From: Phorcus lineatus
Lineage: Eukaryota; Mollusca; Gastropoda; Trochida; Trochidae
Direction: 5' to 3'
NCBI GenBank assembly: GCA_921293015.1
Contig: OV121088.1
Span: forward strand, 23,845,645 to 23,909,644
Length of the DNA stretch: 64,000 bases
Below, one piece after another: positions 1-64,000 of the stretch; positions within the stretch are counted from its first letter, which is position 1, and every line of letters begins with the position of its first letter. Both the position numbers and the translations under genes were made by a program. The notes under the pieces are model-generated. The model was not told the DNA's origin, ran no database searches, and worked only from the letters and a program-made list of their open reading frames with translations.

Positions 1-1454
1 TAACAAAATTTGGTGATGGTAGCAGTATTGACAAAAACATCTGTGACAGTGGTCTAAATCGCGTAGAAAATTTTAAGTAAGGCATATATAGAGACATGCA
101 ACTGTGCATTCAAAGCCTCTTTATTTGCTGAACCAATGCAATAGTAAAAAAGTTTGTATAGCAAAAACATTTGGCAGAAACTAATCTTTATAGTTCATAA
201 TCTAACCTTGGTACAGCCAATTTTTTGAATTCTCACATATAAAAGATTGCTTCAAAGTTAAAATTTTCAGTGAACAAAAAAATTAATATTTGTGATTTAC
301 TTATTTGTTAGTTTTCTACACACTAAAAGTACAAAAACAAATAAAAACATTGTTAAAATTGAAAATATATATGCCTGGACCAAAAAATTGGACCCTTCAG
401 GATTTTGACTCGTATGTGTTCTTGGTAGACTGGCTAACAATGATAACTTTTTTAAAGGTATAGACTGTGTCCACAATAGAAGTGAAACTCATCATTATCG
501 ACATGGGCTAATAAACCTTCCCGCTAACAAAACATGCTACTGCAAACAGCCCAGGTATATCTAATGATGAGTCCCATTTCTAGTATGGATACAGTCTTTC
601 TTTAAAGTGCATTCCATTTGGTCTTATACAGTTTACAATCTTAATTTGTCTAAAACCACATGATTTCACTTACACTGCAAGTTGGAGACGATGGACAACT
701 GTAAAGATAAAAAAATAAAAAATCAAAACATATTTCACCAAGTCTTGAAAGCTCAATACATGTTTAGGGCTGAACAAAGATCTAGTCAGGTACTCAACTT
801 AATATCATTTTTACTTATAGGTGTGGACATATAGGTAATTAAAAATGTTCTCATTAATGAACTACAATGAACATGTATTCTTTGAATTTATCATGTATAA
901 AAGATTTCCCTGCTCGTGTCTGCAGTAGAGGTTTAAGTCAGAAAACAAAACTGTTTAAGATTCATTGAAGATTTAGTTTACTTTCAGATTTACATTCTGT
1001 TATGAAAAGATATACTCATTTAATATCAAATATGATAACAATGAATTCCTTTACAACAAGCAACATATGTAGAGGACATGAGATAAAGCCGAAATCATTT
1101 ACAAATATTTTTGTTATCTTTGTATTTGCATAATATGTTTGACTTTCTTTCTCTGAAGGAGTCATTTGTCCACATGAAGAATGACTGTTATTATTCTTAT
1201 GTGTGGATGATATAAACTGCAATAAAGGTGGAATATTTAGATGGTCAGATGATCTTACGGTATGGCCCATTGTCCGTCGTCCATTATCTGTGGTCTTTCT
1301 TCTGTCTTCTCTCGTCTGTTGTCAGTCGTCAACTTTTAATATTTTTCACTTCTCCTAAGACACCGCTACACCTACAGCTGAAATGTTTTGACAATGTACC
1401 TTGGACTTTAGTGATACGAATTTGTACATATGAGACTGACCCCCCTTCAAATAA
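1..1454. other. Upstream non-coding DNA
   Basis: AT-rich; no exon, tRNA or repeat recognised. I looked specifically for a + strand exon encoding a GxGxxG flavin motif and found none. Probably intron of the polyamine oxidase gene. Confidence 0.5.
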
Positions 1455-1775
1455 ATATTTAAATATTTTATTGCCTTACAGCCAAAAGATACCCTTCCGA
1501 AGCATCCCCGCAGGGCCAATTATCTTGTGGCAATATTGCTGAAGGGTCTCCACAAGAAGGACTGGGTAGCTAATACATTGCCGGAACACCTTTATAAATA
1601 TTTTATTGCTTTATAGCCTGAAGATACCCTTCTGCACCATCTCCACAAACCCTTCCGCTAGCGGCAATGGTAAAATTTTGCTTAAAAATCTTGAAAAGGT
1701 GGTGCGGAGGTGGTGTGGAGATGGTGCGGCAATGCTTCCACAACATCTTTTTATGATTTTTTTTATAGGGGAGGG
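1455..1775 (-). repeat. 'TTCCGCA' dispersed repeat family, copy 1
   Basis: Contains two subrepeats beginning ATTTTATTGCYTTAYAGCC at about 1465 and 1600, offset 135 bp. Motifs include CCCTTCCG, CTCCACAA, CCGCTAGCGGCAATGG and terminal TATAGGGG. In reverse complement it matches 29062-29440, including the outer CCCCTATAAAAAAAAT end. Lies in an intron of, or upstream of, the polyamine oxidase gene. Confidence 0.7.
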
Positions 1776-2078
1776 AACGAGTCTATGGTTTGATTTTAAT
1801 CAGATTGCTTGTGAGAGAGTCATGTAAAATGAAACGAGGATGGATTCCTTTAATTCCCAATGCTATGAAGAAAAAGAGTAACTTGGGCAAGCATCTGCAT
1901 TGCCTATCACATGGATCATTTCTACTTTTTAAAATTTTGTCCTCTCTCAGATTTAGCTTTCATTTATGTACAGATCAATTAAAATCTTTTCAAAAACTGA
2001 CCAAAAGAAGTGATTAGTTAAATTAAGTTGAGAATATGTCAATTTACCATTGATATTGTTTCTAAAAAAAAATTTCAG

Positions 2079-3127
2079 GAGAGAACTCTGTATTAGACCT
2101 CGGAGCTCAATGGATCCATGGTGAAAAGGGAAACTGTGTGTATAAATTTGCCAAGAAGCACAACCTGTTGACTAAATCAATTAAAGTTGGTTCTTCAGGC
2201 CAGGGAAGAAGTCTTGAGTATGAAGATGCTAATTTCTTCACTTCCCAAGGTGAAACAGTGCGGAGAGAGGTCATCAATGAGATGCTTGACAGCTTGATGC
2301 ACATATACAAAGAAGCTGAAGTATTCTTCAGCAGTGAGAGTGGGGAAGACAGTGATAGTGATAAAGACAGCATCAGTGAAGAGGATGAAGTAGAATCACA
2401 CTTTAATGCTCGGGAGATTTTTCCAGTTGGTCATACACCAAAATCATTTGGTGAATTCTTTGATGAATGCTTCCAGCAGGTGTTGAGGAAGACAGCTGAT
2501 GGTGACTCCTTTTCTCTTAAGAAAGCATTTGCTACTTGGGAGGAACAATGGCAGGGAGCCGACAATGCTTGTTCTTCTATGCACCATATTGGACTCAAAG
2601 GTTGGGGGAAGTATTATGACTGCCCTGGAGATGAACATGTGGAACTTAAGGGAGGTTTCAAGAGTATAATTGATATCATCGCAAAAGACATTCCTCCTGA
2701 ATCTATTGTCCTATCAAAACCTGTTCAGACTGTTCATTGGCCTTCTTCCTTAGAAGTTATTACCAAGATGTCCCCTGATGCAAAAGACTACTCTGAAAAC
2801 TCAGGAGATTCAGGACCTCAGGACTCATCATCAAATAACTGCAGAACTTACGTGAAATGTGAAGACGGAAGTGAGTTTGAAGCTGACTACATCATCATGA
2901 CACCCTCCCTAGGCTATCTGAAGGAAAATGCAGACGCTCTGTTCAACCCATGTCTCCCTGACGCCAAGAGGGTGGCACTAAGGACCATGGAATTTGGCAC
3001 CATGAACAAAATATTTCTGGAGTGGGAAAATGTGTTCTGGAAAGAGGGCTGTACAGGATTCCAGTTCCTGTGGTTGGAAGATGCTCCTGTCACTGTAACC
3101 AGCGATACATGCAGACTTAAGACACAG
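2079..3127 (+). CDS. Polyamine oxidase exon A (large exon: flavin motif, substrate domain, active-site lysine)
   Basis: The acceptor is a T/A-rich tract ending TTTCAG at 2078 and the donor is CAG|GTAGGG at 3127/3128. The exon opens in phase 1: its first two bases complete a glycine codon begun upstream. It carries LDLGAQWIHG (about 2093-2122) and the conserved lysine codon at 3008-3010. An unusually acidic, serine-rich run (ESGEDSDSDKD and EEDEVES, about 2338-2398) lies in the substrate-binding domain. A second hydrophilic stretch precedes the CEDG motif, where vertebrate SMOX also has a variable insert. Confidence 0.93.
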
Positions 3128-5566
3128 GTAGGGTGCAGTACAAACGGAATGTGACTCAAATTTTATGTTGATTTCTCCTGGATAAGTGGTATATAACAGT
3201 TTAGATTGTTTGGTGCAATGGGCTCCTGAAACATAAGTCAATCATATACTCAACTTTTATTGATCAACTTCAAGGCACTCCACAATCGGTAAACCATGTT
3301 TATAATGGTATAACTGTTTTAATTTTTTTTTTAAAATGAAATAATTTTGTATATATAGATTTAAAAAACTCTTCTCCTTAACGTGATATATTGTTTTACA
3401 GATCTCAAAGTAACTTAAAGATCTTAACAAAGCAATTGGCAATTTACAACACTTTTGGGACAAAAAGGTGTATTTTTAGCTCATCAAGCCAAACTCCATC
3501 AGTCTACCTGTCTCTAAACTGAATTATACCTTAACCACAAAAATCCTAGGTACTGAAATGAAGTAGTTTCTTCCAGAAAGGAAGTCCGTGGTATCAGAAT
3601 CTGATTGGGTTTGAGGCAGTGGTCAATCAGCCTAAAATGCTCCACACCTTTGTCAGCGGGGACAGTGCCACCATCTTGGAAACTGTCAGTGATGAAGAGG
3701 TCATTGCAGTCTGCTGGGAAATTTTAACGACTTTCACAAAGATGGAAATTCCAAAGCCAAAGAGGATGTTTAGGTAACTGCTGCATCAATTTGTTCCCCC
3801 TTTGTAAATATATGATTTTTGCATAAGTTTGCATAATGATATTAATGAAAAAAAAGGTGCCTTCCATCATTGACATTGTCATAATGGTTGTCGTCATCCA
3901 TCTATCCACCCATTGATCCAGGCATCTATCTGTAAAGAATGTCATGGTCACCCCTCTCAATGTGAGGTTTCATCTTGCTTTCTTCAGGACAAAAGGTTAT
4001 TTGAAAATGGCTAGCAAACTTTTGACCTCAGATGTTAGAGTTAAACAACAGGATATTCATTTGGAGAATAGCTTCACAATGTCATATTGGTATTCAGGTT
4101 AGCCATCACTAGTTGTTATGCAAGAAAGTTTCAGAAAACTCTTTGTATGTAATCTTGTTTGTACACGTACAGAAGTTCATGGTACAGCAACCCGTACGTG
4201 CGAGGCTCCTACTCCAGACTGGGCAGAGACACTCCGCTGGAGGACCACGAGACTCTCATGGAACCACTTCCCGACCACAAGGTACTTACATCTGTCATAC
4301 TTACTTAGTGTAAGACTACTTTCTTGTCTTCTGAATGTGACTATTTGATGAAATATCTGAAACACACATCCTTTGAATATCATTTCATATGAAGGAATTG
4401 GATAAGATGTATATCAACTCCGTTTGGATGAAACAATTTTACTGTTCAAGAGGTCCTTTTTTTGATATTCTTAAGTTCTCATGCTAACAAGTTGAGAAGT
4501 ACATGTAGTGCATATGCACTAGGGACAATGTTTCACTTTAATATAATGCATTTCTTTTACTCAGACATTGTTTGTTTAACATTAATGATGAAATGGCGAA
4601 TGCTCAGGTGTAGAAAAGGAATCATTCATAAAATATCACACATGTGCCATAAAAGAGATGAAAATGTATTGGTGTAGAAAAGGAAATATCCATAAAATGT
4701 CACGTACAGAGGAAATGTTTAAGTGGAGAAAAGGGAATTTTTTATCAAATATCAAGATTCACAATAGATATAAGAAATATTCAATAGGAAAAGTTTAGGT
4801 GAAGAAAACAACAGCTACAAAATGTAACAGATTTGCCTTTAAACTGAGCAAAAGTTTGGGTGAAGAATGGGAAACATTCATAAAATATCCCAGATTTGTC
4901 AGGAAGCCTAGGAAATGTTTCAGGTGTATCAAACACGAGTGATTTATAATGCAATATTTAGTTTAAAGAGCCATTCTGTGACTATTTGACGCACACAACT
5001 GTCCGGTTTTCGATCATAATCGCGACGTTCTACCTTCATATTGTCACTAAAAAACCCAATAAGTTTTAAAATGTGTCTTTTTCGTAACAGTCGATACTTC
5101 ACGATCAAATGACACCATTGATTAAGTTTAGCATATTTGACTCCAACAACTCACGGAGTGGCTCTTTAAAATTTTCCATTTGTAGTTACAAAAGGTCCAC
5201 AACATTATTTTCCTTTTTCTAAAAAAAACATCTCATCATACTGTACTTTCTTTTGAAAAGATTGACATCTTGAACATAATTCAACAGACACGATCCCACA
5301 GAATATTTATTCAATAAGTCTTTTCATACTTTCAAAGTTTCTGGTCAAATTTTAACCTTGGGTAACTGAACAACTTCTTTTCTTGGTTAAGTTTCTTTAA
5401 CAGTTGATGCATGTGATATAGATTTTAATTTTTCATTACCCAGACTCCAGTTCTCCAGTTTGCAGGGGAAGTGTACAGCAGACATCACTTCACTACGACA
5501 CACGGAGCTATGGAGACTGGCAGACTGGCAGCTGATAGCATACTCAAACATATCAAGAAGGATTAA
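2079..5566 (+). CDS. Spermine/polyamine oxidase-like flavin amine oxidase, four 3' exons (5' incomplete)
   Basis: FAD-dependent amine oxidase of the SMOX/PAOX family, which oxidises spermine or acetylated polyamines to smaller amines, an aminoaldehyde and hydrogen peroxide. Exons are 2079-3127, 3577-3773, 4173-4281 and 5444-5566; phases match at every junction and they sum to about 492 codons. Visible family motifs in order: the LDLGAQWIHG flavin-binding motif near the start, CEDG-x-EFEADYII and PSLGYLK of the second FAD segment, GTMNKIFLE with the lysine matching the active-site lysine of SMOX, SNPYVRGSYS, and the C-terminal FAGE...TTHGAMETGRLAADSI. The N-terminal GxGxxG dinucleotide fold (about 50-60 residues) is missing, and I find no exon for it in 1-2078, so it probably lies upstream of the window. 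The C-terminus is not a PTS1 signal, which favours a SMOX-like cytosolic/nuclear enzyme over a peroxisomal PAOX; this is inference. The family call is firm, the substrate is not. Confidence 0.93.
3577..3773 (+). CDS. Polyamine oxidase exon B
   Basis: Acceptor TTCTTCCAG at 3576; donor AG|GTAACTG at 3773/3774. It enters in phase 0 and leaves with two bases of an arginine codon. It encodes WYQNLIGFEAV, then HTFVSGDSATILETVSDEEV and ending IPKPKRMF. This corresponds to the SMOX segment that runs from the WY/WF-x-x-L-x-GF motif to the IPKP-R motif. Confidence 0.9.
4173..4281 (+). CDS. Polyamine oxidase exon C
   Basis: Acceptor GTACACGTACAG at 4172; donor AAG|GTACTT at 4281/4282. The first base completes the split arginine codon, followed by SSWYSNPYVRGSYSRLG. 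This aligns with the SAWGSNPYFRGSYS block diagnostic of animal polyamine oxidases, and the exon ends in phase 0 with a MEPLPDHK-type segment. It was too short and too frame-shifted to stand out as an ORF by itself. Confidence 0.88.
4600..4935. repeat. Degenerate ~50-76 bp tandem repeat in last intron of the polyamine oxidase gene
   Basis: The phrase 'GGTGTAGAAAAGGAAA..ATTCATAAAATATCACA.ATTTGCC' recurs in drifted form at about 4606, 4669, 4720, 4796, 4857 and 4921. Spacing is irregular (51-76 bp). It is an old minisatellite-like array with no coding content. Confidence 0.6.
4967..5165. mobile_element. MITE with TTAA target-site duplication (family 1, complete copy)
   Basis: A 199-bp element bounded by TTAA at 4963-4966 and 5166-5169. 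Terminal inverted repeats read AGAGCCAYTCYGTGA at both ends (2 mismatches in 15). TTAA duplication is typical of piggyBac-type transposition. No ORF. A second copy in opposite orientation lies at 38606. Confidence 0.8.
5444..5566 (+). CDS. Polyamine oxidase terminal exon D
   Basis: Acceptor TTCATTACCCAG at 5443, phase 0. It encodes TPVLQFAGEVYSRHHF then TTTHGAMETGRLAADSI, the C-terminal FAD-contacting block (FAGEAT...STTHGA...SG in vertebrate SMOX). It stops at TAA 5564-5566 after a lysine-rich tail. The usual GEAT is GEVY here. The preceding intron of about 1.16 kb contains a MITE and a degenerate tandem array. Confidence 0.9.
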   Translation, partial: TPVLQFAGEVYSRHHFTTTHGAMETGRLAADSILKHIKKD

Positions 5567-5594
5567 TTCAAAATGAAACATGAATTTGTAGTAA

Positions 5595-5600
5595 AATAAA
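5595..5600 (+). terminator. Poly(A) signal of the polyamine oxidase gene
   Basis: Canonical AATAAA 29 bases after the TAA stop, followed within about 15 bases by a T-rich tract (5610-5622) suitable as a downstream element. This implies a very short 3' UTR. Confidence 0.6.
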
Positions 5601-5622
5601 ATTCAAATTTATTATTTTTTTT

Positions 5623-6793
5623 AATGTTATTCACAAATATTTCCTTATAGGCCTAAGTGTCCTTATATTTGGAATGAAGTGACAATCAAAATCTGTGATA
5701 TTGTTCTTTATTTTATATCTATCAATGATATTTAGTGTTTTGAAAATGTGATAGAGATTAGCTAGCACCCATATTGCTGCCCAGTTTGTGAAACCTTTTC
5801 AGTCATGTCAGCCAGGTCTGAAGTCCATATCAATATCAGCCTGAGGGACTTTAGCTTAGAGTTATCTCCCTTTGTATGGTAAATTTTTTTAGCCATTGTG
5901 TAGCCAGAGTATTTCTGTTTCATCTACAAATATCATGTTGATAACTTTTTGAATTTATTTAGTTTAAATATAAAAATTCAAACATTCTACTTATTGGTAA
6001 TTAATATATGCATGCCTGGTGCTGCTCACATTTTTTCTACCGGTAACTTTGAAAATTTTATTTGTAAAAAGAAATGTTCAAATAAAAACAACATATTCTT
6101 AAAATTTCCCTAGATTATGTTGGTCAGGAAAGTGTGACATATGATGAAAAGATTACAACATGTAATTTTTCAAATCATACTCATATCAACTCTCTGACCT
6201 GTGGCCTTTTTTCGGCTGTTATCAGCCATAATAAGAAAAGTGACATAATATAACATCGTTTTTTTAGATGTATTAAATTTTTTTTGAAAATTATCATGTC
6301 AAAATCTTTTTCAAGAAACTTTCTCATTGTAGATTCATATGCAATCTACATGGATGGGAAGTATAAATGTATATTTTGATGACTTAATTATTATCATTTG
6401 ATGATGCCTTGATTATAACTTTGAAGATAACAAGTTTTTAGCAACTTTTTTAAATGAAATTAATCTAGTATTATTTGTCATCATAAAGGTGTGACATTTC
6501 CAATATGTATTCAAGAAAGTAATAATCAATGGCTTTACATTTTTTATTCTACTTGTTTGATGAAAATATATTTAATCTATAACATAACATTAGACAATCA
6601 TCGTTCATAGAGTAGTTGGTTCCATTTGGTTTTAGAGAGTGGAAATCCTTTAAACATACTCATTATGATAACCTAAAACGGCTCATAAGATTACAACTTG
6701 AAAACCCTAAAACCCGTAAGGGGCAACACCTTTAAAACTTCTTGCCTTTGTTTCCTTGACCAGTTTGGACAATGACTTGTTAATCAAAATCCT
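5623..6793. other. Intergenic DNA after the polyamine oxidase gene
   Basis: AT-rich sequence with no gene. From about 6650 it grades into the short hairpin and foldback element. Confidence 0.5.
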
Positions 6794-6845
6794 GTTGCAC
6801 AAAACGCTAAAATAACCTTTAGTCTCTAAGGTAGTTTAGTGCAAC
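6794..6845. repeat. Short hairpin, imperfect
   Basis: GTTGCAC...CTAA..AACCTTTAG pairs with CTAAGGTAGTTTAGTGCAAC across a 3-nt loop. It looks like the remnant of a foldback element; a further GGTTAACCTTAG follows. Confidence 0.55.
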
Positions 6846-6964
6846 ATTAATGGTTAACCTTAGTGTTTAATTGTTCTGTTCAACGACCCTGATGAAACAA
6901 TCTAACCCTTCTTATGGCCAGACCCAAAAATGCTCCTCAATGCTACTTAAAACTCTTTGCATTC

Positions 6965-7335
6965 TGATAATTCATCCTGCTTCATCAGCGTACTTGAATC
7001 CGCTGATCAAGCTCCTAGCTTCCATATACCCTGATCTCTTTCGAGGAAAATCCCTCGTATGGCTCGTACGGCTTGATATTCGTGGCTGTGTGCATCTGTT
7101 ATTGTTAAAGCCAATGAAATATGTCGTTATCCAAGGAGCTTGAAGCTACTTTTTTGAACTTAACGGAATTTCCCATCTGGGTAGTGCTGCTGTTGCTGGA
7201 TGCGAGTTGTCTCATTTGCTGGTTAAATAGCTAGCGATACAAGGCTTTTGGCCTAAAAGGATATCAGGGTATATGGAAGGAGCTCGATCAGCGGATTTAA
7301 TCACGCTGATGTGGCAGGATGTGATAATTAAGCCT
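6965..7335. mobile_element. Foldback/MITE element with ~75-bp terminal inverted repeats
   Basis: The left arm (about 6965-7037) includes ATCCGCTGATCAAGCTCCT and TTCCATATACCCTGAT. The right arm (about 7259-7335) is its reverse complement with a few mismatches and small indels. The ~220-bp middle has no recognisable ORF. No target-site duplication could be fixed. Confidence 0.75.
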
Positions 7336-7339
7336 CAGG

Positions 7340-8054
7340 AGCTACAGAGCTCTCTTTTCTCGTTTATCATTTCTTGTCTGCTTTAAACATCCTGGGATGT
7401 CTCTGATTAAGATGATGTTTCACTTGTATGTTATTTCAACTTATTTCCTTGTTAGTTATAATTGTCAAGTTCTGATAAACCAAAGAAGCATACTGTGTGG
7501 TGATTTGGTATACTATGGTATATACTTTTATAAACTTATTTTTTATAGGTATATATCAAGCATTACTTTTTCTGCAATTCTCTTTTTCTTCAACTTGGTA
7601 AAGTTGTTCATGTAGAATAATACTGATGTACTGTACAGAAACTGTTCATTAAGATTGAAGTTTCAAGATATTGTGTATAAGGCATTAAACAGATTAAGAG
7701 AAGAGTTTTGGAAAGGACTTCTTTTCATGAACAAATTGAAACAATCTTTCCTTAACTTTACATATGATTTCATTTTCTGGAAACGCCATTTCTTCGTCAC
7801 AAAGTCATGTCCTCTTACAAAGCCACTGTTGCAATGGTGGCAATTCTCTTGTATGAACAACAGAGACCCTGGTGGTTTGCCATCATATTTAAAAGTTCAA
7901 GTAGTTTGATTTCCCACCAAGCATCTGTCTCGTAAAACTAAAATGTAGTCATTGAAAAATGTGCATACAACAATTTCAGTCATCAAATGAAGAATAACCA
8001 TGAAAACAATTTTTGACAAGGTAAGAAAGTTCACCAAGTGTTTTTGTAAATGGT
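7340..8054. other. Intergenic DNA
   Basis: Contains overlapping ORFs of 60-85 codons on both strands (7397-7909) with no recognisable motif, as expected by chance. Nothing else seen. Confidence 0.45.
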
Positions 8055-8365
8055 GGATAGGTGAAGGTGATTTTGGATTTAAAGCTGCTTTCAAGAGTAT
8101 TTCACTTATATCACAGCTGCTAGTATTATTGCAGGGAGAAAGCTAGCAACACAATGGTTATGCATTGCGGTGAAACCTATGAGCATAGACTAGAACTAGC
8201 AAACCATGGGTGGTACTGCACTGAAATTCAGTGTACCTTGCACCCAAACCTTACTACGTGTAGAACAGTTTTCTACTGCAGACAAAGTTGCCGAGTCCCT
8301 GGCGGGATTCAAACCCCAGACCTTTTGATTTGAAGCACACTAACCTCTAGGTTTTCCTGTCTATT
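8055..8365 (-). mobile_element. tRNA-derived SINE (family A), copy 1, diverged
   Basis: Reading the minus strand, a tRNA-like head (box-B remnant GGTTTGAATCC) at about 8300-8365 leads into a body with CTGCAGTAGAAAACTG. This is followed by a conserved core around TTTCACTTATATCACAGCTGC (8098-8118). That core, with TTTAAMGCYGCTTTCAAGA, resembles the 'Nin-type' core of molluscan SINEs. The GTGA-rich tail is eroded. Confidence 0.75.
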
Positions 8366-8620
8366 AATGAAAGTGGTATTATGAGTCAACTCGGATTGCG
8401 TAGAAAGATGGATACAGGAGGTCATCTGAGGAGTAAAAGCTATAAAAAAACATTTTTTTGAGGAAAAAACAACAAAGCAATTTATACTGATGAAGATTTT
8501 ATTGCATTCTGACTGGATCTAGCTAAATAGCCATTGTACTAGTACAAACACAAAGGTGACAGGCACTCAATCAAGTTGGACACTGTGACACATCGACATG
8601 TGAGATGGAACATTCACCTG

Positions 8621-8655
8621 TATAAAGTGTGGGGCGGTGGGCGTGGCAGCATTGA
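8621..8655 (+). promoter_or_regulatory. TATA plus GC-box cluster of uncertain role
   Basis: TATAAA at 8621-8626 is followed by GGGGCGGTGGGCGTGGC (8631-8647), an Sp/KLF-type GC box rare in this AT-rich window. No convincing exon starts downstream; the nearest ATG opens only about 12 codons. Confidence 0.25.
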
Positions 8656-8934
8656 AAAGTGGGTGTGGTCTCATGCAGGGGCGTCTGTCAACAGTGGTCA
8701 GGCACCAGCTTTAATAAACGGCAGCCTAGATCAAATTGGCAAGCAGGTTAAGTTTTAAGCGTTAGTGTTTATTTGACACTTTTAGAAGTTTTCAAGATGA
8801 AAAATAAGGACTATTTTAATTGATACAGAAAAAAGTTGTGTTTCCAAAAAAATAGTCTTCTTTTTTCATATTGTGTCTCAAAATTGTATTGACCTCCAAT
8901 GATTTCTTGACCTTATGAAAATAAAGATGGTTAA

Positions 8935-9115
8935 AGGTTAAATGTTGCCAAAATGTAGGACTTGATTAAAGTGTGGCTAATTAAGTTGAATATTTGCCAT
9001 ATGAAGGAGTGCACTTAAATTGCTTCCAAAATGGGTGTTGCTCATTAAGCTGAAAATTTCCAAAATGTAGAAGTATGATTAAGTATCTTCAAAATGGATG
9101 CCCCATAGTTTTAGA
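8935..9115. repeat. Degenerate ~55-60 bp tandem repeat, about three units
   Basis: The phrase GCCAAAATGTAGGACTTGATTAA recurs as CCAAAATGGGTG...CTCATTAAGCTGAA and TCCAAAATGTAGAAG...GATTAAG. It is heavily drifted. Confidence 0.5.
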
Positions 9116-12100
9116 AATCTTTAACTATTGATGATTTGAATCCTGCGATATCATTTACAAATGACTTAATCTTTAAGAAGAGATTATGTTATTGAAAGTA
9201 AAACTTGCTGAAAGAATTTGTTTATATCTTCTAAGCACTAGATTATTTACTGCGAGAGGAAATGTTCAAGCAAGATATATACAAAACTATCTTTTGAAGC
9301 AGATTCATGTACATAACTTTCAGAAACAAAGCAAGATCTTAAGTATTCCACTTCTAAATGCTTGAAAGATTTCACAAATCTTCATGAATTTTATTAAGGA
9401 AACATTAGCACTATAAAAAACTTTCCACCTTGCTCCTTGATTTAAAATTCTGTGATTTTGTGCAGACTTTGTTTAATAAGAATTTATAAAAAAAAAAATG
9501 ATAGACAAATCACAATACTATTTTTTTAAATAAATAATGATAATAAATTGTGTTAACAAAATTAAGTAGTCAATGCTTTAAATATACATGATCATTAACT
9601 ATTAAAATGTTAAAACATTCTTAATTCAGGCCATGTATCAAACCAAATAACAAAAATGATGCCAATAATATTTTTGTAAGATAGGCATTATAGCTGTTGC
9701 CCAATGTTAATTGATATAAAATTTCTTTGTTGATAAATCAACTGATTTTTTTATCAAATATTTATTAATATACATATAGAAAAATAAATAGTTTCTGTTA
9801 TGGAGTATATTTCAAAGAGAATTTTAAAGTTCATTTAAACCACACTAACTATTGCTCTTGAATGTTAATGAATGAAAAAAAAAGAATAAGAAATTTGGGA
9901 AAATTGATAACATCTCAACCAGATGGAATATTCACATCTAAGCAAAGGGACACAGATCTATTGCAACCCTGTAATTACGTGTAAGTCGTTAATAATCAAT
10001 AACTAGGTGATTGTCAATGTACATCACAAGTTAAAACAAATCTAGTATATATATAAATATATATGCATGTAACATCAATGAATAACAAACATAAAGATTG
10101 TCTATGACTCAATTCAAATGATAGCTGTTAATGGAAGTTATGATATATGCTTCAACACCCATCTTCAAAACATATATGATCATTTTCTTTTCATAATTCA
10201 CAGGCAGATCAATTATGGCCTTCTTACAAGATAATTAATTTGACAATGGCTCGGGAATGAATGCTTGGTTCCTATTGTAGATTACTTTCTACTTATTCTA
10301 TCAAGCAAGGCTAGAATGAAGTCCTCTTTTTTGGATGGTTACTGAATTTCAGAAACTTATGGAAGGTAAAATTCTTTACATTTTGCTTTAAGTATATTTA
10401 AAACGGGAAAAATTTACCTTAACAGCAATACCTCTAAGAAGACCTTTGCTTTTCCGTTCTTGCATTCCTTTTTACAAATTTTATGAAAGGTCACTGTCAA
10501 ATTGTTTTAGAATGATTTTAAAGTTTTCTCTAGATAATCCCAAACTTGATTGCAAAATGTAAGCAAATGCTAAGTAAAATATTTCTTTTCTTTTTGAGTT
10601 ATTTACCATATGTTATAAAGTGTTTTATTAGGGTTTTGTTACTTCACTCATGGCACATGCCCTGTTGGAACAGAAATAAGTGCAATACCGCTGGTGATAT
10701 CTATTGCAGTGATTCTTGGAAGCGTTGGTTTGAACTATCAAAGCTGCACTGAATTTCAATGTGGCATTACGTCAAAAGCTATAACTCATGCACTGGACCT
10801 CCTTTCACTAAAGCAAAATTTACTAAGGTTAACCTTAACTCCCTTTCATTAACATTTCACAAAGGTTACCACAGTGACATATGATCACTTTGTGAAAGGA
10901 GGTCCAGATCTCTACAGCATAATCCCTTGTCAAGATTCTCAAATGAAGCAACAGAAACTGGGTGACTTCATACACATGTTTAGCAAAGTACAGGTGCCAA
11001 GCCCCAAAGGATACATTTCTCATTATATGTGAATAAAAGCACTTAACATGTTTCATAATAATTAACAAAAAAGGATTGTCAGTATAACGCTATACAAATC
11101 GGTCAGATGAAGATGGTTTCATTTTAGTAAATATGACTTAAATGCAATTGATAAAAGCATCACAAAATTAATAAATATAGATAAATAATTGTATGATGTG
11201 ACAATAGCAGAGAGATTTATGCTCAGAATCTTTAAGCATGATTCTCACAAACATTTTTTTTATTATCTTTTTCAATTTTACAGTTTCATAATAATAAGGA
11301 GTGTAAATTTATTGAAATAAATGCTCAAAATTTAACAGAATTTTGATGGTCTAAAAATATTTGAACTTTAAGGTATATGGCAGATTGTTTATCTATATGT
11401 TTTTAACATGCCTTTTTGTAAATAAATCATTTAAAGAAACCTTGAAATATTCAAACTTAATAATAACAACTTTCATCTGCTCCCTCAAGCACTAAAGGAG
11501 AATGTATTCAACAACAAAACATCTATAATATATACAAAACATATATACAAGTACATGTCTCACCAATAACAATAGTTAAATACATCATAACATTTCACTC
11601 CTATGAAAGAATAATTTTACAACAATGATCTTATTCAATAGACCAATCAAACAATCATATCACAATACAATAGTTTAACTACTTTTTCAGTAAAGAATAT
11701 ATACAGCTGGTTTATATACATTTGATATGTGACCGTTTCAATTATATTTCAATCTTATAAATATACATATTGCTCAAGTTTATATTGAAACAAGAGTAAG
11801 AAAAATTGTATTGCCTGAAAGAAAAATATCAAATTACTGTCATAGGCCTTCTTCCACAAAGCATTTTTGGGGATTTTTCAAAGATTAAAGTTCTCTTAGT
11901 GTTATAGTGAATATAGCAAACCTTTTATTATTTCATTAAATGTATCTTATTGAAAACCCGAAAAGATTTTAAAATGAAATTTAGTTTTTAAATTGGAAAC
12001 CAATATTGATGTAAATGCAAATGTTTGGTTTGTTAGTAATTTCTATTGAATGAAATCTAATATAGTACTTAAGGTAATTCCATGCAATGTTTTTTTTTAC

Positions 12101-12766
12101 TGGATCACAAAGTTACTGTGAGAAAAGTTAGAGAAGAGGCATAAAATCACACAGAAATGGACAATCGGCTAAATTCGTAAGACATAAACATATCTTTTAC
12201 ACAAAAGATATGAAACTATAGAATTAACAAGATATTATTAAGAACTCCTAAAATATTTCAAGTATATCATTTTATACAATGTTCAAAGACTCTGAATGCA
12301 ACTTAAGACTTTAATCCTAACCACTATATCTTACTAGATTTTAAAATAATGATAATATTAAAGATGTTTAAGTCAAACATTACATATCAATTTCATATAG
12401 AACTACCTAAAAAAATTCAAAACATTTTCAAATACCTGAAATATTGAATTGATTTCACAAAAAGATGTTAAATTAAACACGACTTATTGCCTGTTAGAAG
12501 TCAGCTGGACGCCACATGAAATCCATATATACATTCCTTTAATAATCTACACTGACAACAAGCAACGGACTTCACTTAAAATATACTTTGTTTTCACAGT
12601 GTAGCTATGTTTGGTCCATTTATTGTACATACAAGATCTATCAAGTTCACATGTGTTTGCAACTTCTCTGTGTTGTGATCTGCAAAGCCCAGGGCTGTCA
12701 GTATTTATAAACTGTCTCTATTTCACCCTCAGCTTTTGTTCATTCTATCTCTGCAGGGGGAAATAT
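9116..12766. other. Very AT-rich intergenic DNA
   Basis: Apart from the foldback at 10793-10917 and short (AT)n tracts (about 10045-10065), no structure was identified. Convergent position between the + strand oxidase and the - strand receptor. Confidence 0.5.
10793..10917. repeat. Foldback element with exact 16-bp inverted repeats
   Basis: CTGGACCTCCTTTCAC at 10793-10808 pairs exactly with GTGAAAGGAGGTCCAG at 10902-10917. Inner GGTTAACC/GGTTACC segments add further pairing. Size (125 bp) and lack of ORF suggest a small non-autonomous DNA element. Confidence 0.65.
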
Positions 12767-12772
12767 TTTATT
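12767..12772 (-). terminator. Candidate poly(A) signal for the GPCR
   Basis: First AATAAA on the minus strand downstream of the receptor stop, implying a ~1.3-kb 3' UTR that would include the (TGA)n microsatellite at 13.5 kb. Confidence 0.35.
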
Positions 12773-13504
12773 CATTCAAATCTCAGGTATTTTTCACATT
12801 GATCAAAAACCTATTTACATAAAGCCTGTTAACCTTTCGCCTGCTGGTAAGGTTTAACATTTGTTTACAGCAGAGAAAAGGTTAATGCTCCCTTGGTGAT
12901 CACTATCGTTCAGTGTCACCTTTGGCGTTTGCAATTACATTTAATTTTGACAAATTCTTCTAAGAGAGAGTCCATCAAAACTTGAACATGTTCAGTTCAT
13001 GAGCGAGCTGACCAATCACAGCAAGGGGTCGTAATGCTGGTGTGATCTAGCATTGAACTGTGACAGGAGCAGCTCCACTCTTCTGAGGTTCAAGTCTGAA
13101 AAATTCACGCCTTTTCTTCTTCTCTGATTGTGACCACACTGGAAAGTCATGGAACTTTTGTCAGATATCTTATTTGGTGACGTTATTCACTTTTAATCTT
13201 TCCATTTTTACACAAAATGAAAGCATTACAGGTCAAAGACACAGCTATCAAGGTGAATTTTTAGGATACTGTGATTAAGGTCAATGTGTTCGTGTCACTG
13301 ACCCTATACTGACCTAGAGGTCACGTTTTCAACACATGATGTTTAACATGGATTACAGAAAGATTCTGTCCTTCGGACTTGTCACTGTACTCATCAGTTC
13401 TAATCACCCAACACAGAAACAAGGAATCAATACCCAATTGATATATTTTCACGGCTTCAGACTCAAAGCTAATGGTCATTGTCCCAAGCTAGTTTGGTTA
13501 TCAT

Positions 13505-13595
13505 AACCATCATCATCATCATCTTCTTCTTCATCATCACCACCATCATTGTCATCATCAACATGATCATCACCTTCATCATCACCATCCTTACC
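13505..13595. repeat. (TCA/TCT)n microsatellite
   Basis: CATCATCATCATCTTCTTC followed by further ATC-rich trinucleotide runs. It lies in the presumed 3' UTR of the minus-strand receptor. Confidence 0.85.
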
Positions 13596-14069
13596 TGAAA
13601 TATTTTCACATATACAGTCCTTCACAATCTGAGGCTGTTTTCAATGGATTCTGTTTAGAGCAGTTAATACTCTTTTGCTTTCAATAATCCTACACATTAA
13701 ATTTCATGGTTATAAGCCAGTCTTTGATGTTTTACCACTGTCTTTGGTTTCACTACCCAGTAAGTTTCAGAAAAATTTTCATCAGGTAAGCATCCTTTCC
13801 ACCAGTGCTTTTAAAATGACAGAAGGTCTGGAAACAGTCCTAACTTTCCACACATCTAACACAACACCCTCGTTGATTTTTACACATTTTTTTGCAGAGC
13901 AGATATACTCATATTCCTGTACAACCTATGACAATCTTTGTAGCCAGTGGCATCAAGAGACACTACTGATCTGAATTCTTGAACAGCCATCTTTTCTTGA
14001 CAAGATGTTGAACAAATGTACCTGAATCCATTTCTTCACAGTTTATATCCATGCAACATGTGCCCATTG

Positions 14070-15344
14070 TTACACATTTGTATGGTTTGTAACATCATTG
14101 TGTGTGTTGCCGTTGGAAGATTTGACAACTTTCAACTTCAGCCATCCTGGTCTATTCTTTGTACAGAACTTGCAGAAGACTGTCATGAAGGTGTCCCTGA
14201 ACTGCTTGCTCATGGTGCAGTAGAGGACGAAGTTGATTGAGTTGTTGAGGAGTGCCATGATGTCCAGGAGATCGCCAAGGTTGTTGTAGACCTTGCGCTG
14301 AAAACACGGAATGAATATGTTCATCAACGTCAGCAGCCCTTGTGGCAATTCTGTAATCATGAAAAGACCAACAACCGCCAACAACATCCCTGTCGTTCTG
14401 TTGTGTTCACCGTGCTTGTCAGATTCTGCTTTTCGGCCTTCGGATTTTAACCTCATGCGTTTGCGGTAAGCCTTGTGCATTGCATGTATGAGCAGGATGG
14501 TCAATGTCATGAGCATCACACATGGAATCAGCTTGATGAAGATGGCCTGGATCCAGTTGTTGATTTGCTGAATGATGACAGCCACAGATGAATCTCTCCA
14601 TGGGTTTGGGAAGTAAGCAATCACCTCTGTCTCGTTGGGGTTGAGATTCTGTTGTTGGCTGCTGCTGATGTTCACCGTGAGGGTGGCTATTCTATTTATA
14701 ATATAATTTGGGATACAGATGAGAAATGTAAGCAAATATACAATGAATATTGTGATTTTAGCTCTTCTCAAACTGCAGTATATACTCCCACGTGTGGGCA
14801 TGCAGATATAAATGTACCTGAAAATGGCTAGTGCAATTGTCAGCCATATTGCAACTGTGTGGCAAACAATGCTAAAGTTAATGTGGAACATCAAGAACCA
14901 TATCCAGCCCTGGTATAATGTTGTAAACATGTTCAACCGGACATCCCTCAGGATGTAGAAGTGAAGTGCAAATGGAAAATAGGACATCATTGTCAACAAA
15001 TCTGCCACTGCCAGCCACATCAAAATGGTGTTAGTTGACGAGATCATATTCTTTCGTGTTAAAACAATGATATTTGCGATGTTGGCAATGAAGCCAAACA
15101 AACAGACTATGGCACTGATGTATCCATGGTATTGGCCATAACTGTTGTTGAAGTTCTGCAGTCCAATGGCGGCTGATTCACTAAGTACTCCTGGTATAAA
15201 GTTGGCTGTGCAGTTTTCCGCATCGAAGCCTGGCGTGATTGTCGTTGTTGAGTTGGGCACCATTGTTGTGACCGGGTGATTTGGGGAGAAGGCAAAGTTG
15301 AGGGTCCCCCCAGTGCTGTTGTTGTGGGCTGCGTAGGAAGCCAT
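14070..15344 (-). CDS. Class A GPCR, myosuppressin/FMRFamide-like peptide receptor (DMSR type)
   Basis: A 424-residue seven-helix receptor for an RFamide-type neuropeptide, expected in the plasma membrane. The start is the ATG at 15344-15342 (MASYAAHNN...), with G at +4 and a splice acceptor only 70 bases upstream. The extracellular N-terminus (1-74) has several N-glycosylation sequons. TM1 is about 75-97, TM2 105-130 with LAVADLL, and TM3 147-178 ending AIFRY (FRY replaces DRY, as in myosuppressin and sex-peptide receptors). TM4 is about 196-218, TM5 262-288, TM6 318-345 with TTGMLLAVVGLFMITELPQG, and TM7 355-378 with NFVLY in place of NPxxY, then helix 8 (TMSKQFR). ECL2 carries an NISSS site. 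The TELPQG signature is the strongest clue to the family. The exact ligand cannot be told; the related sex-peptide-receptor subgroup is the main alternative. Confidence 0.93.
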   Translation of the reverse strand: MASYAAHNNSTGGTLNFAFSPNHPVTTMVPNSTTTITPGFDAENCTANFIPGVLSESAAIGLQNFNNSYGQYHGYISAIVCLFGFIANIANIIVLTRKNMISSTNTILMWLAVADLLTMMSYFPFALHFYILRDVRLNMFTTLYQGWIWFLMFHINFSIVCHTVAIWLTIALAIFRYIYICMPTRGSIYCSLRRAKITIFIVYLLTFLICIPNYIINRIATLTVNISSSQQQNLNPNETEVIAYFPNPWRDSSVAVIIQQINNWIQAIFIKLIPCVMLMTLTILLIHAMHKAYRKRMRLKSEGRKAESDKHGEHNRTTGMLLAVVGLFMITELPQGLLTLMNIFIPCFQRKVYNNLGDLLDIMALLNNSINFVLYCTMSKQFRDTFMTVFCKFCTKNRPGWLKLKVVKSSNGNTHNDVTNHTNV

Positions 15345-15414
15345 GCTCTCAAGGTCAAGGACACAAAGGGAAACAATTCCAAAGAGGATAGGATCAACAG
15401 GTAGGCATGGAAAT
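15345..15414 (-). other. 5'-UTR part of the GPCR exon, with splice acceptor
   Basis: On the minus strand a pyrimidine-rich TTTATTCTATTTTGTTTCAG ends at 15415, so the coding exon begins at 15414. The 70 bases before the ATG have no in-frame stop, so a longer N-terminus cannot be excluded. Residues there (RFPCLPVDPILFGIVSLCVL) are hydrophobic, but no upstream ATG fits by splicing. Confidence 0.7.
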
Positions 15415-15610
15415 CTGAAACAAAATAGAATAAATATCAAGTTACTTAAACAAGATTTCATTAATGACACATACACATCAAAGAAGCTAAGGAAAGAAAA
15501 GGCTTCAGTTTCATATTAGTTTAGGCTAGAACCAACCAGCGTAGTTCAGCTGACTTACAAATTCAATGAATGCAGGCTTTTTGCATCAACAATACCCATC
15601 GTGTACTTAC

Positions 15611-15680
15611 CGGGGTAACCATAATTTTCTAAGATAGCCTGTTTGTCGGCAGATACCAATCCAGTATTAATTCCAATAAT
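15611..15680 (-). other. Candidate GPCR 5'-UTR exon (approximate 5' limit)
   Basis: A strong minus-strand donor, CCCCG|GTAAGTAC, at 15611/15610 would give a 196-nt intron to the acceptor at 15415. The segment contains an ATG, but joining puts it out of frame with the receptor and it stops after about nine codons, so it would be a small upstream ORF. The upstream acceptor is not clear. Confidence 0.4.
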
Positions 15681-18600
15681 TTATTAAAGACGTTTTCATA
15701 TAATTTTGCAAATCAGAATGGTAGGTACTTATTTATCAATGTGCTTTATCGTCAAAGCTTCTAGATTGTAAAATGTTTCCTAATCAGACTAATTCCTATG
15801 GATGTACTCATTTAGTAAAATTGTGTTGATCGATTTAGGAATATCTTTACAAAACCAAAATATCCATTATATCAATTAGAAAAATCAAATAAGCTTAACA
15901 AGGATCGATGCTAAATGGGCAATCAAAGAGTTTAGTTTTTTAAATATTTCTCAGCTTCAGTGACGCAGAACTGATGGAAACAGTTAAAGACACAATATTT
16001 TTATGAACAAATAACTAAACTAACCTAACAAACACTACGGGTTTTATTTACTGTAAACAACCCCCCACATAACTCATGGCATGGAAATATTTATTATATT
16101 ATGTACATACATAAATAGATTCTGTGCATTTCATATTTTGCCTCGCTATGTTGATCAGCAAATTAAGTCCACATAACCGTAATGAAATGTCTTTACAAAC
16201 TAGAACTTCATGTCAAGAAAAGCTGTAAATCGCAGTGAACAAATTCTAAGCAAGTTATCAAGCTCGTTGCAGCTTCTTACAAATAATTAGCGCTGACAAG
16301 GTAGCAATTCAATCACACATCAAAGTGGCGTGCACTCGTTCAACTCCCACGTAGGTGGTACAAACCTTTAGGCAAATTGTCAAACATTTCTTCATATTTT
16401 TTGGACAGGTTATATGCTCTGGTATTATTTTCTTTTACAGATAATATGTTATAAGTCATGTTTCGTCTAATGATCAAGTTATTTAAGACATGTTTTCTAA
16501 ATTTAGTTTTTAACCCTTTCATCCCTTCAGGTCTGAAATAAGGCTAAAAATGTATTTGTTATTGCTTTCTTTGGGAGGAAAAGGTTAATTTGAGTTTATA
16601 TAGCTAGGTCACCATAGATATTTTCCTCGTTTGAAAAAAAATTGTGCTACTTTGATTTTTTTTAACGTATTTTTAATATTGTAAATTTTTTTGCCTGTTC
16701 ATTTGCTTATGTTGTTTTATGAATTGTACTCTCGTTCAAACTATATATTACAATGTGTAGCACATAATGCATTGATATGATATATTTTTTACAAATGATC
16801 TTGATCATTTTACATCAAGAAGTTATCAAATATAACACTGAGTTGATGAAAGTGATTAATTCATACTTTCGAAAGTACTTTAAGTAGACCACAGTAATTT
16901 TTAACATCAAAGCTGTAAGATTTTATGTTAAACTCACTCAAATAAATTATTTTCACTCAACATTTTTAACAAAAGGTTTGAAAATTAGACAGCGGCTAGC
17001 TGTATAATCACCTGTATTCAACTTACCTTGTTATTTCAAGATCATCAAGTTAAGAGTGATAAAGTCAAAAACTCAAACTAACATGGATCTAACTTCAAGG
17101 ATATAATGTTTAATGAATTGTGATCACTTTCAACAAGCACATCACATATATTTTCAGAGGTTTTGAAAATGGATGAAAAATTGTGTGTGTCCAAAAAAGA
17201 TAGCTTCTTTCAAATTGCAAACAGATATGATGAATTTTTCTTCAAGGGTTAAAAGCTGTATAAAGATTTCAGGAATATTGATATCAAGATATGAGCAAAG
17301 ATAGTAAAACAGGCAACAGAAGTTTATCAACCAAGTCTGAGGTAGATTTTGTAATCCATACATCACCTAACAAAAGTGGTTTGCAACTTTTAAATCATTT
17401 AAAGTATTATGGAATAATTTATATTTCTTTTGAGTGATATTTTTTTCATTTAGGAACCCTTTATTGGAATCTGGTACAAATAATACCATGATAATAATCA
17501 TGATTAGAACCAGAGATTCTTTGTAACTGATTGGTGAAGCTTTCAGACATTCGATTATAATCAAGCATTAGACTTAGCTGTTTAACTTTATTCAATATCT
17601 AAATGTTTTGCATTTTAAATACAGATAATTTATAAATTCTATTTGAGACCACGAAATGCCTTCAATTACATGAAAAGATCAAATAGGTTCATAAAACCTT
17701 TTTTTTTTGGTTGGTTTTAAGGGTGAAACTGGAATAGCTAGTGTATAGAAGCCTCTTAATTTTAACATGGTAAAAATTCTAAGACAGATGACATGTTCTT
17801 TCTAATATAATTATTGTTGCAAAAGAACCATCAAATAGCCGAAATATCACTTGTTTGACAACAGTGTTAGTATCTACACTAAAATGTAGTAATTATTGCA
17901 AGATAAGAGTTGACAATCCATCAAACCTGTTTTTCCTTTAACTCTAGTGTGAATGATATATATATATATAAATTACTATTTTCTGCAACAAAGTCTTCAA
18001 ATATACGAAGTTACTGCACATTTTCAACATTTCTCAATATTCCCACCTTTCCCCTCCAAATACCTGTTAATTACATCTAAGGAAATAAGTGCCCCAAGGA
18101 CAGCTGTTAAGAGAGGGGAATGTGTGTAATAATAAAAGTTTGACCTGTTAGTACAAACGAGGGTACTGGGAACACACTCATGAACTTCAAGTCATGGCTA
18201 ACCTGAGTGCTGGGTATAACTATATAACAAGATCTGTTTCTGATTGTGACTCACGTGTAATGTTCAGGTGTTTAGCACGTTACAGGTGTTAAAATACAGA
18301 TGAAGACAGATGTAAGAGAAGAGAATTTGAAAAATGGGGGTCTTAGAAGTAAACCCTGTATAACCCTTTACATGCAGTTAATTAAACCCTCGGATAAATA
18401 AGCTATGCTTATCTTTATCCAATATCCCATCCCTTTATTTGTCAATGGATTGTGATTCCTTAGATTTGGACATTTAGAATGGTTTGTGCTTACTAATTGT
18501 CAATATTTCACTGTTATTCTCTTAATTTTAGATTTTTATTTAGCCTCAGAAAAACACCATCTTGTATAAACTGTACCGTGGCAACTACGTGTTACAAATA

Positions 18601-20334
18601 TGTCAATATTTTATTTTTACTGACTTTTAATTTTAATTCTTATTTATTGAAACGTAAAATAGATTGTCAGCAGAAGAGTGTCAGGAAAGCATGATGTCAT
18701 GATGTTGTAAACAGTACGACACATCAACACATTTTTTTTTTTTCCATGATTAATCTTTATGTTATTGAAAGGAATTTTCACTTGACAAGAAAAGCTTGTT
18801 CATCAATTATATTTGTTCCACAAATGAATCTCCTTTGCATAACTTAATCTGGAGGTGAATAGTTATAATTCAACACACTTGTTGTTTGTGAACTTTAAAA
18901 GTCAACCTGTCATTTGGAACTCTATTGATTGTAACCAGAAAATTCATGGAATGACATTTGATAAAGAAACCATTTATGAAGAAGCAGTGCATGACATGAT
19001 GAAAATGTTTATATAGTAAATATAGCTGCCATTGATAATTATATGCAGTTATTTTAAATTCACTCATGAAATATTCATGATAGTGGATGACCCACTAGAA
19101 AATTTCAGTTTATGTATGATATATACATATTTGATAAATTCATATGACTTGAAATTGATTCTGGTGAAGCAGTGCATGTCAAAAGTATGAACGTACAGTG
19201 TGAACTAAATGCCCTTCCACAACAGCTGATATCGAACCCTTTGAAGCTCTGCTGCATCACCTGACTTAACAGATGTATGTAAGGAGTTTTTGCTCACCTT
19301 GACAGGAAGTGGTGCTTTTTCAGTTGTCTGCCATTGCTGCCATTTTGGCAGGTGGGACAAAGACAATTGACACTAATGAATGTAAAAAATGGGGTATTTT
19401 GTTGGGAATAACCATAAAAAAGAAGCATTTCAACAAGGACGATCAAGAATATTTACTTTGGTGACAATATGTTAGGTTTTGAGTTTAATAGACAAGAAAC
19501 TTCAAGCCAAATGCAGATATACATAATCAGGGAATAGAAGTTTAGCATTATATCATCAAAGAATAAGTCATAGGTGATAGTGTCAAGACAAACATTTATG
19601 AAACATCTATGTAGAAAAGTATTTGCCTTATACACTGAACATCCTGTAACAGTATCACCGATACTTATGACAGATGCATTTCTCATTGAGTTTAATGACA
19701 TTTTATCTGCCTTTTGTATTTGAAAAAAGTAAGTATGAATTTTTTACATTGCATTTTCAGCTGTGATATTTCTTTTGTTATGCAAATGACGTGGCCAGGC
19801 TTGTGGCAGACCAGATATTAATGGCCCGAATGGATGCAGAAGTCTGAAAATTATTGCATACCTCCTAGGAAGCATTGATGTAAATGAAGAACAATTTACC
19901 TGGCACTCTTACAAAATGGCTTTTGAAAACTGAGACAATGGCTTCAGGAAAAAGTCACTTGCTTAATAAACAAAATGATACAGCAATATAAGAAAAGTCT
20001 TATTTGCCATCCATCTGAAAGTAACAAAATCAACATAAATGAAGTATGCAGTACTTCAATGCCAACTGTTTCTTAAAAATGCAAATTCTCAAAGTCCTGA
20101 AGAGCTTATCATAAATGCCCATCTTTTCAAGAAAATTTTAAGTCCAATCACATGGTTCTGAGAAGACCCTGTTTCTAATCTTTAACCTACGAAAGAAATA
20201 AAAACAATTTTTTACTTTGGTCACTACGTTTCAAATCAAATATCTATTTCTTTGAGTTTTAAGTCTAATAAAGAATAACATTACATTTGTTTAAAAATGC
20301 AGTATTCACCAACATATGAGCAATTAATTGATAT
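15681..20334. other. Non-coding DNA, probably GPCR intron
   Basis: AT-rich. Contains one more good minus-strand donor (AACAAG|GTAAGTTG near 17030), the solo hammerhead-arm relative at 17.86 kb and an (AT)n tract at about 17957-17971. The 18050-18420 segment is GC-richer with CACGTG-like and ACGT motifs, but no exon could be drawn. Confidence 0.4.
17855..17935 (+). repeat. Solo arm related to the 35.8-36.2 kb inverted repeat
   Basis: Shares GTGTTAGTATCTACAC, then a diverged AAAATGTAGTAATT-TTGCAA segment and GTTGAC-ATCC, in the same order as the arm at 36095-36177. It is a degenerate copy with the hammerhead-like core largely lost. Confidence 0.55.
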
Positions 20335-20590
20335 GTCACTTCTTCCACTTACTCAAAATTCTCAAGAACTCTTATGTTATGATTACAAACCCAGGCTGTC
20401 GCTGTGGTAGCAGAGAGTTCTAATCATTAAAATCTCTTTCCCTGGTTAGCCTCTGTTTTATCATTAAGTGGGTTAAAGTTGACATTAAGTGACAGAGAGT
20501 CTATTGTAGAGATGGAGTTGGGTACTTAACTCCAGTGAACTGTTTGCAATGATCTGGTCAGCGACTCTGACCACCTGGTGACTCCTGTTT
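20335..20590. repeat. Local duplication pair 1, left copy
   Basis: Colinear with 20970-21232 at moderate identity. Shared landmarks are CTCAAGAACT, AGGCTGTC, AGAGATGGAGT-GGGTACT and the TGGTCA..GAC/GGGCCA motif. Offset is about 635 bp. No ORF. Confidence 0.7.
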
Positions 20591-20689
20591 CCTGATATGC
20601 CCAATCACAAGTTTATGAGAAATTCCATATTCCTGATCTTATGCTGACCATCACAACAAATTAAATGATCATTTGGAAAGGGCACATCC

Positions 20690-20840
20690 ATTTTTCTATG
20701 TTCACTTCTAGACAAACCACAAATTCATATTCATTTTTCTATGTTCACTGCTAGAAAAGCCACAAATTAATTTCATATTAATTTTTCCATGTTCACTGCT
20801 AGAAAAACCACAAATTCATATTCAATTTTCTATGCATAGT
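20690..20840. repeat. Tandem repeat, 43-48 bp unit, about 3.3 copies
   Basis: TTTTTCTATGTTCACTKCTA then GAAAARCCACAAATTCATAT recurs with starts at 20691, 20734, 20782 and 20825. Confidence 0.8.
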
Positions 20841-20969
20841 CACCACTATCCAACCTCTTAAATTTCTATATCATATACACCATAAATCAAATTTAAAAAG
20901 TATTTGAAAGCAAAAATTAGAATTTCGATTAACAAAGCAAAAAAACACTTCACCAACTGCACCTCCTGT

Positions 20970-21232
20970 CCAGACAATCAAAGTCCTCAAGAACTTTCAA
21001 GAACTCCTTTGTCTCAATAACAAACCAAGGCTGTCACTTTGAAGGCAGAGTGTTCTTATCATGTGAGTTTCTGTCCCTGGTTTACACGTTGTTTCCTGAA
21101 GGACGGTAGAGTAGACCTATGGTGACAAAGTATCCATTCTAGAGATGGAGTAGGGTACTCAAGTCCAATGTATTGTTTGGACAAAGCTGGTCAATGATAT
21201 GGGCCAGCTGGTCACTTTCAGTGGCCAGAACC
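20970..21232. repeat. Local duplication pair 1, right copy
   Basis: Second copy of the block at 20335-20590 with substitutions and small indels throughout, so the duplication is old. Its retained GC content relative to the surroundings hints at possible constraint, but no coding frame is open. Confidence 0.7.
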
Positions 21233-24069
21233 TTATTGGATTGCAATCAATCTTGTTTATTTTCTCCAATAGCTATATATAGTATAAACAATGTCAAAGG
21301 TTGAAGAGTTTATGCCATGTGCAGCATTAAGGACAGTTGTTAAGAACTTTCAATAAAAGTAACTGAATAGCATGATATTTTACCACAACTTAGAATCAAT
21401 CGGTCTATAGTTATCTAAAAGTACAATTCATAGCCTTATATGAGGCTGGCTAGATCAGTTGTTATTTCCTTTCCTAAATGTGATTACACAAGATTGTAAC
21501 TGATAATCTTATTGGCAGAAATTAACCTTTTTTATTTTCTCCGATTTTGAAATCTTAAACTTTCACAAGATCACTGAGTCACTGATGATCGATAGAATAA
21601 TCTAAGAGTTTGAAGGTGTTGTTCCCAGCCTTTATTCTCGAAAACCTTTATTCTCGAAATATAATAAAGAATTGTAGCGTCATCTTGGACAAGAGATTTT
21701 ATTCAAGATGTTCCTGTTAAACCAACAGAGTACTTAAATAGTAGTAGAACCGAAGGTGATTGATAAAATAACTAATAAAACAAATCATATGAAATGACAA
21801 AGTCATACACAATATCGATGTAAAAAAGAGTTGATGGTCGTAAATGGATATTTGCCAGAAATGTACACTAAAATGTTTATGACATTTGATCAATAATTCA
21901 CGTTCAATTCAATTTTTCTCACCTCAACCTTTAACTATCTTGAAAGAAAAAGGTTTCCACTCATTTACTTATATAATGACTAGGTATAACAAGTCCAACA
22001 AAACTGAATAGAAAATGCAGAAGAGATGTACGTATCATTCAGTAAGCAAGGGCATTTTTATATTCAATCTTAAATTCTAAATGAAATTTTCTTCATTTCT
22101 TAATTTTCTAAAAACGATCAACCACTGTGACCTCCGAGAAAGCAATTAGATATTAATTAAAAGATAAAGATTTGATGAAATATTCTATTCCCTCAAGATA
22201 AACCACACTGAACAAGATTTATTAAAGTCGACACTTCAAAGATAATTGATTTTAATTACTCTCAATGATAACAAAATGAATCAACAAAAAAGACAATAAT
22301 TACCTCAATTTATCAACAATCCATATTACCATGATTTATTCCAAAGAGACATCAAAGACAATTTGAAAAAAATTCTTTTGATAGCAAACCAAAAACAAAA
22401 CACACAAATCTTTTAAGAACAACTTAAACAAATTTCAAATAGATTGGCATAACTTCAAAGATGTCTTTAAAGTCTCATAATTAAAGTATAACCAATATGT
22501 ATTTAATACTGTTTAAGAATCAGATAAAATCACATACCAAAAATAAAAAAATACACAAATATCTCACTATATTTGGAAAATCTCATGTAAAGTAATGAAA
22601 ATAACATTATGAGAAGAAATATAAATATTATTTCCTAATGGTACTTAAAACTTCAAATATAACTATATATATTCACCCTTTCCTGCCTCGACCAGCTATC
22701 TAACAACTTCTATTTCCACGAGTCTTGATAAACCATGTAGCATCGAAGTTTCATTACGTTACTCCCCTGTCGTTGAAGCCAGGACATAATGGGAGCTTCT
22801 GGTCATGTCTTGATGTCTCTTCTAAGCACTTGTCACTTCCTGTTCAGAGGAAGAACAGATGACTTCCTGTATCCAGAATGAGGCTGATCAAGGGATAAGC
22901 TGTCATTATGTCACAGCCCTCAATACAAGGGTTACTTGCTTCTAGATGCAGACTGTTGCAATTTAGGTCCAAGATTTGGCAAAAAGATTCTTACATGCAG
23001 CAATTTATTTATGTTTACGGTGTTGGGTTTTACAATCTGTCTCTCATTTATGGCAAGTCTAAATATCCTCAACCACTGATATAACCTCTATTCTGCAAGT
23101 CACAAAGATATCCTTGGATATCATAATGTTAGCCACTGGCCAATCCAAGATCATCCCTTTGATAACAACCTGCCATTTGATTTGTAGTCAATATTTTCTT
23201 TGACATTTTTTTGGCTAAGCAGCTTAACTTAACTATACTTCTATAGGCTTTTTTTGTTATAATTTAGTTGAATTTAATTATGGATTGTTTTTGTTCATCT
23301 AATCTTATATCATGTGCTATATACTACTGGTTTTGATTGCAAGCTTTAAATTTAATCAGTGCTCATAAATGTCCTTCATGTGGTTGTTTTGTTCAAGACT
23401 TCAACCTCTGAAGTAGATGCAACTAAAGTCTTTGTTAATTTTTTCATATGACATGACTAACTCTTACATATTTATTTATATACTGTTTACAAAATTATGT
23501 AAAACTTGGACAGACTCTTGGGTATAAACTAGGTGATATCAGGGGAAAATTTCTTCCTTTAATGGTATACCTGAACCTTTTGTATGAACAATAGATACAA
23601 TTTATGTCCAATTTGACAGAATTATGTAGGACCATGGACAAGATCAGCCTAGTTGATAAAGCCAAAGACAGTAATGGTGGTTTTGGTCCATTTTGGTGAA
23701 CATACAGATCTATGTAAGAAGAAACTCAGTCACAATTAAGGTCCCGTAATGATGGGAACTGTATGAATGGACAACATCAGAGGCAGACAGTGGATCAAGT
23801 TTCAATTGTGAGCAAGACTTATTTGGCAGATTGGAGAGGATATGATTTGCGAGGGATATGTGTGTCACTCGGTGAGTCGTGGTGCCAAGATGGATGCAAT
23901 TATGCTCAAGAACTCCTATTTAAACACCTACTCCTCGTCACCTTCCCATTGGCTTATCTGACTTGTAATCTTGAGTTGTCCTTTATGAGACAATGATGAA
24001 CACGTACCCTTGTCATATAATTCACACCAGCACATCCTTAGTTCTTATTTGTGGATCATGGAAAAAAAT

Positions 24070-24220
24070 GCTCGGCACTGAACATTAAATGAATGAAATG
24101 GGTTGATTTTGATGCATAGTGCTCAGCACAGAACATTGAATGAATGAAATGGGTTGATTTTGATGCATAGTGCTCAGCACAGAACATTGAATGAATGAAA
24201 TGGGTTGATTTCAATGCATA
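24070..24220. repeat. 51-bp tandem repeat, three copies
   Basis: Units start at 24070, 24121 and 24172 with GCTCAGCACAGAACATTGAA. The first is slightly diverged (GCTCGGCACTG), and the last two are nearly identical. Confidence 0.92.
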
Positions 24221-24414
24221 AAACATACATTCAGGATTTCATCTTTGGAGGTTTGATATGATATTGCAGAAATTAATTCTTGGTACTTCAGTATATATCT
24301 AATTTTAACATCATCAAAACCAAACATATATATATATGTTGGAAAACAACATGAGGACTTTTGATGAAAAGTCCCTAAACTGAAATCTAGTATCTAGTAG
24401 CATCTAGTAGCACA

Positions 24415-24760
24415 CTTTTCCTTAAAGCTGTCCCAAATAAGCAATAGTTTATGACAAAAGTATTAATTTCAGTGGTTCAATTCATCCCATTAACAAAACA
24501 AGTACGTGTCAGTAATCGAGGAGGATGTAATCCAGTATCAAGCATAAACCAAAATTTAAACCTGCCATTTTGGTGTGAACACAAAATCATTTGAGGAAGG
24601 GAAATGAACTCACATAGTTTAAATGATCATGACATGTTCATTTTAATCTATTTCTTTTGATTAAATCCCATTGTAATGCAATTGGAAACATTCATTTTAA
24701 TTTTTCCCAAGATTACTTTTTATAACTAAAAAATCAGTGCTAATGCCCCTTTAAGGGTTT
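24415..24760. mobile_element. Probable MITE-like repeat (family 3)
   Basis: Bounded by CCTTAAAG on the left and the inverse CTTTAAGG on the right. It contains CCATTTTGGTGTGAACAC, which also appears at 40882-40900 and 61268-61286 in otherwise weakly similar sequence. Boundaries are tentative. Confidence 0.35.
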
Positions 24761-26213
24761 GTCATTTCTTTACCATCAACCTGGTAAATCAGCTCAGATT
24801 TATACCTTGCTTAGCAATTCTGGCATAGCAGTTTTCTTTCATATTCAAAATACTGCTTGAGGCAGATAGGCAGTTTAGATTACCAGGACCCGACTCCTTG
24901 CCAATTGTCCTACGCAGACCATTAACATTTAAGTGACATTCATGAATAGTTCAGTAGGTCAGTTGAATTGCAGGAATAATTCCTCAAAGAACACATTAAC
25001 TAAAGACATATACTATTTCTGAAAGAAAATGACTGATAATGTAATGAAAAGTATCAATTTTAGTTTAACACATAGACTTTAGTTAACATTGAGGTCAAAA
25101 TATCATTATGTTGAAAATAGATAAAACATGATACCTTACGGCACACATACCTCTGAAATTATCTAATACATACCGTAAATCAACAATTTCTATCTAAAGT
25201 TGCAGAAAAACAAAACCAAATAGAATTTGAAAGTTGTATTAGTGCAAACTTGTAAGGTGAGAATTGCATAATGGTATTTTAGCTCATTACCAGTCACTGA
25301 ATCTCCCTTTCAAAAATGGTGGACAGCTGAGCATATATTGATGTTTTGAAATTCAACCACTCTCTCTATTCATTCAAGAGACCTTTGAAATATGTATAGC
25401 AATATGTTTTTATCAATCGCAATTGCGATACGGAAATGAGGTACAATTCCTAACCTATTCCTATATGATAAGACGCTCAATTTAAAAACATTCTCTATCA
25501 TAAAGTAACATTTCAATTTTCAGTTCAAATCTAGGGAATGAAAGCAATAAATTTGAGAAATTGCTTTCAGTGTTGCTTTACTTCATTGTAACTGTCCACT
25601 AAGCTATACAGACCACAAAAAGTTCAACAATTCATGGCTGTAATTATTGAAAATGATTGAAGGATCAATCTCAAATTTGATAGAATGAAGATGACAATCC
25701 ATAAATTCCTGTAATTTAGAAAAACCTATGACCTTGCTTGAAGGCATGGTATGTGACAATAATTCCTGGTAATAGAGTACTTAATCAAGGTGTAGTAAAC
25801 GTTTCTTAAGAGTTTCAACAATTTGATTAATGTTGAACTTATAATTCTACATTTTCTTTAGTTAAATGACCAACTTTCTGTACTTTACATATAGTAAAGC
25901 ATTAAAGATGTATACCGTGGTTCTAAAAACATTTATTGACATCTTAATCACACAATCAGGTTATCAACTTGTATTTTGCTAAACCCTCTGCTTCAAGCGT
26001 GATCTTGAAATATTACAATCTTTCTTAAAATAATCCAATCGGATAAAAGTAAAGCCAGCATGCAATTTCATCAAATCATCCAAAAAATGTCAATGATGTA
26101 TTGAATTATTTGAGTCTTGCTGTCTTACGAGTGTTATTTGCATGAGCACTGTTCTTTTACCATTATACCTTATGAAGTTGAATTTTGGAGAACCACGTAG
26201 AGTTTCCTTATGT

Positions 26214-26680
26214 CCTTAAAGGAACATAGATTAAGTAGATGGGGTCAAGTATGTCAAACTTAACAAATGGTGTCATATTGAGAAGTAGTGGTTGTTTTTA
26301 AAAATTAGCATTTTAATGGATATGAGTTCAGTGTATAAACAGGTTAGAGTCAAGATTAATGATCAAGAACTGAACATGGCATGCACCAATGACTTAACCG
26401 TAATTTCAAAAAATGTTTACAGCTGTCACAACGAAAAGTAGTGGTTTGTAGTGCTAGGCAGGTCAATTAACAAAATGGGAGGCAGAATTTTGTAGTCTTA
26501 TATTTCCTTGTTTTCAATTACAATTGAAAACAAGGAAATATAATGATTTTGCCATTTTAGAGATAAAGATGTAACTGAAAGAAGGAAATGATTTGAACTA
26601 AACTCAATACATTTGGTATTTTGGCTCTTATTTAAGCAACAAACTAAATTCATGAAACATACTCTGTGTCACTTTCAAGG
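26214..26680. mobile_element. MITE family 2 (related to family 1), carries a perfect internal palindrome
   Basis: Ends are imperfect inverted repeats: CCTTAAAGGAACATAG on the left against the reverse complement of GTGTCACTTTCAAGG on the right. Just inside the left end, 'GTCAAGTATGTCAAACTT..CAAATGGTGTCAT' matches family 1 and the 57.2-kb copy. The interior contains the 21-bp-arm palindrome listed separately. Confidence 0.55.
26499..26542. repeat. Perfect 44-bp palindrome (21-bp arms, 2-nt spacer)
   Basis: The left arm runs 26499-26519 and the right arm 26522-26542, exact reverse complements reading TATATTTCCTTG...CAAGGAAATATA with an AC spacer. It lies inside a MITE-like element. Confidence 0.9.
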
Positions 26681-27732
26681 AGTTATTGAATAATACAAAA
26701 TACACTACACTGTAAAAAAAAAGAAATATACAAGCTCTTACACATTTGGATTTTCTGCATAAAGTATTCAAAAAAGAAAACCTTCATAAAACTTAAGCCA
26801 GGAGATTAACAGGGAACATTTCTTATAACAAATACTATCAATGCAATTCCATGAATGAAAATGATATTTCTAAAACAAGTCAGGGATTCGTAGAAATTAT
26901 CAAAACATCTAACCATTTTCAAAAACAATGAATGAAACATATTACATTGACCTTTAAAATGTTAGAAATAAAAAATAAAATGTGTCACTTTTTAATGTCA
27001 TCAGAAAGCTTTTTGATGTTGTAAATAGAGAAAATAAGAAAAAAAATGGAGGAGACGATAATATTAATTAATGATCATGGCTACCAAAGTTCGAACATTC
27101 ATCCCAGCGGATCAAAGAAAAGCAAGCCTTAGTAAACCATTATTATCAAAGCAGTAAATTCAGCTAATCATAGGTGTAGATTGAACCTTAATTGTCTATT
27201 AAACATCAAACATTAACAAGTCTTTTTTATCTTGATTGCAGTTATCATGCCTGGAAGGTAATGAAAACATATTGTAGCATCTTTAATCATGGTTGTAGCA
27301 AGGGGTCAAAGTTGAGGGTTGTATAGTGTATGTTCATTTAACAGCACCTTTCTGAAGCATCAAGTGCAAGCAAGGAATGGTGTGTATCAATTTGCAGAAT
27401 GGATATGTTCTATACAGTAAGTTTAAATTGTGGCATTTTATGGTTTTCCTATTCCATTAACAAAAAAGCCTATGCGGTCGTTCAGCACGTCAAAAATATA
27501 CTTATATATATATGAAGTTGCATGATGAAAAATTAGATGAGAATATTGATGAATTATTCCTCAAAATAATTTAAGATACTAATTAAGTTTGTTAGCTGGT
27601 TAATTCCTATGTACGATGAATGTTCCCTATTCAACAGTCTATTTTTTTCTATATGATATATGTCCTTGAGTTTGGTGAGGTTATTCAGGATTTTTTCAGT
27701 TTTTAAGAGTAAAAGTATTACTTCAGAGAAAA

Positions 27733-27928
27733 AGCCTTGCAGTGAAACTGGCTAGTATCGGCTGGAATGAGCAAACCATGGCTGGTGCTGTGCTGAAGTT
27801 CTGTATAGCATTGAAACCAAACTTACTGTATGTGGAACAGCTCACTATTTCAGAAAAAATATGGTGGGATTTGAACCCCAGACCTCTTGATCTAAAGCAA
27901 ATAGCACTAACCACTGGGCTATCCAAAC
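27733..27928 (-). mobile_element. SINE family A, copy 2, truncated and diverged
   Basis: Matches the head and body of the family (GGATTTGAACCCCAGACCTC box-B region, GAGCAAACCATGG). It lacks the conserved core and tail, ending near TGCAGTGAAACTGG. The short ORFs on both strands here are SINE sequence. Confidence 0.7.
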
Positions 27929-28432
27929 TACTCTTATTCATTGAACTCCTTTGTTATACATGTGGCTTACAATAATTGGTATTACACTATTTGTATTAGA
28001 AGAAATTATTGTACTTTTACAAAAGGAGAACATTGAAGGATTAAATTTCTTACACAGCTCTCAGTATAGGGCATCAATTGCCTAACAGCTTACCAACTCA
28101 GGGACAGAGACTTTGACTAAACAAGGTCCAAACAAGTATTGATAAATTAAGCTATCATTATTATTACACCTTTGATATGGTGTGATTTGAAATTTTTGAG
28201 GAAACTTGGTTCATAAAATGTACATCACTTTGTTATTTTGTACAAATTAAGTGTCATCCTAAATATAATAATATATATTATAGTTATTCACTTATTAAAT
28301 GGCAATGATATTTGTGCAAGGGATTTATTAATCAAAATATGTTGGCTACTCTACCCTATTGTTTACAGCAAGAAAATATACTTAATTTCTTTATATAAAG
28401 TCTATAAGTTTGCAGCATATACCTAATCTAGC

Positions 28433-28583
28433 GGGGGCGGGATAGCACCGATGCTCGCAGGTTTCACCGCAACGCATAGCCACAATGGTGTTGCGGGCTT
28501 TCTCCCTGCACTAATACTATAGCAGCCGCGATATAAGTGAAATAATCTTGAAAGCAGCGTTAAACACCAACTCACCTCACCTC
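28433..28583 (+). mobile_element. SINE family A, copy 3, internally deleted, with TSD
   Basis: Flanked by an exact 12-bp duplication, ACCTAATCTAGC, at 28421-28432 and 28584-28595. Only the first ~16 bases of the tRNA head remain (GGGGGCGGGATAGC). They are joined directly to the distal body (CTCGCAGGTTTCACCGC), core and CTCACCTCACCT tail, so ~170 bp are missing. Confidence 0.85.
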
Positions 28584-29061
28584 ACCTAATCTAGCTCTTC
28601 TTTCCTAAAAACCATAAAAACTGTAACAAAATAATAGTTTGTCAAACATACATTAATCAAATTGCTAAGTGTATTTTTACAATTTTGTATGGCTCACTGT
28701 AAATTATTTTGGTTTTTTTTTGTAGTACAACAGTTTGAGATGAAATAATTGGAAATAAAACAGCATGTCACACTATAACAATTGAAACAAATCATTATAC
28801 AATCAGAATTATCATAATAATGTATCTACATTAGTTCGAGGGATCTATTGATTTTATGCACTTATATGAGTAAATTAGTTGTAATGTGTGCAAATTATCT
28901 TTCAACATAGCCTTTCAGTGCAATAGCTTATGAGTTAATCAATCTTTGCTCTTAAAGCTTCCCAAACTCTTTCAATTATATTTGATTGCAATTTCAGTTG
29001 CAAAATCTTTAACAAAATTATTTGAAGGAACATATGGTTCATAACAATCTTATAGTCACTA

Positions 29062-29440
29062 CCCCTATAAAAAAAATTTCCTAAAAAGATGTTGCCGAAA
29101 CATTTCCGAAACATCTCTGCACCATCTTTTCAAGAGTTTTGAGCAAAATTTTACCATTGCCGCTAGCGGAAGGGTTTCTGGCAATGGTGCGGAAGGGTAT
29201 CTTCAGGCTGTCAAGAAATAAAATATTTAAAAAGTTGTTGCTGCAATGTATTAGCTACCCAGTCTTTCTTGTGGAGACCCTTCCGCAACATTGCCAGAAG
29301 ATAATTGGCCCTGCAGAGATGCTTTGGAAGGGTATCTTTTGGCTGCAAGGCAATAAAATATTTAAAAGGTTTTGCAGCAATGTATTTGCTACCTAGTACT
29401 TCTTGTGGAGACCCTTCCGCAACATTGCCAGAAGATAATT
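29062..29440 (+). repeat. 'TTCCGCA' dispersed repeat family, copy 2
   Basis: Opposite orientation to copy 1. It starts CCCCTATAAAAAAAAT, contains the internal palindrome CCGCTAGCGG, and repeats the block CTTGTGGAGACCCTTCCGCA at about 29269 and 29403, offset 134 bp (twice 67). Short ORFs here are a by-product of the repeat. Confidence 0.7.
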
Positions 29441-29644
29441 TACACGGTGGACATGATTTTTTTATCTTATTTTGCATTTTAACATGCTAATTAGTTCCTC
29501 TAATTTGTAGTGTTAGATATGAATAGTCATTCCATGCATATATTTGATTTGGATTTTATGAATAAATAACACAAAGAGGAAATGAACACAGTAACTCGCA
29601 ACTGGCATATAGTCCAAATAAAACGTGATTGGCTGCATAGATTA

Positions 29645-29860
29645 TGATGTGTTGAGCTTTCAATTTAGAAGGGGACCAATGAATAGAGGGGAGAAAATCC
29701 ACCCATTGTCCATGGCTGTAAACAGTTTTGTTAATTGCTACCTTAACAGGTTAATCACTTCACGGATCATTAAGTTGTTAAAATGTTTGTATAGTAATTT
29801 GTTTAATAGAGGTTATTCAAAATGTTTAATTCATGTTGTAATTCAAAGAGTCATATTGAT
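29645..29860. repeat. Local duplication pair 2, left copy
   Basis: GAGCTTTCAATTTAGAA, GACCAATGAA, CCATTGTC and AACAGTTTTG occur in the same order at 30419-30620, offset about 765 bp. Moderately diverged. Confidence 0.65.
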
Positions 29861-30414
29861 ATCTTATCAAACTTTAATCAAAGTTTATGTTCTCAAGACT
29901 TAAATGTTTTTGTACATTTGTAAGTGAGGTGATACTTTGGATAAACAGTCTGTTTAGATGTTTAGTTGCTTAGTAACTAATATCATGTACAAAAAGGTTA
30001 AATTGTTATATTAGGTTGTGATCAAAGATTATCCTTGGTTAATTTCACATTCAAGTCATGTTATTATGTTGAAATCAATAGCAAATATAGGAAACATGGC
30101 AAAATTGAGCTGAAAAGTATAATTTTAAAAGGGATTGTTCTCTTAATATTCCATCTGCTTGGCATATAAAGTACACACCTAGAGAGAATTGTCTTCAAAT
30201 ACACAAAAGAAATTGAATACAGATGATTTGGTCATTCACAATTTTATTTTTTTGATTTAAGACTTCAAAGTTAACATATAAACAATCATTCCTAAATCAT
30301 GTCAGGTTTAAACAAATTCATTTGCCTGGCTAAATGATTTATACTGATATACAAATTCTATAGGTTAGGTGACATTGTTGAAATAAAAATCTATTGGTTA
30401 CAGTGATGGAGATG

Positions 30415-30625
30415 GGTGGAGCCTTCAATTTAGAAAATGACCAATGAAATAAGGAGATAATAGGTATCTATTGTCTATAACAGTTTTGGTGCTGTGACAG
30501 ATGAATCAATTTGTTTGTCATTAAGCTGTTAACAAGTTTGTTTGTTTAGTAAGGGACATCAGTTACCTAATTAGATGTTATTCAAGTTTTGTCTCCAGTT
30601 GAATTCAGAGGAAATGCCTTGTATG
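30415..30625. repeat. Local duplication pair 2, right copy
   Basis: Second copy of the 29645 block. TTAAGCTGTTAACAAGTTTG parallels TTAAGTTGTTAAAATGTTTG of the left copy. No ORF. Confidence 0.65.
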
Positions 30626-31435
30626 GAACCTATTAGTTCTCAAAATTAATTACAATTAACATTTTAACGAGTTTAGTTGCTTATTAGTTACTTTACCTAA
30701 CAGTTCCTTTATAGATATCAATCACTCAATTAGGGGTTATTTCAAATTGGAGACCAAAATTGGTATTGGATGTCTTGCTAACCAAGTTGAAACACCAATA
30801 AATCTCAATAACTTATAATAAACTTTTTAAAAATAATTCATTTGAATTCCTTAAGTTTATTTACTTTGTACAATTATTTTGGGAAAGGAAAAGATTTATT
30901 CATTCATTTCATTATCAATGCACTTTATTAGGAAATATGATTATTTAACTGAATATTCTATGGCCAATATACTTGATGAACTTTTATCATGTGTAGTTGT
31001 TTCAAAGAAAATTTTGATTGTTTGAATTTATGAGCCTGTTAGTCTAAATATCTTAAAGAATGCAAATTGGTTTCAAATTGTTTCATATTGTTTTTTAACA
31101 TATTTTTAAAATATTGTTATTAAGGAATTGTTTCTAAGTTCAATGTTGTTAAAAAAATATCAAAGCTTATATGATTATACATTTTCTGAATTTAATGGAT
31201 ACTTATAAATTCATCCATATATTTAATTTATTTCATCATTTCAAGCTAAGAATATACATTTTGATCAAAATCCTTGACTCAAATTTATATCCATTACTCT
31301 TTTCTTAAGAAGCTGTTCCCAAGAAATAGCTTGTTTGTTTTTTAAGACACCACTTCTAAATGCCATTCAATGACTTAACTCTTCTTTTTGGAAAAGATCA
31401 CAGTTTAAGGTTCTTTACACCATTCAGTAACCTAA

Positions 31436-31550
31436 CTCACACGTGATAGGGCTGGACATTATTATCCAATCAGAATCTCTGCTGTCTTTACCCCTTTGAC
31501 TGACAGCAAGACCCAACTTCCTGCCTGACCTGTCACTAACGAGGAGCAAT
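31436..31550 (+). promoter_or_regulatory. Candidate promoter: E-box, CCAAT box, YY1-like site
   Basis: CACGTG at 31440-31445 and CCAATCAG at 31466-31473 are followed by a locally GC-richer stretch. Near the first ATG sits AATGGCCGCCATT (31548-31560), a near-palindrome resembling the YY1 ATGGCGGC site typical just downstream of TATA-less starts. Read on either strand it could drive transcription. Confidence 0.4.
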
Positions 31551-32245
31551 GGCCGCCATTAGCAAAAACAACTGTTTCTTGATTATTAAAATCACAGTTG
31601 CCAACAGAAATAGAAGGCATATCTACAGTTGCAAAAACCAAAGTAAGTAGACCATTACTGCTACATACACAGTATAACTTCTTAACCTTATTGCTCTTCC
31701 TTATTTCATGAAAGAGCTGATAAAAAATCCTTGAAATGTTGGCTTCAGACAGTCAAAATGAAATTTTTTTTTAAGTCCATTCCCTTGAATAGAATATGTA
31801 ATAAAGTTACTGATTGCCACTGTTGACAAGTTAAGTTGTGTTTTATTAACACTGATTTGATGAAAGTTATATGTAGTTCCGTTTCTTTGACAATATTAAG
31901 CAAAGATGGCATTGTTTACATAGGTGTGCACTGAACCATGACTGCTGTGAGAGGAGGAAAGTGGACAAGTCATTATATAACAGGAAACAGCTGGCACTGT
32001 AAGTATGCTGACCTAATTCTTCAATAAACATGCAGTGTATTTCTCAACTGGTTAGATTAGGAATTGCATCAGAGGGTGCACTCCAATTTACAAATAGATA
32101 GTCTTGATTAATTGTAATTGCTTTCACAACTGATTTACTTGATGTTTTAGAAAGAAGATTTGAACAAGAAAAAGAGAGGTGGAACAAGGAAGAATTCTTC
32201 ATCTCCATGTATTCTTATGCAGCATGTGCAGTGAATTAGTCTTGA
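31549..32245 (+). ncRNA. Putative three-exon transcript, little or no coding capacity
   Basis: Good splice signals define exon 1 (to 31642, CAAA|GTAAGT), exon 2 at 31924-31998 (TTTACATAG acceptor, CACT|GTAAGT donor) and exon 3 from 32151 (GATGTTTTAG). The first ATG (31549, MAAISKNNC...) reads through exon 1 but stops four codons into exon 2, giving only about 34 residues. Every other frame combination meets a stop at or near a junction. Exon 2 frame 3 (cysteine- and lysine-rich) and exon 3 frame 2 (RRFEQEKERW) look protein-like but cannot be joined. Either a non-coding RNA, a small-peptide gene, or the start of a longer gene with an exon I missed. Confidence 0.3.
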
Positions 32246-32965
32246 AGTAAAGATCAAACATTACAAAATATTCAAACAATATGACAACATTTTGTGAAAA
32301 AATTATGGTGGATGGATTTGTAGACAATGTTAATTCATAAACAGATTGAAAGGTGGGTTCATATACAGATTAAAAGAGATCATTTTGCAACATCAAATGT
32401 ATGAATTTATATTATTTCAAGATAATATCTCATTGACCTTTATTTATTTAAGTGATTGTATCACTGATAATCTGCTTGTCAATGCTGAATAATTTTGCTA
32501 AGACTTAATATAAAAAGGATAAATCATCAGTCATATATTTAATGCCTGTAAATAATACTTCTTTGGCACATTCTACAATGCCTACGGACCCAAAAAAGTT
32601 TATGTCTGCAAACCTGCCATGTCTACCAAAAAAACCACTACACCCGATTTGTTTGCCTGATTCATCTTATCAACATTGTGCATTAACAGATTGGATGATG
32701 TTAGAACACTGGTTTGTACATAACAAATATTGTTATGACTTGATGTGTATTTCATGTAGTAGTTTGTATTAGAGAGCTGTTAATATTAAAATGTTTATTA
32801 AAAATATTTAATACAGACACATGTTTTGTTGTATTTTTAGTGTTTGAAACTTAAAAGACGAAAAGTATACATGAGAGTAGATGTAACTTCATTATGGTAG
32901 TACATTTTTTAAGGAAATGGATGTGAAGTGGCTGTATGTTGTTGTAATGGTTGTGTGTATGCTTT

Positions 32966-33625
32966 TATGGCTTTCTGGCAATGCTTCCGAAGCATCTCAA
33001 CATATATCGTTTACAAGTGCTTCACAAGTTTTTATGGCTTGCTGGCAATGCTTCCGCACCATGTCCACAAATAAATTTATGAGAGCTTAGGAAGGTTTTA
33101 TTGCTTTCTGGCATTGTTCCCGCAACATCTCCACAAATAAAGTTTATGAGAGCTTGAGAAGTTTTTATGGCTTTCTGGCAATGCTTCTGCACCATGTCCA
33201 CAAATAAATTTATGAGGGTTAAAGAAGGTTTTATGGCTTTCTGGCAATGGTTCAGCACCATGTCCACAAATAAATTTATGAGAGCTTGAGAAGGTTTTAT
33301 TGCTTTCTGGCATTGTTTCTGCAACATCTCCACAAATAAAGTTTATGAGGGCTTGAGAAGTTTTTATGGCTTTCTGGCAATGGTTCCGCACCATGTCAAC
33401 AAATAAATTTATGAGGGTTTGAGAAGTTTTTATGGCTTTCTGGCAATGGTCCTGAACCATCTCCACAAAGTCTAAGATGGCCTGAAGGTTTTATGGCTTT
33501 CTGGCAATGCTTCCGAAACGTTTCCGAGATGGTCTGGAAGTTCTTGCGGATACATTGCGGCAATGGTAAAATTCCTGTTCTGGCAATGCTTCCGCAACGT
33601 ATTTTCTAGCCATTTTTTTTGGTAG
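32966..33625 (-). repeat. 'TTCCGCA' family, copy 3: 66-67 bp satellite array with trimer higher-order structure
   Basis: The landmark CTGGCAATG/CTGGCATTG recurs at 32975, 33042, 33108, 33175, 33241, 33307, 33374, 33440 and then 33501 and 33580. Spacings are 67, 66, 67, 66, 66, 67, 66, 61 and 79. The CATTG variant with CTCCACAAATAAAG recurs at 33108 and 33307 (199 bp), indicating a three-unit higher-order repeat. The end TTTTTGGTAGGGGTAA resembles the reverse complement of the termini of copies 1 and 2. The minus-strand ORFs of about 100-120 codons are repeat translation with a 22-residue period. Confidence 0.85.
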
Positions 33626-35816
33626 GGGTAATTATAATTAAAATAAATAATGAAGAGCAAAAGATATATTTACCTTAGAAATAGATTCTACATTTGAATA
33701 AACATTACAAATCCTTGAAAAAACACTGTAATATCATAAGGCATGAGTGCTTTTGATAGAAAACCTTGCTTTACATGAATTGAAAACATTATTGATTCAT
33801 CAATAAATTAAGAAAAGATCATTAATAATAATTATTTTTTTACCCTGACACATGGAAATAAAACTATCTTCTTCCTTCGGGATAATCCTCGTAGATTTTT
33901 TGAATATTTAAAAAATTGAAACAAAACATATAAACACAACACTCTAACCATATACAATGCAAAATATCCAATTGAATCCACATTCATTTCACGACATCGT
34001 TTCAATTTTCATTTTGTCCTTGGCTGGATTGCTTTTAATTATGCATTCGTCCTCGCTGAATGACAAACAGAGTTACCGAATAGCCTGAGGTTTGAGTGAT
34101 CCGTTATTACCCTTTAATAAAGCAATAATTATGTATGACTGCATGCAAATCAGTCCATTCAATCTAGTGTATTACATTATGGCGTTGTTATGTGTCAAGG
34201 CTTGAGGATCTCTGCCTCATCAGCTGAAGGATCAAAGTCCTTAACAAACCGGTCCAATTACTCAGCGGCTTGGCCGCCATGTGAACTGTCAGAGAAACTC
34301 AGACTTCTGAAGACTGGTACAAGACCTTGAGTCAATATTGTCACACAAGACGAATGAATGTAGGAACAGACAGAACTCTGCTATTCAATAAAGGAATTAA
34401 TCTACACCTCCACCTCAATGTTGTTTCAGTTCCACTCCAAGACATCTCGGCCCATCAAAATCAATGTCAGAACCTCTTGAACACCAATGGCGCCTCTTTG
34501 GTCCTGTCTTTGACCTGGAGTGATTGTCCCTGTTGTGTGATGTCATATCAATGACATTTGGGCTCCCACTGGAATCGGATTTGGCAGATATGGTTCATGG
34601 TATTGATATCTTACATTTATTTAACCATGTGGAATATATTGACAGTGTTCTTCAACTTTGGTGTGAAGGTCATATCAGGACATCAAGATCAATGCTCTCA
34701 TGATATGCTTCAGCGCCAAGGGTGATATGCCTTTCAAATAAAATTTGAAATATAGCATGACTTTTTGAATTGTGGGCCTAGATTGTCAATGTTAAATATG
34801 TTTATAGGTTGAATCAATTTGAGTAATAAAGTAGTTTTCCCTTATTTGCATTGACAAATGGTACTCTTACCAGAAATGAACAGAGTAGTAAATCTAGATC
34901 CTTCATTATGAATTGTCAATTCCTATATAGAGGTAATGTGACAATCTGCTGAAAATAGAGAATTATCCATCAAAATATGCATTGTTATCAACATTGAAAG
35001 TACCAGTAAGTAAGTTGAAATGTAAATCCATTGCAAACTCTTAAAAAAAAATTCAAAATTAATATTTTTAGAGAAACTACGATGTACACAATAACCTTCT
35101 TCACCTGTAACATATGTTCTCTATCTGTTTATTGTACCCCCTGGCTAGGAGTATCAAACCCAGACAATTTTAACGCCATAACAGACGAAAATCAATTGAA
35201 GACCTTAGGCCTTATGTATTATTTGCATTTGTCTAATATTTACCAAGGATACACTGTGGATGAAACTGTAAACCAAAATGCAATATGTCTGCTAATATTT
35301 ACTATCATTTTTTCAATATTCCATATCCAATTAATAGCAAGATGACAGAATGAGTAAAAAAAACCATTTATATAATACAAAAATAAAAAAGGTAGTAGAC
35401 ATTCACTGAATTTCTCTTAAATATTCTTTAAGTTGAAGAATCTAGCCTTGTTTTCAGTAAATTTAAATCATCAATGTCCGATAGTGATAAATAGAATTTT
35501 TTTCCAAAGAAAATGTGATCAAGAGAGTCATTTGGCACACTTTTGAGTATAATTATTTCTTTATCACCCTTTGAAATTTAAATCGCTCAGAAATAGCCAG
35601 AAAACAGCTTGATCTCGTGATAGACTTTCTTTAGTGATGCCATAAACAATTTATTCAAATAACAAGGAACTTGCGCTAAAACAATCATAGTTATAAGGAA
35701 AGGTGATATGTGCACATGAAAAAATGTGTCACTGCTTATGTCTTCTATATGGGTACTAAAAAGAGCTATACTGTCTAGTCAGGGTCACATTGTTCTAAGT
35801 TAGAGACTTATAAGAG
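33626..35816. other. Non-coding DNA with a GC-richer island
   Basis: 34190-34580 is noticeably richer in G+C than its surroundings (contains CGGCTTGGCCGCCATGTG), but no frame is clearly coding. The 104-codon + ORF at 35031-35345 has two hydrophobic stretches and no recognisable domain. Confidence 0.4.
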
Positions 35817-36177
35817 GAACGAATAATTTCTTATGGATAGTCAACTTCTTTATTGCATGAATTGCGACATTTTGGTGTAGATACTAACACCGTTATCAAG
35901 CCAGTGACACATATGATTAAGGAAAATATATACATAAATGAGATGATGTTTTTAGAATGAAATGGTTTGATGTACATATTGTTTTGATAAGGAGAGTTTA
36001 CAGTGGAAAGTAGTTTATACAAGGAACAAGGTTGATGTACAGGATATGATCAGGTTGAGTAAACAGATGACGATCATATTTATCACTTGCTTGCATGATA
36101 ACGGTGTTAGTATCTACACCGAAACGTCGCAATTCATGCAATAAAGAAGTTGACTATCCATAGGAAATTATTCGTTC
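35817..36177. mobile_element. Long inverted-repeat element with degenerate hammerhead-like arms
   Basis: Arms 35817-35899 and 36095-36177 are reverse complements with about 3 mismatches in ~82 bp. Each arm, read outward, has a GATAAC segment, a 5-bp hairpin GGTGT/ACACC, GAAAC (CAAAA-type in the left arm), GTCGCAATTCATGCAATAAA, and ends ATTCGTTC. The order (TGAT.A, stem II, GAAAC, GUC, AATAAA) resembles the ribozyme-bearing termini of Penelope-like elements. The core bases deviate from consensus, so self-cleavage is doubtful. The ~195-bp centre has no ORF. Confidence 0.6.
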
Positions 36178-37252
36178 TTCTTCATCAATCCAGCTTCTAA
36201 AATGCCCCTTAAGGAAGTTAGAGACATATATGATAAATATATATATGATAATGCTTTGGATATTGCACAGTCCCTTGCCATGACCTTGAAATAACCTCAA
36301 AGTCATCAAACCGACAAATGTCTATGAATTGGAAAGGACACTTTGAAGTCAATCTATTATAAGCTCATGCAAGTATCTTGATCCAAGCTATTCTCTTATG
36401 AAACTCCTAAAGGTGACCTCCCATTCCAGTTCCCTTGCAAGCATATTCCTCTACACCTATATTTATACCTCCTATATTATTATTATTAACATTATACTCT
36501 TAATAAAACAAAATTCTCTGTATCTAAATTTATTACACTTCTGGGAGCTTAGGAGACTGAAGCCAATGAGTGGCATCAGAAAATATTTGGAGTGATGGGG
36601 AATGATTATCAGAGCCTGTACGTATTATAAGTAATTCACAAGTCTTGACAAGAGAAATCAAATTAAGTATAACTTTGAAAATGGATATGATATCAATGTT
36701 ATCTTTATGACGTTTGTATTTACTGTTTGCTAAGAAAATATTTGATTCTAAGAATTTATAACTATCAAACAGTCAATTTCCCCCAAATGTATGAAACCTT
36801 CAAGAGTTACTTGCAAAATATCTGGAAAATAAGAGATACATTGGAGGCTTGCCAACTTTTTTCACAATTCATAGCACTTCCAAAATCAATTGGTATTCAT
36901 TGTATAAATCCCCCTTTCCTCAAGTTCTGTATAGTGACATGATCCAGAATCCAAGCGAGAATTCTCAATATTAAATTGATATCACTAACATCTAATAAAC
37001 AGATGAAATTTAAAATACATAACATTTGCTTTGACTAAGTGATGAATTTTCTTTTCAAGATTTTTGTTGATGAAATCTATCAGCATGCATGTCAATTTGA
37101 TTTTCTATTAAACACTGTAAAGTCCCAGCAAACTAATCCATATTCAACATGAAAGAGTCCAGAGATATCTCATCAATCACGCAAGACATAAATTTATCGT
37201 CTGTTTAGTCGCAAATATGATTTCTTTTCCCTTTGTAGACTGATGCTGTGTA

Positions 37253-37520
37253 TGACACACTATACAGATCATGTTACACTATTCACATCATGACACACTA
37301 TTCACACCATGACACACTATTCACACCATGACACACTATTCACATCATGACACACTATTCACATCATGACACACTATTCACATCATGACACACTATTCAC
37401 ATCATGACATGTACACTATTCACATTATGATACACCATTTACATCATGACACACTTCACAGCATGACACATTATTCAAATCATGACACACTGTTCACATC
37501 TTGACACACTTTTCACATCA
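37253..37520. repeat. 19-bp tandem repeat, about 15 units
   Basis: The unit TGACACACTATTCACATCA is repeated, with the central seven units nearly identical and the ends degraded. Not CRISPR: there are no unique spacers. Confidence 0.95.
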
Positions 37521-38605
37521 TGGCAACAGAGGGGTGAAAACATCTTCTTGATCAACATGACAGATAATTTGACATTTTGATTAATTTGAGGGGAAAAATA
37601 TTCAAATTTTGGTCAAAAAAAAGGTAGAAATGCAATGAAAGTCATTCATTGTTTGGGATTATAATGCATGCAGATGGTATTCACACAATTTCTATTTTGG
37701 TTTAAAAGAACCATTTGCATTTAATTAAATTGAAAATATTAATCAAATTATATACTTTTTTTAGGCGAATCATTTGTTTTGAATTGTTTAAAATGATATT
37801 CAAATGGTTCTTTCAATAAATTCACTTAATGTTTTCCTCATAAGGCACCAAGAGAGTAATCAATTACCATAGAATATGGAAATTTTCTTTGGAACAGTTA
37901 AAAAAGAGGTCAATCTCTAAACATTAATTTAGAGATATAAAGTGGCATGATTATTAAATAGAATTAAATTAGATGATCACAATAGTGTTTATACTGAAAT
38001 TATTAAACTATTGAATAATTTTTAACATTACCAGTTGAAGTGAGTTTTAAGGAAAGCAATGAAGGTAGAGTGATATTTTTGCCTTTTTTGTTTATTGATA
38101 TATTAACTTCATATCAACCAATAATACACAAAAACGAGGAAATTTTTTACTTAAGGTAACAGCAGCTGTCTGTTTGTTTTGTGTCACTAGTGTACTATTT
38201 TCTAAATATTGACATGGATATATGTAAGCAGTGGACTATTGATAGAGTACAAAATATCAATGTATCCTTCTAAAACACCAACTTTCCCTGGATGGTTAAA
38301 CTTACACCCACTCCAAAGCATTGCAGCATTTCCCAAACCTTTTCTGAGCTTCCTCTCAAGGCAGTTGCAACTTTTTGTCAAAGAGGGTGCTACACTCAAA
38401 AAACCTTAAATTTCGGCGCTTAGCAGGAAATTTAGAATTAGCCAGTGTTTCCGATTCCATGCATTGGGTGTTACTCAGCTCCCTGAGGAGAATACAATCA
38501 AGTGGCCTTTGAGGTACCGTATGGTCATAATCTCTATTACTAGGTATCCTGTTCAGTGTTTGATGGACAGAGTTGTACCTTGTATTAAGAGCAAGGTAAC
38601 CTTAA

Positions 38606-38793
38606 AGAGCCACTCCGTGAGTTGTTGGAGTCATATATGCCAATCTTAATCAATGGTGTGATTTGATCGCGAAGTATTGACTGTTACCAAAAAGACACAT
38701 TTTAAAGCTTATTGGTTTTTAACAGTGACAATATGAAGGTAGAACGTCGCAATTATGATCGAAAACCGGACAGTGGCGCTCGTCAAATAGTCA
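38606..38793. mobile_element. MITE family 1, copy lacking one terminus
   Basis: Begins right after TTAA (38602-38605) with AGAGCCACTCCGTGAG and is colinear, at high identity by eye, with the reverse complement of 4967-5165. The opposite end diverges after GTCAAATAGTCA, so the last ~13 bp of the second inverted repeat are lost or replaced. Confidence 0.75.
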
Positions 38794-38799
38794 AACGTA

Positions 38800-41700
38800 A
38801 TTTTGGAGACTTATCTTAAACAGCCAGGAGGGCAGTTAGGAGATGATAGTGTTTGTTAGGTTATATAACTAGTATCCATGTATATTGGACGTGATATCTA
38901 CACCTCTGTGCATTTATAAGGCTGTTTTTAGATTGTCATGGAAAACCAGTATTTGTCGTACATATATGTCTTTTGGACATGAAATTAAGATGTTTTGATT
39001 TTATATCACCACATGGGACATTTAGGTTCGCATCAAAGGTAAATAATATGTTATGAAAATCATGGAGTTGCTCTTTCATTTTGTAAACTGTCCATAAACT
39101 GTTTACATTGTAAAAGCCACAGGTCACCATTTTGCCATTAATTAGCCTCCCTCATTGCAGAACCACATCCGAGAGCTAGCTATGTACATGCAGGTTCAAG
39201 TCTTTAATTTCACATTTCAAAATATCAAAATCAGTCAATGGATCACATATTCAATTTGATAGAAATTCTGAAATGTGACATTAAATCCTTTGACTTAATG
39301 TCATTACTTTTAAATTGGTACTAAGTGCCATTTTTCTGAAGTGATGCGATAATTCATAAAAGTTTTTATTTAATCCCAATGTGCATATCACTTTGTTATT
39401 ACTATGCCTCACTGTGCAATAACTAAGCACATTTATCATTTCGACACAAAATCAAGATTTTTAAGCTTCTTTGTCAATCTGCAGGATAAATTCATGCTTT
39501 AATGCATTTAAAATCCATTTCTAAACCGCTTTCAAATAAATCAAGCAAATCTCATCATATACCTTGTTTATTTCAAATGACAAATCTTAACTTTGTTTCA
39601 ATATTAAATAGAAATTTAACACTGATATGTTTTCAAACAAATATTACATTGATTTTGGCCAAAAATTTAGATAAAAGTCATCCATAACCCAAATTTTTAA
39701 AACACATTTATTTTTTGTCAAGATACTGATTCTAGTTACATCGCAATGACAGCCAAACATCAAATTAACTTTTTTGAAGTTTTACTTTAAGACAATGCAA
39801 AATAATTCAAATCATTAAAATCATTTAAAGAAATCAAATTTAAAAGATTAAATTTTAATGAACATTGCAATTTCTCATTCTGACAATTACTTTGAGGATT
39901 CTTCTATACTGGATGCTTTGAGAAGTCTTTATTGACTCTTGGATCTTCCTAATAACATTTTTTTCTCAGTAAAAATAAAAAAATTACTTTTTTTCATAAA
40001 TAACAAAAGCGATTGTCAACCCACTTATCAATCTGATAATTTTGGAGATTTAATATTTTCATCATTTAGAATTTCTCCCTTGCTTAACAGAATATCGAAA
40101 AAAACTCGAAAAAAAACTCAAGAAACAACTTATTTTCACCAAAGGTTAACTCGGGAACCCACAAATGACTCAATCCCATAGATATGGAATTAAGTTCTTT
40201 AAGTGAGTCAATGAGTTAATGTTTAGCACCGATTTGACAGTATTTCAGCCAACTGCAGCTGAACTTTAAGCCATTGAACCCAAGTGAGTGCTAGTCATTA
40301 GTAGGGTATATATAAGGGGCTTATAAATGAATGGAACATGAGAAGGGTCAACCGCCGTCAACACCTTCCTCCCTGCTCTGACCAATTCTTGAATGCACTG
40401 ACAGCTATAGTTCCAGGAATCTATTATAATTAAGACTAAGTGCATTGATCATTGTTAGTCAATTAATCAACTGAGGGCGGATTCCCTTAAAATAAGTGTC
40501 CCAATCTCACCCACCTACAATTCTCCAATTCTGAAAGCAATTTGTTAGATATCAGAATTTCAGAATGCATTAAGCTAGCACTGAACTTTATTGGTATCAT
40601 GAATGCTATTATATTCATCAAATGCAATACTTCATCCTTATCATTTTCAATTTCGCTTCAAATAAATAACAAATTAGTGTTTGAATTTTGTTTATCAAAT
40701 TCTATTATATTCAGGTCTCAATGGTTTACTCCATAAGTTCATGTAGAATGTTTTTAATGTTTCATTTGTTCAAATTTTCCCCATTACATATCAGTTTATG
40801 CAAAATGTGTTTTCCTTAAAAGATAAAACATATCTCTTAAACTCATATTGGAACTTGTTGAATAAAGCGGAACTCCATCTGCCATTTTAGTGTGAACACC
40901 TTAACATCATTGGAGGGAAATGTATTTTGTGTGGTTTAAACAAACAAGGTAAGTTCTTTCAAGTAATCCATGTATTGACTGAAAATATTGTCTTTTAATT
41001 GGTAACATATTTTCCCCTTTTTGTAGGATTCTTCTTTTTCCCTTAGGACACATATGCTACATTGCCTATTAGTTAATAAATGTTTTTGGTTAAAATGTCA
41101 TAGTATTTATAAAGATCAATATCATATAAGCTTTGTTTCCTAACTCTGAATGAAGAAAAACACTCTTTCAAACTATATTCTAAAGATCTTAAAAATTCAA
41201 TTGTGGTAAAGATATTTAAACATTGAAAATACTGTGATGTGAAATTCATATGAAATGTTGTAAATAATTCTTTGAATGTAAGTTCTTTATAATCACAAAC
41301 GTCAGTTAAGGTTATAAAAATTAAATAAAAAATTGTTTTATAGTAATATCTACCAATTTATGATTTTTCAATTCTTTCACATTGATCAAAATAAAAAATG
41401 CATCCCAAAATCAATTATTGATTTCAAATTTGTAACTTTCAGAACTGTAATGCTCTTAAATGTGTTTCATGTTGTCTGAAAATCTAAAATATTCAATTTA
41501 GATGTTAAATCATTTGTCACAACCATTACAAGAAAGTAGACTTTCCTATAAACAAAAAACAAAGATCTTCCTGTGAAATAAATATGGCTAAAACGGAGAC
41601 AGGTTATTGAAATACGGGGTCAGCCTTGAACTTTGTCTGCAGGAAACATTTTCGGTGTTATTTATTTGTATATTTCATTGATCTTGGCTGGGTTTTTTCT

Positions 41701-42792
41701 CTTAATATTAAATATATCATTGGCAAATAAATAAATTGTTACATGTTTTGAGTCTATAAATCTCCTTCCAATTTTTTGGAACTATTTTCACATGATTTTC
41801 TTTATAGTCGGTCATAAAATAATTTTCACGTAAGCTTAAGATTATGAAATGAAACTTACTTATCGAAAAAACATTAAACCTTTTTTACAGTGAACTTTTT
41901 GACTGCTCAAAGACTGGAAGTAAATAAAAATTAGAAAATATAAATGAGTTATTTATTGAAAGTGAAAACAGTCGAAAGATGACAATCTATTTGTGATAAC
42001 TCAAATAATTCTGTTTCCAACATATTGTTCAAAACTTTATTTTCATTCAAACAAATGTCCAGATAACTTGAATAACAACTTAACAGCTTTTGATAAAAAT
42101 TATACAATCATTCATCAAAATAGCTGTAAATGTAAATCACAATTTTGCACAAAAAATAATCACTATCAAAAATTTCACACAGTAAATTGATCACTCAATG
42201 AAAAATTTGTCTGTTAAATATCATTTTTCATTAGGAATTTGATAAGTAAATCTTTGATCTCTTTACAACAAATATACATAGTCCTTGTGCTGTTGTCTAT
42301 ATTTACAATCGATATACTCTTTGTGCTTGTGTCAACAGATATAAGTACATGCCTCCTCATTATATCTATCATTGATTGGCAGAACACATGACACATTAGA
42401 TAAAACCCTGATAATGAATAATCAATGAGAATTATGTAAAACCAATTTTCACGAAGAAATCGTTAGACTGCGCATTCAATCAAAAGTCCATTAAGCAAAA
42501 ATAATAGAGGACTTATTATGCATTAGATATTAATGATGAGAGAATACAAGTAAATTCATTTCAATTTTGAAATACTAAAATAGGAATGACAACAATGGAC
42601 CTTTAAAATCAAATTATTGAAATAAATGCAGTTAGCAGCATAAAGAAATAATATGAATATGATAACTTGACAAGATAAGTTATTGCCTTAAAACTGACAT
42701 AACCGTTTTGAAAAATAAAGACATATTCTCAATTGATAAAGGATACAAGTGCAAGGCTTATACAAAGTTGAATTATTTGTAAATTTACTTAC
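38800..42792. other. Very AT-rich non-coding DNA
   Basis: One TATA-like element (TATATATAAGGGG, about 40308-40320) followed by no usable ORF. A CCATTTTAGTGTGAACACC family-3 fragment lies at 40882-40900. Otherwise nothing seen. Confidence 0.4.
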
Positions 42793-42866
42793 GTCTCAAA
42801 CCAAATTAATTCTAAAGTCCATCTGAACACTGCATCAACCAGAATAAGCTAACTCTCCATAAACTG
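42793..42866 (-). other. Candidate non-coding exon, minus strand
   Basis: The minus strand shows acceptor TTGCTTCCTGCCTAG|CAG and donor GAGAC|GTAAGTAAA bounding 74 nt. It could be a distal 5'-UTR exon of the GPCR gene, ~27 kb upstream of the coding exon, or belong to another transcript. Only splice-site quality supports it. Confidence 0.3.
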
Positions 42867-44046
42867 CTAGGCAGGAAGCAACGACTTCATGAATGAGCCA
42901 ATCCCTTCCTGAATAACGTAATCTGACATTGTAATACAATTATATAAATTTTCAATATTATAAAATCATAAATCCCCTGAGGATAATCATCAGAAAAATT
43001 TTGTTTCATCTTATTTTCAATCCATATCAAGAGTTGTCAGCAAGGAAATAAACACTACAGATATAAACCCATCCCTTCACAAGTTCATAACATCCGTCGT
43101 AACCGTCCGGATTATGCAATACATTTGAAATGTCAACACTTCAAAATTCACCTCAGGTTATCAATTTTGAAATTCCTCAAACCTTTCTTCCATTCCATAC
43201 TTGCAGGAATCATTGCATGACTGTTTTATAACGTGCACAAGAGGCTTTGTCACATTCTTAGCCAATCTGGCTTTGATGTTCGTGGTGAGAGTATGGAGAG
43301 ATGCAAGTATTGACAATGTATTTTAATAGTGGCATATCCAGTAGTCTTTACATCACATTATGCCCTTGAGCAAGATGCTCAATCCTCTTCTTGCATGGGA
43401 GAAGCATCTAGAGAAACCACTCCAAGTGCACATAGAAGACGAAAGTAGCACAAGTCCTTACCAAAGAGGGTTTCTTTATGCTCGCTAAATAAACCTGCTC
43501 TTATGTTTCATCCGTGCCTTACAGGTGTAGCTTTTGTTGGAATCTATTCATTTTGTTTTTCTTATGAAAAATGATATTGGTTGGAGGATGAATTATCATT
43601 TTGCATATATTTGTAGCTATCAATATTTATGATATTCTAATCTTCCTCTTTCTATATTGACTTGATCAGGTCTGCTTTTGTCAATATTAAATGTTTAATG
43701 ATTTGCATGAATATCATTTCATCAAAAGATGTAGATTACAAATATATTGAAAGATGTTGTGTGACAAATGTTACAGATGTTGTTTCTTGGTTTAGTACTT
43801 GGTTTTGTATTATAATTGTTAAGAAGACATCAAATACAAACAACACTAGTTTCATTGGATAGTGCCCAAACCCGGTTGAAGGTAACCTTTCACAGTCAAA
43901 CTTTTGATAACAAAGAACAAAACCTTTGAAAGGAATCATTTAACAACTCCAGGCAAGATTATAAACTATAACATTCTGAGTTTAAAGCAAGCATATAAAC
44001 CTTCCAGAATAGCCAAATAGCAAATTAAAGAATAATATAATCTTAC

Positions 44047-44117
44047 CACACAGGTCTGATCTCAAATCTCAATCATCCTCAAGACTCAACGCTGCTAATA
44101 TTCTGGCATTTCACTAC
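44047..44117 (-). other. Candidate non-coding exon, minus strand
   Basis: Bounded on the minus strand by a strong acceptor (TTTTTTTCCTTCATTTTCAG) and donor TGTGTG|GTAAGATT. All three frames contain stops, so it can only be UTR or non-coding RNA. With 42793-42866 it forms a plausible chain of 5'-UTR exons pointing toward the GPCR. Confidence 0.35.
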
Positions 44118-44549
44118 CTGAAAATGAAGGAAAAAAATATGTCAGGCAAGGAATTTTTTTAAAAAAGATTAAAAAAACTATAATCTGTTTACTTGCTTAA
44201 GATAAATTACACCCCTTGGGAAATCTTGATAAAGAAGGTCAGTAGAAAATATCCAAAGGAGTTGGTAGCTTCTTTGTTCTCTTTGAATTCCCCATTGTAT
44301 CTTAAGGTTGTCTTAAGCTAATTAGCTTCTAAGTCCTCTAGTCAATTTCCAAGGAGGAAACCTTAGAGTAGCCATGTTACTCAATGGCCTATGGCTCATT
44401 GTTTCAAAGCACAAGGATCGAAAGGATGTGACCACATATCTTGCTTTCAACATGTTATTTTCATCATTTTGGACATGGAATTTTTCAGCATGTGGAAAGA
44501 TGTTTTCCATGTGAGGTTTTGCACTTTTGAAGTAAATTACGTCAATGCA

Positions 44550-45300
44550 AATTAAAGATATATGTAGGTTACTAATTGAAAAAAAAATTGAAAATTTTAG
44601 ACCAGGTTACTAATCCAGTGATCTGTATGTTAGTTATGGTCATAGGTTACCAAATATATAAATGCTTTTGCTAGGTTACTAAGTGATTTTTCTATGGGTT
44701 ATTGGTTACTGAAAGATCTAACTTGGTTATTAAATGACATGGGTAACTAAGTCATCAGGCTAGTAGTTATTAAGTGGCCATTGGTTACTATATATGATTT
44801 GGCCATGGTTACTACATAATTTGATCATTTGCTATTAAGGGTTCTGGCTTTTTATTCAAATATGAAGGACTAACAACTGAAGGATGTGACTACTGGATTG
44901 AGTTTCTTGTTGGTTCATAACATGATTTTTCCATTTGTTGCTTAGTGATCTGGCTATTTTTGTTTTTAGTAACACTGGTTACTAAATGATGTGCTATTTG
45001 ACATTTAGTGTCATTGGTTACTAAATAATGTGCTATTTGACAGGTGACACTGGTTACTAAATGATGTGCTATTTGATATTAAGTGATGTTGGTTTCTTAG
45101 TGATCAGGGCATTTTTTACTAAGTGATATGTTATTTGTTACTTAAAAAATTTGGTCATGAATATTGTTTACATTCAATGTTTACTTAATGATCTGGCCAT
45201 CAGTTACATATAGCTGTTGTTTATATCAAGGAATCAGATCAAGTTTAAAAAATGATTTGGCAATGCATGGGTTTCAAAGTGATTTGGTCATTGTTAATTA
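44550..45300. repeat. Degenerate 'GGTTACTAAGTGAT' satellite
   Basis: GGTTACTAA(G/A)TGAT followed by CTGGC/GTGCTATTTG recurs more than 15 times at roughly 24-50 bp intervals. The cleanest stretch is 44970-45085 (GGTTACTAAATGATGTGCTA). A 114-codon ORF starting at 45164 partly overlaps and is not credible as a gene. Confidence 0.75.
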
Positions 45301-46402
45301 TTGTTTCACAGCATTAGGGCAATACATGCATACATATTTTGTTAGGATAAAAAATATATTATTTTTTTTCTTGTTTGTGTCAAAGAAATCTTTGAAGGTT
45401 GGTGTCAAGTGTTTAAAGGTATTGCTCATTGAAGGAATATGGTTTAACTTTAAAACAGGCTTCTCAGTTAAGAGGCTGTTTGTTTCCTACTTGTTCGAAA
45501 TATTATAGTATAATACAGGCTAAACAGTGGTCTTATTCAGACCCAGACCTTTTTATTTCATGAAGGTCATTTCTTGAAGCAAATTAGAAATTGAGATTGG
45601 TTATCTTGTTTTTTAAACAAAGGAAATCAATATTTCTTTGTTGAGCACTTAAAAGAAAGCTATTAATTTTTCTATGAAATTTTTTTAATGAGAAGATTGT
45701 TGTTGTTAGTGTAAAATGTGGATTTGAGTCATCATGTGATATAGGCTAACATGTTCCTCCAATCTAATCTAATGTAATGACAGTTCAGAATCTTTCCCTC
45801 CTGATTATGTAATTATAACCTTTTTCAATTTGTTTCTTTCAGGAGACGATTCTGTCTGAATCATTTGCAATGATTTCCTAAATTAACACATATAACCTTG
45901 ACTGTTAATTAAACTCTTCTCATATAATAAAAACACTTTTTAGCAACTTGAAAATAGAATATCTCATTAAACATAATAGTATCAATTCTCAAGAAATCCC
46001 CAGTTAGATTCTGAAAGAATGTTCCCTTGTAAAAGGCCCTTAGGAGAAAGTAACATCCTATTAAGGTGACCTATATATCCATGGTGTTGAGGTTAATATG
46101 GTGTAAAAATTGTCAAGGGTATCATAATACAAACAATTTCAGTGCTAAGTAGCTCTGTCATTATGCTAAGGTAACCAAAGAATATTGGAATTGCCCCTGG
46201 ACATTGGACAATGGCTACTTATGGTCAAAGATGAACGGTACATTTGAAGTCAGAAAGACCCTCAGAGCTTCTTAAGAAACATGCAGTGTTCCCAAAGATT
46301 AAATATATATATATAATATCATAAATGTAAATACTTCAAATAGCTTCCATCACTCAGGTATTATACAGACAAATTTTTTTGGAAGAAAATCAAGATGATT
46401 TA

Positions 46403-46441
46403 TTCACAAGTACTTTCGACCATGAGGTCTCATCAGGTGAA
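46403..46441 (-). ncRNA. Minimal type I hammerhead ribozyme
   Basis: Minus-strand RNA folds as a complete hammerhead. Stem I is UUCAC (46441-46437) with GUGAA (46407-46403). The core CUGAUGA is at 46436-46430. Stem II is GACC-UCAU-GGUC (46429-46418), GAA is at 46417-46415, and stem III is AG-UA-CU (46414-46409). The cleavage-site nucleotide U17 is at 46408, giving a CUU triplet. All conserved core bases are present. The very short stem III and downstream GAAUAAAUC resemble Penelope-like-element and retrozyme ribozymes, which usually act as dimers. No reverse transcriptase ORF is adjacent. The fold is seen in the sequence; its activity is inferred. Confidence 0.75.
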
Positions 46442-47943
46442 GGACGTTAGTCGATTATCTGTTCAATAAGGTCAAAGGTAATATAAGTTGGTGTCTTTCC
46501 TAAGTCCTCAAACTCAAGTCCTCATCATCTTTAGCAACCACAGTTGCAGTCAAAATGTCAATGATATTCTGCCTCTTAATTCATAATGATATTGATAATA
46601 AAGAATTTTTATTTTGTTGCTGGTTTGCCATGCAACTATCTGTGTTCTTTAGGAAAAAATTTAAATCATCAATGATAATACCAAGGAGAGGGTATTCTAA
46701 GTCAGATAACATCTTCCTAATCCTTTATTATATAAGGAAATAATGTTTGGGATTAAGGCATAAAGATTGGAGTATTTTGGGAGTTTACTGCTGTATCAAC
46801 CACGTCCGTCATAATCAAGAACCTTTAAAAAACAGAAGATTTGTATCAGTCTGATAAATTGAATTCAAAGGGTTAAACTCTTGCCTTGCATTGAAAAATG
46901 TAAACTTAATGTCACTAAAAATGTTACAATATGTAGCATATAATTAATACCTAAATGGTATATATTTCAAAAGCAGATATGACCTCGTGTTAGTGTGTAC
47001 GTTCGCTTAACAATCCCTAAAATGGACTAAATAATTTTAAAGATAAAAAATTAAAATAAAACTTAGTTATTGATAACTTTATGCCATAATAAAAAAATTC
47101 AGAACAAATGGTAATTTAAGATCTTCAAATCGATAGTACCACCAATATTTAAAATTTCATGTACATTCAAATGACATATAAATACACACAAGGTGACTGA
47201 ACCCCTTACATTAGATAGATACTTATACATAATCTTATTTCAGCCAAAATCATTCTGTAAATCAGAATTATCTGTAAATAAAAAAGTACTGAATCTAATT
47301 TCAATGGGTATCAGTTTAAGTAATTTTATTCTAAAAATGGTAACCATATATCCATATTCATTAACAAGAGATATCAAAATATCTTCTCCCCATGCTCTGG
47401 AAATTGAATAAGTTCACATTATCCCTAAGATCCTAAAATAGCCTCAAAATTAAAATAATTACCTGCAGTCTATTTTTTAAATCCAAAACCTGATCACACA
47501 ATTTAGTAGTTCATAAGTATGAATTACACTCCTAAAGACGTATAGGAAAGAGGAAGTGTAAATCTACACCCATATAATTAATATCCTATTAGACTGAACC
47601 TTGCAGGGGAATGAAAAATGTGAGATTTGACATTTTATATTTGATGACAATATCTATGCTCATTACACTGATCCACCTGTCCTGCTTGTGACCTTGATGA
47701 GTTTAATCTACCTTAGAGACAATAAAGTACCTGCAATCAGTCATTAAGTTCAAATAAGTTATAAAGTTCAGCAAGAGTCAGTGCTGTTTATCATTGGAGT
47801 GGTCATCTGCAGACTGAAGAACCCACAGATTTATCAGATGACCGACTGCCTCCCTTTCTGAGTCTTGTGGTCAAGATTAGGATATTATTTGTAAATATGT
47901 CTATTGACCACTATCCATTTCTCCATCAATGAGTAAAGTTTGT
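46442..47943. other. Non-coding DNA beside the ribozyme
   Basis: If the hammerhead marks the end of a Penelope-like element, its body should lie here on the minus strand. I see no reverse transcriptase or GIY-YIG reading frame, so the element is truncated or non-autonomous. Confidence 0.4.
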
Positions 47944-47957
47944 CATTGGATATAGGA

Positions 47958-48250
47958 GGTTAGGTTAGTTGGTGTTTAATGCCACTTGCAAGATTATTTC
48001 ACTTATATCGCGGCTGCTAGTATTATTGCAGAGAGAAAGCCGGAACACCAATGTGGTTATGCATTGCGGTGAAACCTGCGAGCACCGGCTGGAACTAGCG
48101 AACCATTGGTGGTATTGCGCTGAAATTCAGTGTAGCCTTGCACCCAAACCTGACTGCGTGTAGAACAGTTCTCTACTGCAGACAAAGTTGCCGAGCCCCT
48201 GTCAGGATTCGAACCACGGAAGCCGAACGCCCTAACCACTGCGCTATCCC
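47958..48250 (-). mobile_element. SINE family A, copy 4, near full length, with TSD
   Basis: Flanked by CATTGGATATAGGA (47944-47957) and CATTGGATTTAGGA (48251-48264), one mismatch in 14. The minus-strand head reads GGGGATAGCGCAGTGGTTAG (box A) and GTGGTTCGAATCC (box B). The core TTTCACTTATATCGCGGCTG is well preserved; the tail is TTAGGTTAG-like. Confidence 0.9.
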
Positions 48251-48289
48251 CATTGGATTTAGGATATCCGGCCACTTCCAAGATGGGTG

Positions 48290-48512
48290 CAGATAATAAT
48301 AATAATGATAATCATAATGATGATAATAATAATGACCCTTTATTGTCCTCAGGAGATTTATTTTATGTCTCATCACTCAGCAGCCACAATGCAGTATGAG
48401 TTAAAGCCATGATCTGTCCTGATCCATGATCTGCAAGGTATAAAGCAACCAGGAATCGAACCCCCATCTTCCGAGTGTGGAACGGACGCCCTACCAATTG
48501 ACCTACATCCCA
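48290..48512 (-). mobile_element. Second tRNA-headed SINE (family B)
   Basis: The minus strand begins CTGGGATGTAGGTCAATTGG (box A-like) and GGGGGTTCGATTCC (box B) at 48440-48512. An anticodon arm can be drawn with loop TCCACAC (CAC anticodon, valine-type), but the T and acceptor stems are poor. A ~100-bp body follows and the element ends in an ATT/ATC microsatellite at 48292-48340. Inserted ~40 bp from SINE A copy 4 in the same orientation. Confidence 0.65.
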
Positions 48513-48605
48513 GGTAAATATTAGATTTAAGATTAGGTGTGATTCACTGCCTCCAACAATGTGGTCACATATAAGATTCATATCATTTATTCAATGTACA
48601 TTCCT

Positions 48606-48945
48606 GTACATAACTCAGCTGACCACTGTCAAATGAGGTTTACCAACAATGAGGGAGTTGTATAACTGGATAAATGCATCCTAGCTTGGTGATCTGAGAT
48701 ATTAAAAAAGGATATTGACCACCTCCAATTTTGATGAGGCTTGTTCTGATACTTTGGGGTTTTATTCCAATAAAGGATCCTATTCCTAACTCAGTTTACC
48801 ACTATCAAATGAGGTTTGGCAAAAGTTGGTGGAGATTATAAATGAATGGGATACAGTACGTGTTCCTAGTTTTGTAGTTGATCTGAGTTCAAACAGGCGA
48901 TACACCGCCCCCTATCATATGAGGCTTGTTGGGAACTCAAAACTC
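48606..48945. repeat. ~176-bp tandem duplication, two diverged units
   Basis: TAACTCAG.TKACCACTRTCA then AATGAGGTTT starts at 48611 and 48787. The units end with ATGAGGCTTGTT at about 48735 and 48920. Confidence 0.65.
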
Positions 48946-51292
48946 AATCAAAATCAATTTTGACAGCTTGTGATATCAAGAACAGATGTTTAATTCAATC
49001 ATGACACAAATATTAAAACTCAAGTTTAGCGAGCAAACAAGACGTTTGCACATGTGCAAACCATGAAAAATATGAGTTTCCTTTTCATGTTCCCATTTCT
49101 CTTCAATTATCATTTGTTCTGAGTTGAATTCCTCAGAATTGATCAACAACAACAAAAATCAATTAAATTAAATTTGATAAAATTCACATTAAATAAAATC
49201 TAATACAATTTGTCCTTAAAGATATTCATAAAGCCGTCCCTGTAATGAAGCTAGTCTATGTGTTTGTACTGAGGTAACTATGCCAATCTTCTTTTGTCCT
49301 TTCTGTGTGTCCCATGGCTCCCCAGGGCTTGTCATCATTGTGATTAAGAGAGTGGGAGATTTAAAGAGGATCTGACTCAGTGGTGATCCAAAGTGTGGGA
49401 GATTTCAAGGAGACAGAACTCATTTTCATAGTGTTTATAAGATCTGTCTTTCCCAGGCTCAATTGAAAGGGACATATATACTTACTTAAGGGACATATAT
49501 ACTGAAAGGTGTTCTGTTGATAAGGGTAATATGAATTTAATGAGAGTAGAATATAATTCAGTTATTGAAAAAGAATGTTTTATCAAAAATGGATTTGATG
49601 TCACTTTTATGTTACTCAACCATTTCAAAAATAAACAAATAAGTTTTAAAATTGGGTAAATACCACCTGTTATAAGTTGTTCATTTCAGATAGAGTTAAA
49701 TGAAAATTGACACTTTAATTGAAAAATTAAAGAATGGTAGATAGGGAACCCTAGATATTGTTAACCTTTACAAAACTACATTATATCAATCGAAGCAAAA
49801 TTATTTTAATTAAATTTGAATCAAATTACCTATACAATGGATATGATGATTATTTCTATCCTTTGAATTATTTTAGTGTTGTTTTATATTTAATGTATTG
49901 TTAAAACGGAAAGCATAAGAAGTCAAAAATTTATTTAATAAAACTGCAATAGAATAAGAATACAGAATCTTTTTGTACACAAAGCGTAATGCAAAGTACT
50001 GTCAATTAACTTGTTAATCAACTTATTCAATCTTCCTTGGAGTAAATGTTCTTGTGAAATTGGAAAGAGCAAGCCGTTCAAGAAAATTCCTGATAATTAG
50101 CAGAGATTCTGCCAAGCTGCAAGTGGATTTCTAGTCAGTCTAACGTTAGTTAGGTTTTAGTTTTAGACAAATATTTCTTTAAGTGGATTTATTCAGAATG
50201 TCATAGTAAATCTACTTGTAGACAAAGCACACTTTATTTTGGTAAGCTGTAGTCTATACACAATTAAACTATGCCATCCAAAATCATGGAGCCAGATGCC
50301 AACGAGTAGAAATGTTCAGAAACGTGTTTTAAGATTTTCTTAAAAATCTTTTCCTTATCTAAAAATTCCCTTACAATGAATTTGCCCATCTTTGACTCTG
50401 GGGTGCCTGACTCAGTTGTTAAGACTATAAATACATGAAAATAGTTGAAAATAGTGATGTGAGTTATGAAATATGAATGCATCACTCACCATTAGAAGGC
50501 TTGTGGTAAGAAATACAACCCTGGTCCCCTGGTATGTTTTTCTCTAGCAAAGTCTGGGTACATTGAATAGTGACATGGTGACAGGCATGAGTAATTGTAA
50601 TATGATTCCTCAAGTAGAAACTTCTTTGGTAGACAAGGACAATGGTGTTATAACTCAAAATGTTACCAAAAACGATACTGAAACTATCCAGTTTTACTCT
50701 GAAAGGAAATTTCTCCTGAGTCTTTTCCAAATTTATAAGAGGCACGTACTGGCTAACAATGGTGCCCGAAAGTTAAAATGTTCAGAATGTAGCTGACATT
50801 AACTTGACAAGTCACTTGTTCAGGTTTATTGGAAGCACTTTGGCTCAGCATGCACAAATCCCTACAAGATAAGAGTTTAGAAGCCGCTGGTAAAGAGGAT
50901 TTTTGTAGACCAGCAACATGTTCAGTTGACTATAATCTATGCTTTGGACATCAAGACAATGAATAGATTGTTTTACATTAATACTTGAAAGGATGCAAAT
51001 TCATTGCAGAAATATATTATAACAAACATTCTTTCCTGTGGATTTATTTCGAAAGTTTTGGTGAGAAAACTTTTTTACTTTTGCAAACAATTAAATTTCT
51101 GTCCATGCTTAGGTTCTTTTTATTAAGGTAAGTTTTTACAAAGTGAACATGGTCTAAATATTATCCCAATTCCTTGTCAAAATAGCTTATTTGACATGTA
51201 TGTTGATCTTATTTCTCTCTTAATAAACAAAATAAGGTTGGAGGTTTAAGAGAATACTTGTTCTGTTCAGCTATAAATAAGTCACTTGCTTT
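48946..51292. other. Intergenic or intronic DNA
   Basis: Short unrelated ORFs (for example 50264-50796 on both strands) without domains; a small duplicated phrase GTGGGAGATTT at about 49352 and 49398. Nothing else recognised. Confidence 0.4.
49044..49061. repeat. Perfect 18-bp palindrome
   Basis: GTTTGCACATGTGCAAAC, self-complementary with no spacer, in otherwise plain sequence. Confidence 0.9.
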
Positions 51293-51305
51293 GGTGAGGT
51301 GAGAT

Positions 51306-51630
51306 GAGTTGGTGTTTAACGCCCCTTTCAAGATTATTTCACTTATATCGCAGCTGCTAGTATTATTACTGGGTGAAAGCCCGCAATACCATTTGGCTAC
51401 GCATTGCGGTGAAACCTGTGAGCAACGACTGGAACTAGCGAACCATGGGTGGAACTAGCGAACCATGGGTGGTACTGCGCTGAAATTCAGTGTAGCATTG
51501 CACCCAAACCTGACTGCGTGTAGAACAGTTCTCTACTGCAGACAAAGTTGCCGAGCCCCTGGCGATTTGAACCACGGACCTCAGTGCATGATCCGAAGCG
51601 GAACGCGCTTACCACTGCGCTATCCTGCCC
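51306..51630 (-). mobile_element. SINE family A, copy 5, full length, exact 13-bp TSD
   Basis: Flanked by the exact duplication CACTTGCTTTGGT at 51293-51305 and 51631-51643. Minus-strand head GGGGCAGGATAGCGCAGTGG, box B GTGGTTCAAATCG, complete core and a GAGGTGAG-type tail. It has a private ~20-bp tandem duplication of GGAACTAGCGAACCATGGGT at 51430-51470. Confidence 0.92.
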
Positions 51631-51643
51631 CACTTGCTTTGGT

Positions 51644-53720
51644 TAATGAAATGGTAATAACCATCTGACCATGAGAACAAAGAAGTAGATTCATGGATTC
51701 AGAATCTTGCTGTGAGTTTACTCAAAATCTCTTCTACAACAAACCAATCTGGAGTTGTGCACTTGAAATTTTTTCTTGACTATCAAAAGGGAGTTTCTTC
51801 TATTTACCCCCATACAATAAATCATGACTTGATGATACAGACATTGAGAGATTTTGGTATGAATTAAGAGTGGGTAATGTTAGAATCAAGACTATATATA
51901 TTAAGACTAAACAGCCTACCTGTGAAATAATTCTTTGCAAAACATAAAATATTTTTCCAATTATGATTTGATAGTATATATTCATCCAATTGCATATGAC
52001 AAGTAGTTTAAGTAGTATAGGTAAATTACAGGTAATATTTCAAGTTTAAGCTGAAATAGGTTTTTTGGTCACCAAAACTTTCATAATTTTAAAACAATGT
52101 TCTAAATGCTCCTTTCTTTAAAAGAATATCTATCTAACATTATTCTACATCCAACTTTCTTACAAAGAATAAAGCGAGGTTATAGCTTTATCTATATCAT
52201 TCAAATAAAATTTGCAAATGTACTTTTGAGAACATTTTCATGAAGACCATTTTTCTCAATAAATAATTCAAGGAAACAGAATTAATCTAAACATCATTCT
52301 TGTCAGAGTAATCACTATTCCTAAAATTAATAGCCTCATTAGGTAACTGTCTTTATTAATCATTCACAAAGTTTTCCTCCTTCTTTCCGTCATGTCAACC
52401 ATAATTCAAGATTAATTTCCTGTATTTAACAACAATCTTGAAAAATGACATCAACCCACAAATAAAAGATGGCAAAATGACCCTGAGTTGTAACACAGTG
52501 ACAAACAGCTTAATTTTACAAACATAAAAGATTAACTAGAAATAGAAGGTTAATATTGATTGTCACGACCGAGAAGGAAATCAGGAGGAGATGCAAAACT
52601 CATTTACAAATAATTACACTAGCTCCTACATTCCAAGAGTGATAAAAACGTTTGTAGTTTCCGATTTTTTTAGAGATACAAATAAACACATTTGACATAA
52701 CTTTTGAATTCCTATCCAATTTTTTGATGACAAATAAACACAATTGCCATAACTTTTGATGACAAATAAACACATATCAATATATCAATATATTGCAATA
52801 CAGAAACGTCATGATAGGGACTGGTACACTCTTCTGAAAATATCCAATATATCAGAGGTTCTAAAATTTAATTTTTTTTATAAAATTGCAGAATATGCAA
52901 ATTAAGAGAATTAATCCATTCCTGAATTATCTCTTTACAAAACAATGGTCAGTTGCATGAGTTCACTATTCTAATTGTTGTTAAATAGTCAAGAGAGCAT
53001 GGAGATATTTAAAATATGAAAAGTACCAATATATTGCAATTTGTTTTCCAAACACTTTCTGTATTGCGATATTATATGTGATACAGAAATGAGGAGCGAT
53101 ATGCATCTTTAATTATCATGCTGATCACTACTTTTAGGGACATATAAGGAAAACATATTTGAGATACTAATTTGATATACACAAGCCATTTGCTGTCTTG
53201 ATTTCTCAGAAGTTCCATAGAGACATAGAGAGGTAGCGATCCAAAGTTCAGATAAGGAAAACTTGTCCTTAACAGGTTTCCATAGACAGTTATAGCTAAC
53301 ACATTCCGTGTACATTCTTTTGTTTCTTCAATCTGTTCTGTCAGTCAACTTGCTTTATTCATCATATATCATTTACAGAGGGGCTTTTATGTTGTTTTTT
53401 CCTATGATTAGATAATGTATCAACTACTACATACACTAGCTGTTTTATACCTATAGTATTTGAATTGTATAGAATATTTTCAAAATTAGCTTTTTATCAA
53501 ATTGTCAAGTTAAAAGTATACAGCTTATGACATTTATTATTATCAATCTATCTGAAATATTTTGAAGAAACATCAAATCAATAAAACTTTAGAATTAAGT
53601 TCCCTGATTTTTTAACATTGAATAGAATTATTCAAACCTCCTATAACATCTTTTTTAATCAATCAATCAAATATATTTATATATAATACATCATCACAAT
53701 TATAGGAGGAACATTTCTTA
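51644..53720. other. Intergenic or intronic DNA
   Basis: AT-rich, one short tandem repeat (52678). No gene or RNA recognised. Confidence 0.4.
52678..52775. repeat. Short direct repeats (ACAAATAAACACA, three copies)
   Basis: Copies at about 52679, 52730 and 52762, two followed by CATAACTTTTGA. A small tandem expansion. Confidence 0.65.
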
Positions 53721-53727
53721 ATTACTG

Positions 53728-54046
53728 ACAGGGGGGGGGAAAGTGCAGTGGTTAGCATGTTTGGTTTTGGATCAAGAGGTGGTTCGAATCCCTACAGAGG
53801 CTGGGCAACTTTTTCTGCAGTAGAGAACTGTTCTACATGCAGTAAGGTTTCGATGCAATGGTACACTGAATTTCAGCGTAGTACCACCCATGGTTCGCTA
53901 GTGACAGCCGATACTCGCAGGTTTCACCACAATGCAGAGCCACAATGGTGTTGCGGGCTTTCTCCCTGCAATAATACTAGCAGCCGCGATATAAGTGAAA
54001 TACTCTTGAAAGCGGCGTTAAACCCCAACTAACCTCACCTCACCTC
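53728..54046 (+). mobile_element. SINE family A, copy 6, full length, with TSD
   Basis: Plus-orientation copy: head GTGCAGTGGTTAG and GGTTCGAATCCC, body CTGCAGTAGAACTG-like, core GCGATATAAGTGAAATACTC, then the CCTCACCTCACCT tail. The flanking repeat ATTACTG occurs at 53721-53727 and 54047-54053. The 94-codon ORF inside it is SINE sequence, not a gene. Confidence 0.88.
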
Positions 54047-55022
54047 ATTACTGGGATAACACTTTTCACAAAATCAAAGCAAAAGTCCAGAGAAACTGAC
54101 TATCACTAAGATGATATATTCTCTCTTGACATAACAATACTTTTAGATCTACAAAGGAACACTATATATCCTTGAAGGCAGAATTATCCAAATCAAAGAG
54201 ACATGGAGAAATAGACCGACATGCAAGGAGAAATTCACATACCTAAGATCAATGCCAGTCAAATGCCAGTTTGTTAATATAAATCAAAGTTTTGCAGAAG
54301 TCAAGAGACAAAGAGTAATATAAGAATACAATGAACTTCGTGCATTTATTACCACTCCAGAATTCTCTACCATGAAAGAAAAATCTCTAAGAGAAAAGAC
54401 ATCCAATATCCTCTAAGTGCTTAAGAATCAAAGTTCTATAGAATCTGAAACACAAAGAACAATATGATTTGTTCAGGTCTTCTGATGGCCATGGCTTAAG
54501 TTATAAACAATTAACAAAGAGACAGATAGGTAAGTAAGCTTTCAAGATTCCCTGTTGGCATGAGAGAAGAACCGAGGCATAGAACCTTTCAAGTCTTTTA
54601 TTCTGATGGACAATATATTTTCAATGAAGATTGATATATATTTTTTTACTTGTGAAATAACTTTTTTCCCTCTGTAAATACAAATTATGTGAGATCATTA
54701 CTGGTCATAACTAAAAGGTTAATTAAATTTTTTAATGAGTTTCTCCTATGACTTTGTCCTGATGATTTAGGATTGAAAAAAGAATAAGATTGGCTCCTGG
54801 TACAAGAATCAGTTGCTTACACAATCTAATCACATTAGAATTTTTTTTAAATAAATCAGTTCTACAGAGTCATTGTGTCAAAGAAAAACAATATCTTCAA
54901 ATGTTTATATATTAAAAAGGATAACTCAAAATTCAAATCAGTAAAAATATATATAGAAGAAGATTGAGTTTTAAGGAATCTTATCTAAGAAATCAAAGTG
55001 CAAGATTAAAACAAAAACACCT

Positions 55023-55400
55023 ACCCTCAACTGCTAATGCTTCTTTGTTGAAGATTTAGTTTCACACAAACAAAATCCAACAATCACTTTTATATTTCCT
55101 CGATGAAAAATCAGTTCCAGATAATCCAAGAGCAGATAAACCAATATGATCATACTCTCAACTATTTGATATGATCATACCCTCAACTATTTAATACCTC
55201 TTCAGTTCCTCACAATGCAAGAGAAAAGACAGATATGAAGACCTAGATTCAACTCTTTACTGCCTCCTCAGTGAGAGAGGCACAGATCGTCCTATCACTT
55301 TTACGCTTCTTTGATGACAAATCAGTTGCACACAATCCAAGAGCGAAGGCCAATATGAGCATCTACCCTCAACTGTTTAATGCCTCCTTGCTGCCTGTAT
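55023..55400. repeat. Degenerate ~211-bp tandem duplication
   Basis: ATCACTTTTA...GATGAMAAATCAGTT...AATCCAAGAGC recurs with an offset of 211 bp (55083 and 55294). CCTCAACTRTTTAATRCCTC occurs at about 55173 and 55368, with a partial version at 55024. Confidence 0.6.
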
Positions 55401-56035
55401 GATGCATCACATGGTCGCCTGAAGGTGGAGCCACTGTATTGATTACCATAAACTCGCTGTTAATGAATGTTCTCGACACAATTAGCAGATCGATCGTGTC
55501 ATAACAAAGGAGTTATAACACATTGACAAACGAGAAAAATTAGTTAAGAAAACTGATCAATATACATTATTAATCCATTTATATCTGATAAGGGTGTTGT
55601 TCATCACAGGGTTACATTGTGTTCTAGTCACACTGGCACAGAAAGAAGAAAAGACCTTCAATCTTATTCTGTAATGGATATCAGGAATTAATATTCACTT
55701 TATCACGAGAAACCTGCCATGAAACAAGAGTTAAAACATCCTCTTTACATCCGCTTAAGATCTTTAAGTCTAAATTCTATCAATATCACTGGTTTAAGTG
55801 CTTTCAGTAGATTTCAGATTGTTTTTAAGATGAATTGATTAAATTCATGGCTTTTAAATGGTTATTCAATATGAAAATACTTACTCTGCTTCTTTGGGAA
55901 TAGATAAGTATCAGTGTTGCAAAACATTGTTCATTTCATAATAGATTTACCTTTCACTAAGCTTAAGTAGAGTAATATGAAAACATAAGTATAGACTTGA
56001 TTCAGTGCCATTCTAGAAGTTCCTAGCATAAGTAA

Positions 56036-56120
56036 GACATTGATATTATGGATGTACAACTTATTTTTCCCAATGGCCATGGTGAGAATAAAGAAGTTGT
56101 ACATCCATAATATCATTGTC
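56036..56120. ncRNA. 85-nt near-perfect hairpin (miRNA-precursor-like or small palindromic element)
   Basis: Arms 56036-56062 and 56094-56120 pair over 27 bp with a single mismatch, around a 31-nt loop containing CCAATGGCCATGG. Size and stem fit a pre-miRNA. However, 13-bp direct repeats (ATAAGTATAGACT at 55985-55997 and 56127-56139) flank it and could be a target-site duplication of a ~129-bp palindromic insertion. I recognise no known miRNA seed. Confidence 0.5.
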
Positions 56121-56681
56121 TTCCTTATAAGTATAGACTACAAGTAAAAGAGCTTGAGGTATCAATGCCTTTTGTATTGCTAATTATTCAAACACAAACT
56201 AATAGTATGAAAGGGTTATGATTTAACTTGAACAAAGTTAATCCTTCCCACATATTTCAGACATTTGAAAAACGGTTTTAATCTTACATAGATATTTTCA
56301 TCAAAAGAGATACAAAAACGGGTTTTCAATACCACCAAACAGAAAAATCAATCCTTTAGGGCGGAAAGACAGGACAATATATGTTTCATGATCTTGGAAA
56401 ATATAAAATGAAAAATTCTTTGCCTGCAGTAAGATTCAAAGGATTCCTTTTACCATGGTGCAAATGTCTCGACTAAACTCTCCCATGAGAAGAAAACCAA
56501 TGTGGCATATGCACAGCATCAATCATCTTTCATAGAGCTGATCACACCGGAGATCGCTTGTCAAGTCTGTCTGAGATATTAAAACCTTCGTGTTGTGATA
56601 TAATACCTTCTCCGCTTCCTATCCTCACTCTTGGCAATCATTTTCTACACTTAACATCCTTTTTCTACACTCTGCAACCCA

Positions 56682-56690
56682 TATATAAGG
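56682..56690 (+). promoter_or_regulatory. TATA box upstream of candidate peptide gene
   Basis: TATATAAGG followed by CG, one of the best TATA elements in the window. It sits 45 bases before the ATG at 56735, so transcription would start around 56710-56715. Confidence 0.45.
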
Positions 56691-56734
56691 CGAACAAACT
56701 GTTATCACCGTCGCCACTGTCGTTTGCCAGTTGC

Positions 56735-57195
56735 ATGCTTTTACTTTATTTCACTTTAATGATGCTTGTTTTTTTCACTTTTACTATTTTTTTATATCAA
56801 GGGATGCCATGTAAAACACAAGGTAAAGATAAGTGAATTTATGGTCAATTGTTGTCCTTTTTATACACCTGAATCTCATAACTTATTTTTTGTAAGGAAA
56901 GTATGTTCCACTAAATCATTTCATTTGGTCATTACCATGTGACATAAGGTACTTATCTTAAAAGCAGAAGACTTCCGATCGGTGTTTTCAGGTATTATTC
57001 ACTTTTCTGTTTTCACACATCAAAGAGTTCTGTAATATGGCTGACAGCAGGTTTCCTGTTAATTTTGCCTTTCTAGGAAGGAACAAGTGCAGAATGACCA
57101 TAATTCAAGATATCCACTATATGTGTTGTAACATAAGTATACAAGGTGCAAAATTACTTATTGATTTAGACATTGCAATGTGCAAGGTCGATTGA
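56735..57195 (+). CDS. Candidate two-exon secreted cysteine-containing peptide (68 aa)
   Basis: Exon 1, 56735-56822, encodes a ~21-residue hydrophobic leader starting MLLLYFTLMM, then MPCKTQ, and ends at donor ACAAG|GTAAAG in phase 1. Exon 2 starts at 57077 after a strong acceptor (TTTTGCCTTTCTAG) and completes a glycine. It stays open for 39 codons to TGA 57193-57195, adding cysteines in KC, MCC and MC contexts (five in all). Intron 254 nt. A TATA box lies 45 bases upstream. I recognise no family. In T-rich DNA a hydrophobic ORF can arise by chance, and five cysteines is odd for a fully disulphide-bonded peptide, so this is a hypothesis. Confidence 0.3.
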
Positions 57196-57204
57196 ACGGA
57201 TAAA

Positions 57205-57451
57205 AGGTATGTTGTTGGAGTCAAATATGTCAAACTTCATAAATGGTGTGATTTCATCAAGAACTAAGTGGTTGTTTCTGAAAATGACCATTTTGATGAT
57301 TATCATTTCAGCATAGTGACAATAAATTGGTTAAGGTTGCAATTTAACAGTGGTGAGTGAAAATGTATAAAACTTAACTAAGGTCATATGGTATTTTGGT
57401 TCTTATCTTAGCCATGTACAAAATTATGTAACATATTCTGTGTCACTTTAA
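57205..57451. mobile_element. MITE family 2, shorter copy
   Basis: Shares TTGGAGTCAAATATG, AATGGTGTGATTT and the terminal ATTCTGTGTCACTTTAA with the elements at 26214-26680 and 4967-5165. The right end abuts TTAA (57448-57451); the left terminus is not clear. Confidence 0.5.
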
Positions 57452-59799
57452 AATAGAATTTATAGATGCAAGAATGACAATCTTCTCACATAAGGCCTTA
57501 AATTGTCATAAAAATTTATTGTTTATTTTCATAAACAAATTTATTATGAAATCATTTTTACTTGACAAAGTGTTTAATACTTTTAGAAGTTTCCATGCAA
57601 ATGATATATTTTTGCCTAACGATTTAAAAAAAATTGAATTAGAAATGATACCAGATCACAAATGAATGACAATTTAAGTGTAAGGTATTCATTGTAAGAA
57701 AGAACAAGTCTAAATTTTTAACTTCGGTCTTGTATGCTTAGTTCAGCTTAAAAGAGCAATAAATTTCCCTAGTTATATAGAACAATTATCAAGCATTTGA
57801 GAATATAAGCTTTCTAACTAAAAATCTGTCACTTTGCTATTGATAAAGTGAATAAGTCCAATTTGAACATAACAAGAAGAAATTGCATTACGCCAAGCTG
57901 TCAGGAAAGATCTTTTTGTGATAAAAATTTATGAGATGCTTTCACAAGAATTGGACATTCTGCAAGAAATTAAGATGTCATAATGAAGAGATATATGGAG
58001 ATATTGCTGTTCATTTCCAGACTTTGCTATCAAATCTATATAAAGTAGCTCTTCAATGGTAAGGCAACGGCCATGATGCCTATAGCATGTGAAAATGAAG
58101 AGAAACAGTCAGCAGAATTTATGGCGATTAATGTAAGTAGATGATCTATGATTATTAAAGTATAACTAAGACAGGATCATTTTTGTGGGAGAAAAATCTA
58201 AGGGATACATATTTGCATTCAAGCTTAATTTTTACCTTAAATTTATCATAAATTTATTCCTTTTTCATTATTTATTGATTAGTAAGGGAGATTACCTGAA
58301 TTCTCCAATGTCTATGATAGGCTGCATAGACACACAGCTATATATCGATCTCTATTATCTTGAAATTAACCCATAGTAAAAGGGTTAATATCAAGTTTTT
58401 GCTACCATTAGGCTGGTTCCAAGAGTAATGTATTTAGTTTAAATAGTGGTTTAATATTGAAAAATCCATACAAAATAATTTAGATATTGAAATTGGTGAC
58501 TCAAGGTGAATAACTGCATTTTCCAAAGATATAAAACAGTTAAACCTGTATGATATTATTACTATAAATTTTCAAACATAATTGATATTTTTGACAATAA
58601 ATAAAAATATTTAAATTGAGAAGCATCACATATAAAAAAATTTCTAAAGATCACTTCATTGTGAATAACGTTAAGCGATAATGTGTATGAAGTTTGATAT
58701 GTAGCCAGTGAAAGTTGCTATTTCAATTGTCAATTTGAATAATAGGCTACAAACTTAACTTAAAAGATGTCTGAATATCAGCAAAGGTTTCTTTGTTTTG
58801 AGCTGTTAAACATGGTTATTTCCTGAACTCAATATGATAAGATCTGCCCACTAAGTCCATTCCAATTTCATTTTCACAATGCCATTCCCTGTTACAGCAT
58901 GCATGGGGATGCTTTAGAGGTATGCAGTAGTTAATGAAGTGATTATCTCCCCATTACATAACACCGTATTTGACAATGACTATCTGCAGAGTCCATTATC
59001 TCATCTATTCTCATTGTTTAACATCTAGATCCATTCAATTTATTCTATCTCACTGTATGCCCAGTTTATTATCTGGTAATGTATGACACAGTTTAGCATA
59101 TCAGCAAATAGCACTGTAATTTCGAGCTGGAATGCATTTAGCTAAGCTCAGATTGTGTGACATGGTCCCAGCTGTAAAGATATATCAAAGTCTTTCATAG
59201 TATTGTCACATCTCCCATCATAGCATTAAGAAGACACATTGTGTGTTTATGCTAAAAGCACCGTTTAAAAGAAGAAAGTCCAACATAAGCTGGTTTTATA
59301 CCCAGCACAACTCCTAGCATGTATATGCTTTTAAACATCTCTGTCCACGGAAGTTGTTGTGAATTAAACCAAAGACAAGTTGGTCTGAAGAACATCCACC
59401 ATCAACGAGACAACTATTGATTTTGCTGTGAAACACTCTTATACTCTGCCCCTTTAAGGAGCAACAGCGGCCACTTGTCTATATGGCAGCGAGACTTCAT
59501 CGGTCGATCCATTCCACAGGGTAATTCTCCATTAGAAGAAATGACAGGCATATTCCACAATCTCTCTCCCAACAACTCCTCAAGAGCTAGACTCCGACAG
59601 AGTGATGCATTGTTGGTCCCCTGTGGTCCGAACAACAAACAATCCAATATGACAGTGTATAATCACATTAGCTAAGTATACCAGTCTAGCAGAGAGTCCC
59701 TAGCTGAAATATTGCTGATTATAACACGTTTGAATGTTAACTGTGTTAACTAGCCCCTAGGTACTAGTTCAGTACTTACATGGGTCTAACTGTCCAGAG
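57452..59799. other. Intergenic DNA with a GC-richer island
   Basis: 59440-59660 is GC-richer, with overlapping opposite-strand ORFs of 77 and 66 codons (59414-59647 -, 59475-59675 +). Neither has a recognisable family or good splice context. Possibly a regulatory element or an unrecognised exon. Confidence 0.35.
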
Positions 59800-60310
59800 T
59801 GGCCGTCATGATAGATATAAAAGAAGTTGGACCTTGGACAAGTTTGTAAGTGGGATCATTTCATGTCCATTTGTTTGAAAAACCTGCCTGTTACACAGTG
59901 GGTTGACCATTTTGACAGATATAAAACTAAAAGAGTTGGAACTTGTTTGTTAGTGGGTTTATATTTTCAAGACCCATCCTTTTTGAGAAAATGGTAATAA
60001 AATATATTTATGAAACTGCTTGTTATATTTCTGGCTAACGATCATGAAAAATATTCAAGTACTTGGAATATGGACAAGTTCTTTTAGTGGGTTCATATGT
60101 TTTCCCAGATCCATTAGTTTGTAAATGTGTCAATAGACATATATATTTGTGGGAACCTGCCTCATACATATTTAGTAGGCAATCATGACAGATACACAGT
60201 TACTTAATGTCCTTGAACCATTTGTAAGAGCAAAGTTGTAAATATAGGTATATATTCATTGGAACCTGACTACCATGGGGTTGACAGATGATGATTACTA
60301 ATATTATGTC
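59800..60310. repeat. Degenerate ~110-130 bp tandem array, about four units
   Basis: Recurring phrases: GACAGATATAAAA..AGTTGGA, ACAAGTTTGTWAGTGGGTTYAT and (G)AACCTGCCT. Units begin near 59800, 59915, 60030 and 60180 with heavy drift. Confidence 0.55.
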
Positions 60311-61591
60311 TCTGAAGTAATACATCAAGTGCAACCATGTAGTGTAACCTGTGCAACCAGTTGACAAATATATCATTCCAGTTCTGGTGCCAATTGTCAA
60401 AAAAGATTATATGGCATTAAAACACCATTGTTGTAAAACAACCACTTGACATTTTATAACTACTCAATTTTTCAAACAGTTGACATTTAAAGAAATCAAA
60501 ACCATTCTAATGCTGGACAACAGTGTAAATGCTGAACATTTGATCATTAATTCATTTCAACTATTTACTTGTAACACCATTCTCCCAAAGCAATCAGTTG
60601 ATATTGTATCACTTTTGCTGAGAAATGTTCTAGCAAACACAATTGGGAGACAAACATCAGCAGGTCTTAGACAAGAAGAAAATGGCTGAAACCATTTGAC
60701 ATGCGGCACATGTGGCTAGTTGTTATGATGAGACTTTCAGAGTTCCTGGAACTCAAGGAACCATATGTGATCCCCTTCTTACTTTGCACTTTAAAGTCAA
60801 AGGCAAGGATTTCTGCTTGCTCATTGAGACCCCCTTAAATACTTTGATGAACATCGTCAAAAATATAGTTTGAAAATGATCAATGTATGAATGGAGGAAA
60901 TGTGTGCTAGATAAAAATATGATTTGACACCAAATGATACCTTTTTTGGGGTCAAATTAAATTAATAAAATATTACTCATAGAAAACATTTATACTGTTC
61001 ATATTCATATATTGATATGTTCTTTATGTTTCTAAAAAAATGTTATTATCAATTACTCATGACAATGAATATCTCAACTATATCATATCTTCATCACTAC
61101 ATCAAAAAGTACAAGTTACAAAGAACAGTATTTTACTTATCACTTTAGTTATGATCAGAAGTAATATCAATAGCATATCCAAAAATGAATGAATGTTCTT
61201 AGTACACATTCCAAGTATGCATAGACGAAGAATAAGGTTTGATATATCAAGTGACAACTCCATTCATCCATTTTAGTGTGAACACCTTTTTTATTTTAGT
61301 AAGGGCATTGGACTTCGATAGCTTAGCCAAAGTTAGTACTTTAATTAGATAACTCCTTTAATTGATGAAAAATGAAAAAAGATTCCTTCTGCCAGCAAAT
61401 GTGCTACAGCGCCTCTTTGGAATCAACAAACCAAACCTCTTAAATACATTTTTCATCTTTTTGTTCCAAAATGAGAGTGAATAGTTTTTCACAATATATA
61501 TTGAAACAAACATCTTCATATCTATTTCATTTAAAATTAAAAAAAATTCATCACATCACTCAAACAATATTTTGCTTAACAACAGATTACA

Positions 61592-61949
61592 AAACTTTTA
61601 GGATTAAAACAAAATATACTTCAACACTGCAAAAACTAGAATTTAATCATTGTCCTGCAGGAAATTCACACCCATACATATCATATGCATAAATAATTGC
61701 ATTTGTAATAAAATGATAGGTGATATTATACCACAAAAGCAAAGCTTATCATTATCTTAGACATATGTGTGATTTAATCTTCAAAACGAGAAGCTATATT
61801 GATGTCATTCTATTCATGCATATGACAGATAAATATTCTCCAACGCTCATAGCTAGACTGAAAATTGATAGAGGAAATGGAATAGATGTTCCATTTGTCT
61901 TTTTCATGTCTTTGTATGGAAGGCAGAGGTTTGCAAGAATACCGTTGCC
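61592..61949. repeat. Local duplication pair 3, left copy
   Basis: Matches 62821-63168 over ~350 bp (offset 1229). The second half (61790-61908) has only about two mismatches in ~118 bp. Starts AAACTTTTAGGATTAAAACA. The 78-codon ORF here is not preserved in the other copy. Confidence 0.9.
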
Positions 61950-62820
61950 AGGCTAATTTTAAATGATACAGGAAGTTGAATATTTGTTCCATTTGTCATT
62001 TTATTGTCTTTGATTGGAAGCATATGGATAATCATTATCAAAGAAAATGTCTACTTTGTTTTCAATATGATAGATAGATAGAAATTTAAGATGTCAATGA
62101 ATGACTTTCATTTGATGCACATATATGTGTTCATTGATATAAATGAAAAACAATTAATTTGATCATTTATCATATTCATGTCTTGATTCAGATGATAAAA
62201 TTTACAAGAATATGGATTCTCTTATGGTAATTACAGGAAATGTATATTTTTTTCATTTGTCATTTTCATGTCTTTGATTGAAGCATAGAGGTTTGCAAGA
62301 ATATATGGTTTCTGTCATAAGCGTAACAGGAAATGGTTTATTTTCTCCATTTGTGTTTAGCCTCACTGGAACACAAGGTATGGACAGAAACTAGAGTGCT
62401 TGTTATAAAAAGAAATGTAACAAAATAGTGAAGCCACACAAGATAATTGACATTTTTTCTCAAGGCATGAGCAACTTATGAAGTGATGCGCAGATACTGC
62501 AAGAACTTAATACCTTTTTGATAATGTGTTCGAACTTCATAGTTCCTGTGTGGTGAGTGATAACTATTATGGACATGAAATATGATGGACACCATTTTCT
62601 GTGTGTCTTAAGTCACTGCATGTAAGAATATGTCTTTTGTACTTGGGAAATAAATACTTTTCACTTCACTGAAAGAGGGAATATATGTCTGTTTCACTTC
62701 TAATCCTCAACGTCTGTCAATCATGTGTGATTGATTACAACCCATTTTTTCTTTGAATATTTTCATAGCATTTATAATATTTCCTATATTAATTCATTTT
62801 GACCTTTCTTTACCCAAAAT

Positions 62821-63168
62821 AAACTTTTAGGATTAAAACAAAATATATACTTCAACACCGCAAAAACTACAATTCAATAATTGTTCTGTGGGAAATTCAC
62901 ACTCATACATATATCATGAAGAATTGCAAATCATGGGTAATAGCATACCACAAAAGAAAAGCGTATCATTATCTAAGACATATATGATATAATCTTCAAA
63001 ACGAGAAGCTATATTGATGTCATTCTATTCATGCATATGACAGATAAATATTCTCCAACGCTCATAGCTAGACTGAAAATTAATAGAGGAAATGGAATAG
63101 ATGTTCCATTTGTCTTTTTCATATCTTTGTATGGAAGGCAGAGGATAATTTGCAAGAATACTGTTGCC
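62821..63168. repeat. Local duplication pair 3, right copy
   Basis: Younger-looking of the three local duplications. Between the copies, at about 61965-62030 and 62230-62370, lie further partial echoes (CCATTTGTCATTTT, GTCTTTGATTG, AGAGGTTTGCAAGAATA). This suggests repeated expansion of one unit. Confidence 0.9.
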
Positions 63169-64000
63169 TGAATTATTGATATTACTAAGGATCTAAGAAT
63201 TACAAGAATGGTTTTTGGATTTTATAAAAGACATATTAAAATCAATCTCATTTTGTGTAAAGTATATATAATCCTACAGAGAGAACACAATTCTTGTTAA
63301 ACAACCATTCATCTTGATCTTCATGAAATGATATACCTAGTTATGTGTCATATATATTCATATCTTTTTACTACAGTGGTATCTCACGCATCCTCTGGGA
63401 ACTCTGTACTATTTTCTTATTGTAAGAACACTCTGTGAGTAGGTAAAGCAATGAAATAAACCCCGAACACCATCATAAAGTGAACTGTCCTCATAAACTT
63501 GTCTCTTCCTTAAGACATAACTGCTTGTATATTCAACATTTATGGCATGTAAGTCTTATTAAGACTGTTTTTAACATTATTTATGCATGCATGACAAAAT
63601 GATGATATAAATTATTTTAACATCGTCTGTTGAGAATTCATATTTACTGTTGAATGTCATGATTCTTTATAAGGATTATGTCTGAAGAAAGATATGGTTA
63701 ACCTTTATGAAACTACTATCATATGTTCTGAAAAAGTAAATAAGACAGAAAATTAATTTTTACTGAGAAAGCTTTGACCATAGTTACAGATAGCAAATTT
63801 AGATGTGAACGTTTTGCTCAAACCAATTTACATTTGGTTCATAAAAAAGTTTTAACTATTAAATATTTCCATCAAATTACAAGCATAAATTTAACCATTC
63901 AACAAAATCATATCACTGCGCTGTTTCAAATGCATGTGTTGATGAAAAACTTCTTATAAAAATATCTACCAATTGAACATAAACATACAAGAAAAAAAGA
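63169..64000. other. AT-rich terminal stretch
   Basis: No exon or repeat recognised to the end of the window. Confidence 0.45.

Follow-up and report, generated by a model that had tools for sequence, protein, structure and literature searches.

A stretch of 39 nt on the minus strand of the window (the whole 64,000 nucleotides of Phorcus lineatus DNA analysed here, on contig C13 of the 958 Mb genome that we searched) reads as a minimal hammerhead ribozyme, and the locus raises the question of whether its bases came together by chance, mark a small ribozyme-bearing element, serve the host, or belong to something larger. We conclude, with a probability of about 93%, that the hammerhead belongs to an endonuclease-bearing Penelope-like retrotransposon, of which a decayed pseudo-LTR, truncated at its 5' end, remains here. 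The coordinates of its parts are collected in Table 1.

Table 1. Parts of the hammerhead and of the remnant that contains it, in positions of the window.
Feature	Position	Strand	Basis
Minimal type I hammerhead	46403..46441	minus	sequence reading, structural scans, RF00163 22.8 bits below cut-off
Hammerhead stem I	46441-46437/46407-46403	minus	sequence reading
Hammerhead CUGAUGA	46436-46430	minus	sequence reading
Hammerhead stem II, loop UCAU	46429-46426/46421-46418	minus	sequence reading
Hammerhead GAAA	46417-46414	minus	sequence reading
Hammerhead GUAC	46413-46410	minus	
Hammerhead UU	46409-46408	minus	
Predicted cut site	between 46408 and 46407	minus	read from sequence
AGUACU palindrome, could form a 6-bp stem III with a second copy	46409..46414	minus	sequence; computed duplex with a second copy, -4.8 kcal/mol
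Possible distal stem I, 5' strand AAUCGA	46451..46456	minus	written structure 15/15 standard pairs, one G-U
Possible distal stem I, 3' strand UUGAUU	46388..46393	minus	as for its 5' strand
Whole recognisable remnant, old 5'-truncated pseudo-LTR	46300..46458	minus	about 82-86% identity to dispersed copies; upstream flank unmatched
Diverged tail extension of pseudo-LTR (32 nt in young copies)	46328..46362	minus	aligned with other copies
AT-rich run where (AT)n follows most tailed copies	46302..46320	minus	sequence

Read along the minus strand from 46441 to 46403, the motif is UUCAC-CUGAUGA-GACC-UCAU-GGUC-GAAA-GUAC-UU-GUGAA. A hammerhead requires CUGANGA, GAAA, a UH site and three stems, and all of these are present, with stem I (5 bp) and stem II (4 bp) pairing without gaps. 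The core bases, three stems and open stem I of a type I hammerhead are found here, stem III being either a 2-bp stub or intermolecular. As far as its bases can tell, the motif is thereby confirmed as a real hammerhead motif, and the sequence-only reading, which had described a complete minimal hammerhead on this strand, was right that every core base and stem is there. It had also held a chance origin to be very unlikely, and this is borne out: with a strict descriptor (stem I of at least 5 bp, stem II of at least 4 bp, stem III of at least 2 bp and a UH site) we found one match on the two strands of the window as compared to none in 400 first-order Markov shuffles, so the 39-nt motif is beyond chance expectation. 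A looser structural scan of both strands gave one match in the window as compared to two in 60 shuffles.

Rfam lists nothing anywhere in the window at its gathering threshold, and a search with 901 bases returned no hammerhead at E values up to 10. In a search with 66 bases, RF00163 (Hammerhead_1) matches positions 46442-46402 on the minus strand with 22.8 bits and an E value of 5.6e-4, as compared to a cut-off of 34, so the covariance-model match above threshold that had been proposed as a check was not obtained. The gathering score, which the window hammerhead does not reach, is a threshold chosen by the database and not a feature of the RNA itself. When we searched the whole genome with RF00163 there was no match, but since 0 of 14 control genomes gave one either, this search is uninformative.

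Searching the genome for the 34-nt core plus the stem I strand with up to two mismatches gave 339 places (170+169), as compared to 0+0 for the reversed pattern; the dispersed copies that a genome-wide search had been proposed to look for are thus found. With a 160-base query, the 40 of 479 candidates that were scored include dispersed copies on many contigs, at least 39 of them at 85–86% identity over 114–115 query bases; four shorter ones have 89–91% identity. The 3' flank alone found 29 further places, which are mostly more diverged (73–86% identity), and a genome search with the upstream flank (46442-46640) matched only itself. Because the 3' flank has relatives and the upstream flank matches only itself, the window copy represents an old insertion that was 5'-truncated at about 46458; it is dead and without a frame. 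The shortness of the motif and its Rfam score under the cut-off would favour bases arranged by chance, but the absence of strict matches from 400 shuffles and the number of matching places in the genome speak against this, and since homologous copies exist, a chance origin is refuted, leaving it a negligible probability.

Elsewhere in the window, the two longest frames match a Pfam amine oxidase and a serpentine receptor (7TM_GPCR_Srw, 7tm_1). The short frames 48057-48311, 48099-48296, 51459-51668 and 53706-54032 have peptides in common (those at 48057 and 53706 share SAVENCST and YTEFQR, those at 48099 and 51459 share CRTVLYCRQSCRAP) and are apparently copies of another repeat. Two tandem arrays, 29191-29440 (unit 134 nt) and 32963-33515 (unit about 66 nt), share at least CATTGCCAGAA, inverted, and 37252-37522 is a 19-nt minisatellite of 14.2 copies (ATGACACACTATTCACATC).

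Stems were compared in 13 hammerhead-like loci on contig C1, among which L088 belongs to the window's own family. Across families, stem II is GACC/GGUC, GUCAAU/AUUGAC, GUUCGA/UCGAAC or GUUCCA/UGGAAC, and the stem III palindromes are AGUACU, AUACUAGUAU (L082, L083), ACUAGU (L077) and ACCGGU (L079); in the loci with the other palindromes the stems II differ but are paired. Stem II is broken in L081, stem III is non-palindromic in two of the 13 loci (L084, L085), and five (L076, L078, L080, L086, L087) had no stem I/III solution in the scan. Within the window's family covariation is weak, the old copies being too decayed to tell, and it is clearer between families. Of the copies with covarying stems that had been proposed as a check, the copies are abundant, while the covariation holds more clearly between families than within the window's own.

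The pattern CTGATGAGN{8,14}CGAAA occurs at 609+627 places genome-wide as compared to 33+32 for the reversed pattern, and was used in place of the looser CTGATGAN{8,20}GAAA (10443+10879 as compared to 2473+3311 reversed), which we set aside. Frequent among the matches listed for it is a second hammerhead family (CTGATGAGTCAATACTATTGACGAAA) with the stem III palindrome ATACTAGTAT, seen in L082 and L083 (C1:1525139 and C1:7528456), at L047:8170 and at L053:320. In the hammerhead-like loci L077-L080 of contig C1, GAA is followed by ACTAGT or ACCGGT, and some 30–40 nt upstream lies a stretch resembling TATATAAG or TATATATA, which is absent from L076.

In the window hammerhead, the GUAC between GAAA and UU leaves no space for a hairpin loop. 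Together with the A before it and the U after it, it makes up the palindrome AGUACU, for which good pairing is predicted only with a second copy, a point that the sequence-only reading had missed. Such a stem III would suit cleavage as a dimer. When two strands of the 39-nt minimal RNA were folded together, the prediction had a stem II in each strand, stems I formed between the strands and an 8-bp AAGUACUU duplex, at -23.2 as compared to 2 x -9.2 kcal/mol for the monomers. In two-strand folds of longer RNAs (window and young copies) the AAGUACUU duplex was kept and the whole double hammerhead was not formed. A distal stem I, likewise missed by that reading, can be drawn past an internal loop; the minimum-energy fold of a young copy includes it along with stems I and II, and that of the longer window copy is without the distal stem. 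The bases of the distal stem are AAUC/GAUU in the window copy and L056 and AACC/GGUU in young copies; because L057 and L074 have AACC with GAUU, this covariation is only suggestive.

Among relatives, we read 16 stretches of 9901 bases, seven of which hold a second hammerhead with the same core. In L040, L042 and L043 it is inverted and lies 2.9–3.5 kb off with frames between; in L047, L052 and L054 it is inverted and 0.8–1.3 kb off; and in L044 it is direct and 2976 bases off. The frames of L040 and L043 run towards a copy with a tail, and the long frame of L042 runs towards a copy without one. The two arms of a head-to-head inverted pair are unequal in length and contain the same portion of the element. 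Among seven frames searched, which come from L040, L042, L043, L044 and L052, five contain GIY-YIG (PF01541, E 3.8e-10 to 1.3e-11), and a weak RVT_1 (E 2.8e-4, under Pfam's cut-off) is present in one of the seven; the two frames without GIY-YIG, which are upstream ones, have no Pfam match. GIY-YIG comes after the weak RVT_1 stretch in the same coding region of L043:7822-9168; the coding regions of L043 and L044 are split across two overlapping frames, which we used unmended, and a PDB sequence search with the RT/EN frame gave no match at E up to 0.01. Copies extend back from a common end to differing points, and the longer ones hold the RT/GIY-YIG frame.

At the common end, we found two kinds of termini. 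Among 37 distinct hammerhead copies, 24 are tailed, running past TTTTTCTATAT into a tail of about 32 nt (AAGACTTGAG...GAACTGTT, with variants), and 13 are tail-less. The tail is followed by (AT)4 or longer in 22 of the 24 distinct tailed copies, the window copy included. A head-to-head partner is present for 12 of the 13 tail-less copies, and that partner is tailed in 12 of 12; the remaining tail-less copy is the first hammerhead of L044. In the stretches read, no tailed copy has a tailed partner, and none of the 16 long ones showed a clean direct unit of pseudo-LTR, frame and pseudo-LTR. The candidate for such a direct tandem unit, L044, was rejected: the same unrelated repeat follows both of its hammerheads (positions 6684 and 9638), so the pair looks like separate insertions. 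Sequence related to that repeat also follows copies in L025, L026 and L038.

The window hammerhead is thus the worn end of a known kind of retrotransposon and mostly ordinary. The sequence-only reading had instead suggested a small non-autonomous element, since no RT frame adjoins the motif, and such a retrozyme-like ribozyme element would be moved in trans. At about 160 nt the window copy is short and lacks a frame, short copies are numerous, and animal retrozymes of about 170–400 nt with type I hammerheads are described in PMC7229834. However, the different points to which copies reach back and the RT/GIY-YIG frame of the longer ones argue against this, and the same pseudo-LTR that is found in the window flanks such frames in relatives. 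The window copy is itself cut short at its 5' end, and its upstream flank has no other genomic copy. Retrozymes are non-coding tandem repeats of 150–450 bp; Tandem Repeats Finder gives no array at the site, and the relatives have frames. The retrozyme-like reading is largely refuted, and we hold it to be very unlikely.

Also very unlikely is that the ribozyme of a pseudo-LTR remnant was retained for processing a host transcript, a function that PMC6155905 describes as proposed for the intronic hammerheads of amniotes. The window copy is the best preserved among the old copies read, none of 20 other old copies examined (of 29 found) keeps all core bases and stems, and compared to five young copies its substitutions fall at 1 of 39 core and 16–17 of 71 flank positions. 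When the majority of 12 old copies is taken for comparison, however, its differences number 1 in the 39 core columns and 13 in the 71 flank columns, and one core and eight flank differences among these are common to another old copy. Its own changes are then 0 in the core as compared to 5 in the flank, which chance allows, and the copy was selected for being intact; gene prediction aside, no exon came to light around it. Chance and the mode of discovery therefore explain its state well enough, and we do not claim host retention.

In the longer copies read, a coding region with a putative RT and GIY-YIG precedes the hammerhead-bearing pseudo-LTR; the insertion starts in a second, inverted pseudo-LTR, and there is a tail on one of the two. 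A hammerhead in the transcript would cut at UU^GUGAA, most probably once a pair of hammerheads joins via AGUACU, which would give a stem III of 6 bp. If the Anolis element is a guide, the element protein may nick AT-rich DNA (here typically beside (AT)n), reverse transcription may begin inside the transcript past the hammerhead, and two alternative start sites may yield ends with or without the tail. In the Anolis element, both strands of AT-rich DNA are cut, the tail corresponds to what lies between two internal sites at which reverse transcription begins, and the PAc hammerhead cleaves only with protein present (PMC11167929). Hammerhead mutants left insertion in vitro unaffected, there were no reads starting or ending at the hammerhead cut site, and start sites are alike on both strands (PMC11167929); these data weigh against a simple ribozyme role in mobilisation.

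A more speculative version, which we consider unlikely, is that the palindromic stem III also pairs two element RNAs and that the protein, cutting both strands of the target, copies one RNA from each nick, one side starting at the tail site and the other at the tail-less site. If this were true, RNA pairing would explain why the hammerhead is dimeric, why insertions lie head to head with arms from one and the same part of the element, and why in 12 of 12 pairs only one arm has a tail. Against it stand the lack of a strand difference in start site and the normal insertion of hammerhead mutants in vitro in the Anolis element (PMC11167929), and the preference given to self-priming for inverted ends in PMC3846280.

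Hammerheads in Penelope-like elements are already in print (Cervera and de la Pena 2014; Lunse, Weinberg and Breaker 2017; as cited in PMC7761336 and PMC6155905), and the window family adds another member; the short-stem-III form had rightly been recognised as one known from these elements. As these sources describe them, the published minimal Penelope hammerheads share the type I order, a very short stem III and a place in the pseudo-LTRs of an RT and GIY-YIG element, and their dimeric action is published (via PMC7761336). The window family differs in having its own sequence, the stem III AGUACU and no clean direct tandem among the stretches seen. Inverted pseudo-LTRs with a tail on one are described for Penelope elements, and Penelope/Poseidon elements (Adineta vaga Penelope, PMC3846280; Anolis PAc, PMC11167929) share these with the window family, together with AT-rich targets and GIY-YIG after RT, a likeness of anatomy. 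The PAc cut site lies 26 bp inside the ORF start (PMC11167929), whereas here the hammerhead sits roughly 150–180 nt past the frame in relatives. Metazoan non-LTR retrozymes share the type I hammerhead and dispersed copies but are characterised in PMC7229834 as short, RT-less repeats a few hundred bp in length, unlike the window family with its RT/EN frames. The newt satellite hammerhead (via PMC6155905) has a weak stem III and dimer action, which is predicted here, and resides in satellite DNA, in contrast to the Penelope-like element of the window.

A 39-nt motif that falls below the Rfam threshold can thus be placed confidently via its genomic relatives. The function of hammerheads in Penelope-like elements was called "still a mystery" in 2020 (PMC7761336), and the many near-identical copies in this genome, with hammerheads and both types of end, are a natural set for probing the role of the hammerhead.
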